Source: Toxoplasma gondii ME49
Lineage: Eukaryota > Apicomplexa > Conoidasida > Eucoccidiorida > Sarcocystidae
Direction: 5' to 3'
Assembly: GCF_000006565.2 (NCBI RefSeq)
Contig: NC_031479.1
Location: forward strand, 2,480,001-2,544,000
Length of the DNA: 64,000 bases
In this document: positions 1 through 64,000 of the stretch, one piece after another
How positions within the stretch are numbered: position 1 is the first letter of the stretch
Layout: every line of letters begins with the position of its first letter
Made by a program: the position numbers and the translations under genes
Notes under the pieces: model-generated
Seen by the model: the letters and a program-made list of their open reading frames with translations, nothing else
What the model was told of the DNA's origin: nothing
Database searches by the model: none

Positions 1-239
1 GATGAAGAGAACACCGTCAAACGCCTTCTGCGGGGGTCTCAGAGGACAGTACTTCACTCGAAAAGAACTTTCAAGCGCCCTCTCTCTGTCACGACACTAG
101 ACACTGCGTCTGCAGAGCTATATCGTCCCTGCCTCCCGGCTATAAGCATGCCACCGGATAGGCGTACATACACTGGTCAAAGGCGTCAAGACGCCTCCAC
201 CTTCTGCTGCTTCTGCTTTACTTTCTTCTTCGTTCTCAG
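1..239 (+). other. Intron or upstream sequence of the CAP-G gene
   Basis: This stretch has no coding signal in frame with the downstream exon. It ends in a pyrimidine-rich run and CAG at 237-239, a good splice acceptor, so I read it as the 3' part of an intron. The N-terminal HEAT repeats of CAP-G must therefore lie before the window. Confidence 0.5.
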
Positions 240-803
240 CCGGCCTGTATGGTGTGGCGCGCGTTCATGGGCCATTTGACTGACGAGGCTCCTGCGGTTC
301 GCCGCGCTGCTGTTTGCCGCATTCTTCTTCTTCCTCTTCCCTCCCGCTCTTCACCTGAATCGACGCATGCACCCGAGACTCTCGAGTTCGCAGCCGCCGT
401 CTCTCAGCTCCTCACTCGCCGCGCTTCGGATGCTTCGGCAGACGTCCGAGCGGCCGTCTATCGCAGACTCGCTCAGTAGGTCTCAAAAAGATGAATCAAA
501 AAAACGAGAGAACGGTAAATTACATCTCCCTCTACCTCTATATTTCTTTATCTCTCTCTCTATCTGTGTCTATGGATATATCTGTCTGTCTATATCGATC
601 TATCTGTTCGACCATTCTTATGTATGGATGTATGGAGACCCACCAGCACACCTTCGTTTATTACAACTGCTGATGTCTCCATTTCTCCCTGTGGCTACCG
701 AAATACGTACCTCTCTCTCTCGCTGTCTCGATGTATCTCTGTCGAGCATCGAAGCTCCACCGAAACAGAAACAGTCCCCCACAGAATCCTCCCCATATAT
801 GTA

Positions 804-855
<52 letters not shown>

Positions 856-3800
856 TGTATGTATATCTGTCTGTGTGTGTGTCTGTGAGTATGAATCTGT
901 ACTTTTTAGACATGAGCATGGGCTCGTCTCTGTACTGGCGCAGACATGTAGCTCGACATGCTTGTGTCGTGTGGCTTCCGTCTCAGCAACGACGCGTCGT
1001 TGTCCGTGGAACAGAAGAGTTCTCTCATTCTGATCGGTCTGAATGACAAGGCGAAGGGCGTCCGGGAGGCCTGCAGCCGCATGCTCCGGCGCTGGGTGCA
1101 GGGACGTCAGTCTGCGTCGGCGGAACCAGTCGACCGGGCGGGAGAGGCGAGTGACTGCGCGGCTTCTCCGGAAGAGCAGGGAGGCGGAGGAGGACCGGCG
1201 CAGGTCTCCGCGGACCAAGAGCTTGGACAGGCGACCAGTCGAGGAGACGGCGGCTTCCAGCCTGCCGGCGAGGGAGGCGATTTGCAGGCTGTGCATGCGT
1301 GGGCGGGGAGAACGAAGCGCGAGGAAGACGCGCGCGAGGCGAACTTGGAAGGACGCGGCACAGACGAAGAAAGCGAAGCGGCGGCCTTCACAGCCTTCTG
1401 CGACTCTCCGCTGCATCGCCTCGTCGACGAACTCATGAAAAACATGCCTTTCAACGAAGCTGCGATCGAGGTTCTTGTCAAAGACGTCTTCCTTCGGTCG
1501 CCTCAAGATGCCCGCCTCGACCTTCTGCGAAAAATTCAGAAAAAGGGGAAAAACCTATCCAAACTCACTGCTGCCGGACTGCTCATCCTCAGACTGTACA
1601 TGCAGACTCTCGCTTCCCCAGAAGACAGGTAGTCGTGAATGTTGAGATCTCGTTGCACAATCTCTGCCTGGTCTTGCAGATGAAACCCACTTCCCCAGAA
1701 ACCCAACACCGACATACGCATATATATATATATATATGTATACATACATATGCATATATATTTATACATATTTATATAGATATATATAGATATATATATG
1801 TGCGTATCTTTGCATTTGTTCATGTAGTTTTACTTGTAAGCACGTTCACGAAGCATCGCGCTGAAGGAGCTACGAGCTGAGGTTTTCAGCGACAGAACTG
1901 CGGCGACCTTTGACTTCCCTCTCGCGATCTCTCTCGCTTTCGGCTTCCCATGAAACGCGTTTTTCCTTTTCAGAGCGAACTTGGATGTTCCGGACCTTCA
2001 CCAGCTCCTCCTGCAGCTGCTTGCTGCATGCAAACACCGCGAAGAAGAACAGAAGAAAGAAGCAATCGCGCAGGCGAAAAGTCTGGACTGTACAGACACT
2101 GCAGCCTCTACGCAGATCGAGGCGCTGCTGCAAGGCACCGAGGAGGTAAGGATTTCTCCTTGACTTTTTTCAAAAAGTACGGTCTCCTTCATTTTCAATC
2201 TAAATGTTCTTCATGGAACCTGCGTCAATCCTTCTCCATTCAATTCCAGTTTGACTTCCGTCTCGAAAAGTCTCTCCGTGAAGTCTCTGCATTTCTTCAG
2301 TTCGGGCGGCTCCTCCTCCCCCCTGAAAATGCGCTCCATTCGTGTCAATTCGCTCTTCTTCCTGGCTGCCAGCGCGTCTTCTGAAAATTCTTGCTTTCTG
2401 CGTCTTCCCCTGCTGTTTGCTTCCTCAGAACCTGCTGACTCTCAACGTCTGTCTGCGTCAGCTGCTGCTCCTTGCATGTTTCGTGGACATCGCCGAGCAA
2501 CAACAGGCGCGGCTTCTCGACGAAGCATGCGAAAAAATCCTCCTGAAGGTTCCCCTGAGTAAGGCGAAGGAATCCGCTGGCGAAGCGTCCACAGACTGCC
2601 CTCCCTCGACATGCGTCTCTCTCGCAGCCAACTTGTGCATCTCTCTCCGTTCGCTCTCTCCAGGTCTTTTGCATCTGTCTCTCTTCTCGCTGCAGATCTC
2701 TTTTTGTAGCCTCAAGAGTCTTTGTCCGACACACACTCAGGAACAAGTCACGAGCTCCGCATGTACGCTGAGCCGCGCCCAGTGCTTCTTTCGACCTCCA
2801 GCCACAGCTCCTCTCTTCTCTCCCCTCTCTCTGCACAGAGAAATATGTGAAGATTGCTTATCAGATGCTATAAAACGCAAACATAGATAGACATTCAAGT
2901 CCAGTGTACACGTAAGTATAAATGTAAATAAAGTGTAAGCATTTCTCTCCAAATGTAAACAAAATACACGAACATATGTAAATGCGTTCATGTGTACATG
3001 CATAAGAAGAGATGTACAGGCGTCTGCTCTCCGGAGAGTGCGTCTCATGATGCGGACGAGACTCGCGGTGTACGCGGTTCGACTTGTGCGCGTTTGCCGG
3101 TGTGTCTTGAGGTCTAGGCTGAGAGAAAAGCGGTCGCGCTCGACACTGTGTGCTGTTTGCTGGAGGTAGAGGGGAATAGGTTTCCACCATTGGACCCTGT
3201 GTTGTTCGCTCTAAAACAGCTTTAGGCGTTCCGTCAATACCCGAACAACGATCTCCTCTTTCCCTGCGAGACGCGCTGAGAACGCGTCGGTCTCAAGACT
3301 GTGATTTCGATGTACTTTCAATCTTGCTTTTCAGTCGACTGCGCGCGCCTCCTAACCTCCAATATCGACCCTCTGGAGACGCGAGTCACGCCACTCTCTC
3401 CGGCCTTCGGCGGAGATTCTGGATCTATGCAAGCTTCGGCGTTTCTGACGCCGTCCATTGGACATGCTCTCTGGCCCGGTAACCAAATCCCTGTGTTTCC
3501 TGTTCTCGTTCATGCCCTCCCTTTTTCCCTACCTCCTCTTCTTGTTCTCCTTTTCGACCCTGTTCTTATCCTGCCTCTTCCTGCTTACCTCCTTGTTCTT
3601 CTTCTCGTTCTTCGTCTGTATCCTTCTTCCACTTGTTCGTCTTCCTATCCCTCCTCGTGCTGTTCCTCTTGACCTTTCGTTCTTTCGCAGGCTACTGGGT
3701 GCGCTGCTCGGCGCTGGGCGCCTGCGTTCAGCTGCTGCGGCGCCTGCAGCGCGTCCTGCTCGCCGGCGGGGGAGCGGAGGCGAGTCTTCTGGAGGTGGAG

Positions 3801-3956
3801 GCCTCCGCCGGAGACGTGGACGGGAGGGAAGCTCACGGGAGAAACCAACTGGTTCGCATGCAGCAGTACGAAAACGCCTTCTCGGAGAGAATCTGCACCC
3901 TCATCGCCGAGATTCGAGAACCTCTCGATGGCAAGTCCTCTCGTCTTCGTATACAA

Positions 3957-3987
<31 letters not shown>

Positions 3988-5542
3988 TTGTTATATTGAT
4001 ATGTAGTGATATAGATGTATAGTGATATTCACTCACCCGCATGTACTTGTGTATATACATATATATATATATATATATTTATTTATGCAGGTGATAGATG
4101 GATGCGTGTGGAACCACGTTGTCGTTCATTGCTTAGGTGGATATCCTCAGGAATTCTTTCTCCACGCCGACTGTCGCTCGCCATGTCGCTGCGTGCTTAG
4201 CAAGTGTCTGTACATCACGGTTTGTCTCAGCAGCGCTTGGTACGGTTTCTCGATCTCAGAGTCGAGTTCGCCGTGTGTGGAGTACTTTTTGTTTCAGTGT
4301 CTTGCGAGGACGCGAGCGTGGTGACAACCGTCTGGCAAGATACGGAAGAAGTCGATCCGCTGAGTGTACCCGTACGGGCCTACGCGATGCTTCCTCTGCA
4401 GCAGCAGCACTCTGCTCTGCTCGACGAATTGGCGGGGCTCCAGCAGAAGTCCCGAGGCCTCTTCGAAGTCGCAGGTTCCTTCCGAGATTCTTCAGGCCGA
4501 AACAGCGCGGCCAGAGGACCGGGTGGAAAGAAGACGAGAGACGGCGAGGAAGGCGGCGAGCAGATGGCGCAGGCCGTTCAGCAACAAATCACTCGGACGC
4601 AGAAACAGTTCCAGAGGACTGCTGAACTCGCCCTGGTGCTCAACAACGAACTGCATGCAGTAAGAGACCAGATGGCTTGTCCGGAGGGAAACGGGAGGAC
4701 GAGGAGTGGAGATGTGCGACGCGGAAGAGCCTCTTGCATCTGTGGTGAACTCAAGAGGCGTTCTGAGAATCCCCGCGCTGTGGGGACGAGCTCTCGCTTG
4801 CGGCAGGAACCTGTTACAGAGATAACGCCCCGCTGTCGTTCTGCCGTAGCGTTTCTCCCTCTCCTCGTCGGGGGATCTCGTTGTTTTGTCTTCTCTCGTG
4901 TTCGTCCTCTTCTTCCCTCCGGTGTTCTCTTTCTTTCTCGCGTTCTCGTTCACGAGCTGTTTCAGCGCCGGTTTTGTTGCGTGGCGAATCCTCTTTGTTC
5001 TCGCTGTTTCGCAGCGTTGGTTTCGTGTGTCTTGCATTCTGGACGCGTTCTTCGCTCGCTCGTCAAGCAACGGGAGCGTCGACCCTGCGCTCTCGGACAT
5101 CCCGTCGTCGATTCTTCTGCCTGCCCTCGAGTTCTATTGCAATGAGGCCGACGCCTTCGCCTTCTGCGTCTCCTCCTGCTGCTGCAAGGCATGCTGCGCA
5201 GCCTCTGCCGCGCCTGCCTCTCTCAGCGGAGACACGCAGTCCGGAGAAGCAGACCGTAGACGCCCAGCCGGAGACGAGGAGAATCCTGAAGAAAAGAGCA
5301 TGCAGTGCTGGCGAGACAGAGACCAAAGACTGCAGGAAGTCGCGCTCGGAATCCGCAGCAGGGCGCCGCTCCACAGCGACCTCTGCGAAGTGGTGAGCTC
5401 GAAGAAAAGACGTGGAAACGACCTGCCTTCTTTTGAGAATCGAAGAAACAGACTCATACTGGACAACTCGGCTGTCTGTCCACCACAAACCCAAAAAAAC
5501 GTGGAACTCGCCAAAACGGAAGAAAAACACATTCTGGGCATC

Positions 5543-5574
<32 letters not shown>

Positions 5575-5677
5575 GCATTTTGTGTGTGCTTCGGCATATA
5601 AATAGACATATATATACATATATATACATATATATAAATATATACATAATATATATATATATATATATATATACATA

Positions 5678-5708
<31 letters not shown>

Positions 5709-8700
5709 TATGTATTTTTATATATACGTGCCTACATGTGTATGAATGGTGATATAGGTGTGTGCGAGGAGTTGAAAAGGTAGGAGGTGGAGCGTCACGA
5801 GTTGACTTGTGGACAGAGCGTCGCGCAGATACCACAGCTTTTCTTCGCTTTTTTTCCTTTCACCCTTGTGTACGGGGAGCGCGTGACGTTGCTCTCGAGT
5901 CTTGACAGGCAGTTGTTGTCGCTTGCATCGCCAAAACGTTTCACTTGTTCTGGCCTGCAGCTGGTGACCAAGTCTCTCGGGTGCTTCTGCTTGCTGAGCA
6001 CAAGACAGCAAGAAGTAGCGAAGCAGCTGAAGGCCTATCACGTATCGCTGTTGGCCTCGCTCGGCGAACTCCAGTCGACTTCGCTGTATCTCCAGCAGAG
6101 GCTAAGTCACCAGCAAACGCTTGTGGTGGCTGCGCGCGAGGCAGACGAGTGCATGGCAAGGCGCGAGCGTCGTTTCTTGCTGCTGCTGCGAGAGGACGAG
6201 GAGGCGCAGCGAGGAGAGGACGCAGCGCGAGAGAGGCAAGCGGTGAAGCCGGCGAAGCAACGGGGGAAGAGCCGCGAAGAGCGCGAGCGGGAACTGGCAG
6301 ACGCCCGGCAGGCGGTCGACGAGGCGAGCCGGACAAGCGAGCAAGTGGCTGACGAGTGTCGGAAAGTCGCCGCGCAAATTCAAGAGGTGAGGAGCCCCAT
6401 CGGTGCATGCATGTCACACGTTTCGCGGAGACAAAGGCGATATGGAAAGATGAGAAACCTGCCTCGACGGATGGCTCTTTCAATCCTTGTGGCCAGGCGA
6501 CTTGACCCGCATGTCTTGTGCGCGGTTCTTCTCTTGCCGTTTCGGTGCCCTATGCGGTGTGGGAACCACCCCGAGGTCCTTGGTGCTCGGCCTTCCGCAT
6601 CCCTTTGACAGATCGGAAATTCGTGTGAATGTTCACTCGGCATCGTTTTCTCCTTTTGGTCTTGCCAGTTCTTCTCTCCCCGTCTCGGCATCGTCGCGAC
6701 TCTGTTTCCAGGAATCAGTTTTCGTGACTCTCCTCGGCCTCTGGTTCTCTCCTCAGGCTGAGAGCGCCTTCACCTCTCACATGTTGCGCTGCGAGCTGTA
6801 CGTCTGCTTCCTGGGAGACCTGCTTCTCTCGCACCCAGTTCTGCTTCAGAGCGAGGCGAGCAAGCAGGCTGTCCTTCTGCCTGCTGCGGAGGAGACCAGC
6901 GCGACTTGTTCACTCCTGGATCTCCTGTGGCACATCGCGACGGGTGAGGAGGCGTCGACGAAGCAGCTGCAGAGCATGGCGCTCGCGGTCTTGCTGAAAC
7001 TCCTCGTTCTTCCCCTGGCGGAGGACAGCGAGGAGAGGGAGCAGGCCGCAGGCAGCCCGAAGCCGGAGGAAACGAAGGAACCTCGACAGGGAACAGATGC
7101 GACGCTGACGCAGCTCCAGCGCGTCGTCGCCGACCGACTGCGCGTCCTCTTGGAGGTGGTGTATCTACAGCCGACGCTGGAGAGTGGCTCCCGAGAAGTG
7201 ATGAATTACGTAAGGACGAAGAGCTGCTGCGTTGCCAGCAGGACTCCGCAACAGACGCGACTGCGTTTCTCCGGACTCCCTGCCTCGCGGGGTGTCGCGA
7301 GCTCGTTCGATTGCCCTGTCTCGGCTCTCACTTGCACCACACCTTGCTTGGCCTACAGAGAAAAGTTGAAGTCAGCGAAAAGCCTGAGACCGCTCAGAAG
7401 ACGACGGGTGACGTCTGTGACGGCTCTTTGATTTGCTTTCTGCGGCTGCTTGTCACTTCCCAGCAAGGTCCGGTTCTTCGTTTCTCGTGCAGTTTACCTC
7501 TCCGCTCTTCCTGCAACGCCAGCGAAGAAGAAAGTCGAGCGCTCGTTCAACACAGACTGTTCCTTCTCCTTTTTGTTTCTTGTTCTCCTCGCTTCTCCTC
7601 CTGTGTTTGACGTCGCTTTGTCGTCGCTTCAAGCACGTTTCCTTGATTTTCCTGCGGTTTCGCTTCGCCTGCGTCAGGTGCATTCGGCGTCGGTCTGGGG
7701 GTACTCCGCGGACACTAAGTTCCTCTGCTTTACGATTCTCCAGTGTTTCGCCTCGCCGTTGCTTCCCCCGGGCGCTGCTCGCACTGCCTTCGGAGCCTTT
7801 TTCGGCGCGTGCCGCCACCTCGCGACTCACGGCCTTCGGGGGGTTCTGTCTCTCCACTTCACACTCCACCAAGAGAACGAGAAACGCGACAAGTCTCTCT
7901 CTTCTTCTTCTTCCTCTTCTTCATCGTCTCCATTCGCTGCGTTGGCTGTTGCTGACGACGAAGCGTTGGAAGCATTTGTCGAGGACCAGGTGAAGAGCTG
8001 CGCGGCTGTCGGGTGGCCGGAGACTCACGCCTTGCCGCCGCTGCTGAAGATGACGAGAGACTTGAAGAAACTGCTTCTCTTTGCGTTTCGCGGCGTTCGC
8101 AGCATGTGTGTGGCTTTCGCTCTCGCCAGCTTGTCGCGGGCAGAGAAGGCGCGCAGAGCCGGGGGCGAGAAGAAAGCAGCCGCCGAGCTGCGTCTCGAGG
8201 GCAACGAAAACGCGTTTGCGAACGCGAAGGCGCCGGAGGGGTCCCGAGGCGACGAACGCGACGAAGGAAGTCCTTCAGAAGAGAAGGAAACGAGAGGCGA
8301 GAGAGAAGAGAGAGAAGAGAAGAACGCAGCGAAGGAGTACGTGACGAGATACCTGGAACTCTTAATTGTTTTCCTCCTCGTCGCGGACGAGTACGTTCGT
8401 CCTCTTCTTCTTCTTCAGTCGAACTTGAGATTCTTCGACCTTGTCGCCTTGGCTGTTTCTGGATGGGTTGTCGGCTCCGAGACAGCAGAACGTCCCCAGG
8501 GAGACAGACAGCCGGAAGAGAAGGAAAAAGGAGAAAAGAACGCCCTCCGATCTCTCGTCGACATCCACGTCGCCTGCGACGCCCAAGGGTGCCTCACGCT
8601 ACTCCTCGTCGTCCACCATTTGCTGCGTAAGATTCCGCGGCCAGCGCAACTCTCGAGTGGAACGGTGTCTGTCGAGGTGTCTCCGTTCTTCCCCTGTCTC

Positions 8701-9402
8701 CTTTCGAAATTCTTGTCGCGTAAAGGAAAGCTCCCGCGTAGACAACGCGTTTCGTTTCGCGTCTTCGTGTATGCGGTCGAGAGAGAGAGACGGAGACGCC
8801 TTGACTGCTTCACAAACGGTCGACTGGACCGAGAAGAGCGAGAACGCAACACAACAACGCAGCGAAAGCACCAAGGACTGAAACTCGATGGAGACCTACG
8901 TTAACATTCTCGACGCATATTCCCTCAAGAAAGCGGCATCACCTGAAGACGAATCTCAAACTCTGAAACTCCGTCTTTCTCTGGATAACCGTGTGAACAA
9001 CGATGTATACGTATTCATGCGCGCATTTCACATGCATATAGAGTATGCGCATGCACTGGTGTTCTTTTCCTCGGTGACTTTTGATCCGCTATATGGAGGT
9101 GACTCACGGTCAGTGCCCGAGTATTCAAAGGCCTTTCGTCGTGTCACCTTTCTGTCCTCTTTGTCGGCATTTTCTGTCGCCTGTACGTACACAAGGGTCG
9201 CTCTTGCCTGCTCCGTTTTCTCGACCTACCCCTGTGTCCACATCTGCGCAGTGCAGGCCTGTAGTGCCCCAATCTTGGTCTCTGTCGCAGTTTTTTGACA
9301 TCCGCTCAGCTCAGCAGTCTCGATGGTGGCTTTTGCATCTCGATTTTCGATATAGCTATATACATATATATACATATACATATATATATACATATATATA
9401 TG

Positions 9403-9437
<35 letters not shown>

Positions 9438-10788
9438 GTATATATATATGTATATGTATATATATGTATATATATATATATGTATATATATGTATATATA
9501 TGTATGTATATATATATATATATATGCATATGTGTATATGTATGGATATACATGGATAAAAGAAGAAGTGCATGACTTTCTGTCTGTGCGTTTCGCCTTT
9601 TCGTGTGTTTCTTTCGTTCAGGCGCCCTCGTTGAGACTGTCCGGGCATCGGCCCCGGTGTGTGGCCAGCCGAGCGCGGTGGCTGCCCGTCGATTGGCTGT
9701 GAAGGTGCTTTCTGAGGCACTGAAGAAGTTGAAGTCGACTTTGGTTTCTGTCGTGTCTCGGCATGGAGACGGCGAACTCTCTGCGTTTCTCAGAGACCCT
9801 CAGGAGGAAGAATACCCCGACGCAGAAGCGCAGAAAGACGCAAGAGACATCCAGAAAACTGTCGACTACCTTCTCCAGAGGAAGAGCTGCGCTGAGCTTG
9901 CGCAGCGAATGAGGGAGAGTCACCGCTACACCGTGCAGGAGCAAATCGCGGCGGAGAATGCGGTGGTGAGATCCGTTGAGATCCCAGTGTGTCTGCTTTT
10001 CGCTAGAGAAACGTCGGCGCAAGGATCGTGATGAGGCTCTGTCGTGAGGTTCTCGTTCTTCGTGACTTGAAGCACCCGACTGGGGGCTGTTTCCAGGACC
10101 TGGAATTGTGCCAGATTCACTGTTCCTCGACTTTGCGCCTTTGTTCTATCTCGCTTCCGTCTTGTTTCTCGTTTTCTTTGTTCTCCTGCTTCTCCCTGTC
10201 TCTGTCCTGTCTCACTTTGCTCTCTCTTCGTTTTTTTCTTCTCTTTTCCCGATCATGTCTCCCTCTTTCGCTTCCAGCTGTCGGTCCTGAGTCTCTCTTT
10301 CTCCCCGATGTTCTGTCCTCTTCGTCTCTCCGTTCCTCTCCTTCTATCGCCTCCTCCTTTCGCTGCTGCAACTGCGTTCTGCTCCTGCGCAGTTCGCCTC
10401 GCCGTTTCTGACCTTCCCGTTCGCGTCCGTGGACGCCCAGCAGACGGCGCTGAACTTCCAGGAGGCGTTGCAGCAGCGACAGGACCGGGTGGAAGAGCGC
10501 GCGAGGCGGCTGGCGGAAGGAGACGCATGCGAGAGCTCTGAAGAAGACATCGACTGCCCTCCACTGCGAAGAAGGACGGCGCCTCGCAAGTGCAAGCAAG
10601 AGCCTCTGAGGTCGCAAGGCTCCATGCGTCCTGGAGAACGGATGCACGAGGACAGCGAGTTTGAGTCTTGCGAGTCGAGTGAGGAAGAAGGCGACGAGGA
10701 CCACGAGGCCAGCAATTCGGACGACGACGCCGGAAGGGGGCAAACGGCCTCCAGAGTCCGCTCCAAAGATCTCGCAAAGTCGCAGTGA
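240..10788 (+). CDS. CAPG: Condensin complex subunit 3 (CAP-G), 5'-partial, 13 exons
   Basis: Non-SMC HEAT-repeat subunit of condensin, which compacts mitotic chromosomes in the nucleus. Exons: 240-475, 987-1628, 1974-2145, 2429-2558, 3335-3478, 3691-3930, 4298-4659, 5015-5392, 5961-6386, 6757-7209, 7678-8626, 9622-9965, 10393-10788 (TGA). All junction phases agree and the sum is 4872 nt, giving 1623 residues in the window. The family signature is in exon 2: [19 protein letters not shown] followed by [12 protein letters not shown], the Cnd3 block, then [23 protein letters not shown]-like helices recur in exons 4, 6, 8, 10 and 11. Exon 9 (about residues 769-910) is charged and coiled-coil-like, and the last exon is an acidic tail rich in E, D and S. 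Exon 6 ends in a GC donor. The protein is longer than animal CAP-G (about 1000 residues) because of low-complexity inserts. The N-terminus is missing. The family call is firm; exons 4-7 are the least certain. Confidence 0.85.
795..866. repeat. TATATG/TA microsatellite in a CAP-G intron
   Basis: Alternating TA with interspersed TG steps, followed by a short TG run at about 871-882. It lies inside the intron 476-986. Confidence 0.95.
1719..1800. repeat. TA/TATG/TAGA microsatellite in a CAP-G intron
   Basis: Imperfect TA-rich tract inside the intron 1629-1973. It gives only tyrosine/isoleucine-repeat pseudo-ORFs. Confidence 0.95.
3931..4297 (+). other. GC-AG intron in CAP-G
   Basis: The donor reads GATG|GCAAGT, a near-perfect GC donor, and the acceptor is TTTCAG at 4292-4297. 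The phase (one base before, two after) fits both flanking exons. The nearest GT donor (3935) gives the wrong phase. The intron contains TA microsatellites at 3957-3989 and 4055-4078. Confidence 0.55.
5547..5710. repeat. Long TA/TACATA microsatellite in a CAP-G intron
   Basis: Several pure TA runs separated by CATA interruptions, inside the intron 5393-5960. Confidence 0.95.
9353..9546. repeat. TATATG microsatellite in a CAP-G intron
   Basis: Nearly 200 bases of TA with regular G or C substitutions, ending about 75 bases before the acceptor at 9621 (intron 8627-9621). Confidence 0.95.
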
Positions 10789-11126
10789 GGACCATGAGAG
10801 AAAAACGCACCTTGTGAAACCTCGTGCACGACGCCTTCCTCTGCTCAGACGAGCAGCTCGAGGAGGTCGCTCCCACTGTAGATGAAACGGAGAATCAACG
10901 CGGTGGCTTCTCACATCCAGGCGCCATGCACAGATGCTTCTCTGGTGTTTTACGTTGCGCCTACTCACACACAAAAAATGCAGACTCGCTGATGTCAGAT
11001 CCTCGTCGATCTGCTGACAAGACGGCGTATTCACTTCCGCGTTGTTCAGTGCACCTTCAGTGCATCGACCAAAACATACAGACGATCATACATGGTTCTG
11101 CGCTATACACCTCTTTAATTGCGCAC

Positions 11127-11167
<41 letters not shown>

Positions 11168-11270
11168 CCTGTTTACGGATCTAGAAGATGTATAGGCATG
11201 CGCATACATATACATATATATACACATATAAATATACATATATATACATATACATATATATATATATATG
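11127..11270. repeat. TA/TATAC microsatellites
   Basis: Two TA-rich blocks, about 11127-11163 and 11200-11270, separated by a short unique sequence. They lie just downstream of the CAP-G stop. Confidence 0.9.
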
Positions 11271-11766
11271 TCTACGTGGATGTATGTATCTTTTGTGTAT
11301 AGATGCAGTGTATACGCGTGTGTGTCGCTCTCTCTGCATCTGTGTATGCGTTTACCTTCGTGAGTGCGAGGCAGCAGAGAGGTACACGAGAGAAGGTCGC
11401 GTCTCCTTGTTTTCGCCTGCAGAGCCGAAGGCGAAGAACAGCGACTTGTTGCTCGGCCCGTGAAGCCGGAGAGGCTGTAAGGCGACCAGCGCTGCTTTGA
11501 AGACTCTGGGGAATCTGGGAAGTCATGATTTTTGACCTACACTTCTCTGCTCATTCCTGCCGATTTCGAGCTGTGTCTCCCAGGACTGATGCATGCGCTT
11601 CTCACACACCTCTCTTCGCGCTCTCCACTCTAGCAACTGTCTTTTCTTTCTGTCTGCATCGACTGAGTCTTTCATCTACTCCTGTTAAAGTGATTCTTGA
11701 GGTTTACGAAGGCTTAAAGACACTCAAGGATATTCATGAAACTGACTCGGCATATGTCACCTATCT

Positions 11767-11886
11767 TTATATATGCATATATATATGCATATATATATAT
11801 ATATATGTCGAACTTGCTTTATTCCTTTTTACATCTATTAGTCTCTCTCTCTCTCTAGATATATATATATATATATATATATCAAT
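11767..11886. repeat. TA/TGCATA microsatellite with a CT run
   Basis: TA blocks at 11767-11806 and 11859-11886 with a short CT run at about 11840-11857 between them. Confidence 0.9.
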
Positions 11887-13046
11887 ATGTGTGTGTGACC
11901 GCATGTCGAAGGGAAACGCCTGGTGCACAGGTTCATGCAGAAAAAACTGTAGCTATTGGCTTGAGGTGTGCTTTGTGGTTTTCTGTTACTTTTCCCCCGA
12001 GTGCCCCCTCACTTTGTCTGCTTTCGCTCCTTTTCGGTTCTGTTCTTTCTGTGTTGCGCAGACCTGGAAGTTTGCCTGGAGCGTCTCGCGCGAGATGAGC
12101 AGGTGCATGAAGAAACAGGAAATCCCCAGGGTCGCTCACCCCACAGCTGTCCTCTTGCTCCCTGACTTTTGGCGTTTCCCCTGTACACCCGCACTGTCCG
12201 TCCCCGTCTTCGTTCTTTCTGGTTTCCGTCTCAGTATTTGACCTGTGTGATTTCACCTGATCCAAGTGCTCCTGTGTTCCATCGCAGGAACTCTTCCGTT
12301 TCGCCGCTCTGCCGATCTGTGAGAGCTTGGCTCTCTGTGCTCCATACTTTTCACCTGCCGCGCGGAATCCTTCTCTCGCGTCGTGACAGTGCATGCAGCA
12401 AACGCATTTCTGGAAGAAATGGACGACTTGTGGCTCGAATGTTTCACTTTTCTCCCCTGTGTTTTCCTTGTCTTCGCGGCTTTCTTCGCAGATGGCGAAC
12501 GCTTTCGCGGTGCCCTCTAAGACAATCGCCAGATGTCTTGTCGAGGAAAAACGCAAAGGTCGAAGAGATTCAAACGACAGAAAGAAGACGCGACGCCATG
12601 ACAAGACGAACACCCTTTAGAGGAAACGGAACCGAGTCGAACATCGAGAAAAAAACAAGAGCGGCGTCTGCGGTGCTCGGCTCACAGCAACCGCGGAGAC
12701 GCTCCTAAAGAGATTTCTTGTCGCTGGGCATGCCGACATCCCTGCTCTGCATTTGATGAGCATGTGCTTGCTGTCTGCATTCCAATGCACAAAGAGTTGT
12801 TGAGGTGGATGGCCCGCCCAAAGGCAGCTGCATGCGTTCTCTTCGGCAGCGCGTGCATGCAGACGTACACATGAGTTTGTGTGTTTTGTATTTTTAAAAT
12901 GCATGTGTGTGTCTTTGCTCACGATTCTCAGGAAAAACATGTTTTCGACCGTCAAAACCTTCCTGTGCTTGTACAAAAGGGAATCGATCTCATCTCTCGT
13001 GTGTCAAAAGACATTTCACGTACACCCGTGGATCCATATCTGCATA

Positions 13047-13047
13047 C

Positions 13048-13085
<38 letters not shown>

Positions 13086-13120
13086 GTATATAGATATATA
13101 TATCTTTATATAGATATTTG
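13047..13120. repeat. TA/TAGA microsatellite
   Basis: Pure TA run followed by imperfect TATAGA units. No gene overlaps it. Confidence 0.9.
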
Positions 13121-13549
13121 CCTATGTATAGATATTGATGTACATACACACACATGCTTGATTGCCTATACAGTTGCACAAAAATGTGTATGAATTCTTC
13201 TAGGGACGCATGCGTATGTGCAGAAAGAACATAACGGAGGGAGACAGAAACAGAAGCAAGAGACACTGGCTTCCAGCCTTTTCGCGCTCCCACACAAACC
13301 TTGACTTTCAACCTGCTCCAAGTGTCACCTGTCACTGAAGACGACCAAGTCCATGTTTACATATATATATATATATATATATGTAGGTGCAGCTGTGCTG
13401 TTTCGGTGGGAGAACTTTGGCTGTGCGTCGATGGAGGCATTCGAAGAAAATCTTTAGTGTGCCCTTCAGCAGAGATTCGGACAGGATTACTGTGCACTGA
13501 AGGTGGCGAGTAGGTGGACTGGCCGTCGCTACGTTTTCTCCTCGAATTC

Positions 13550-14900
13550 ACTTCAGCTTTCGAGAGAAGAGAAACGACTGCGAGGGGGGCGAGAGGTAAC
13601 GCCAACCGTGAGCGAGAGAGCAACAAAAAAGAGGAAGAAGAGGCAGCAGGAGAGACCGAGCAAAGCATCGAACCAGGGTTTGAAAGAGCAAGACGAGAGA
13701 CAGAGAAAGCAAAGGGAGAGAACAAGAAAGGTTGACAGAGGGGACAAGAGGAGACAGAGAAGAAGGCAAGAGACAGGCTCTCTGGGGTTGTGTAGAAAAG
13801 TAGAGGTCGAGAGAAGATCCAAGGAAAGAGAAGTTCAAAGGAAAGAGAAGCTCGAAAAACTGCTTTTTTACGGCCTCACCGGGAGGCGCGGTCCCGGGGG
13901 TGTCGGAACCCGCACATCTGGAGAAAAAACAAAGCTGCACAAATCCATTGCTTCGTTGCTTCCGCAAGAACCGATTTTCGCAACAACATAGACACGCAGA
14001 GATGCCAAGAAAGCAAATGCCGCTGGACAGCTGCGTCACTCGAGCACCTGTGCGAGCATGCACCGACAGTTCCCGCCCGTCCCCGACGCCCCGTTGCCCA
14101 GCTCGAGAACCGCGCGAGTCCAAAAAAAGCCTTCGTTCACAGACAAGAAGCACACACCATTTGCAAACGAACCGGAGGCGAGAGCTGAAATTCGCGAAAC
14201 TGTCCATCAAGAGATATACACATAAAGGCAAGCATTTGCGTTTCCCTAGCTGGACCCGGCGCGCTCATGCACCTGTAGAGTGTCGGCTCTCATGTACGGA
14301 GAAGGACGACGCGATACAAATATCCAAGTGCTCTCGAGACGGCGACGAAGAAGCTGAGACCTTCTGGAGAAACGAAGGACTGCAAATGTGAGGCCGACGA
14401 CCACAGGAAACGAGCACTTGATCTTTGAATGCGAAACACGAAGACATGCAGAGAAACAGCACTCTGTGGTGACTTGTCCACGCCGCGCCGTTACACAGAA
14501 CGCCGCTGCGACTTCATTCCTCGGGAAAAACCTGCAGAGATTCTGGTCTCGTCGCAGGTTCCGCTCCGACAATTCTGTTCCGCCTCATCGAGCGGCCTTG
14601 AGACGCCAGAAGCGAGAGAACCGCGAGCAGAGACGAAGCGAAAGAGGGACCCAGGGAAAACCGGAACGAAAACCCGCGAAAAGAAGCAACTACGTTGTGC
14701 CGCTTCCGCTTCGTCCCCCGAAAAACGTCGCAGAGAGGTCCCGCCCAGTGTGCGATTCGGCTTATATTCGGAGAAAACCCGTCGGCGAGACGTGCAAGAG
14801 ACGGGAGAGGAGCGACCGAGGACCCGCGAGCGACGCGCGAGAAGGACGAGGGAGACGAAACGGCGAAAGGTGGAGAGGAGAGAGACGAGAGAAGAACGAC
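13550..14900. repeat. Purine-rich strand-asymmetric tract
   Basis: The plus strand is dominated by GAGA, GAAG and AGAA for over a kilobase and the minus strand by the matching pyrimidines. The ORFs here are Arg/Glu/Lys-rich and lack family motifs, so I treat it as low-complexity non-coding sequence, probably 3' UTR. Confidence 0.5.
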
Positions 14901-14937
14901 TGAATCAATAAAAGGAAGAGAAATGTAGAGAGGACGT

Positions 14938-17900
14938 CTACATGAAGCTGAGCATGGGATTCGCGTATTGCATTGGTCGCGTCGCTGGATGAGGCACCGC
15001 CTCGAACTGCGTGTACTTCGGGGTCAGCGTCTTTCCGTCCAGCCTAGGAAAAAACAGAAATCCAGAAAAAACCGAGGCTTCCCTGTTCACAAAAAGAAAA
15101 GCGTTCGGACGCCCACCGATCGACGAATGCACGCAGTCGGACACAACATACAAACTGAACACCGACAAAAACGTATATTTAACGAACAACACATCGAAAC
15201 AGAGCGAAAAACATACATGTATATAAATATATATAAATATATATAAATAGATAGACGCAGATTGGAAGGACAATGCTTTGGGGGGCTGAGGGATCGACAC
15301 ACAAATACACACATACCAAGAGTGCTTACTGCACGTACAAGACGCAAATATACATATATATATATATATATATATACGCTCAATATATATACACATATAT
15401 ATATATATGTATAGCTGTGTGTCTTGAGATGTAGGCAATGTATTCCGACCTTGTTCGTGGAGGGTGTAGCCTACACGGTTTCCTCACCTGACGAAGGCCC
15501 CTTTGTTTTTCATCTGGTCGCAGTAATTCGGTGCACTGAAGACGGTGACCTACAAAAAAGGAGAGTGCATGCCTATCATGCGTTCAGAAGATTGCCCTTT
15601 CGATCAACGAGCGACGACGACCCTCGCAGAAGAAAGAAAGCCGCTTTTCTGAGAAGACCCTTTCGCAGCGCAGTGCTCTGGAAATGGTTTTCTTGGATTC
15701 TTCGTTGCCGCCCTGCGTGTTCCCCTGTTGTCTCTTCACGAGGCTTTGCGCCAAGCATCCGCAGGTGCTCACGCTTCTCTCCTCGACGGCATCTGCGGCT
15801 TCGTTTCTCCGCTCGTTTCCGTTGCTTTCTCTCGCTGACTGCTTTTTGTGTCTCCTTTTGCCTGTTCGCCCGTCTGCCCTTTTCTTCGTTTTCTCCTCTT
15901 TTTCCTTTTTCGCGCAGGCTCACCAGCTGGCCGTTGTGGCACACTTCGTAGCCGTCGTCCTTCATTTCGTGCGAGCGAATCACCAGCTTCAAATTGTTTC
16001 GCTTCAAGAAGGCAGCAGTTACATCTGGGCCGAACTGACAAGCTACACCTCGCTTGGACGGCGAACGCCCCGGTAGCGGCGAAGGGTCAGACCAGAGGAG
16101 ATCCGTCATCAGTCCTGGAAACGAAGAAAAACGCAAAAAACCTGTTCAACGCAAAGGGGAAAGCAACCCGCAAGCCCTCTCTACTACTGGCTGTGTTGTC
16201 GAGCGCAGGCATTCCAGCGCGTCTGAGCATATTCGCATTCACGGGCGTCGAGAAACGCATGCGCATACTCAGCGAGAGAAGAGGCCTTTCTCTCGCAGAA
16301 ACGAACTGGCGATTCAGCTTGCACATAGAGCGGCAGCGATGTGCGTTTTCCTCACCGCCATCAGGAGGTTCCCTGTCTCTGTCAATTTTGTTGATTTCCT
16401 CGAGAGTCACATCGTCGCGACTCAGAAGGCCTCCGTGGACGACGAACACGGCGTCGTTCAACACAAACGCGAGCGGCAGCAGACGGAAAGACTGACAATG
16501 CATGCAGCGAAGCACAGAGAGCAGAAGGAAACAGGGTCCCGCATGAAGACGCGCGTCCAGGAGAATAAAGGAAACTGCGCAGCAGCCTGACAGGCGAGAG
16601 AACCAGTCGGGCGGAGACGACAGCCACTCCAGGAATGCGGAGACAGTTCCCAGACAACCAGCGCAGGAAGAAGTGAAGAACCCCATGGACTGGCCATGAT
16701 TTCCAGACCGGAAAAGCCTGGAGCCATGGCCCATCACTTCCACAAAAGCTACGAGAGATCTTGTCGTTCTAGAGAGCTCCACGAAGATCGGAGATACTCT
16801 CGCCTCCCAGCAAAAGGATGGACGCGTCTAAAGGTCGTCCCCGTTCTCAGAAACGACCCCGAATAAGCCGACGACCTCTTGCAAGGCGTTCTCGCCTCTC
16901 TGGCGTCTGAGGTCTCGTGTTCTCTCGATCAGCGAGGAGGCGGAGAAGTCCACAAATCATGAACAAGGAGAAAGCAGAAAACATCCGCACGCCTCCTCGT
17001 GTGAAACGAGTGAAGTGAAAGTCCTCAAACCGCGAAAAAAAAACAAGGGATAGGCGACATGTCGCAGACCCGCTGCATGCCCATGATATCACCTGGTGTT
17101 ACGAACCGGTTGACGGGTACTGAGTTGTCTGGATGTGAGAGTTCCATCAATCCAAAAGCCGCTTGTAAGAAGACTCCTCCACTTAACTAGGAGAGATATC
17201 TAGCATCTGTCATTAACATCTACACACCGGGACTCCCCTCGCGTCGCCGCGTACCTCACAGAACAGATTATACAGGCGTTCGTCGTATTTGTGCAGGACT
17301 TCGCCTCGAAAACCGTAGAGCCGATTCATTTCAAAAGTTTCATGATTTCCTCGAGTGAGGTGGAACGCGTCGGGGAAGGCAAGCTTCGCGGCGTAGAGCA
17401 GAAGAATGCACTGACGGCACGCGACAAACATACATGCAACAAAGCAAGGCTCTGTGTGCGTCTGCCCAGGCCTCACTGTCTCGACTCTTCTGCTCAGCTG
17501 CTGTTCCTCATTTCCCTGGTTCGTCGCGCCGCCAACAACTGACCACAAACGCTTAAACAGCGACTCGTGCATACAGATGTTTGTGTGTATGCATGTATGT
17601 GTGTCAGTAAAACGTATACAACAGCCACAGATCCGACGTATATAAATATCTGACTGTGTCACTGCCTGCGCGCTGCGGTGTACATACACCAGAGTGAACA
17701 AAGCTTCCATCGTCCTTTTCCTCAGATACACAGACAGCGGGAAAAACGTATGGATACGCACTACATACATGCATATGCATATACATATACATATAGATAC
17801 ATATACATATATATATACATATATGTATATATATATATATATATGTATACATGTATGTATAAGTATGTGTATATGGGTGTATGTGCATGCGTACCTCTAC

Positions 17901-19772
17901 GGAGAAGGAGCCTCTGTCGACGAAGTCTCCATTGAAAAGGTAGGGATTTTCTTTGGAGGGCATTCCGTTGAGTTCGAAGATGTTGCACAAGTCGTAGTAC
18001 TGTCCATGGACGTCTCCGCAGACGGTGATTTCGCCGTCGTCAGGAATGCGGATTCTCTCCAGCGTCTGCAGCTTGCCCAAAAGAGATATCACGTCCAAGA
18101 CCATGCGGTAGGCGAATTGTTTGTGCAGTCTCTTCGACGTATCTTTCAAGAATTCCTTCAGAGCTCCGACAAACTCCGCAGAGCAGTACTCGCTGCCAGT
18201 GGGCGCGTACACAGGTCCGTCGTAGCTCTTCTCGACAGGGCAGAGGGTGTCGAGTCCTTCCTTCCGCACAGCCTCAGAAGCGCGCATCGTCTGTTGGGTC
18301 TCGATGGCGGCTGCGAACGCCTCCAACCGAATCTGTTTCTTGCATTCGTTCAGCCGCGATACGACGCTCGGATCCGGTGTCGCAGACAACGCAATGACGC
18401 GCTCGAAGTCTGGAGGAAAAGTGAGAAACTGCATCTTGCAACGCGCGCATGCAAAGTCAACACAGCGGGTCTCGACACACCGCGCACCGACAACCTGAAG
18501 ACGAAAGCCAACTCCGGACTGCGCAGGAGTGCAAAAGTCTCCGCAGTGAACCAGATACTCTCCCTCTCAAGCTGAAAGTCCACGAGGTTTTCCGACGACG
18601 CGTCCGACTCTACTTTTCTCGAGCACAGAGGTGGAAGAAGGAAACATCAGGAACGCGGCCGAGAAGATTAAAGGTGCAAGTGGCGGAGCGAAGCAACGGG
18701 GAGACAGGAAGCGAGAGGAGACAGGACGAAGGAACAGGACGCGGGAGAGGACATGGAAGAAACAGATGGCGGACGAGACAAGGAACACTGTGAAAACGCG
18801 GCTTCTCGCCGTACCTTTCTGAGCCTTCTTGTAGCGCGAGAGACAGCAGTACGCGCAGCCGCGGCGATAGTACGCCTTGGCAAATAAGGGATTCATTTGA
18901 ATCACACGCTCCGCATCAACCACCGCAGAGCCTGAACACATAAAAACCAAATGCATGCATGCATTTACATACACGGGAAGAGAGAGGTACACACCGCACA
19001 CCCATACATATAAACATGTGAATACACCGTTGCCGTGTGGAAGGAGTAGTGCAACTGTCGGCATCGCACTGCGAACTACAGAGCTACCTTTACATTCTCG
19101 CTCTACATACATGGATATGTATAAGTGTATGTGAGTCATCTATAGAGCTCTGCTTTCTGTATCAACGTCACCCTATCTTTACAGAAAGAAACGCTCCAAC
19201 GAATTGCGCGCATACACACAGAGGTACACATACATTTGTACAGCAGTTCGACTACAACGAAAGCTGATCGAATACAAAACTCCACAAAGAAAGCATATAC
19301 ATAAATAAGGATGCGTATATCTACGTAGAGATGTAGATTTGCATCTGCTTGGAATTTGCCGAGTGCATGCGTCTTCGAAGGGTGTCTTTTTCGCTGTGTT
19401 TTCCGCACCATAGTTTTCGAGGTTGATTTGACAGAAGGCCCTGTTGCAGAGGAGAACCTGGAGAATTTGCTTGGTTTGTGCAGTCATGGTGTTGCTGCAG
19501 ATGAGGTCGATTGCTGCAGTGTACTTCTCAACAGCTTGGTGGAAGAGTCGAGTTTTGAAGAACTCGTTGCCTTCAGTCTTCAGACTCTCAGCTTCAGCCA
19601 CCATGTCTCCAAAGCACTCCTCCATCGCCGCTTCTTCTTCGCTGTTAACGTTCTCTGCTTGCCTTAAGTCTTCGACTGCAGCCTGAGAACGCTCTGGCCG
19701 CGACGCCTCTCCCGCGGCTCGAGTGTCTTGGGAGGTCGCCGCCTCTCCCGAAACTCCTTCACCCTCTGCCAT
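14938..19772 (-). CDS. PP5: Serine/threonine protein phosphatase 5 (TPR-PPP), 8 exons
   Basis: Metal-dependent protein phosphatase with an autoinhibitory TPR domain; in other eukaryotes it binds Hsp90. Exons in transcription order: 19772-19409, 18931-18815, 18409-17895, 17410-17255, 16491-16356, 16114-15924, 15549-15488, 15043-14938 (TAG). Total 1647 nt, 548 residues, against 499 in human. Three TPRs lie at about residues 61-170, the first being [20 protein letters not shown]. Catalytic motifs are GDVHG (292-296), GDFVDRG (321-327), RGNHE (352-356), HGG (403-405), RSHE (476-479) and SAPNYCD (498-504), so the metal and phosphate ligands are intact. The C-terminus NPMLSFM resembles the family's terminal helix. 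The start ATG has good context (AAGCCATGG) and precedes a nonconserved Ala/Glu-rich extension of about 60 residues. All junctions are GT-AG and in phase. Confidence 0.95.
15216..15412. repeat. TA-rich microsatellites in the last PP5 intron
   Basis: Blocks of TATAAA at 15216-15247 and TA/TACA at 15350-15412, inside the intron 15044-15487. Confidence 0.9.
17765..17872. repeat. CATATA microsatellite in a PP5 intron
   Basis: CATA and TA units shortly after the donor of exon 3 (minus strand), inside the intron 17411-17894. Confidence 0.95.
18953..18965. promoter_or_regulatory. Overlapping TGCATGC palindromes in the first PP5 intron
   Basis: TGCATGCATGCAT is a run of overlapping TGCATGC motifs. 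This palindrome is known as an enriched putative AP2-factor site in Toxoplasma upstream regions. Here it is about 20 bases upstream of exon 2 on the minus strand, so it may be intronic or just simple sequence. Confidence 0.3.
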
Positions 19773-19954
19773 GGCTTTTGCGTCGCGCCCCGACCTTCTT
19801 TACCGGCGAAACGACCTCAGGAGCTCTTTGTTCCAAGTTCAATCGCGCGAGCAGCTGCTCTGGCAAGGCCGCTACGGAGAGCGGCGTGAGCGTTCCTTTT
19901 TCGAAAACAGGCAGCAGCCGGGAGACGAAGACGGAGGCAGGCAAGGACGCGAGA

Positions 19955-20680
19955 TCAGACAGCAACAGAAAGGAAACGAAACTGAGAGCGAGGCTCAGTA
20001 AGAAACACTGCGGAGAGAATCAAAAGTCCCTGGGGGCAACCGCTTAGGGGAAGGAAGAGGCAGGGGAGGGGGGGGGAGCGCGCGCGGAGAGAGGTCACAG
20101 CTGTGTATTTTTTTGGATTTTTCAGACTCGAGGCCGCGGAAAAGACACTCGCCCGCTTCGCTGAACGGAGAGCAAAGGCCCGAGCTGCGAAGAAGACGCG
20201 ATACTGAGAACGGAAACCTGGGTTGCGCAGCGAGTTCGATGCATGCAAAGTTTGTGTCGAGAGAAACGGGGGAAGTGCCCGAGGAAGTTGCAAGGCGACA
20301 GAAAGAAAGGGGAAAGTTTTCTCAGAAGGCCGCCCAGTGCGCAAAGAAGGGTCGTTCTCCCAGTCGTTCGTCTGCTTGGCTCGTCTGGAGGGGAAGACAG
20401 GAACCGAGAAACGCAGAAACGAGGCACCCGTGGCGACGGAAGTCTCGCGGCGCACAGCAGGTGCAGGGGAAGCGAGGAGAGAAAGAAGGGCACAACACAC
20501 GGCCAGGAAGAAAGCCACCACACCGTACAGGAAAAAGCGCTCAGTCTTCCATTTCGTCACCCTTTTCTGCCTTGGCGCCGCGAGCGCGCGCCAGACACAC
20601 TCGGCGGATGTACGGACTGTGCAGGCGGACTTTCGCACGGAACTGCGCAAAGAAGGTTTCGGGTGAATCTCTGGGCACAA
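19955..20680 (-). CDS. Unassigned ORF, 241 residues, one predicted membrane segment
   Basis: Open from an ATG at 20680 to a stop at 19955, ending about 180 bases upstream of the PP5 start on the same strand. It contains one convincing hydrophobic stretch, FFLYGVVAFFLAVCCALLSL, preceded by basic residues; the rest is Ser/Arg/Pro-rich. I recognise no family. Overlapping frames on both strands are also open because the DNA is GC-rich, so the frame itself is weak evidence. It may simply be PP5 5' UTR. Confidence 0.2.
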   Translation of the reverse strand: MCPEIHPKPSLRSSVRKSACTVRTSAECVWRALAAPRQKRVTKWKTERFFLYGVVAFFLAVCCALLSLLASPAPAVRRETSVATGASFLRFSVPVFPSRRAKQTNDWENDPSLRTGRPSEKTFPFLSVALQLPRALPPFLSTQTLHASNSLRNPGFRSQYRVFFAARAFALRSAKRASVFSAASSLKNPKKYTAVTSLRARSPPLPCLFLPLSGCPQGLLILSAVFLTEPRSQFRFLSVAV

Positions 20681-23094
20681 CCGGCCTGCTGGGACCCGCG
20701 GGCAGTTTGGCTGTTTCCTCGTTCAAAACCGCACGCCTTGCCACTTTCTTTTACACAGGAACCTATCGGGCTTTCCGGGGAAAGGGTGACATTCTGCAGT
20801 CGTAAACCGTCCGGAGGGCAGGTCGCAACACAATGGATTGCCTGTGGGGTCCACGTTCGCCACGAAAAAGTCGTCAGGACGTTGCGAGGAAGAAAAGTTT
20901 TCAGCAGTGAATCGTGTTGAGGAACGAGAACGGAATGAGTCGACACACAGGTGGCAACGTTGTGATAAAACCAAACGGTGAGGAATTCGCGAGGAACTGT
21001 CACTTGCGCTGGGTTTGTTCAGTCTGTAGAGTCGCCTGCTAGTAGCCGCAGGTTTTTCGTCTCGCCACGTCAGAGAGAGCTGTTCATCGAAACACACCAG
21101 GATCGAATGCCTTTCACTCATCATTTCGTGATTCACCGTCGTTCGAAACAACATTCAGGCTCCAACGAGGGAAGTATACCGGCATCTTGTTCCTGTGAGT
21201 GGCGGGTGACTGTGCCAACAGACGCCGTCGAACCCCGTCTCAATTTGAGGTCACTCGTGGGCGCACTGACGATGCTGAGACATCTTTTTCTCCTTTATTG
21301 AACCCCTCGAAGATGGCAGCTTTTCAATCCGATCAACACAGGAGAAAGCTACCCCGCTCCCGAACCGCCGGTCGGCACCCGAGCAAAAGAGTCAGGATCT
21401 CGTGTAAAGCATGTCCCGTGGCAAGAGATATGTTCGGACGAAACACCGCGGCTTGGTTCTGGTCAGCGAGCTTGCTGCAGAGTTTTGCTTTGACTTATGG
21501 ACGAAAACAAATACACTCCTGGGTTGGCGAGCAATTGCCGAGAAACCGAAATATGTCATTAGGCAGCCAGAAAAGTTGCCATGCGGGGTTTGCGAACGCG
21601 GTGAAGCGAGGGGTAAGAACCGTTTGTGAACACAGTGTGTTGTCTGACTAGAAAGCGTGGAGAGGCTGTGTCGTCTCCACACACACGGTGCCCTTGAGTG
21701 AAGCGACAGAGCAGGAAAAGCGGTCCTTACGAAATAAAGAGGCAAAAAAGGCCTGTTCTGAAAAGGACCTTCTCTGCCCAATTCTAGCGAGCAAAGCGGC
21801 CTTGGAGAAAGTTCCATCACCAAATAACAGGCTTCCAGGATTATCCCTTGCTGATCATTGCCCTGCTAATCTGATCGAACCATGACGCAAGCCTTTTCAG
21901 TACCGTGTTTTTTGAGGGCTGGACATCACTCTGCTTCCAACGCGCATCAAAGGGCCGAAGAGCAATTAAGAGCACTGAATTAACTTCAGTTGAAAACCTG
22001 AGGAATTCGGGCAAGTGAGACTCCTGAACAGACAAGAGAGGAGGCAAATGAAATCGAGACCGTTGTGTCCTTCAGAACTCAAGGATGCACCGGAATCTGC
22101 CGATGAACTCGGAACACACGAGGGACAAAACTTTCGCTTCTCCGCGAAATTAACGTCAGACCTCGGTGTTAGGATAGTTGTCCCTGCCCTAACGTTGCTC
22201 AGACGAAACAAGGAGGAGAGATATGTGTAATTGCAGACAACAGATTGCGGGCTCCAGAATTCGCAGCGGAAAGAAAGAGGCTGGACAGCTCTAGAAGCTA
22301 AAGTTCCACTCCTAGTCGAAAACACATTTACTGCAGCCGCTGTCTTTGGCAAGAACGCTCTCCACCTTCTTGGAACGTATTGATTGAAACAACCTCTAAC
22401 AAAGAGGTGGATCCACGTGCTAGCTCGACACAAAGCACCCTAGAACGCCGACTGGGTGAAACCCAGTTTCCTTTTGCGAACGACTCGGCAAAAAAGAGGA
22501 GCTGAGTAGGCACGTTGACGGTGGCAAAGCTGCAGTTGATCTCATGCTCTTTAGGGTCACGCAGCAGATAAGGAAACATACTCTGAACGGTCCTTGTTTT
22601 GAAACAGACGCGACCACCATCGAACGAAAACACGGACCTGCCATTTTATTATGTTATTAAGGCACTAACCTGACTCCGGCACAGCCGCGAGGCTGTGTAA
22701 TTTCCTTCTTTTAGTGGTAAGGTGAGGGGAAAGAGAAAAGATTTAAACCAGTATTTCAACCCCTAGTAAATACGTTCCAATGCAACGTGGGCTGAAGCGT
22801 CAAGGCTTAAGTATAAACAGGAAGGCTACTGTGCGCATCAAAGACGGCTGCTTCACAATGCTTACTCGAAAGTTGTAGAAATTCAGTGCAGAAATAAAAG
22901 TGTACGTCGTGTCGAACGTCCAAAAGAAAAGGACAGCACGTACGAATAGGACAAACAATAAGCAAGGACCAGCCATCCACAGACCTTTTGCCGGGTTTTC
23001 AACAAAGGAAAATTCGTCTTGAGGCAATTGTCATCCCCGATTCCTGTAGCAACTATCTCTCCCAGGAAACCATCGCCTTCAACAGACGGCGGCT

Positions 23095-23132
<38 letters not shown>
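23095..23132. repeat. TA microsatellite
   Basis: Short TA/TG/CA tract, the only one in the 20.9-24.0 kb stretch. Confidence 0.9.
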
Positions 23133-23136
<4 letters not shown>

Positions 23137-24138
23137 GTTCTGTGGGGTGCCCTCTGTTATCTCTTGAGCGACTCGACAACTCTTGAGTGCAGCAAGAGGC
23201 CGGGGAAGAACTCTGTCTGCTAAGCCTAGCATCCAAAGGCAGGGTTTGCGGAAAGGCATTCTCCTAGAGGGTACAGACGCCTGCGGTGACCCCTTCGAAC
23301 AAATTCCACCACGATGAAGCTGGTCGTACAAGCGTTTCTCGAATGTCAATGGATGAAAAACTTCACACAAAAAGATGTGCACCATAAGAGTAGTACAGCT
23401 GTGGCACTGTGCTGCGTGATTGGACCACTGCGTGTCTGAACGAGAACGAGTGATCGAGAGACTTTATCACTGTTGGCGAAAAGAAAAAAAATCCCTTGTA
23501 GGACTGTGGCATTTCCCTAGAAGGAATCCGAACAGGGCATGCGCTTGAAATTCTCTGCTTTTCTCTCGGTGATCCCCCTGAAGAATACACTCTGCGGCTC
23601 TGTCGCTGTGGCGACTAGCTGGCGACCGAGTCGAACACCGCCGTCCACAAAATTTTCCTACGCATCCTTTGACAGCAAATCGGACGATGCCTAAGCGACT
23701 CCTAGCGTGGCAGAATGGCCATCAAGAAAATAATTATCAGAACGGAACCTTCAACTAGGGACAACCAGAGCAATCTGTTAGTGTTGCGCGAGACTTTCGT
23801 TCTTGTCGCTTAATGGGAACGCGTTCTTCCAGCGTATAATCCGTCGGTTTCACGTTTCTTGGAAAGTGCATGGCGTCGAGGAGTGACATGAAAGACACAG
23901 TTCCGATCCATCTTCTTCAAGTTTGGACGAAAAGACGAACTCGCAGTCGACTGCGCTGTCCATCCCCCTCTGTTGCTCACGGTTGAGGGGTCGCCGCGGC
24001 CGTTTGAACTGTTTGTCATGCCGTGGATTTCTCTTCGCGTTTTCACACAGTTGTTTTTTCCGTCAAACTCTGCCTGCCTTGCGCCGTTGAGTTCATCTGG
24101 GCTCGCCTTTCCTGCCCGGAAAACTGTATCGTGCCTTT

Positions 24139-24152
24139 AACGCATGCATGCG
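24139..24152 (+). promoter_or_regulatory. Double TGCATGC-like palindrome over the glutaredoxin-like start
   Basis: The sequence ACGCATGCATGCGC contains overlapping GCATGC palindromes and includes the first ATG of the downstream frame. The motif is a known enriched upstream element in Toxoplasma. Its position suggests either that the real start is the downstream ATG pair near 24181-24184, or coincidence. Confidence 0.3.
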
Positions 24153-25452
24153 CTCCGCGGAGACTGCGTGCTTTTCACACATGATGGTATTTTTGCTCTC
24201 AGCTTCCAGCCACGCGTTCGGAACCAGCGCAGCGCGTTCCTTTCACCCGCGCGTGGGATTTTCTGTGCCTTTGAGAGGTTCTTTCAACTTCAGCTCTTTC
24301 TCAGGCTCTTCGCCGTTTCCTCGCCTCTTTGCCGCCTCTTCAACCTTTCTTTTTCCTCGTGTCTCGCGGCCCTTGTCCTCTTCCCCGCCCTGCTCTTCTC
24401 TGGCCCCCCACTCGTCGCTGCTTTTCTGCAGCGCGTGCGCTGGGAGTTCGTCACGCGTTTCCGTCTGCGGTTCTGGAGGTTCCCCCCTTTCTTTTCGCTT
24501 TTTCACCACAAATCACCCTTCCTCTTTCCCCTCGACTCGACAGGCGTGTATCCCTGCCGCGACTCACGCCGGAGTTTCGTCGGTCGGCGCTCCTCTCCAG
24601 TCGACGGCCTCATGTCGCGTGGCGGCCTGCTCTGTTCCCCGGCCGTTTTTCTCTTCGATTTCGTCGACTTCCTCCCGATCTGGCCGACCTTTTGAAAGTC
24701 CAACACTTCTCTCGAGCATCTACGGAGCGTCTGGCGAAGCTCGTCTCTTTTCTGGCCGTCCAACAACGCCCAACTGCGAACCCGCGGATGCCACCCACCC
24801 ATCGAAACAGAAACTCGCAAATTCGCCGTGCGTCGTGTGTATGTACACCGCAACTGGCTGTTCGCTGTGCGACAAAGCGATTTTCCACGTTCGTCGCCTT
24901 CTTCGAGGGCTGTCTGTTCCTGCCGTTTTCGTTGTTTCTTCCTACAGGGTCGAGCAAATCGCTTCTCAGTCCGGTTTCGACGCGACAACGAACGCTCCTG
25001 CCGCGGCAACCTCCCGTTCTGCCCGCTCCGCCACGTTTCCCTCGCTTTGCTTGCCCAGAGCGCGCGAACCAGCTCTGCAACCCGGAGATCTTCCAGTTTC
25101 TGCCGCGTCTCTGCCGAAGAATACCGCCCGGTCGAGCTGTCCTTTCCGTCGCGTTGCCTCTGTGCAGAGCCCCGCCACAAGTCCGAAAAAACCTCCCGCT
25201 GTCGTCTGCGTCGTCGTCAACCTCGACCGTCTGCCTCCGTGTCAGCTAGGTTCAGCTTCGGCAGAGGACTCCGAGGACGTTTGTCTCTGCCACGACTCTG
25301 ACGCTTTCGCGCTTCTTCGAACAAAAGACAGTTCTCGGCTACGAGAGTCGCTGCCGGTCGTCTCTGTCGATGGACGCGTTGTCTCGACACTCCAGTTGAA
25401 CGCGCGCGCCATTCGCGAGGCGGTCGAAACATCCCTGTCTCGGAAACTGTAG
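24148..25452 (+). CDS. Glutaredoxin-like thioredoxin-fold protein with long N-terminal extension
   Basis: Single open frame of 434 residues. The C-terminal half looks like the small glutaredoxin-like family: a beta strand running into VVCMYTATGCSLCDKA with the redox pair C238-xx-C241, then a helix. A second strand follows (AVVCVVVNLDRL), and SLPVVSVDGRVV near residue 401 supplies the cis-proline strand typical of the fold. The first 220 residues or so are Ser/Phe/Arg/Pro-rich, few are acidic, and they begin with a weakly hydrophobic segment, so I infer an organelle targeting region (mitochondrion or apicoplast). An insert of roughly 100 low-complexity residues separates the first and second halves of the fold. 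The start is uncertain: Met12 or Met13 are alternatives. No intron is needed to keep the frame. The function is presumably thiol-disulfide exchange; the substrate is unknown. Confidence 0.65.
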   Translation: MRSAETACFSHMMVFLLSASSHAFGTSAARSFHPRVGFSVPLRGSFNFSSFSGSSPFPRLFAASSTFLFPRVSRPLSSSPPCSSLAPHSSLLFCSACAGSSSRVSVCGSGGSPLSFRFFTTNHPSSFPSTRQACIPAATHAGVSSVGAPLQSTASCRVAACSVPRPFFSSISSTSSRSGRPFESPTLLSSIYGASGEARLFSGRPTTPNCEPADATHPSKQKLANSPCVVCMYTATGCSLCDKAIFHVRRLLRGLSVPAVFVVSSYRVEQIASQSGFDATTNAPAAATSRSARSATFPSLCLPRAREPALQPGDLPVSAASLPKNTARSSCPFRRVASVQSPATSPKKPPAVVCVVVNLDRLPPCQLGSASAEDSEDVCLCHDSDAFALLRTKDSSRLRESLPVVSVDGRVVSTLQLNARAIREAVETSLSRKL

Positions 25453-25750
25453 AAAGCGCACTTCTGCGGAGAGAGAAGTCGCCTTCGACCTGTCTTCTCA
25501 AGTTCGGCTTCAACTTTTCATTTCGTTTCTCGAACCGGCTACGACGACAACCGTATCATCCCTTCGTCTCGAAGTTGCCTCCTGACCTCTGCAAGACGTA
25601 CTCCCCTGACTAACTTCGTCTTTCGTTGTTCCCACAACCTCTCTTCCTCGTGTCTCGCGTCGCCTCCGCCGGTCTTGCCGCCCGCCTGTCTCACGACGCT
25701 AATCACCCAGAAGAAAAAGCCGTACTTGGTTCCTCGTTTTCTGACGGAAG
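25453..25750 (+). promoter_or_regulatory. Short intergenic spacer containing the presumptive TIM17 promoter
   Basis: Only 298 bases separate the glutaredoxin-like stop from the TIM17 ATG on the same strand. The spacer is CT-rich and no clear motif is visible. It must hold the 3' end of one transcript and the 5' end of the next, unless TIM17 transcription starts inside the upstream gene. Confidence 0.4.
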
Positions 25751-26270
25751 ATGCCGCCTCGACACGACCTCACTCGGGAGCCTTGCCCCGGCCGGATTCT
25801 GGAGGATTTGGGCGGCGCGTTCGGAATGGGTGCGCTTGGCGGATTTTTGTGGCACTTTGCAAAAGGCTGGCGGAACTCTCCAAAGTATGAGAAGTTCGCC
25901 GGAGGCATGCTGTCCGGCTCGATGAAGTCTCCTCTTGTCGGTTCTTCCTTTGCGGTCTGGGGAGGTCTGTACGCGACCTTCGACTGCTCTCTCATCTACT
26001 TGCGCGGTGGGAAAGAAGACAGCTGGAACCCTGTCCTCAGCGGGGCCCTCACGGGAGGCGTCCTCAGCATGCGCAGTGGATGGAGAAGTTGCATGAAAAA
26101 CGCAGCCATTGGCGGAGTCCTCCTCGGAATCATCGAAGTTGTTCAACTCGTAAGTCGAAAGTGCGAGAAAACACGTGAAGTTCGTAAACATGCGATGCCG
26201 TCCACAAATATATATATATATATGTATATATATATATGTATATATGTGTATATATATATGTATATATGTG

Positions 26271-26301
<31 letters not shown>

Positions 26302-26348
26302 GTATATATGTGTATATATATATATGTATATATGTGTATATATATATG

Positions 26349-26379
<31 letters not shown>

Positions 26380-27126
26380 GTATATATGTGTATATATATG
26401 TATATACATATGTGCATGTAAATGTATATGTAGGAGGACAGAGAGGATCAGAACGAAGCCTCGAATGAACGCTCAGGAAAAAGTTGCAAGCAAAGACGTC
26501 GTGCACGGACCTGCCTTGTGTGACAGATTGGGAGTGGTCTGCCGGTTACCTCTGCATACATGCGAGTCCGTCGGCGTACATCTACACTCTGATGTTGTTG
26601 CGCATGCTGAGTCTTTTCAAATCTACGCTTGCGTAGTGCTGCCTACATCCGGTCACAAGAGCGAATATCTCGTCGGTGTGGGTGTCTCGGTTGATCTCCA
26701 TATACGTCCGTTTTACGCTCTTTCTCGTGACTCTTGTCTCTTCCATTCGCAGTATCGTTCTTGCTCTGTTATCCGTTCCGTACCTACTGCTGTTCTCGTT
26801 CTGTTCGCTTCTTTTCTTCGTCGTTTCTTCTTCTAGCTTCTCTTCGAGTTCTCTCTCCTTTCGCTCGCTGCGTCCTCGTGCAGGCCTTTCAGCGCTCGAC
26901 GGGGGAAGGCCCAACGCCCAGACAGCAGTATCGTCAGTACCTCGAGATGGAGCAGGCAGAGAGACGCGCGGCAGAGCAAGCTGGCAGTTCTCCTTCTTTC
27001 TTCAAGCGATTCTTCTCCAGCGGAGGTCCTCCGGGAAACTCGAACTCTGGATCGAGCTCTTCCCCTGGATCGAGCTCAGGAGGCTCCGAGTTTTTGCCGG
27101 AGAAACCGGAAGGTGTGTCTGTCTAG
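25751..27126 (+). CDS. TIM17: TIM17, mitochondrial inner membrane import translocase subunit
   Basis: Core subunit of the TIM23 presequence translocase in the mitochondrial inner membrane. Exons 25751-26149 and 26884-27126 (TAG), GT-AG, phase 0, 213 residues. The Tim17/22/23 family motif starts at residue 9 with [20 protein letters not shown], followed by [14 protein letters not shown] and a glycine-rich membrane segment near 111-128. Four hydrophobic segments are visible in residues 18-133. The two cysteines C12 and C79 match the disulfide pair known in yeast Tim17. Exon 2 encodes an unusual hydrophilic tail of 80 residues: a charged helix ([15 protein letters not shown]), then Gly/Ser-rich sequence. 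Yeast and human Tim17 have shorter tails. The call is firm. Confidence 0.95.
26207..26412. repeat. TATATG microsatellite filling the TIM17 intron
   Basis: About 200 bases of TA/TG/TGTG repeats inside the only TIM17 intron (26150-26883). The spacing of G interruptions is semi-regular, near 8-18 bases. Confidence 0.95.
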
Positions 27127-29805
27127 ACAGCCGGCGGCGAGAGAGGCAGACGCGACGGAAAGGCAAATGCGCGTTTCTCTCCTCGATTGGAAAGGTCTGG
27201 AGACGACGACAAACTGTCAGCGAAGGAACAGGACTTGTCTTCGACGTGGAGGAACATCGTGTTTGGCTCTACAAGCTGACACATCGATCTCCGAAAGTAT
27301 TTCACCTTCTTCGCGGTTTCGTGGTGTCGAGAAATACTCGAAATTCAGAGAGTTCGCATGCAGTGTTGAGTTTTCTCGGCTTCCTCATCGCCGTTTTTGC
27401 CCTCGTTTCCTCTCGAAAGAAACAAGAAGAAAGAGAGAGAAGAATGACTTCCCGCCACGCTGGCGCCTCGAGACACAGAGGCTTCACAGTCGGTGGGTGC
27501 GTCGCCTGGGGTCCTCAGATCAGTTTTTATCTGCTGTCGACAACTCAGCTCTTCACACACAGTCTCTCCCGTCTGTATCTGATGTGCAGATCTCCTGTTC
27601 TCCGTACGTGAATTAAGTTTTTTATTTTCCTGCTGCCTCCTTGTCTTGCGCTTCTTTCGACACCTGGCTCGCCTGACAAACCCCCATATCTTTTCAGGTT
27701 TTTTTTTTCTCTTCGACCGAAAGCCATGACTGCCTGCGCTCGCTTGACAGAGCCGGGAGAAAGGCCTCTTTGAAAGGGTGAGTCTCGAAACCTGGCATGC
27801 GAGAGAACGGTCTGGAAGAAACGAAGGTCATTCTCTTTGTTTCCTTGGTTCTCTCGTTTTCCGCCAAGACAGGGAGCGGCGCCGGGGACATGGAAGCGAC
27901 GTAGCAGGCTTCAAAGAGCTCTCGAAAGCCATTTAATTTGGAAAAGACACTTCAGAATCAAGGCTTTTTTACTCTGCTACAGCAACACCGCTTTAGGAAA
28001 GACGTCTTCTCCCGTTGGCTGCTCACTCACGTGACGATTAGGTACCTTTCGGTGGAAAGGCTGCGTGCCTCTGCACAGTCCGAATTTTAGAGAACCTTAG
28101 AAAAGAAGATCAGAGAGCACCGGCGCATCACTAAGCGCAGTTGGAACGGAGTCCAGAGAAAGGTGTATCCAGTCTGGTAGAAGACAGCGATTCCTCTCTA
28201 CTTAGAAGGAAGCGAAAGAACACGACAAAGAGAGTTCTATCCCTTTTCAAATGAAGGTCGACGAAGATGGCAGCGCAAGTCTGCGTATCACGGCTCGTCC
28301 AGTGCGACGCTAGGCGACAGTCGCTATCCATCTGTGTCCAAAAGCGTTTATCGAAAAGTGCATTTTACTAACTGCATTGTCTCTCTCGCTAGAAAGATGT
28401 GTACTGTTATTGAAAAACGAAAAAAAGAAGTCCACAGGGGAACAACAAGCTGCATAGCCACACGGGGGACTATCTTGAGCTCTACTTATTCGTCCAGGTT
28501 TCCTTTCACTCTCTCTTCTCCAAGAAAGCATATGAAAGCATATCGTTGTGTCCCCGTACGAGAGTCCTGATTCATCTAAATCTCCTTTTTCTTCTCTTTC
28601 TTCCCTTTTGCCTCTTTTGCCATTTCTTCATGGTTTCCGTGGGGTTGGCGCAAAGTCGAGAGCATGGCGTTGCCTGCGCGCCTGCAAGTCCTCTCCTTGC
28701 AGGACTTCTTTGCGAGAGAGTGAGTCTCCGCGCGTGTCTCTTGCCAGCGAAGAGACACCCAGGGGACGCTGCGTGCATGCGCGGCTTCACGGCCACAGAC
28801 AGCTAAAACTCCGCCGCAGAAAGCAACGCATGTGGACACAACTGCAGAAAGCGTTTAACAACCATCACAAACAAGAGCCGAAAAGGCGCTCTGGCGAAAA
28901 AACATTGCCCACCAGTATTCGAAAAAGAGAAAAACGCTTTGTGTACATAACCTCGTCACAATACCAATGTCAAAATAATAAATGCACACAATATATCTCT
29001 CTACACATATATATATATGTATATATATATGTATATATATGTATATTTATATGGAAATGGTGACAAGGGGATCCGTTGAAGAGTTACGGTTGTGTGTAGA
29101 GGGATACATAGCAATCTTTTGGGGTCAACCGATAAGGTGTGACGGTTGATAGAATCGACAGAAAGCGAGAGATCAAGAAACGGGTGTAGACGTAAACTCA
29201 GCATGCAGAGAGGGGGGCACAGACGGAAACAAATACACTGGTGAAAAATCGATTTCGAGTTTTATCCTCTTGAAAGAAGGCGCCGGAAGAGAAGCTAAAA
29301 ATGAAGCGTTCTCTTCTCTGGAACTTCTTGTTCATGCGTTCTCCGTTCCCTGTTTCCTTTCCGACGGAGACCTTGTCGTTCCTCTTCACTTTTTTCGCTT
29401 GCATTGCTGTCACGAACACGAGACCCCACGCATGCAACGAAGTTCAGTTCTGAAAAACAATGCTGCATTAGACGAAGGACAAACGCAACCTTTACGCTCC
29501 AGCATGTCAACAATCGAGTCACACTTGAAAGCCCTGTATGTGTGTACACTCGAATATACTCATATGGAGGCATATACAAATAGACACATACACTATATAC
29601 GTAGATGTCTAGGAATGCATGCAGAGGGGCGTTTACGCAGAAACGCACGACTTCGAACGAGATCGACTTCTTTACTGCGTGATGCAGCACCAGACTGTTT
29701 TTGTTTCCGTTGCCTGGTTCGAACGAGGTGTCTATACACCTCTGGGGTGCGACTGCATGCGCGTCTTGTTTGCCGGAGAGTCGCGTGTGTCTGTTCGTGT
29801 CTCCT
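27127..29805. other. Convergent intergenic region (TIM17 / topoisomerase II 3' ends)
   Basis: About 2.7 kb presumed to contain the two 3' UTRs. It has a TA microsatellite at 29008-29051 and nothing that reads as a conserved protein. Confidence 0.6.
29008..29051. repeat. TATATG microsatellite
   Basis: Short TA/TG tract in the 3' intergenic region between TIM17 and topoisomerase II. Confidence 0.9.
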
Positions 29806-32800
29806 TTAGTCGTCGTCGTCGTCATCGTCGCTCGGGATCGAGCTTTCTGCACTTTCGTCCTCTTCGTCGTCTTCAGAATCAGAAATTTTATACTTCTTGG
29901 GAGCAGCAGCTGCCCGTCTCTGCGGCCGAGTAGAACATGGCGACGGGTCTGTGGCGATACTCGCGCGATCTGAGAGAGCAGAGCAAGGAAGAAAGAGAGG
30001 ATCTTTCGCGGGGAAAGCGGACCTCACGATCGAGAAGCGGTCGAGAAAAGCGTATGGAACACGATAAAACCACGAAAAACTGACGTATCACACGGTTTAC
30101 GCAAATGTAAGAATGCTTGTGAAGAACTTGCTGTCTGCTTTGCCCGAAGAAGAACGAGAAAAAAAACCGGCAAAGAACGAAAGACGGACACCCAGCCTCA
30201 GCCTGAATTTCTTCCCTGAGGGTACCGCATTCGGTGCGCGCAAAGTAGACACAGAGAACGGAGAAAACGACTTATAAAATGCTGAATGGGTCCCTCTCTG
30301 TAGGTGGCGGAGGAAGGGAACGCACACCCAAGAGAATCTTTCAGCATTCAACGTGGACGTCGAGTCTCTAAAAGAGAACGGAAATGACGCTGTTTCACAA
30401 ATGGCTGAAGAGCGTCTGAACAAGTGCAAGATGTCCTGTCAAAAGAGTCATAGTGGAATTCACCCTTTGGTACACAGCCCGCGTGTATTCTGCGTGGTGC
30501 TGCAGCCACAGAAAGAAATAAAAATTCCATAAATAAAATAAAGAAAAGCACTGTGACACAACTGAACATGCGTTCTGGCGTTTATTGTCGCTCGAAAGAA
30601 CCAACTTTAAAACTGTAGTCGGAAAATTCAAAAGAGCTTTTTCTCCGTCATACAACGCGCCATTTCTCCATCAGATCCATACCGAGACTGACGACCTCCT
30701 CGTCGCTGCTGGCTTTCTTCTTCTTCGGCGTCGTTTGCTTGACGGCCTTTTTCGCCTTCGTCGTGGGGGTCGACTCCAGCGAAGAATGCGCCTTTCTCTT
30801 CCTCGATGTCGTCTCGAGTTCCTCCTCGCTTTCGTCATCGGAAGAGAGAACAAGCGGTTTCCGTCTCCGCTGCCCGCTCTGGCTAGACACGCGACTTCTG
30901 CTCTCACTCTCGCCTCTGGAAGACGAGGAAGCAGAGACAGAAGAAGAGGAACAGGAGGAAGAGGAAGAAGTAGGTTTCTTTTTTGAGTTCGACTCTTCGT
31001 CAGAGAGGAGAAAGAGAGATGTCTCTGCGCGTGAGGCGTCCCTGAGGCATGTCAGTCACACGCGAAGAACACCGACGATGAGATAGACAAACGACGCTAT
31101 GATAAGCTCATAAACTCCAAAGGTGATGCAGCCAAAACGACACTCAGACTTCGTGACATCTTCGTTTCCTTCGGCGTACCTCCTCTCCGCGCCTGTGCGC
31201 GCCTCCGACGCTCCTGCATCCTCGCGGCTTTTCTCGTCTTTCTCTGCGTCGCTCTTTTTTTCGACGGATTTGTTTGCGATCTTCGACCCAAAGATCTCCT
31301 CCAAAGTCATCTGCTTCTTCTGCGAGTAAGACGAACTCAACGCGCTGCCAGTGGCTCCCATCTTCAGCCTTTCCAGCAGGGAGAGCGGTCTGGCGATCGC
31401 CGGCGCAGGAGGAGGAATCTCGGGGCGATCTCCAGAGCTTTCTGCAGAGAAGAACAAGAGGTCGAAGTTCCACCACGCATGGAAGCGGAGACTTCAAAAC
31501 GCTATTTAGAGAAGCATGCGCATCCGGTGCGAACACCTTGACATTTGTTTCTCCACATTCAGGTCTCCTTCTTTGTTTGTGTGCCTCTATATGCTTGGAC
31601 CCATATCTCATTCGCATCCGTGTACATCTACGTGGACATGCGCATAAATGTATCTCTTTTTGGATACTCAGACCGCTAGACTTTTCAAGTGAACAGGGCG
31701 ACGCGGCTGCATGCGTTTCTGTCAAAAAGAAGCTTTTGGACTGAAAAGGCCGCAAATGGTCGAGAGTGAACGCCATGGGAGGCTCCCGGGAGCGAGTCGC
31801 ATGTTCCTCAGCCAGAGACAGAGGAAAAGAGACAGAGAGAGAGAGAGAGAGAGAGAGGGGAGGAAAGGCAGAGGAAGAGTCTCTGTTGTCGACGCTCCGG
31901 CGAGAGGCAACGCGTGCCTTCTCTTCTTCACACCTGCGTTTGCCTTTTCGTCCTTCTTCGCAGCAACGCTGACGTTCGGGGTCGTCTCTGCGTCTCCCTT
32001 CTTCGCGCCGTCCAGGTTTTTGCTGCTGGTACCCTGGAACAGTGAAGAAGAGCCTGCAGGGGCGGAGCGGCGATCGGTCGACGCCGGGGTGTTCGTACAG
32101 CTGGTCGCGCTTCCGCTGGCTGGCCGCCCGGTAGGAAGACTGACTGTCGTCTTCGCCTTCTTGGGAGGCGTATAGCTCTCTTCTTCTTCGTCGCTTTCTC
32201 CACTCGCGCCACTGTCGCTATCTTCCTCGGAAGACTCCGACGAGATGCTTTCCTCGCTAGACGAGGTCTGCGACGCGAGTGGGAAGGAAAGGAAAAGAAA
32301 AACAGTGACGAGAAAGAAGAGCGTCTCGCGAGGTTTCGTCGCTCTCTCGCATGTGATGTTGCATGTGTGTTCGACGGCCCCGCAAAGGACTTTCCAAACG
32401 CCTCTCTCGTTGCGCCTCCATGTGCTCTGCTCATCTCGCTTCTTCGAGTTCTGCTGTCCACTCTTCTTTCTTCTCCCTCGCTGTCTGTCTCACGACGGCC
32501 TCTCTCTCTCTCAGCAGTTGTGTCTTTCTCCTCCCGTGCAGGTCTCAGCAGCGTTATCGGTGTCTTTCCAGTTCTGAGTTGCTGACATATCCTTCTTCTT
32601 TCTGCTTCGAAGGGTCGTCCCTCTCTTGGATCCTTTCTTGAATTCTCTCCTCTCCGTCGCAGCGCGGCTCTCTCTGAGTTCTCACCTGCTTCTTCTTCTT
32701 CGCTGCCTGCTTTCCTTTCTGTGGAGCAGCTTTCCTCTGCTTCTGCTTCTGTGACAAGGCTTGTCCGGCGCGGGCGTTTTTCTGGAACTTGCGGCCTTCC

Positions 32801-34637
32801 TGCAGAAGCATCTCGTCGATTCCGTCCTGCAAAGAAAAATCCGACAAGATAACTTTGACGCCAACGTCCCCGACCCGCGGCTCGGTCTTCTCGGCAGGAG
32901 GGGAGGGTCGCCCAACCAGGCTTCCGCGAGAACGCGAACGAAAGCCGAGACTTGAAAAAAAAGAAAGAGCTCGAGTTGGCAGAGTCGGAGTGAAATGGAG
33001 TTTGACAGCTTTCGAGAGCAACAAACGAGGAACGACGCGGCCGTCTCGGGAGCGCGTTCTTCAAAGCAGTCCACTTTGCAGCTGGCTGAGTTACCTGTTT
33101 GTCGAGAGCGGCGACGAGGGCGTCGAGGTCGCGCTTCCAGAGAGTCTGCACCGACGTATGTCTGAGCTCTTCCAATTCCAGTTCCTTTTGGCGCATTTCT
33201 CCCCGCAAATCTTCCACCTGAAAACGCAGAAGCGACGCAGGCCGACCGTGGGGAAGACCGAGTCGCGCATGCAGCAGCCGCACACCCTTCACGCAACCCA
33301 GAATGTTCACCAGCACGGAGAGCCTGAATCCGAGATCTGTTTCCCCTTTCTCAGCCTGCAGATTCTGCAGAAAAAGACGCGAAAGTCCACGGAGAAAGTC
33401 CCAAAAGCGTGCGCGCGCATGCAAACAGACGGACAACCCACCTTCTCCAGAGTCAAACTCCACATCGGCATCCCCAGCAGATAGTCGTAGTGCTTCGCTG
33501 TGCAACCTGCAACGATTTCTTCTTCTTCCTCGCCTCCTTCCTGGAAAAGGGAGCTCGCAAAGAAGACCCACCGGAAGACATGCACAGCAGCCACAAAGCA
33601 AGGAAAACAACGGGCAGAGACACAAGACAGCAAGGCAGCTGAAACGCACCCCAGGAGTGAAAACGAGAGAAGGAAGAACGCGGCGGAACGAGGGAGAGAA
33701 AGAGAGAGAAACGCAGCAAGAAAGAGACACAGCGACAGTCGAGCAGGGGAGAGACGAACTTCCAGACGAACGCATGACATGTCACAGAAAAGAAACGAGA
33801 GAAACGGATAGCAAGGCAGAGAGACATGCAGGAAGAGAGAGACAGAACGCGAACGAGAGAAAGGAAACGAAAGTGAATCTTTACCGCCAGAGCTTCGTCG
33901 TCGACAGTCACGTCTCTTTTGAGAGCCGCCCGAATACCGGCATTCGCAGCGTCCTCGATTTCCTTCATCGGATCGTATCCCTGAAAGACGAAACCGATGA
34001 CGCAGAGACCTCTCCAGATCGGTAAGAACACTAGCCTCACGCGGCGAAACGAGACGAACGTCTCCGAATCGCTGGCTCGGCATCGCTGCCGCTCATGCAA
34101 ACTTCTCAGATTCGCACGAAGAAAACAGACAGCGAGGGAAAAAGAGAAGCAGCGAAAAGACGAAAACGATGAAACACAAAACGCATGTAGCGACACCAGC
34201 GAGCAAGACGCTTCGTGTACCTGAGAAAACAATTCCTCGATGAGAGCTTTCTTCCGCTTGTTGTTGATGATGAGTTCGCCGTTGACGACAGCGAGAATGA
34301 AGCGCAGACGGTTGCTAAGAATCCTCCGAGCTTTCTCCAACATCGCCAGACAGTACGCCTTTCTTCTCTGGAAACAAGAGAAAACCACAAAACGACACTC
34401 TGATTCTCGAAGCACACTCCCCCCATCTCTGTTTTCTCAATCCAACCACTGCAAAAAGTATACACAGTTCTATCTCTCTCGATACATAAGCATATTTTAT
34501 TGGATGAACTCCACGAATAGTGCACATGCTCATGCAGGTGTGCATGAGCATGCGAAAGTATGGTTACGTACACAAGTACATAGACGTATACGCGTCTATG
34601 TACATATCTTCATCTGCGCATGATTCTCTCTCTCTAC

Positions 34638-34672
<35 letters not shown>

Positions 34673-34680
34673 CGCGAACC

Positions 34681-34714
<34 letters not shown>

Positions 34715-37700
34715 GGGCCGAAACTGTGCTTACGTGGTAGAATTCGAGACGGATGGGAGCGAATTCTTTGATGATTTCCAGTTCGTTCGCATAGCGTTGC
34801 ACTCTTCCATGGGGGTCGAAGAGAGTGAGATTCGTGATGCTGAGTGACGATTTGAGTTTGAAATATTTTTCGAGGCCTTCTCGCTCTGGTCTCTCCACGC
34901 GCTCTACAGAAAAGGAAAAAGCGACGGAAATCCCTCTCTCTGTGTTAATTGTCTCGGTCGCGTTCACCGTCGCTCTCTGAAGCTTCGGAAAGATCAAGAC
35001 TGAGGTTTTTCCCTCGAGGTATTTTCTCACCTTCCCCAACTTTCACGGTGAAGTGGATTTCCTCATGGGAGCTGCAGTCTCGATAATCCGCAATCAAAGT
35101 GTCGCGCTTCTCCGCCGTCGGCAAGTTCTCTTCCAGCCATTCTTTGTAGTCCTGAGCAGAAAAGCGGCCTCGACGTTGCTTTCTGAAGCGTTCGACACCA
35201 CGAGCATTTCCTCTCTCAAACTCACCCGCACAGATACAGGAACGCAGGAGAACAGATGGACCTGGAGAGGCCTTCCGTTTTTCACACAGATACGTTCACA
35301 GGTTTGTATATCCGCATGCATACGCACATGCATGTATATACGTAAAGATGCATGTGCAGTGATCTGCATGCATGTCAGCAAGGCACACAAGGTGCTGCGT
35401 GAGGAGCTGACGAAGGCGATACGCGGCATCTTTGAGATCGACTTGACTGCTCGCGCCATCAAGGTCCTGACGGCATCCCCAGCACCGCATCTGCACTGGC
35501 CTTCCTTCCGTTGAGCCCCCGGACGAGCCGCGCCTTGATGTCTTGCCTCACCTGCGTCCACCGTTTGATGGGGAGTTCTGTGATTTCGTAAGTGTCTTCA
35601 CCACACCTGCGTACGAGGCCAATCGTCTCGAATCCTGTTCCCGCGGCGTTCTCTTCGATCCTGCCTCGGAAGCCCCGGTACCAGGGAGTCATTCTCTGCA
35701 TCTCCTCGCCGTCAATATACCTGAACGGAAATCCGAACGCAAAGTGTATATCCACGTCGCGAGAGCATCTTTCCTTGAAATCCAGCTGCACGCAGTTCTC
35801 TTTCTTTTCCTGCGATTCTCAGCCACCCCTGGGGCTGCCGACACAACCGTCTGGAAGCTTTTGACGAACTGGAAAACGCGGTGAACAGCGGGGGACGAAG
35901 ACACCGAGTCGGTTTGACGCGTCTCCCCCCGAAGCCTGAGGCGAGCCATGAAAGCGGCTGTCTTTCTCGAGATCTTGAGGTCTTCCCCTCGCAGCAAAGG
36001 CATGGCCTCGATACGTCGCAGTCTTGTTTTCCGTGGTTCTTGACCGATCGCGTTCTTCCTCTTTCTTCAGCGACCCTCGCGTCCCCGCATGTTCGCCTCT
36101 CATGCCCCCTTCTCGCGCGTACCTTCTCAGGTTCTCGATCACGTCTCTCGGATTGTAATTCGGCACAAAGGACGACCAGCCAGTTCCAATTCCTTCGCTC
36201 CCGTTGATGAGGACGGTGGGGATGACTGGCACATACATCTTCGGTTCGATCCGCTGCCCCTCTTCATACTCGTACTCGAGCTGAAAAAAAAGCAGCACCG
36301 CACAGAGGACTGTCCCTGAAACGCAGCCTCGCGTTCGCGCCAATCCCAGAGCGACTGCCGACTCACAAAAATATGGTATTCACCGCGGCACAGGGCGGCG
36401 ACGGCAACATACCGCCGGCCTTCAATACACAGAGTCGTCCACGGAGTCGGAGCCTGCGGACTTTTTGCACCCTGTGCCATCACAGCGTTCGCAGTTCGCT
36501 CCCGTTCGGACAGCACTCAACCGGACGAGCGCGCATTCTCTCCGAAGAAAGAGAGCAGCAGAAACCATCAGGAAAACGCAGCCAACAGAGGGGAACACTC
36601 GCGCGGTTCGACATCCTGCCGAGTCCTGTCCTCCACGCATGGTTTTCTGGGGGAGTGCCAGTGCCTGTTGATCACTCTCTTCGTTCACACTCGCTTTCCA
36701 GACTCCCCGTACGCATCTTGCGTTTCCCCTCGCTTTCGACATCTCTCGCAAGAGAAAGGGCAGAAGGCGACAAAGTTAGGACGCCTGCTCGACCTGCTCC
36801 TTGTGCTTTCACTTGAAGACGCAGGAGCTGCCAGTGTGGCGGCGAACATTTTTTCTTTTTTCTCCAAGAAGGTTGCGAGTAAATGTCTGCTCCAGACGCC
36901 CGCCAGAACCGTCTCGTGTTCTCCCCCCGCTGCGTCTTTCCGAATCCTCTCGGCTTTTTCAAACGCGTTCTCAGCGAAATGCCTCACGATGGGATCGTCG
37001 GCTTCGTGGAACACCAAGCGCGTGTAGAAGGCGAGGCGAGTGAAAATGTAACGCGCAGCAGAAGCATCTTTTCCACCTTCTTTCCTCGAGCCGAACTGAC
37101 CTGAAAACGGACACAAAAGCAAGAGGTTGGAAAAGAGACGTTGAAGGCAAAGGGATCGCCGTCCAGCGACAGAAAAAATGAGAAGAGCGAGACAAGAGGA
37201 ACTGGCAGAAGAAACGACTGGAGGACGGTAAGCGAGAAAAAAGAGACGAAGCAAGAGAGGGCAAAGACAGGAGCAGATCGAGAAGAACGATTGAAGAAAA
37301 GAACGAGGCTAAGGAAATCCTAAACTGTGCCCTCTTTTCTTACCAACAGGTTCCAAGAAATTGAGGTTGTTGCTGCCGACGAAGCGTTGTGCCATCGTCA
37401 CAATGGTCTGTTGAAGACTCGCTTCTCCGTGGTGGTACGCGCTGACTTCTGAGACATACCCTGCGAGCTGAGCAACCTTAAGTTCGTGTTTCATGTTCTT
37501 CTTAATGCACGCAAACAGAACTTTTCGCTGGCCAGGCTTCCAGCCGTCCACCTGCGAAGAAGGCACAAGACCGGAACTCCACGTCGACGCTCAACGGACG
37601 GGGAAAGAACTCGTTCTCTTTCGTTCTTGGCGTACGATTCGAAGCCGCACAGGCGACAGTTGGGGGCCTTCGCCTTTGTTGCCACCGTCTCTCTGCCTTG

Positions 37701-37975
37701 TTTGAGTCTCTCTCACCCTTTCTTCCTTCTCCCTTCGCTTCCAGTTTCTTTCTCGTTTTCTTTCGCTCTCGCTGACCCTCATACAGAGTGGCTGTACGCG
37801 GGTCGAGGAGACAGTGGCAATTTGAAAAAAGGATTTTCTTTCGGACTGTGCAGACTCGCACCCCCGTGCATGCAACTCGAATTTGAATTCTTCTCTCTCG
37901 GAGAAACAAAGGAACGAACCCCGTCTGACGCGCCGTCATCTATACAATCTTCCATATATATATATATATACATGC

Positions 37976-38009
<34 letters not shown>

Positions 38010-41000
38010 GGATATGTATTTTCTGTATGTATATATAGGTAAATATGTATGTGTTGTGTGTGCATATCTGCGCATGTGGAGGAAGAGAGGTTGACGCGAA
38101 GGCGGCACAGAGGCCTACCTCTGTTCGATGGACGGGATGCGTTTTCGGCTCAGTTGAGACTCACCAGTTGAGGAATGGAGCGTTCTGTGTCGTATCGGGA
38201 GAAGAGAATCAACTCTTTGTTGACGAAGTCTGAGTAAGACAAGCTGCTGGCATTGTGGTCGACGAATGTGCCTTCTTGGTAGCTCTGCAGCCACCGCTTC
38301 CGGTCTTCGGCTCGTTTCTTGTTGAACGCCATGTCAATCAGTTCTCCATCGTGTTGCCCTGAAAACGGAGAACCAAAACAGTGCAGAGTAAAGAGGGAGA
38401 AAAGAGGAAACGGAAGAAAAAAGGGACAGAGAAGGAGAGGAGCAAAATGGAGTGTTCAGGTCCATACGAAACTTGGCCAAGAACCACCGGAAGGCTCACC
38501 TCGTCTCAGCTGCGTCTCTCTCGCGATCGACAAAAAAGATCGGCGCTCTGCCTGTCCCCAGGCTGCGAAGTAAAACTGCGCCTTTGTGTCACGGCTGCCT
38601 AAGAACTTCAAGTCAACCATGTTTTCTGTTCTCTCTTTGAACTTAAAGAACGGTACGTTGCATATGAGATAAAGCAGCCGCGAACACAGACGAGGGAAAA
38701 CGCGGTGAAGATGTGGAGACAACCTGCGGATCGAACATGCGGAGAAAAAAAGTTACCTGACCAGACAAAGTCGATCTGGTGCTTGTCGAGGTCGTTGAAA
38801 TACTCCTTGAATTCGCGATCCGTCGAAGTTCCGAGACCCTAGAAATCGAGACAAAATACCGAGATGTTCCAGTGTCGGAGCCTAACTGAGAGGTAACGCG
38901 TCAAGACTCGCGGTGGCAGGCACAGGAAAAGAGAAGCGAAAGAGCACAATCAGTGAAGGCGACCTGGAGGCGAAGACACAGAATCCGAGGAGAGAGGGAT
39001 GCAGAAAGGGAGACAGAGACATTGAAAGACAGAACGAGCGCGACAGCAAGTAACAAGCGATAACGCGAGATCGAAATCGACGCCAAGACGGAGTGAAATA
39101 ACAGAACGAGGACGGCGGGAGATCGCGGAGTGAACGCCGTTCGGGAGGCTTCCTCCACGCCGTCCTGCCTTGATCTTCTTCCTGTCTTTCCACAACGAGG
39201 AAAAGGACAAGCTCTCAGCTCCCGACACCCGAGTAGGCGGACTGAGAATTGCAAGCGGTCCGCAAGTAGACGGAAAACCGAAGAATGTGGATCGCCTTGA
39301 ACGCATGCAGCCTCAGCGCTGAAGTCGAAATCGCCGAACGAAAAACACGATCCTGCCAAAAAAAAGAACCAGTGCTCCCAAGAAGACGTATCCAGCAAAT
39401 CATTGGATAGCCGAAGACTTCTAGAGGACATGCATTACCTTGTAGTACTTGATTTTCCACCCTGTTGTGTTGCAGGAGCGCTTCCACTGCTCATACTCCG
39501 GGATGGTGTAGAAGGCCTTCTCGACATTGTTCTTGGAGACCTACGGCGCGAAAAAGAAGGGTTCGGAGAGGAAAGCGCGAAAATCAAAGCACGCAACATA
39601 CTCACCAGCGGCGAGACAGAACCGCCCTGAGAAGCGGCACAAGAAACAGAGAAGAAGAGAAGGAAAAGGACGCGAAGGAGGGAAAGCAGCAAAGAACAAA
39701 GTCGGCTCACATCTAGAGCTACTCCGCAGAGCGCCCGGAGCAAGAGAAGACGAAGAGAAAGAGAACAGAGAAACGGTTTCCCCAGAAGAGAGCAGGAGAC
39801 CGTCTTGACTCGAGCGGTGCACCACGGTTCTATGTGTTCACTTCTTTGGGAGAAAACATCGGAGATACTAGGCAATTCAGCGCCTGTCTTCGACCGCTGA
39901 AGACCAGGATGTACACAGATCTGTGAAGTTCGTCTCTCACTTTGACGATGGGAGTCGAGAAGGCCTTGAGGAAGCCCCGACACTTGAGCAGCTGAGGCCA
40001 GTAGTGATGCATCATGTTGATGAGCAAGCCTTTGATATGTGATCCATCGTGATCCTGAAAAATACACACACAGGCCTTTCACTTGTCGCCTCCTCCTTCT
40101 CGCACTTTTTAAGAATGCGTTCCCCCTTCTCTCTTCTCTGTCTCTTCCAGGTTTCTTCGTCTCTTCATCCCACCTGCCTTTGTCTCCCTACTTCTAGTTC
40201 ATGTGCGTCTCTGTGCTGTCTCGCCTTACATACTTTTATCCTAGTCTCTCCCCTGCTCCTCGGTTTCTGCTTTCCCGCATGCGTTGGCTGGTCCTCTCTG
40301 CTTTCGCTTTCTGTGCGGTGCCCCTCTGCTTCCGCTTGGAGCCTTCCGCTTCTCTTTCTCCAGGAGTTCCCGCTTGCCTGATCGGTCATGATCATCACAG
40401 AGCCGTAGCGTAGTCCGCGGGTGTCCTCCGTTCTGTCGTTCACTTGAAGTCCGACAATCTTCAAGATATTCTGGATTTCTTTGTTCTCCGTCAACTGCTT
40501 GAAAGACGCATCTCGCACGTTCAACAGTTTGCCCTGAAGACGGCCAGAGTCGCAGGAAGCGTCACAAGCAACCTCGACTGGTGTGTATTCAACTCGGACG
40601 TTTAATCTCCTCACACCTGTCAACATACGCCCGACTTCCTTTCCGTGTCTAGCGAGATATGTCCGTACGCGCGACGTTTGCCCTCTGCAAAAAGACGCTT
40701 TTCCACGCAACATCGTCGATGCAACGCCGCATGCAGAGACGCCTCGCCTCGTCTCCGCAATGGCACCGCTCCACCCGCGAATGAACGAGGAGATCCGGTC
40801 ATAAGTACGTCGAAATCTCGACGGCGCGACAGATACAGACATAGAAGTAGCCATCTGTGAAGACTTGTGCGAGGATGAATGACGTCACACTGCATTCCTG
40901 TCTACAGAGAGATACGAACTTGGATGTCGACGCGCGTCCACATGGCCTGGCGACATCACGGACCTTGGTGCGAGAGCGCAGAAGAACACAAAACAGCGAA

Positions 41001-44000
41001 CCTCCACTCTGAGACTCGACCTTGAACCGGATCCGGCGACAGCAACAGCCACAAAGTTTTTCCACAAACAGGCAGACAGATCTGCCCCGAGTGTCTGCGG
41101 CGGGAGGCTCCACGCAGTCTAGCGCCCTCCCTCTCCCCCAACGACTTCGCTTTGTCTCTCCACCCTGAAAGCCTCGACGAACTTTACCCTGAGTGGGAAG
41201 ACTCCGTAGCGGTCTCTGCCAACAACAGAAAGTCCAGCCAGACAAGACGTTTTCGCGCTGTCTCCTTCAGTGAGAATCAGCGTGCAATCTTGCGAGTGTC
41301 GACCTCCGGCGTCGTTTGCATCTTCCAATTTGGGGATTCCCGCGAGGCGCTCTCGGCCCTTTGTCTTGCCGACCTTCATCTGTTTCCTCAGCTCCACCTG
41401 AAGATGAGAGAAGCGCGAGACTCGCGAACTCCACAGTGTCTCCTGTCTCATTCGTTGTCTTCACAAGCGCATGTTTGTGCGGTCTGCCGGAACGTCAAAA
41501 GCGTCTCGCACAGGTGGGATTGGACGAAGACCTTCGGCAGAGTTTGTTCGACTCTTCGCTGTCCGCAGAGAGACTCTGCTTCAGGCTTCAGACCCAACAT
41601 GTGCCGAAGGCCGTACGGCTCGCACATCACGGATTTACTGACAAAGACGAGAAGGCGAAACACCGGACGGTCCACGGACAGAGCTCCGAGCCGCCAGCAG
41701 TCGAGAAGGGACAGCGAGAAAGCGCGAACAGACTGAAGACGAAGAAAAGAAAAAAAACGACGAAAAAAGCAGAAGAGCGAGACACAGCAGAGAGACAGAG
41801 AGAGAGAGCACCAGCAGTACTACAAACAGTCCGAGGAAGCAAAGAGAAGACAAGAAGAAACAGTTGCGGACTCATCTTGACTCCACATCTCACTCCCCTG
41901 TCGGGAATCTGAAAACAGGTGGAAACTGAGAGTCGAAGCTCCAGGTGTATCATCTCTTATTTTGGAAGCGAAGGAGCGATCCTCGAAAAAGCCTGCCGGC
42001 GCGTCGTGCGTCTCTCCAACTGTTCTTAGAGAGACGCAGATGTTTTCATCCCAGACTTTGTTCGTTCATTCGTTCGTTCTTGGCGTCTCAGACACAGAGG
42101 GGACCTTCACACGCGTCCGTGGGGAAGAGCGACAGCGCGCGAGACTGCAGCGGCCTGTCGCTTCCTTACTTGTTGTTTGGTCTGAGCCCACAGAACGACA
42201 TTCTCCACGATCGAAGACTTCACAACTTGTCCAATGGTCTTGTCGGCGAGAGTGCACTTGCTTCCGAACTTGGCAGGCTTCGTCGTCAGCGTCTCCTTCG
42301 TTTGCGAGTCGAACGCAGGATTCACGATCAGACAGGAGACGAAAATCCACAGGTGCTGCCTGCGAAGAAACGAGTCACAGCGAGAGCGCTTCTGCTGGCT
42401 TCAGTCCCGACAAACTCCAGTTCTGCTTAAACTGAGGCGTCCAGGAGGTACACACAAGGACGAACTGGACAGGGTGTGACGAGGCTCCGACGCAAACTTG
42501 GTGCATCGCCGCCAAAAGAGCTTCACTGGCGACGCAAATCCGAGACGCAGTTGAGTTACGCAGCGAGCGCGACTCGCAGTTAAGGAAGTGGAAGGAAGCA
42601 AGGCGAGACCGGGACATATCCACACTTTGGAAAAGCCGAGGAGACGGAGACAGCAGACAGGTGCTTGCACCGCGAAAGTCGTTTCTCCACAGTCACGTTC
42701 GGTCCTCGCGGAGAGAGGAGCCGTCGACCGAGGAAACTTGGCGGCCCGAGGAGAACGTCGCAGAACGTCGCATGAAACCAAGGCGGGAGAAAGACCCGTT
42801 TTGGGTCGCGGACGCAATACGGAGGAAACGAACCACAGCTGACAAAGAAAAGGTTTGCGAAGACAGAGAGAGAGAGCTGGAGACGGGAGCACACCCAGAG
42901 AGAGGAGAGGCCTTTTCTCGGAGACGCCAGGGCGTCGATCCAGAGCAAAAACAGCTCGCGCGAAGCAAAGACGTGGAGAAGACGCGGGGGGATCGAGAGA
43001 GCAGAACGCAGCTCAGAAGCAACAGACGCGCTGGATACACAGTGGGACGAGGAACCTCTCTGCTGGCTTGTGAGGAGCGGCGTACTTGACATGAGCAGCT
43101 TTGATTTCCATTCCGCCTTTGTTTTTAGTGTTCGCCTTCTTCACAATCGCCGCAAGCAAAGGTTCGATGACATGCGAGACATGGGTCCCTCCCTTTGTTG
43201 TGCAGATGCTGTTGACGAAAGAGACTTGTTGAAATTGTCCGCCGTCTGCAAAGACAGAGAGAAGAAGAGAAGTCGGTCGCAGCCAGCCCTTGGTTCTCTT
43301 GAGAGCAGACCTGCTTGCTGGATACTGCTCTGGAAATCGCTTCACAGGCATGCACGCAAGGCCGACGCCCGCGTCCAGCCTTAAACAAGACGAAGAAAAC
43401 AAGGAGAAAGAAACGAAGACACAGGCCCACTCGAAAACTCGCAAATGTCCTGTGTTCTCGCTGTGTTCTTCCCTGAAGTCTCAGACGGAACAGCAGCCAG
43501 AAATGTGCACACACCACCTTCATTTTGCTCGCACTCGGTTCGCCTGCGTCAACCGGAATTTTTGTCTCTGATGAGACAACAACGAAGCCAGCAGACAGTC
43601 TTTCTGCTGTAGAAACCGGCGTCCCACTGACGCATCCTCGAGCTGCATCGGCGTCTCCATGGAGGCGCACTACTCCCTGTTCATGGATCAAGATGACTGA
43701 GAAAGGCCTACATCCCTATGCGCGTCTAAATGCATTCTTCGCCATAGGGGTGCTCGACGCGAACGTTCCGGCTCCTCCTGCCAAACTCTCCCTCGGTTTT
43801 CTTTTTCGTTGCCACACACCTGTCGAGGAAATGACGACTTCCCACCTCCACTGCTTGTCGTGGATCTTGATGACTTTCTTTTCCACGCCGTTTGCGACAT
43901 CTTCCTCGTCTTCGAGCTCTCCCTTCTTTCCGTTCTTCTTGGCGGCCTTCTTTCGCTTCGGTCCCTCGTCCCAGTCGTCGTCTGATTCGTCGAACTCCTC

Positions 44001-47000
44001 TTTCTCCTTGCTCGGCTTCTCGCTCTTCCGCCCACCCAGATACAAGTCCACGTACTGGCTGAAGGAGTTGATGTCGATTCGCGTTCCGTTCAGAAAAACT
44101 TTCACCCCCGACGTCCCTGCCAAGTCGTACGCGCGCTTTCTCAGCAGACTCAGCGAGTCGTCGTCGAATCTAACAAAAGCAATGGAAAGTCACCTACATC
44201 CCGCTTTGCTTCTCAAGCTCATGGGGAAAGTCACGGACAGAGCACGCAGCTCTTGCGAAAACAGGTGCATTCAGGCGTCCAACATACACATCCAGATCAT
44301 CGATACTTCCACCCTCAAAAACATCCTGATTCAAGTCTGCTTCCCCAAAGACATACATACAAAAATACACACATGCACACAAAAATACCTACATATCTAC
44401 ATATACATGCATACATATATATACATATATATTTATATATATATATATATATATGTATGCGTGTGAAGATTGCAGTTCTCCAGAAGATGTAGGTATTTGG
44501 GACGATTACCTCTGCAAGTCCTCAAAGAGGAAAAAAGAGACTCCTCACACCTATGGAGATATTTCACTACCGCATGCATGGATGCAGAATACACGCGTGC
44601 TTATCTATATCCATATTTATTTATTTATCTATCTATCTATTTATCTATTTATTTATTTATCTATATAGTATATAATATCGGAATCAAGCCTGCATGTGTT
44701 GAGGTAGGAATCATGGCCACATACATATAAACAGATAGGTGTATACATATGTAGAAAGTATGCATCTATATATCTATGTTGTGCATGTATAAATAAATAA
44801 ATAAATATATATATATATATATATATAAATATATATTTATATGAATGTTTGTAGATGAGTGAGTGCGTGGGTGGAAGGGTGTGTCTTGTGATGTGAATAT
44901 ATTTGAAGTTGGCTCTGGCGAACGTGGAGAGAGATGTGTGAAAGCCTTACTTTTTTTTGAAATCATTCTGAAAGACCAATTTTGTGGTGGCAGTTTAATA
45001 CGTGAGATTACGTTTTTTCATGAAATAAAAGTGTGTATCGCTTTCTACTTTTTCTTCAGAAAAGCAGGTATTTTTTAGTGAGCAATATATCTCCAGAACA
45101 TTTAAGTTTAATAATGAGTATGAAAAATGGAAGGGACTCACCCGGTCATGCCGAATTTTGCGAAGTCGGGAATGAACGAAATCTTCACGTAGTCCGTGCC
45201 ATTGTAGGAGGAGATTTCTGATTCGCTCTTCTGTTCCATGTTTTTCGTCCAGGTCATCTTGAACTTCCTGCACACCGAAACATTCGACGTTCCCCGCAGG
45301 ACAGACTCAGCTCGCCTGACCCCGCGGCGAACCTCAGGGTAAAAACCAAGACGGAACGGAACTTGCGCTCAAATTTAAGTAGCTGCTCCTACGCATTTCC
45401 ATTCATACATATAGAGAGAGAAAGAGAGATGCATGCCGTCTCCATTCTTAACAGGTGTGTTTGCCTGCTGGGGGTAGTACGAGTTTATTTTGAGGAATGC
45501 AGTGCAGTGCACCACGCGCGCCATCTTTACGCGAAGAGGAAGCCAGTCTGCATGCAGCATGCGACGTTGATGAGAACGTCCTCAGTAGATATCGCTATCC
45601 ACATGCGTCCACCTACATGTTCACATATACAGATACATATAGAGAGATCTACAGAGAGAGATACATATATATACATATATATATATATATATGTATATAT
45701 GTATATATGTATATGCCAGTTTGTCTCTTTATGGCAGGGATGGAGATGAAGCTGTTTCGCCAGATGAAAGCGAGATGTGAAGTTCGTTTTTTCCTCGCAG
45801 ATGCACGCATGTCTTTCAGAGGTCGGCTTCCCCTGTCTTTTGGCCTACTTTTTCCGCTCGCCGTCTGCGCATTCCACAGTAAATTCGCGACTGAAAATGT
45901 TCGTTAACTTCGCGCCGTATCCGTTGCGACCGCCGGTGACTCGACACTCGCTGTCGTCGTAGTTGTCACTCGTCAGCAGTTGCCCGAAAATCATTTCCGG
46001 TACGTACACCTTGTGTTCCTGGTGGATCGCGACGGGAATGCCTGAAACATGCGCGCGCATGCAGACCGGGAAACGCATGCATCAAAGCAACCGCGTCGTC
46101 TCTGTCCGAGAGCGAAAGAGGACAGACGAGGAGGACCGGACAGAAAGAGCGAGAGACAAAGGGAGAGAGAGAGAAACAGAAGTACAGAGGAAAACAGAGG
46201 TCGAGCCGGACGGAGACGCAGAGGAAAAGAGAAAGAAGGAAACGCGAGAACGAAAGAAAAAGCAGAGAGAGCAGGATGGGAAGAAGAGGAGAACAGAAGT
46301 TGCAGGAAATGGAATGCAACAGGCTGACATGTTGGTGAAGGTGATGGTGTACAGTCCCCCCATCGTAATCGTCAACCGTCGATGGCCAGCGGATCACAGG
46401 CACACAGAGAGTACTCGAAAAAAACGAAAAAGAGATTCTTCACCAGAACCGACGGTTTTGTGATTCCTCTGTCGTATCCCTTCACCTTGTTTCGTGTGTG
46501 CTCAGCTAACCTCTTTTTCTTCGCGCTTGCCTTCAGATCGAGACGGAGGTTTTCTCCAGCTTTCTCGTTTTCTCTCTCTCTTTCTCTTTGCGCCCACTCG
46601 GCGACGCGCTTTCTCACCTTCACCGTCATTCCAAATCGTGATGCGACCCGATGCTTTGTTGATGTCGATTTTGATTGCCGACATGCGCCGTGCGCCTGGC
46701 TTCAGCGGCTTTCCTTTCTGCTCTTCGCCTTCGCGAGCCTTCACGTCCGCAGCGTTTACGAGGATTTCATCTGAAGGAAACCAGTTCGCGAAGAAAGGCC
46801 AGCAACATGGACAGCGAACGCGAGAGAGGCGAGTGCCTCTTTTCGAGAGTGAAAGGCTACAGAGTGCGAAACGAAGAGGCGCGTGAGGAAGAGTGGAGGG
46901 GCGACGCTCGGAGAGCGGACATGCCCCCGAAGGAAGCGACGTCTGAGACAACGGAGGAGAGATCGCGACACTGAAGGCAGAACGCCATGAACGCGACAGA

Positions 47001-47744
47001 CGAGTTCTCGGGCCCTTCTGTGCAGACAAAGCATGCACTCCTGGCGCAGCCTTCGCCGCGCATGTGCGAGTCCTGCTGCAGCGAGACCTGCGTAGTAGAA
47101 GGGTGTGTGGGATTTCACAGAAGCCACGATGGCCTCAGACAGGCTTTTATGGGCGAGTGAGAAGTCGCAAGCGGCACTCGCGTAGACGCAGATGTGCAGG
47201 AGAGAGACAGGAGAGTCGAAGCCGCGTCAGCGTTTGACGAATGACGGTGTTTTCTCAGGAGGCTGAAAAAACGCGCGACTCCGATGACAGAAAATGGATT
47301 CTGCACAGACGCACCGACGATCTTGTAGAGACCAGGGACGTAGTTGATGGTCTTGTAGACCATCGTTTCTTGTCCTTCTTCCATCACCCATAACGCCTGA
47401 GTATGAACCTCCGTACTGCCAATGTATGTGTCAGGTCTCAGAAGAATGTGCTCCAGCTGCGACTTCTTCTGATATCGCTGTGGCAAACAGAGCAACGCGC
47501 AGGGGACAAAAAAAAACGCAAAGCGTTGCAAACTCAGAGCGAGACGCCGCCCAGGAGATCCTCTGAAGCACAGTCGCAAGAGAAGTCGAAGACCATGCGT
47601 CTTTGACGAAGTCGTACACCGGCCTACCTGTTCAATCGTTTTCGGCTTCCCTCCTCCGCTCTTCTTGCCCTTCTCCGGTCGCGAATGAGCAGGAGAGAGT
47701 GAGGGGGAGGAGTTCTGGAACTCCTCGTCTTCTGAAGAAGACAT
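29806..47744 (-). CDS. TOP2: DNA topoisomerase II, 29 exons, 1650 residues
   Basis: ATP-dependent type IIA topoisomerase of the nucleus. Exons in order: 47744-47628, 47477-47315, 46770-46618, 46041-45849, 45267-45142, 44169-43820, 43245-43086, 42359-42170, 41397-41188, 40533-40378, 40054-39941, 39540-39439, 38838-38757, 38358-38165, 37551-37344, 37100-36988, 36280-36123, 35720-35552, 35151-35031, 34903-34734, 34367-34221, 33980-33885, 33540-33442, 33217-33095, 32826-32686, 32267-31934, 31441-31180, 31041-30683, 29948-29806 (TAA). They sum to 4953 nt with every phase matching. The ATPase domain shows DEILVNAAD, GRNGYGAKL and the QTK loop (WAQTKQQ, about residue 480). TOPRIM shows EGDSAK and DHDGSHIKG (from 607). 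The catalytic tyrosine is about Y857 in AARYIFT, followed by the GEGIGTGW-like SEGIGTGWSS. The last 400 residues or so are a Ser/Lys/acidic tail ending in seven Asp, typical of the divergent regulatory C-terminus. Exons 26-29 rest on splice signals and phase, not on homology. Confidence 0.95.
31833..31857. repeat. GA dinucleotide repeat
   Basis: Perfect GA run in the intron 31442-31933 of topoisomerase II. Confidence 0.9.
34636..34711. repeat. TA microsatellites next to a topoisomerase II donor
   Basis: Two TA tracts (34636-34672 and 34681-34711) in the intron 34368-34733, about 20 bases from the exon 20 donor. Confidence 0.9.
37955..38012. repeat. TA/CATA microsatellite in a topoisomerase II intron
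   Basis: TA runs with CATGCATA interruptions, inside the intron 37552-38164. Confidence 0.95.
40055..40377 (-). other. GC-AG intron in topoisomerase II
   Basis: The donor is GATCAG|GCAAGC and the acceptor is TTTTTCAG. The flanking exons join as MTDQ-DHDGSHIKG, which matches the conserved TOPRIM sequence of all topoisomerase II proteins, so the GC donor is fixed by protein conservation. Confidence 0.85.
44404..44456. repeat. TA/CATA microsatellite in topoisomerase II intron 5
   Basis: First of several simple-sequence tracts in the intron 44170-45141. Confidence 0.95.
44614..44845. repeat. TTTA/TCTA tetranucleotide tract and its inverted AAAT partner
   Basis: 44614-44668 is TTTA and TCTA repeats; 44789-44845 is TAAA repeats followed by TA. 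The 14 bases at 44647-44660 are the exact reverse complement of 44789-44802, so the intron RNA could fold into a hairpin with a loop of about 130 nt. Confidence 0.7.
45658..45714. repeat. TATATG microsatellite in topoisomerase II intron 4
   Basis: TA/TG/CA units in the intron 45268-45848. Confidence 0.95.
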
Positions 47745-50700
47745 AGTGCCGGCGTTAGGTTCGGTGTGACCTGGAGAACGCCCACGACATCTAGACCATG
47801 GCCGGCGGAGGAGGCGCCAGCTCGGCTTCCTTGTTTTCGAACAGGGGAACGTCGAGAGAGAATCGCTTTCCGCCGCCTTGTGACGCTTCGCTGGTTTTAC
47901 TCCGGAGCAGGAAGAACTGACGATCACGGAAACGCTCGTTTCCCTGCACCCCCCCGTGCATGTCGACGGAACCGATGAGACCAGAGTCTTCAGCGATCCC
48001 AAACTCGGAACGAAGGTTCTGCAAGCCCTCTTGTTTGAGCTGCAGTTCTCCGTCGAAAGGAGGATTGGAAGAAGAAAGCCAGACGAACAGACGAAAACTG
48101 CGACACAAGACGGTTCAGCAAACGCACAGTGGCGGAGTCTTGTTTTCTCTACATGGCAACCAGTCGCTTGTCGGGCAGTGTGCACGACCGGGGCGGGGCA
48201 GACTCTACATTCCGCCCCCCGAAAAACTCAGGTGGTGAATTTCAAGACCGAAACTCCCAACTGGAAACTCGACAACAAAGTCCATGAAGAACGTCAAGAG
48301 TACGGGTGCGAAAAAACTTCGGAACAGAAGAACGCAGGAAATCCGGTCTCGATGACACACCCGCGGCACTAGTGAATGGAGTATTTACACGTTGTAAGAC
48401 AGTGCACACAACGAGTAGCGACATTCACAGCGCCGTCAGGCGTAGTGGAAATAGTGTATTTAGAACACAACGGATAAGGGAACGGGAGCGAAACGCCTCG
48501 TTTCAGAAACTGGCGTGAAGACACGGACGGTTGGATAGCGGACCGGACGACCGAGCACGAGTTTTCGGGAGAGCTGTGAAAATGAGGCTGTGAGGACCCG
48601 TGTGATGTCGAGCTCCGTAATGGTTCAAGACTCGAGAGAGCGAAACAGGTAGTACATTTGTTCGAAACTCCGACGGCTGCGCTTTGCGGGGGTTGCTCAA
48701 CCGCTCTTGCACAGGACCAGTGACTACGTGACCGCAGCCGCCCCCCTTGCGATTTGCCGCCGTTACTGCAATCTAGAGCCTGAAGACTTTGTTCTTTATG
48801 GAACTCAGGCACAAACCGTGGTGAAACACCATGTAAGAGGAAGAGGAATCTCGAGAAGTGCGCAGTTTTTGCCCGTCTTGAGGCTGTTCAGCTTCACGAC
48901 GGAGAATTCCGATTCTGCATGCAGTTTTCTGGTACCCAGCGGGGGGGGGGGGGTAAAAGCCACGAAGACCATAAAAATGTCTATGAAGACAGCGTGTCTC
49001 GACGGTTGGGTGCCCGAGAGCTAAGTAAATCATGAAGACGGCGATTTTTTCGATTTTCAGTTCCTTTTCTGCTCTCTCTCCTCTGCTGCAAAACGCTAGC
49101 ACACAGATGGCGGCACCCATCCTGCGATTCACTCTCTGCGGTTCAAGCGATCAAGCCATTCCTTCCCTGATGCTCCTTTTATCGGCGCCGGATAACCTCA
49201 CCTGAACGATCAAAGAGAGTCGGCTCTCAGCCACTGTCGGCACAGCATACAGTTCGCAACATAATGCTGAGGAAAAGTGTCGGAAGGTTGCGGGGACTTC
49301 GGTGTGTCACGTCTGTGCGAATTTGAGGAATTCGCACATGGATCGATGGAAGATGTCATGGAGCCGCGGGACAATTTCGGCTTTGACCAAGCAGCGAAGT
49401 GGAGGCTTCTGAGCAAAACGAAAGCCATCCGGGACAGTTTGGGTTGCCCGCGAGTAAGGCCTTGGTAGTAGCAAATGCGTGGTACTCTTGAGCAGGAACC
49501 GGAGGCTCGCACTTGAATAGAGATCACGAATCCGTAAAAAATACGGGGCTAGTTAGACACAGCACCTGAAAAGTGGAATTCCCTTGCCAACGCAGCTGCA
49601 GATGTGACTCTGGCTGTAGTATGCGCCTTGCCAGTGACTACTTCGCGATTCGCTGGATGAGCGCGTTATGGAGTCCTCTGCGTGACTCAGCCGCACCCCC
49701 TCTCGGTATTCGTGGTGATTGGCATTGCTAGTAAAAGGAGAAAGCCGCATCAATCTGCTTCTCCCATGAATTTGCTACCTCCGACTTACGTCATCCCTAG
49801 AGCGACTGCTCGGCAAGTGGCAGTACGGAGATTTCGGTGTCGGCACCTCGCTTCGCCGGTAACACCCAAGCAGCTAACGCCTTGGCGGTGTGCGGATGGT
49901 GGAGCAAGACAACTCCAACAAAGTCCAAGATGACGATTCACCGTTGTGAAAATGCTGTCCGGTCATTACAGAAAAGGCACTGCAGCACCCCTGGCGATAG
50001 AAAGCCGTTCCTCTCAACAGATACCCACGAATCCTACTCGCATGAGAGTCGAAGGGAAACCACGCTGGACTTTTAAAGCAGCCGGTGTGGCGGCGCCCTG
50101 ACAAGTGGATGAACAGATCTGCCGTTTCGTCGGAACTCTCACACTTAGTTTGCAAACGTTCTCCTCATGTGAGAGCTCTGCTAACACAATAGAACTTGGA
50201 TCCGGTAAACAAAGACTAAGATCTAAACCGTCAGCCCAACTCGCAGTATATACTCCCCAGAAAAAGCTCAATGCGGCAGGAACGTGTACTGTGTAGTATG
50301 ATTTCCACACACTGCCGCGGAAGTTCTAATGGAATGCATTCGGCGCGGCGACCACTTAAGGAGGAAAGCACTCAACCCTATATGCTGGAAGATCGACGAG
50401 TCTGAAAGAAACCCCTGTGCTAATTTGGCGATTCACGAAGAATTTTCCGCCGAACCAAGTGCACGAACGACAACGTCTCGCTCTTTGATGGGTCGCAGAA
50501 ACCTTCTAAAGCACCTTGTTGTATTTCGATGAACCCCCGAAACTGACTTAGATGACAAGATGAGGCCCAAAGCTCCACTATCTGCATTCACTCAAAGCCG
50601 CGTTAGCTATGCGTGTCTCAGTTAGTCTGTCCACTTTCACTACCTCCGGTGCAGCATTATGTTGATCGATCCAGCGGGAGAAGAGCAGTTGCTGCACAAT

Positions 50701-52788
50701 AAACTCATCCGGTACGCTGTTGAGAAACGGTGCTGTTCAAAAGCACTATGAGAGGCGTCGCTCTGGCGTGAGGACACGGGAACGATTGCTAGTAAGGAAA
50801 CCTAGAATGCGACAGAGAAGGTCATACCCAACGCTTTTGAATGTTCATTTTATAAAGGGGGGAACTGAGAACCAACAACACTCTGCAACTCGTGGATCAA
50901 CGTGGCGAACCACGTTGTCGCTTTACCCGGCAGCACAAAACAAATGGACTCTCATTCTCGAAGCACCTGCAGCCATGGAGCAAAATGGGAACGATGGCTC
51001 CCGCGTTTTGTCAACAACATTCTTCAGAATTAGTGTGTACCCGAGCACGTGTGCCTCCTATTACGCACGTATTTGACAGTTTTCCTCGCTTCGTAAAACT
51101 GTGTCTCGCCAGTTCGGGATTCAAGCAGCGCGCCAGCTTCAGTGTGCAGTGCTCCTGCCCCTTCTTGGATTGACGCCCCGCCGTGGATGGGGAACTCCAG
51201 AGCCTCCGTTTCGAAGTTCGCTTGAGCTGCTTGGTCGGCAGGCACCTTGGATCAGCAAATGTCATCCACGACTCACGAGTACGCAAGAAGCCGAAAATCC
51301 ATGTTCTTCGGCGACGCATAAAATGTTGTAACGAAGTGTATGACAAGTACTTTTGTTTAGATACGTCTTGTACCGTCTTATTGATTTATGTACGTAGCTA
51401 CTGTGTACTCCGAACGCACCCCTACTTTTGTCCACGTGGATTGAATCCTTCTTCGCGCGCAAGAAACATGTTTCCTTCACAAAGACGGGCAAACACCAGT
51501 CTGGCTGCATCAGCAGTCTTCTTCGCGTAACAGGTCGAAAAGACAGATCTCGTATTTTTCAGAATGTTAAAGTTCTCCAGTCGCGTGGGACCCCTTTCCT
51601 GGACTTTTTTATGGAATTGATCGGATACACGGATAGCAGAAGCTGCATTGTTAGCTGACTCTCTTGCTGCGTGCCTGCAGTGGAGGAGGAGGAGGTGAAT
51701 AATGGCTGAATAACATGTTTACCACACGAATGGCCCTCTGATGCTCTCCTCGAATCGTTTACTAGGTGCTATTTTGTAACTAGCTAGCGTTCGATGGGAG
51801 GTTTTCTTTGATTTCGCGCGGACCGAATCAAAGGGGTCACATAAATCCAACAGCGGTCAAGAATGTGATGCTGTTCTCCATTTTTGCTCCGTGTGTAAAC
51901 ACTAGATTTGACCGCACGATTCGTGTCTCATCCTTAGAGACTCTCTAAGGAAATACCCCGCATGTGCAGGCGTCGGTGCTCAGCGCACTTCGCTCAGGTT
52001 CAATATTAAAAGGGTGCAAGAACGATTACTAAAGTCGTGAAACTGAGACAGCTCCGGCGAGCGCAGCTCGAGGACCGAAGAATACACTTTGATAAGAGTT
52101 ACTATGACACGTATTTTTGTTACTGGGTCCAACTGAGGGGGACTGCAATACTGTCTGTTGGTCCCCGAAGCTGAGTGACTCTATGAATTTCACGGGAGAC
52201 GCCTCCGTCGAGAAGACGAATACACGTCACACCTCCTCTTGCTCTTTGATGGAACACTTTGCCCACGGGAGCTTAGATATGTAAAATTGATTTAATCCAA
52301 CATCTAAAAGGCATGATAGAATCTGGGACAACGCATCGTTTTAATGCTGCATCATTTACGTAGCATCCTCCAAGAAACCAAGGTATCGAATACGGGGTTG
52401 CAGGCAGCAGGCTTGAAACGACCACAGAAACGCGTTTCTCTCCCCAGTAGCGCTCATCTGGGGAAATAGGCGGAACTACGGTAAGTAGTTACAAGAGCGA
52501 ACCAATACCCGTGTAAACCTGAGGAATTTCGTGATCCGCTGCAAATGGCGCCACGCCTCTCTGCTTCGCTTCACTGTGGTCTATCAGCAGACGTTCCTGA
52601 GGGAAACTCCGAAGTTCGGAATGGAAAACAGCGCTTCCTCTGTAGTGATCCGATTGTGAAACTGTTTTAAGCGTCCCTCCGTCTCTCGGGATTCTAATTC
52701 CTGGGGGTGCGGTTAGAACCAAGCGTAGTTCCTTCGTTCAGAATTCTCAACGTATCGGTGCCTTTTGTCTCTCTGAGTGCTTTCTTGA
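47745..52788. other. 5-kb region without a supportable gene, including the topoisomerase II promoter
   Basis: This lies between the topoisomerase II start and the 3' end of the next minus-strand gene. It should hold the topoisomerase II promoter and 5' UTR near 47745-48700. Base composition is near balanced, long TA microsatellites are absent, and ORFs are short with frequent stops in all frames. A 13-base G run is at 48941-48953. I saw no transposase, reverse transcriptase or mitochondrial protein fragment in the translations. Confidence 0.55.
48941..48953 (+). repeat. Poly-G tract (13 G)
   Basis: Uninterrupted run of 13 G about 1.2 kb upstream of the topoisomerase II ATG, on the strand opposite the gene. 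Confidence 0.9.
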
Positions 52789-55700
52789 TCAGTTCAACTG
52801 TATAGGTGCGTGCTCTAGTCGGGCGTCTGCAACTTTTTGAGCATGCGTGCTTCTCGAGTTTTTGTCGCCGCTCTGATTCTTGGCGCTCGGCATGTTTCGT
52901 TCGCGCCCCTTGGCTCCTTGGCTACACTCGAAGATTGTAACGACATCCATGTCTTCGCCTCCCGCTTTCGCTTTGGCCTGTCGCGTTTCTGAGCTACTGG
53001 GGCTCGCCTGCCAGGCAACAGCCGTGCGGTTCCGAGGAAGGAGGGTGAAACCGAGTTTTCATTTTCCTGCCGCTCTGTCACCCTGGCGAGTGCGAGACAG
53101 CCTCGCATTTGGAAGTCGAGACGGAGAAGGGGAAGCAGCAGAACGAGGAGACGAACTTACATGGTTTGCGCAAAGAAGCTGGATCAAATGCCGTACCTTT
53201 GCATCGCGCTCTGTACACCCTGCGATGAGTTGCTGCGAAGAAAAGGAAACGATGAAGTCGAACGCAGCGGGTGCAGTACCTAAGGAAGCCGTGGGCGCGG
53301 GAGAAAGATATTTCCGTTGCGCTCGGAGCTTGTGTTCTGTGTTGCAAAGACCTCTACGGAAAAGCGCCTGATTTCTGCGACTTCCTCTCAACTGAACCGA
53401 AGACGCGGGCTCGACGTTTTTCTGAGACTTTTGAACCGACAACACAAGGAAGCCTCCGAAATCCTCTGAGATGTCCAGAGTTTCCCGACTGCTCCAGACG
53501 CCTCAAAACAAAGACAGACAAGAAGGAGAAACTAACTTCTACAAGTTGCTGCAGTTTGGCTTGGACAGGAAGAAGACTCGGCGCACGGTGCCCTAGCTCT
53601 CGCTGCATGCTGTGAAGGAGTTTCTTCGCGTTTTTCTCCACGACGTTGACCGACACCTAGAAGGCACAAACAACCGGGGACCAGAGACTCACAAAAGGAT
53701 CCCGAGGAAGTCGGGGAGAAAACCTTCCGTCTGTGGATCACTTCACACAACCATCTGAACAGACTTGCGAAAACATGTCGCGACAGATGAAGCTTTCTGC
53801 TCCTGTGGAGAAACGCTGGCGTCCCCCTTATTTCATTTCTGCCTGTGAGCAAGGTTCAGCTCTCTCTGAGGCTCCCGTCCGGTTCCCTGACTCACTGGGG
53901 ACTGAATCGCGCGAGACACAGCTTCTGCCTGCTTCCTATCCAAGTCTCCGTTCGCTCGACTCTCCGCTTCTTCCGCGGCTTCCCTCCGCGACTTGTTCCG
54001 CGCGCTCTGCTCTCTCTCGTCCTTGCCTCTCTCCCAGCGCGGGCGTCGAGGAGAGACAGATCGTCGGTCGACTGAGTTGCTTCCGTCCAGCCGACAGACG
54101 AGCTGATCAGGGCGCCGCAATGATCAAAGGCAGACAGCCAGATAAGCCAAAAACATTCAAAGCGCTGAAACGTCTTGGGGTCGTGTCTGCAGCCACCAAG
54201 AGACAGAAAACGCCTCCCTTAGATGGCCGCAGCAGCCGTGACATCCCTGTGTGGAGATCTCCACTATAAACATAAATACGAAGGATACATCCTTGTATAT
54301 AGTTACGAACATGAAGTCAAAAGAAGAGCAAAAACGTATAAATATGTTTTAAGAGATGCATGTGTACACTTTAAGCGGAAGTGTACCCATACACAAACAT
54401 TTCCGGAAAGCTCCTGTACGTTTGGATGCATGCGTCCTCTCGAAATGTCCTCTGCTTAGTGAACAAGAAGTCTTCTGCACTCTTTCCGTGGAACTGAAAC
54501 ACCCTTCTGAAACTCACCTGCGTCAAGTTCCTCTTGGAAAACAACAAGAGCACAACCAGCATCTGCTTGTTACACAGTGCCTTACCTCCGTCCTTCCTCG
54601 ATGCGGACTGTGCTTTGCCTTCTCGTCAGAGAGGAAAGGTCGGCGTCCAGAGCGGCTCGCGGCTCTCGGTCCGGCTGTCTGCCTCAAAACAGTGGTCCTC
54701 CGGTTTCTTCTCTCCGTTTGCTTTAGAGACTCCAGAGTCTCCTCGCACCTGCCGCCTCGTTTTTCTCCTCCCTGTTCGTGGATGGCTCGTGCCGTTGTTA
54801 TGGCGCTGCCTAAGCGTCGCGGAATGAAGCACAGCTGAGACTGGACCGGCGGGTGGGTCGTCTTTTGCATGCAATGCGTTCTCTCGCGCGGTGCAGTCGA
54901 CGAGGAAACAGCCGCGTTCTTCGACGCTTCTTCCGAACCTTTCCCGGCATCGCCTTCTCCATTTCGGAGGAAATGAAAGGCTTCCGGCGCGCGAGCAGAA
55001 GCGCGTTTTCCTGTCTCGGAGCGACAGGGACCCTCCTTCTCTCTTGTGTCTTTGTGACAACATCTGGACTCCCGAGTCGATGGTGGCACCGCCTTCTTCT
55101 CTGCTCTCTCCCTCTCTTCGTCGGGAACGCGAGTCTCCTCCTCTCTCCTGACCTCGTCCCTTGACGACGCGGACCTGAGCCTCGCCTCTCGTTTGTATGA
55201 GTCTAGGAATGCCTTGTCGCTTCCGGGAAGCGGCGCCGAGTAGTTCCCGCATCCGTTTGCATCCTCTTGGTCATACACAAATTCTGTCTGAACCCACGCA
55301 CTGTCTTCTCGCTCGTGTGCTGTCGCCGCTGCCTCACCTGTCGGACTTCGTCGCTGTCTCCGTCTCTCTGGACAGACCGAAGGTGTCTGGTCTCGTCCGC
55401 GAGAATCGGGCGTCTCTTGTCTTTTGCGGGTCCCAGAGACGTCTGCATGTTCTTGGTCTTTCTTTTCACGAAGCGTTCTTTCCCTCTCTCGGCGCCGGAC
55501 AGTTTCTTCTCTCTCGGCCTTTGCACATGCATCGCGGATCTCGCGAGCGCGCGTTCGAGGGACGACGCGACCTTTGAATTTCAAGTCCTGTTCGTATTGT
55601 TCTCGACGCGCTCGAGGACTGCAGGCGAAGCACCCGTCTAAGCGCGTGGAGTACACGTAGGCGGATGTGGACGCCGGCGAAGGCGGTGCTGCAGACACTC

Positions 55701-58700
55701 GAGAGGCAGCAGAGGCGCGAGAGGAAGGATTCTCAGACGAGGCAGGAGGAGGAATTTTGAATGTGAGGTTCCTATGGTGGAACAGGTCGAGTCGACTCTG
55801 CGACGCCGAGGCAGCTCGCGCCTCTCTTTGGCGTCGAGGGTGACATGCGTGATGACAGTGAAGATGTGGAGAAGAGTCACTGAAACAGAAGGCTTCTTCA
55901 GGAACTGGTGAAACGCGTTCGCGCCTTGCGTCGGGACTCCAGCCTTCCCGCGACCGGTGTGTGCTGTTCCCTCCCCTGTCTCTGTCTCTCTCCCCCTGCG
56001 TCCATGCGTTCTCTGCGTCTCTTCGCGCTCGACAACACTGTCTCTCTCTTCGTGGCGAGAGCGAAGCGCGAGGTGGACGAGAGCTCCCAACAGAGACAGA
56101 CGCGCAAGGAGGAAGGGACTGCGTTCGACCTGCCGGTTTCGCGTTTTTTCGTCTTTCTTCTCTCGGCAGCTCAGAGCCGACGCCGGAGGCCGAGGGCGGA
56201 GGAGAGAGAGACGCAGGGTGGGTGTACGACGCAGACCGAGGACCTGTCTTCCGCGCACCGTTTCGAGAGACAGTTCTCGTCTTTACAGGTGGAGACGAAG
56301 AACGACTCTGAGACGCCAAGAGCCGTCGGCCGTCCTTCGTCTCGCATCTCTGCGCAGAACAGCGCAGCACGGTCCCCCGACTGGTCGCAGGGTGGCACCG
56401 AGGAGACAGAGGAGCCTTGTTCGACAACGCAAGCATGCAGGAAGGAGAGACAGACGGAGGCGACGGGCGAAGACGAGAAGCGGTACTGGAAGTTGGGGAA
56501 AAGCGAGAGGGAGAAAGGCAGTCAGCGATGGTTCTCGGAGTTCTTGTGTGGCTAGGCTGCAAATTCTCGCAGGCGTGCCGAGTCTGAAGCAGCGCGGTCC
56601 AGGAGAAAGGCGAGAAGAAACCATCTTGGCGAGAGCGGGGGCGGAGCGAGAAGACGAGTCGTCAAGTGAATGCGTGGAGAAGAGAGGCATGGTCGAGAAG
56701 AGAGACACGGACGAAGAGAGAGACGCAGAGAGCTCTTCTGCTGGCTCTAGCTCGCCACAGGAACAGTGGGCATGGCCATGAAGCGCGAGGGCCAAGAGAA
56801 AGACTGTGAGGACGTTGAGAGACGAGAGAGAAAAAGGAGAGACAGGAAGAAAGGAGAAACACAACAGAGAGAGGGAAATGAGTGACAGGAGGAAATCGAT
56901 GGCGTTCTTCGTCGAGGGCATACCTGGAGTGAGTCTTCATCGCCGACGGCGGCACTGTGCATCGGGTGAAAGTTCTCCCCACTGAATTCTCTGGGAGTTC
57001 GCCACGCTAGGGCTCGCCTCAGAAGGGAGCGCAGACGAATCACTTCCAGTTGCAAATCTTTTTCTCTCACGAGACGCAGCGTTTCGCGTTCTCTGTCGTC
57101 TTCTTCCTGTCTCCCGTCTCCTCGTCTCTGCTGAGACCGTGGCGCGTTCTTCCTTGATCTACACGGAGATTCCGCGCCTCGTCTTTTCGTTCTCTCTGCG
57201 TCTCTCTCTCCTGAGCCTCCTCCCTCCCATTTTTGTTGTCGCCTGACCGTGTCTTCTTCTCTCCTCTCTCTCCTCTTTCGCCTGTCTTCTCTCGCTCTGG
57301 CTGCTGCCGGAGCTCTCTCGCCTTTGCCTGTGTCTCCAGGCTCCGGCTCTCGTCGGCCTTCACTGTCTACCTGCGTCTCCGTTTCCGCTGGCTCCTCAAC
57401 AGCTCCGAGGGAGGTTGCCTGCTGGGCGAAACGCTCTGAAGGCGAGAGCCAGGCGTCTTCGTCCGGCGTTCCGAGGATCGCTTTTGGATTGCAAATTTCA
57501 GACAGAACAGGGACTGCAAGCGCAGCTTCTTGACCTCTAGTTCCTGAAAGCGTGAGCAGCGCAACGTGACGCCTATTCCTTCGCTGCTCGTCTGCGCGTG
57601 GATGTTCCCCCGGGAGGAACGCGGCGTTCTCGGCGGGAGCGAACGAGCCTCGAGACGAGGGGGAAGCGGAAGGCGACGAATGAGGAGAGGGTGAAGCAGC
57701 GTTCGAAGGAAGAGCTCCGTGACCTTGAAGGCGACGCGACGGCACGCAGGCGCATCCACGCATGCAGACGCTTCGACTCTCTTTCTCGTGGACACCGAGT
57801 GGACTTGGGTCTCCCTTTTCGTTCCGGTTTTTCTCTGCAAACGCGAGGTCCGGCCGAACCTCCGCGACAGTTGGCGACTTGTCTCTCCGGTCCCGGTCGA
57901 GTTCTGTCGCCTCATGTCCGCTGTCCTGTCGCCTTCCCTTGCACCGTTTTGACTTTCGTTCTGAACCTTCTTTTTCGCCTTCAGAATCTTCGCCGCACTT
58001 GGCTTTCTCTGATTTCGCTGCCGCGAAGTTCGGACGCGTTCGTTCGCTTCCCCGAGGAAAGGAAATGCGTTTGACGAGCTCCCCCCGAGTTCGTTCGGAA
58101 GAAGGCCTTGAGAGGAAGACTCTCACTCGGCCTCTCTCCGCGGTTTGCCCCGCTGCGTTCTTTTCTGTGCTCGACCCAACAGAGTTTTGAACGCCTCTGC
58201 CTTCTCGTTCTTTCTCGCCGCCTCGGCTTTTCTCTCGTACGCGCTTTTGCTCAGTCTGATCAGAAACGCCAGCGCCTGTGTGCAGAGGTCGACGTCCAGA
58301 GAAGTAGAAAACGGCAGAGGAGGAAGGGGAAGCCGAGGAAGTATGGCCAGCAGTCCGCGTCGACCGCCCGCTTCTGGCGAGGAGCGTTGCCCGCTGGCGC
58401 GCTGAAGAAACGTCCGTCTGTGAAGCGAGGCGCGCCGGAGGCCGACAGGAGACACCTTGGAAACTTGTTGCTTTCGAGGCGCTGGGCATTCTTCCACCCT
58501 CGATGGTCTGTTCGTCGGCTCTCACACGGAAGCTGCTGCTCCACCGACGCGGCCTCCATCGGGGTCTCAGCAGGGAACGAGAGCCAGCAGAGGAAGAAGA
58601 AGAGGAGGAGGAGGAAGAAGAAGAAGAGGAAGAGGAAGAAGAAGAGGAAGAAGAAGAGGAGGAAGAAGAGGAAGGAAACGCTGCTTCGCTTGTCTCTCGC

Positions 58701-61700
58701 TTTTCGTTGGTTTTTTCGTTTTCGTGTCGAGAACGCGACAAGAACAAGTCGGTCTTCGGAGAAGAAGGACGAAGAACGGCTGTCGGCAGGAGAAGAGACA
58801 ACGCGTCTCCCTCTTCACTGACAGCAACTGCGTTGAACGATGTTGAAGCTGAAGAAGAAGAAAAGGAAGTTGCTGGACGTCCCCTCAGCTGACTGAAGGG
58901 TCGCGAGTGAGCAGAGAGAGGATTCATCCAAGACGCAGGGACTGTATGCGTGGTCTCGGAGAAAAAGCGCGACACAAGAGAACCATTTCTCCCATCTTCC
59001 AATAGTTCTTTGTCGTCTGTAGCATACGAATTCGTCGATCCCCGTGCTGGAATCGAACGCGATGAGGAACGCGAGAGGCAGTGAGTAGACACGAGACCTC
59101 TTTCTTCCTCCGAAGATGCCTGTCTTTCGTTCACAGTCGCCATATGCTGGTTTTCCTCATCTTCCCGTCTCTCGGTGTCTCCTGTGTGTGTCGACTCTCT
59201 CTCCCGTTGGTGTCTCCCCTGTTCTCCACTCGCAGTTTCCTTTTTCTTGTTCTCCTCTCTCTCGTTCTCTTCTCCCTCGTTTTCATCCCTCTCGTTCTCT
59301 TCTCCCTCGTTTTCATCCCTCTCGTTCTCTTCTCCCTCGTTTTCATCCCTCTCGTTCTCTTCTCCACCACTCCGTTCTCTCGCTTTCTCTCTTCTCTCGT
59401 GTCTCGCTTCTCGGTCTTGCCCAGCTGCTTCTCGTCTGTCCTTTTCTTCTGCAGGTTCTGAGGCTTCGTCAGCGCTCGGCGCGTTGCGGAGGCCTTTGGC
59501 TTCCGGCGCCATGGCTTCGGGGCTCGGCTTTTGTCCTCGCTTCTTCTTTCGGCTCTCTGCAGATCTGCCGTTGCTCCCTGCATGCAGCCAGCCGAGAGCT
59601 CGCGACAGGCGTTCGAGTTCGCAGCGTCTGTGCGTCGCTTCACCTGCGGTCTTCGCCCGGTGTGTGCGTTCCTTTCTCTCCCGCCAGAGGTCTTGTCGCG
59701 GCCCCAGAGATTCCAAAAGAGAGGAAGGAAACTGCAGAGGCTCGCATCGCGGTCCATGCAGAGACCCGCGCTGGAGGGCATCCAACAACTCCACAGCGGT
59801 GTATGGACATCTGGTCAGCGACGGCAGGACAGCCAGCGCGAACGTCTTGGAATGCATAGACACCAGATTCTGCAGAAGCTGCACTGGAGGCGGACGCGAG
59901 CAACGGACGCCCAGAGGAGCTGCAGCGGTCGAAGGTTGCGCAGAAACGGAACGGGAGGCCGCAGAGGAAGAGGCGTTCGCGCACTGCGGAGAGTGAAGGT
60001 AGACCGAAGACGTGATGGACTGTGGAGAGGACAGAGGCAGTTGGAGGAACTCGAGCAGCAGAGAGACGAGACGCTTAGAGCCTTCAACTGAAGAAGGGGA
60101 CTGCTCAGAACTGAGTGGCGTTTGAGGCGACTCTAAGTCTTCTCCTTCCACTGGGGAGATGAGATGGAGAAGTGAGAGTGTAGGTGACGGGCCGGCAGAC
60201 GCGGAGACAGAAAGGACTTGGACTCGTACTGCCCTGGGAGCAAAGCGAAAGCAAACGCAAGCGAAACGCAGAGGTCAACCAGGATGGCTTCGACAAAATC
60301 CCGATGCATGCAGTTCAGCTTCTTCGTCGTCAGCGTGTGGAGGGCGTCCGAGTGGGGACTGCCGCTCTCTCGTTCGCACTTGCGACTCTTGTGCATTCGG
60401 CGAAGCAGACAAGTGAGAGAGGGGCCGTCTGTAGAAACAGAATAGTTCCTAAGGCATTAAAGGGGATGTGAGCCTAACTCTGTACACGAGGAAGAAATCA
60501 ATTTGTGTGCATTTTCATTCCAAGAGCTCGTCCAAGTGTATCGGCCTTCTGTTCATCGCCGTTGCCTTCGACTGTGGCGTCATTCTTCTTCGCACCTGTA
60601 TCTTTACTTTTCTGCTTTTTTTCGGAGACCGGAAAAGCGGCTCTGCTTCTCTGTCTACGCAAATGTGAACTCACAAGAGACTCGGCGCTTCTGTCTCTTC
60701 TGCGTATTTCCTTCCTCTCCGTGGCTTCGCCTCCGACCCCGCTTTCTTTTCCTCTTCGTTTGGACGACCGGAGGAAAGGCTGGACAGACGCAGCTCCTTC
60801 AACTTGGCTTTCGCGCGACTCAAAACCATTTTCACTTCTCCCACCGTGCTCACGGAGACAGTGCGGAGACAGCGCGACACAACGTCGTCTGGGGTGCAAG
60901 AGGCCGAAGAAGGCGGTGAAGAAGTCTTGGAAGACAAAAATTGAGCAAAGCAGGCGAAACAAGGGGGAGAAGTGGAGGGAGCAGCTGCCGGCGGAGAAGA
61001 CGAGAGGAGGTCGACAGTCGCGTCGTCCGAGACAAAGAAGACAGAGAGACCGAGCAGGAAGGAGAGAGGCTCGCCGTCACTGTCTGTGTCCATCTCTAGG
61101 AGGCGCGTTAAAAGTTTTTCAGCGAGGCCTGCGTCTGCCACTTGGAGAGTTCCGGTTTCGCTTTCCCCCTTCCTGCTTCCTTCCAGTTGAGTTCTTTGCG
61201 TCCAGTTTCCTCGTCTCCCAAGGACAGAAGGAGGCCGCGACAACTGGAGACCAAAGTGAGAGGAAGCCGCAGGTGAAGGGGAGGAGCAAGATGAACTTCG
61301 ACTCTCCTCTGTCACCTTTCTCTGTTCTTCTCCCTGCCTCTCTGTACCGTCTCGGCCGTCCAGGAGAAACACCGTCGCATGCTGGCGATCCGTCACTAGC
61401 CAGTCGGCGACTCTCTCTATAAAAGAGCCTTTTTCGCCCCCATCTCCTCCCGTCTTTACTGTTTCTCCTTCGTCTCCTTTGCTTCTCACTTCTCCTTCTT
61501 CTCCTCTCTCTCTCTCTATCCGATTTATGGCTTGCTTTCTCTCCTTCTTCCACTCCTCTCTCCAAGAGAAGCCTTCGACTGCAGAGCAGACGCGCCAGGA
61601 CTTGAGTAATTTCTGCTCTTCTTTTCGCGGCAACTCCGGGCCTGTCTCCTTCCTGTGTCCTCCATCCTTCTCTTCTCTGTGCTTCGCGCCTCTCTGCTGA

Positions 61701-63631
61701 TGTTCACCTGAGTCTCCGCATTCCTCTGTGGCGGACTCTCTCTCCTTCTCTCGGCCGCCAGCAACGTCCACCAGGTGTACGTACACCCGGCGGCGGTGTC
61801 GCGGAGAGAAGCCTGGGGAAGCCGGTTGACAGAGACGGATGTTTAGGAGCGAAGCAGACAGGGAAGGCGAAGAAGGCTCGTCTTTAGAAGGGTCGCAGCT
61901 GCTCGAGAGAAACGCAAAGATCGAAGGCGAAGAGGAGACGGGGAATACACAAGCCGCGGAAGAAGGAGGAGCTACGATGGTGGCTTCCGCATGCCTGGTC
62001 TCTGGCGCACAGGTCGTCGGGTGTATGTACACGTGGCTCTCGAAGAAGCCGAGGCGGGAAAGCGAAGGCAGCGGGAAGGCTTCGACGATAGACGACGACG
62101 GAGGAGAGCAGGAAGAGTCGTGGAACGCGTTAAAGTATCTCTCAGCCGCCACAAGAGAAGACAGATTCCTTCCGTTCGCACTCTCTGTCTCTCGAAAAAC
62201 GCCTTCACTGCTGTCTGCCGCGCGGCGAGGAAGCACCGGGAGGTCCTGAGACAGCGGACTCGACGGAAAAGACGATGGGGGGGACGCCGAGGGTCGCTGC
62301 GACGAGTGCTCCAATTTGGCAGCTGCATGCGCCGCTTTCGTCCTCTCTCTGCTTCTCTGTTCTCTTTTTTCTTTCGCAGCGTGAGGAGAAGCAAGACGCA
62401 GAGACGACGAGGCGAACGGAGACGCATGGAACCGCTGCCGACTCTGTTGTCCGCCGTGACAAAACGAAGAAGGGTGGAAGGGAGAAAAACACGACGGAGG
62501 AGGAGAAGAGGTACTTCGATGAACATCAAGAGAGACAAATGGGAGCGTCGGCAAAGAAGGGAGTTTCGTCGGAATCCGATCGCGGATCGAAGAAGAGAAA
62601 CATGCGTGACGCGTAGCTTCCTCGTTTGTTGCCTGAGAGAGGAGGGCTGTTCGGGTGTCTCTCCTGCTGATGATGTGAGCGTCTTCTTGTTGCTTCCTCT
62701 GTTGCTCCTTCGATTTTTTTCGTCTCCTGTTTTCTCGTCTCTCCTCGCCTTCGAGTCGACCGCCACACAGTGCGGAGGCGTCTGTTCTCCTTCTGCGCTT
62801 TTCCTCATCTCGTCTCTCTCCCTCGTCTCCCATCCCCATTGCCCGCCTGTCTCTCCTTCGGCGGCCTCTGGAAAGGCATGAAGGTGTGTCTGAAGAACCT
62901 GAAGGAGACGCATGCAGAGAGAATGAGTCCGCCAACGGCCTGCGAGCCGAGTGGCTGAGAGAGATACATTCTTTCTCCGCCGAAAGAGGCTCTTCGTGGA
63001 TCCTCGTTCTGCGCGTCCGATGTTTCTCATCAGTCGAGGAAGAAGACAGAGAAGCCGCAGACAGAGAGGAGGAAGAAGACAGCGAGTGAGGGAAGAGAGA
63101 GGAAGAAACTGGTTTCGTTCTTTTCTGCGCCAGGCGTCTCGAATGTGAATGTTCTTCTTGGGAATCTCTGCCCCTTTCATTGCGTTCTCTCTCTCTGGAA
63201 CAAGGCAAGAAATAAAACTTGCTTCTGCGAGCAGACAGGTCCGGCTGTTCCGTCGTCCTGATATCGGCCTTCGAGTTGCTGTTTTCGTTTCCTCTCTCGC
63301 CTCCCTTCTCTCGATTTCCTTCATTGCCTGCCTCAGACTCTTCCGTGCTGCACAGAGGGTCTTCGATGCAGCTCTCTGTCGAGGAAGACGAGGCGGAGAT
63401 GCCTGAGCGTCGGTCGAAGTCTCTTCCTTCCCGCGTTTTTCTTGACGTCTTTCTGCGGTCGCCACGACTGAGAAATGAGGCCTTGGATGGTGAGTGAAAC
63501 AGACGCTTTCCGGACTCTTTTCTCGGCGTCCGTTCGGAAGAAAACGAGGAAGAAGACTCGCTGACGCGTCTTCTCCGACGAGGGCGGCGACGCAGGCGAG
63601 TCGACCACTGGAACGAAGAAGGCGCCTCCAT
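52789..63631 (-). CDS. Very large low-complexity protein with a degenerate kinesin-like motor domain
   Basis: Model: 63631-60675, 60428-60280 (tentative), 60150-56924, 56556-54586, 53656-53543, 53232-53161, 53007-52789 (TGA); 8709 nt, 2902 residues, phases consistent. The ATG has good context (GCCATGG). Segments fall in kinesin motor order: RRVYVHLVDV (614-623) as a first strand; SFIERVADWL then ATVFLLDGRDG (736-762), where kinesins have the ATVFAYGQTGSGKT P-loop; LGLSVFFVSDDATVDLLSS (about 860-878), matching the VSYLEIYNE..DLL strand; VSRCLRTVSVSTVGEVKMVL (918-937), matching the VxSxEEV..LL helix; and, in the third exon, VQLLQNLVSMHSKTFALAVL (59884-59825), matching LTRLLQDSLGGNSKT. The GKT and DxxG catalytic residues are not visible. 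The rest is Ser/Arg/Glu low complexity with poly-Ser and a decapeptide repeat; charged helices lie near 57.0 and 55.5 kb. The last exon is uncertain: a second acceptor and frame (stop at 52815-52817) is possible. Coding status is likely; the kinesin relation is inferred. Confidence 0.6.
58595..58680 (-). repeat. Poly-serine-coding GAA/GAG tract
   Basis: A purine-rich plus strand of GAGGAAGAA units reads on the minus strand as about 30 consecutive serines within the kinesin-like protein. Confidence 0.9.
59261..59365 (-). repeat. Perfect 30-bp tandem repeat, 3.5 copies, in coding sequence
   Basis: Units start at 59261, 59291, 59321 and 59351 (the last partial). Read on the minus strand they encode the decapeptide NERDENEGEE in tandem, inside a longer acidic stretch of the kinesin-like protein. 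The unit length is a multiple of three, so copy-number change would keep the frame. Confidence 0.95.
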
Positions 63632-64000
63632 GGCGAGGCAGCCGCAGTTGAAATGCGCGGAAGCCGCGGATGGAGCTCAAGGGGACGTTTTCGAAGAGAC
63701 AGGGGCACCGAAGGTACACACTCAAATCGGGAAGGAATCAGAGCACGGAGCAGAACTGGAGGAGGCAGAAGAAGAGAGAAGGTCAAACACACGAAGAACG
63801 CAGGGAAGGACAGGTCGAACGAGAAGAAAACCAAGACCGGGTGGAAGGGGAAGAATAACGAGAAGGCACTGAGTGACAGGAAGCTGCTTGTGTCAGGGCA
63901 GGAGGCGCAACACTGGCCTCGTTCAAAAACGAAGGACGGATCGGAAGAACAAGAAGAAGACTCTGTTAACTCTGCTGCTTTTGGCATGCTTTTCTCTCAC
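63632..64000. other. Upstream region of the kinesin-like gene
   Basis: Purine-rich on the plus strand. It should contain the 5' UTR and part of the promoter of the minus-strand gene. A competing open frame crosses it, but it lies out of phase with the kinesin-like frame and lacks motifs. Confidence 0.4.

What the first reader, a model, noticed from the sequence alone, without database searches (positions are those of the whole stretch)
52789..63631. Candidate pseudo-kinesin: motor-like segments in order, but P-loop lost
Five short segments match kinesin motor landmarks in the right order across two exons (residues about 614, 736-762, 860-878, 918-937, and 59884-59762 in the next exon). Where kinesins have GQTGSGKT after ATVF, this protein has LLDGRDGTERQ, which cannot form a Walker A loop. 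If correct, this is a non-catalytic or highly divergent kinesin, possibly structural at the apical or cytoskeletal apparatus. The alignment is by eye and each segment alone is weak; the order is the main argument.
Basis: partly seen in the sequence, partly recalled or inferred. Interest (0 to 1): 0.75.

Follow-up and report, generated by a model that had tools for sequence, protein, structure and literature searches.

The report
Dead kinesin-like domain in coccidian protein
A long, mostly disordered protein of a Toxoplasma-like parasite carries a domain predicted to fold like a kinesin motor but without the signature parts needed to bind and burn ATP, so it probably serves as a structural or docking piece and not as an engine.

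The parts
60675..63631 (-). Exon 1 (ATG at 63631; donor TT|GTGAGT): N-terminal low-complexity part (residues 1-~515) and N-terminal half of the pseudo-motor
   Evidence: Hammondia P0002 and Besnoitia P0003
60234..60674 (-). Intron, 441 bases, splitting strand beta6 of the domain
   Evidence: joint ..LL/AVRVQV.. matches ..LLAVRVQVLS.. in P0002 and ..LLCVRVQVVS.. in P0003; predicted gene models only, no RNA
56924..60233 (-). Exon 2: C-terminal half of the pseudo-motor, about 880 residues of charged/Ser-rich sequence, conserved coil-like helix; donor CAG|GTATG
62015..62053 (-). LGFFESHVYIHPT, candidate strand beta1; identical in P0002 and P0003
   Evidence: assigned by eye, no strand there in the model
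61763..61792 (-).
   Evidence: by eye; HMMER instead aligns it to kinesin switch II in the uncut window and Hammondia sequences
61580..61606 (-). LKSWRVCSA, candidate F.FD.VF position
   Evidence: by eye
61379..61426 (-). alpha1: SFIERVADWLVTDRQH
   Evidence: helix in both models; start of the kinesin-matched range
61355..61378 (-). strand beta3: ATVFLLDG
   Evidence: strand in both models
61334..61360 (-). Walker A position: DGRDGTERQ instead of GQTxxGK[S/T]
61091..61135 (-). alpha2: DAGLAEKLLTRLLEM
   Evidence: helix in both models; the PF00225 match of trimmed Besnoitia covers it
61025..61066 (-). beta4: LSFLLGLSVFFVSD (kinesin VSYLEIYNE position)
61001..61021 (-). beta5: ATVDLLS (kinesin vrDLL)
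60779..60883 (-). VVSRCLRTVSVS then alpha3 TVGEVKMVLSRAKAKLKELRLSS
60761..60787 (-). switch I position: LSSLSSGRP, not NxxSSRSH
60203..60679 (-). beta6: LLAVRVQVLSVS (interrupted by the intron)
   Evidence: strand in both models
60131..60184 (-). beta7 PTLSLLHLIS and switch II position HLISPVEGE instead of LVDLAGSE
   Evidence: strand in the Besnoitia model only (none); profile alignment
60026..60085 (-). alpha4: EGSKRLVSLLLEFLQLPLSS
   Evidence: helix in both models
59981..60007 (-). loop 12 position: SVYLHSPQC (kinesin HVPYRDSKLT)
   Evidence: profile alignment of the hand-trimmed set
59819..59890 (-). alpha5 and beta8: PPVQLLQNLVSMH SKTFALAVLPS (kinesin LTRLLQDSLGGNSKTLMIVNISP)
   Evidence: helix and strand, helix and a two-residue strand
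59747..59800 (-). alpha6 position: TAVELLDALQRGSLHGPR
   Evidence: by eye; short helix, but modelled as a strand
57002..57097 (-). Conserved helix-like stretch DRERETLRLVREKDLQLEVIRLRSLLRRALAW, probable coiled coil
   Evidence: region 26 of 40 aligned positions identical to Besnoitia; coiled coil inferred from the sequence, not computed

Best explanation
The gene encodes a long, mostly low-complexity protein whose main conserved part (residues ~525-1154, swollen by inserts) is a kinesin-fold pseudo-motor. Predicted: alpha1, beta3, alpha2, beta4-beta5, alpha3, beta6, beta7 (Besnoitia model only), alpha4, alpha5, beta8 follow kinesin order. Shown by sequence: the Walker A, switch I and switch II signatures are absent, so canonical MgATP binding and hydrolysis are very unlikely. 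ATVFLLDGRD in place of the P-loop is shared with Besnoitia (Hammondia: E for the last D), which points to a kept non-catalytic role and not to decay. Inferred: the domain acts as a static docking surface, either a microtubule foothold or a binding site for another cytoskeletal protein, brought in pairs by the C-terminal coil-like helix, in the manner of Vik1/Cik1 or VAB-8/KIF26. Likelihoods: kinesin fold about 0.88; no canonical ATPase about 0.95 given the fold; structural/docking function about 0.6; microtubule binding about 0.35.
Against: Both models have mean pLDDT 36.5 and 35.3 and pTM 0.35 from the same two sequences, so they are not independent, and the tool warns that low-confidence models can give meaningless matches. 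The Hammondia model has no beta7 and makes the alpha6 position a strand. No untrimmed sequence has a PF00225 hit. In the uncut window and Hammondia sequences the best profile match is RRVYVHLVDVAGG on switch II, out of order. Rule-trimmed motor sequences score no better than shuffles allow, and the Besnoitia C-terminal control scores as high as its motor. hhalign on the uncut alignment: probability 2.0%, P 0.024 (0.8%, P 0.07 with the 5-row profile; global mode P 0.6); hand-trimmed 8.8%, P 0.0037. The first three candidate strands were not folded. Nothing here tests expression, localisation, microtubule binding or pairing.
Confidence: 0.78

Rival explanations
1. A kinesin-derived domain that still binds microtubules, used as a non-catalytic partner head of a true kinesin (Vik1/Cik1-like heterodimer).
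For: Predicted kinesin fold; probable coiled coil; the same genome has about 19 PF00225-matching loci by my grouping of 60 matches, so partners exist. Cik1 and Vik1 carry a motor homology domain with a microtubule site and no ATP site (PMC4338441, passages).
Against: The loop12/alpha5 signature YRDSKLT is not recognisable (SVYLHSPQC). The coil-like helix lies about 880 residues from the motor, unlike a kinesin-14 neck (recalled). No partner identified.
Confidence: 0.25
2. A relic: a former kinesin motor domain drifting without function inside a disordered protein.
For: The three nucleotide signatures are absent and long variable inserts separate the blocks.
Against: The motor part is better conserved to Besnoitia than the flanks, with stretches such as LGFFESHVYIHPT and KTFALAVLPS identical in P0002 and P0003.
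Confidence: 0.08
3. Not a kinesin: another alpha/beta domain whose strand-helix order resembles kinesin by chance, with the low-confidence model pulled to the well-populated kinesin fold.
For: No significant untrimmed sequence match; low pLDDT; rule-based trimming fails and the uncut profile match is out of order in two of three species.
Confidence: 0.12
4. A divergent but active motor using a non-canonical nucleotide site.
For: None beyond the fold.
Against: No GxxxxGK[S/T] after beta3, no SSRSH and no DxxG at the switch positions in the three species.
Confidence: 0.03

Closest known systems
Vik1 / Cik1 motor homology domains (yeast kinesin-14 Kar3 partners)
   Same: Motor homology domain without the elements to bind and hydrolyse ATP (PMC4338441, passages seen); pairing through a coil is likely here too
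   Different: Here the domain is broken up by long inserts, sits mid-protein with low-complexity flanks, and the coil is far away; microtubule binding and a partner are unknown
VAB-8 / KIF26A / KIF26B (kinesin-11, non-motile)
   Same: Motor domain lacking a functional P-loop (PMC12646758, passage)
   Different: VAB-8/KIF26 are recognisable kinesins by sequence (recalled); here PF00225 misses the uncut domain and all three nucleotide signatures are absent. No orthology was tested
KIF7 (kinesin of Hedgehog signalling)
   Different: By recall KIF7 keeps a nucleotide site; this one does not
PF00225 kinesins of the same genome, e.g. locus L001
   Same: Order of secondary-structure elements
   Different: L001 scores 325 bits over profile 1-327 and has GQTGAGKS; the window's gene gives no match at E<=0.001 in that search

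Membership tests
Kinesin motor superfamily (PF00225) | Kinesin motor fold | tested here: met
   met only on predicted models of low confidence (pLDDT 35-37), alpha1 to about beta6/beta7 in the first and alpha1 to beta8 in the second; beta1 and alpha6 not shown
Kinesin motor superfamily (PF00225) | PF00225 score above the curated cut-off (29.3 bits) | tested here: not met
   No PF00225 hit for intact exons or P0002/P0003; hand-trimmed Besnoitia 12.3 bits, hand-trimmed window sequence no hit
Kinesin motor superfamily (PF00225) | Walker A GQTxxGK[S/T] | tested here: not met
   DGRDGTERQ / DGREGTERQ / DGRDRDTGL in the three species
Kinesin motor superfamily (PF00225) | Switch I NxxSSRSH | tested here: not met
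   LSSLSSGRP at the aligned position; only SS is kept
Kinesin motor superfamily (PF00225) | Switch II DLAGSE | tested here: not met
   HLISPVEGE / HLVAPVAGE after beta7; the DLAG-like LVDVAGG just after residue 618 lies before alpha1 and is not kept in Besnoitia (VEASSTG)
Kinesin motor superfamily (PF00225) | Microtubule-stimulated ATPase and motility | not testable with these tools
   Biochemistry needed
Non-catalytic kinesin heads (Vik1/Cik1 type) | Kinesin fold without ATP site | tested here: met
   with the model-quality caveat
Non-catalytic kinesin heads (Vik1/Cik1 type) | Heterodimer with a catalytic kinesin through a coiled coil | not testable with these tools
   A coil-like helix exists at 57097-57002 but about 880 residues from the domain
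Non-motile kinesin-11 (VAB-8/KIF26) | Orthology or shared domain architecture | not tested
   No KIF26 sequences fetched, no tree made

The most novel reading that the evidence does not exclude
A lineage-specific class of pseudo-kinesins, found here only in the window's Toxoplasma-type, Hammondia and Besnoitia proteins, in which a motor head has lost the whole nucleotide machinery and been turned into a conserved static docking head of a scaffold of the parasite's unusual microtubule cytoskeleton.
Probability: 0.4. Interest if true: 0.72.

Novelty: new variant of a known kind. Interest (0 to 1): 0.57.

Why it matters
Toxoplasma and its relatives build an unusual microtubule cytoskeleton, and a kinesin (KinesinA) is an early component of its apical polar ring (PMC13387612, passages). 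A kinesin-fold protein that a PF00225 scan does not report would be missing from kinesin inventories made that way. If it is a static head, it would be a test case of how a motor turns into a structural part, and a reason to re-scan 'hypothetical' coccidian proteins with structure prediction.

Tried and rejected
Alternative splice with a middle exon near 60428-60281 and acceptor at 60150: open in frame by my reading of the sequence, but the relatives' proteins carry the VRVQV stretch of the direct splice, so I preferred the direct splice.

Early by-eye reading that SSRSH lies at MHSKTF and that alpha4 is at GEATHRRCELERLSRALGW (note): dropped, because the relatives and the profile alignment put beta6/beta7 right after the intron and alpha5/beta8 at LLQNLVSMHSKTFALAVLPS.

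Reading RRVYVHLVDVAGG as switch II, as HMMER does for two of the three uncut sequences: rejected because it precedes alpha1 and the DVAGG part is not kept in Besnoitia.

phmmer of exon 1's motor half against PDB sequences: 0 hits at E<=10. tblastn of exon 1 in phages: none. Homologue searches: 2 proteins, then only the query itself (which missed even Hammondia), then only Besnoitia (whose length range excludes the 2313-aa Hammondia protein). About 8000 word-sharing candidates were scored each time, so absence elsewhere (Neospora, Cystoisospora, Eimeria, Plasmodium) is not shown. Besnoitia's tail after the coil had only chance-level matches in the window, so the gene's 3' end is unresolved. Families absent from the structure lists (for example myosins) are not thereby excluded; only 50 rows are shown. 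For the kinesin profile, 40 of the 60 exon matches were fetched and 39 used; L045 was dropped for a low score (6.5 bits).

Papers, 9 searches: Toxoplasma + pseudokinesin, 0 papers; pseudokinesin and three variants, 1 paper, naming a fungal 'pseudoKinesin-21' group (PMC5076506, passage); the locus tags of P0002 and P0003 and two Toxoplasma tags that I guessed, 0 papers. Searches were broader; of them I saw listings, and passages of PMC4338441, PMC12646758 and PMC13387612 only. I found no report of this protein within those searches of open-licence papers. No paper was read whole.

Changed on checking: fold likelihood lowered from 0.9 to 0.88, overall confidence from 0.8 to 0.78 and the not-a-kinesin rival raised from 0.1 to 0.12, for the out-of-order profile match and the alpha6 strand.
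Full report
Where it is. The window lies on contig 13 of an unnamed 65.28 Mb genome with 1959 contigs. Size and chromosome-like contigs fit Toxoplasma gondii (recalled). The two proteins found are from Hammondia hammondi (HHA_452610, 81% identical over the searched part) and Besnoitia besnoiti (BESB_073430, 34%). The gene is on the minus strand. Exon 1 runs 63631-60675 and exon 2 60233-56924; the joint is in phase and gives ..APSLLAVRVQVLS.., matched by both relatives. These are predicted gene models; there is no RNA evidence here.

The observation. Aligning the three species leaves conserved blocks in variable, low-complexity sequence, mostly in residues 525-1154: 260 of 610 aligned positions there are identical to Besnoitia, against 114 of 403 before and 177 of 647 after; a C-terminal coil-like stretch has 26 of 40. 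Read in order, the blocks match kinesin elements: alpha1 (SFIERVADWLVTD), beta3 (ATVFLLDG), the Walker A position (DGRDGTERQ), alpha2, beta4-beta5 (LGLSVFFVSD..VDLL for VSYLEIYNE..DLL), alpha3, beta6 (AVRVQVLS), beta7 with the switch II position (TLSLLHLISPVEGE for LxLVDLAGSE), alpha4, alpha5-beta8 (LLQNLVSMHSKTFALAVLPS for LLQDSLGGNSKTxMIxxISP) and alpha6 (kinesin motifs as and by recall).

Sequence tests. Pfam finds nothing in the two intact exons and no PF00225 in whole P0002 and P0003. With inserts cut by hand, Besnoitia hits PF00225 only, at E 0.08 (12.3 bits, cut-off 29.3), residues 84-166 on profile 97-181; the hand-trimmed window sequence hits nothing. A profile from five kinesins (four PDB chains and L001) plus 39 kinesin exon pieces of the same genome gives, in a search of six sequences, E 3.1e-6, 5.9e-4 and 1.7e-3 for the trimmed Besnoitia, Hammondia and window sequences, and 0.0022, 0.021 and 0.032 for the uncut Besnoitia, window and Hammondia domains. 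In the uncut Besnoitia the match is alpha2-beta5, as expected; in the other two the best match is RRVYVHLVDVAGG on switch II, out of order. None of the shuffles that HMMER returned (958, 975, 962 of 2000 made each) reached the hand-trimmed scores. Trimming by a rule blind to kinesin did not help: for the one rule tested, 35, 64 and 20 of 2000 shuffles (Besnoitia, Hammondia, window) reached those scores, and a C-terminal control of Besnoitia scored as high as its motor. hhalign found the alpha2-beta5 stretch in the uncut alignment at P 0.024 and 183 columns of the hand-trimmed one at P 0.0037, with probabilities of only 2.0% and 8.8%. So sequence alone gives a suggestion, not proof.

What is lost. 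The Walker A, switch I and switch II signatures are absent. In the same genome Walker A is kept in L001 and in 13 of 13 fetched kinesin pieces that cover it (12 whole, one starting inside it as QTGAGKT); the other 26 of 39 pieces do not cover it. ATVFLLDGRD, in the place of the P-loop, is the same in Besnoitia and has E for the last D in Hammondia, which argues for a kept non-catalytic role. The loop 12/alpha5 microtubule signature is not recognisable either, so microtubule binding is open.

How it probably works. [quoted passage not shown] Fold: predicted. Loss of catalysis: shown at the motif level. Docking, pairing, microtubule contact and cell location: inferred.

Novelty. Dead kinesin heads are known; one so eroded that PF00225 misses it, riddled with inserts, and seen here only in three coccidian species would be a new variant. 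The homologue searches were limited by length and word filters, so its wider distribution is unknown. Paper searches for it found no report.

Noticed in passing
window 59259-59365: In-frame 30-base tandem repeat, 3.6 perfect copies, encoding the acidic unit EENERDENEG; the Hammondia protein has fewer copies.
   Followed up: partly
window 58589-58674: Repeat of serine codons giving a run of 28 Ser in this protein; the longest run in the matching part of Hammondia is 7.
   Followed up: partly
window 54523-56661: Long open frame on the minus strand (712 aa) with charged stretches, downstream of the pseudo-kinesin exons; unclear whether it belongs to the same gene. Its only Pfam match (a phage family, 16.3 bits) is under the cut-off of 27.
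   Followed up: no
window 60281-60428: Stretch that could be an alternative in-frame exon between the two motor exons, by eye; not present in the two relatives' proteins.
   Followed up: partly
window about 61757-61780: LVDVAGG, resembling kinesin switch II DLAGSE, but before alpha1 and not kept in Besnoitia.
   Followed up: partly
L030 (G000:C11:684518-684964): Kinesin exon with an unusual Walker A, GGKGSGKT.
   Followed up: no
G000:C718:274-528: Small contig giving the same kinesin exon match score as C2:198649-198903: probably a duplicate assembly fragment.
   Followed up: no
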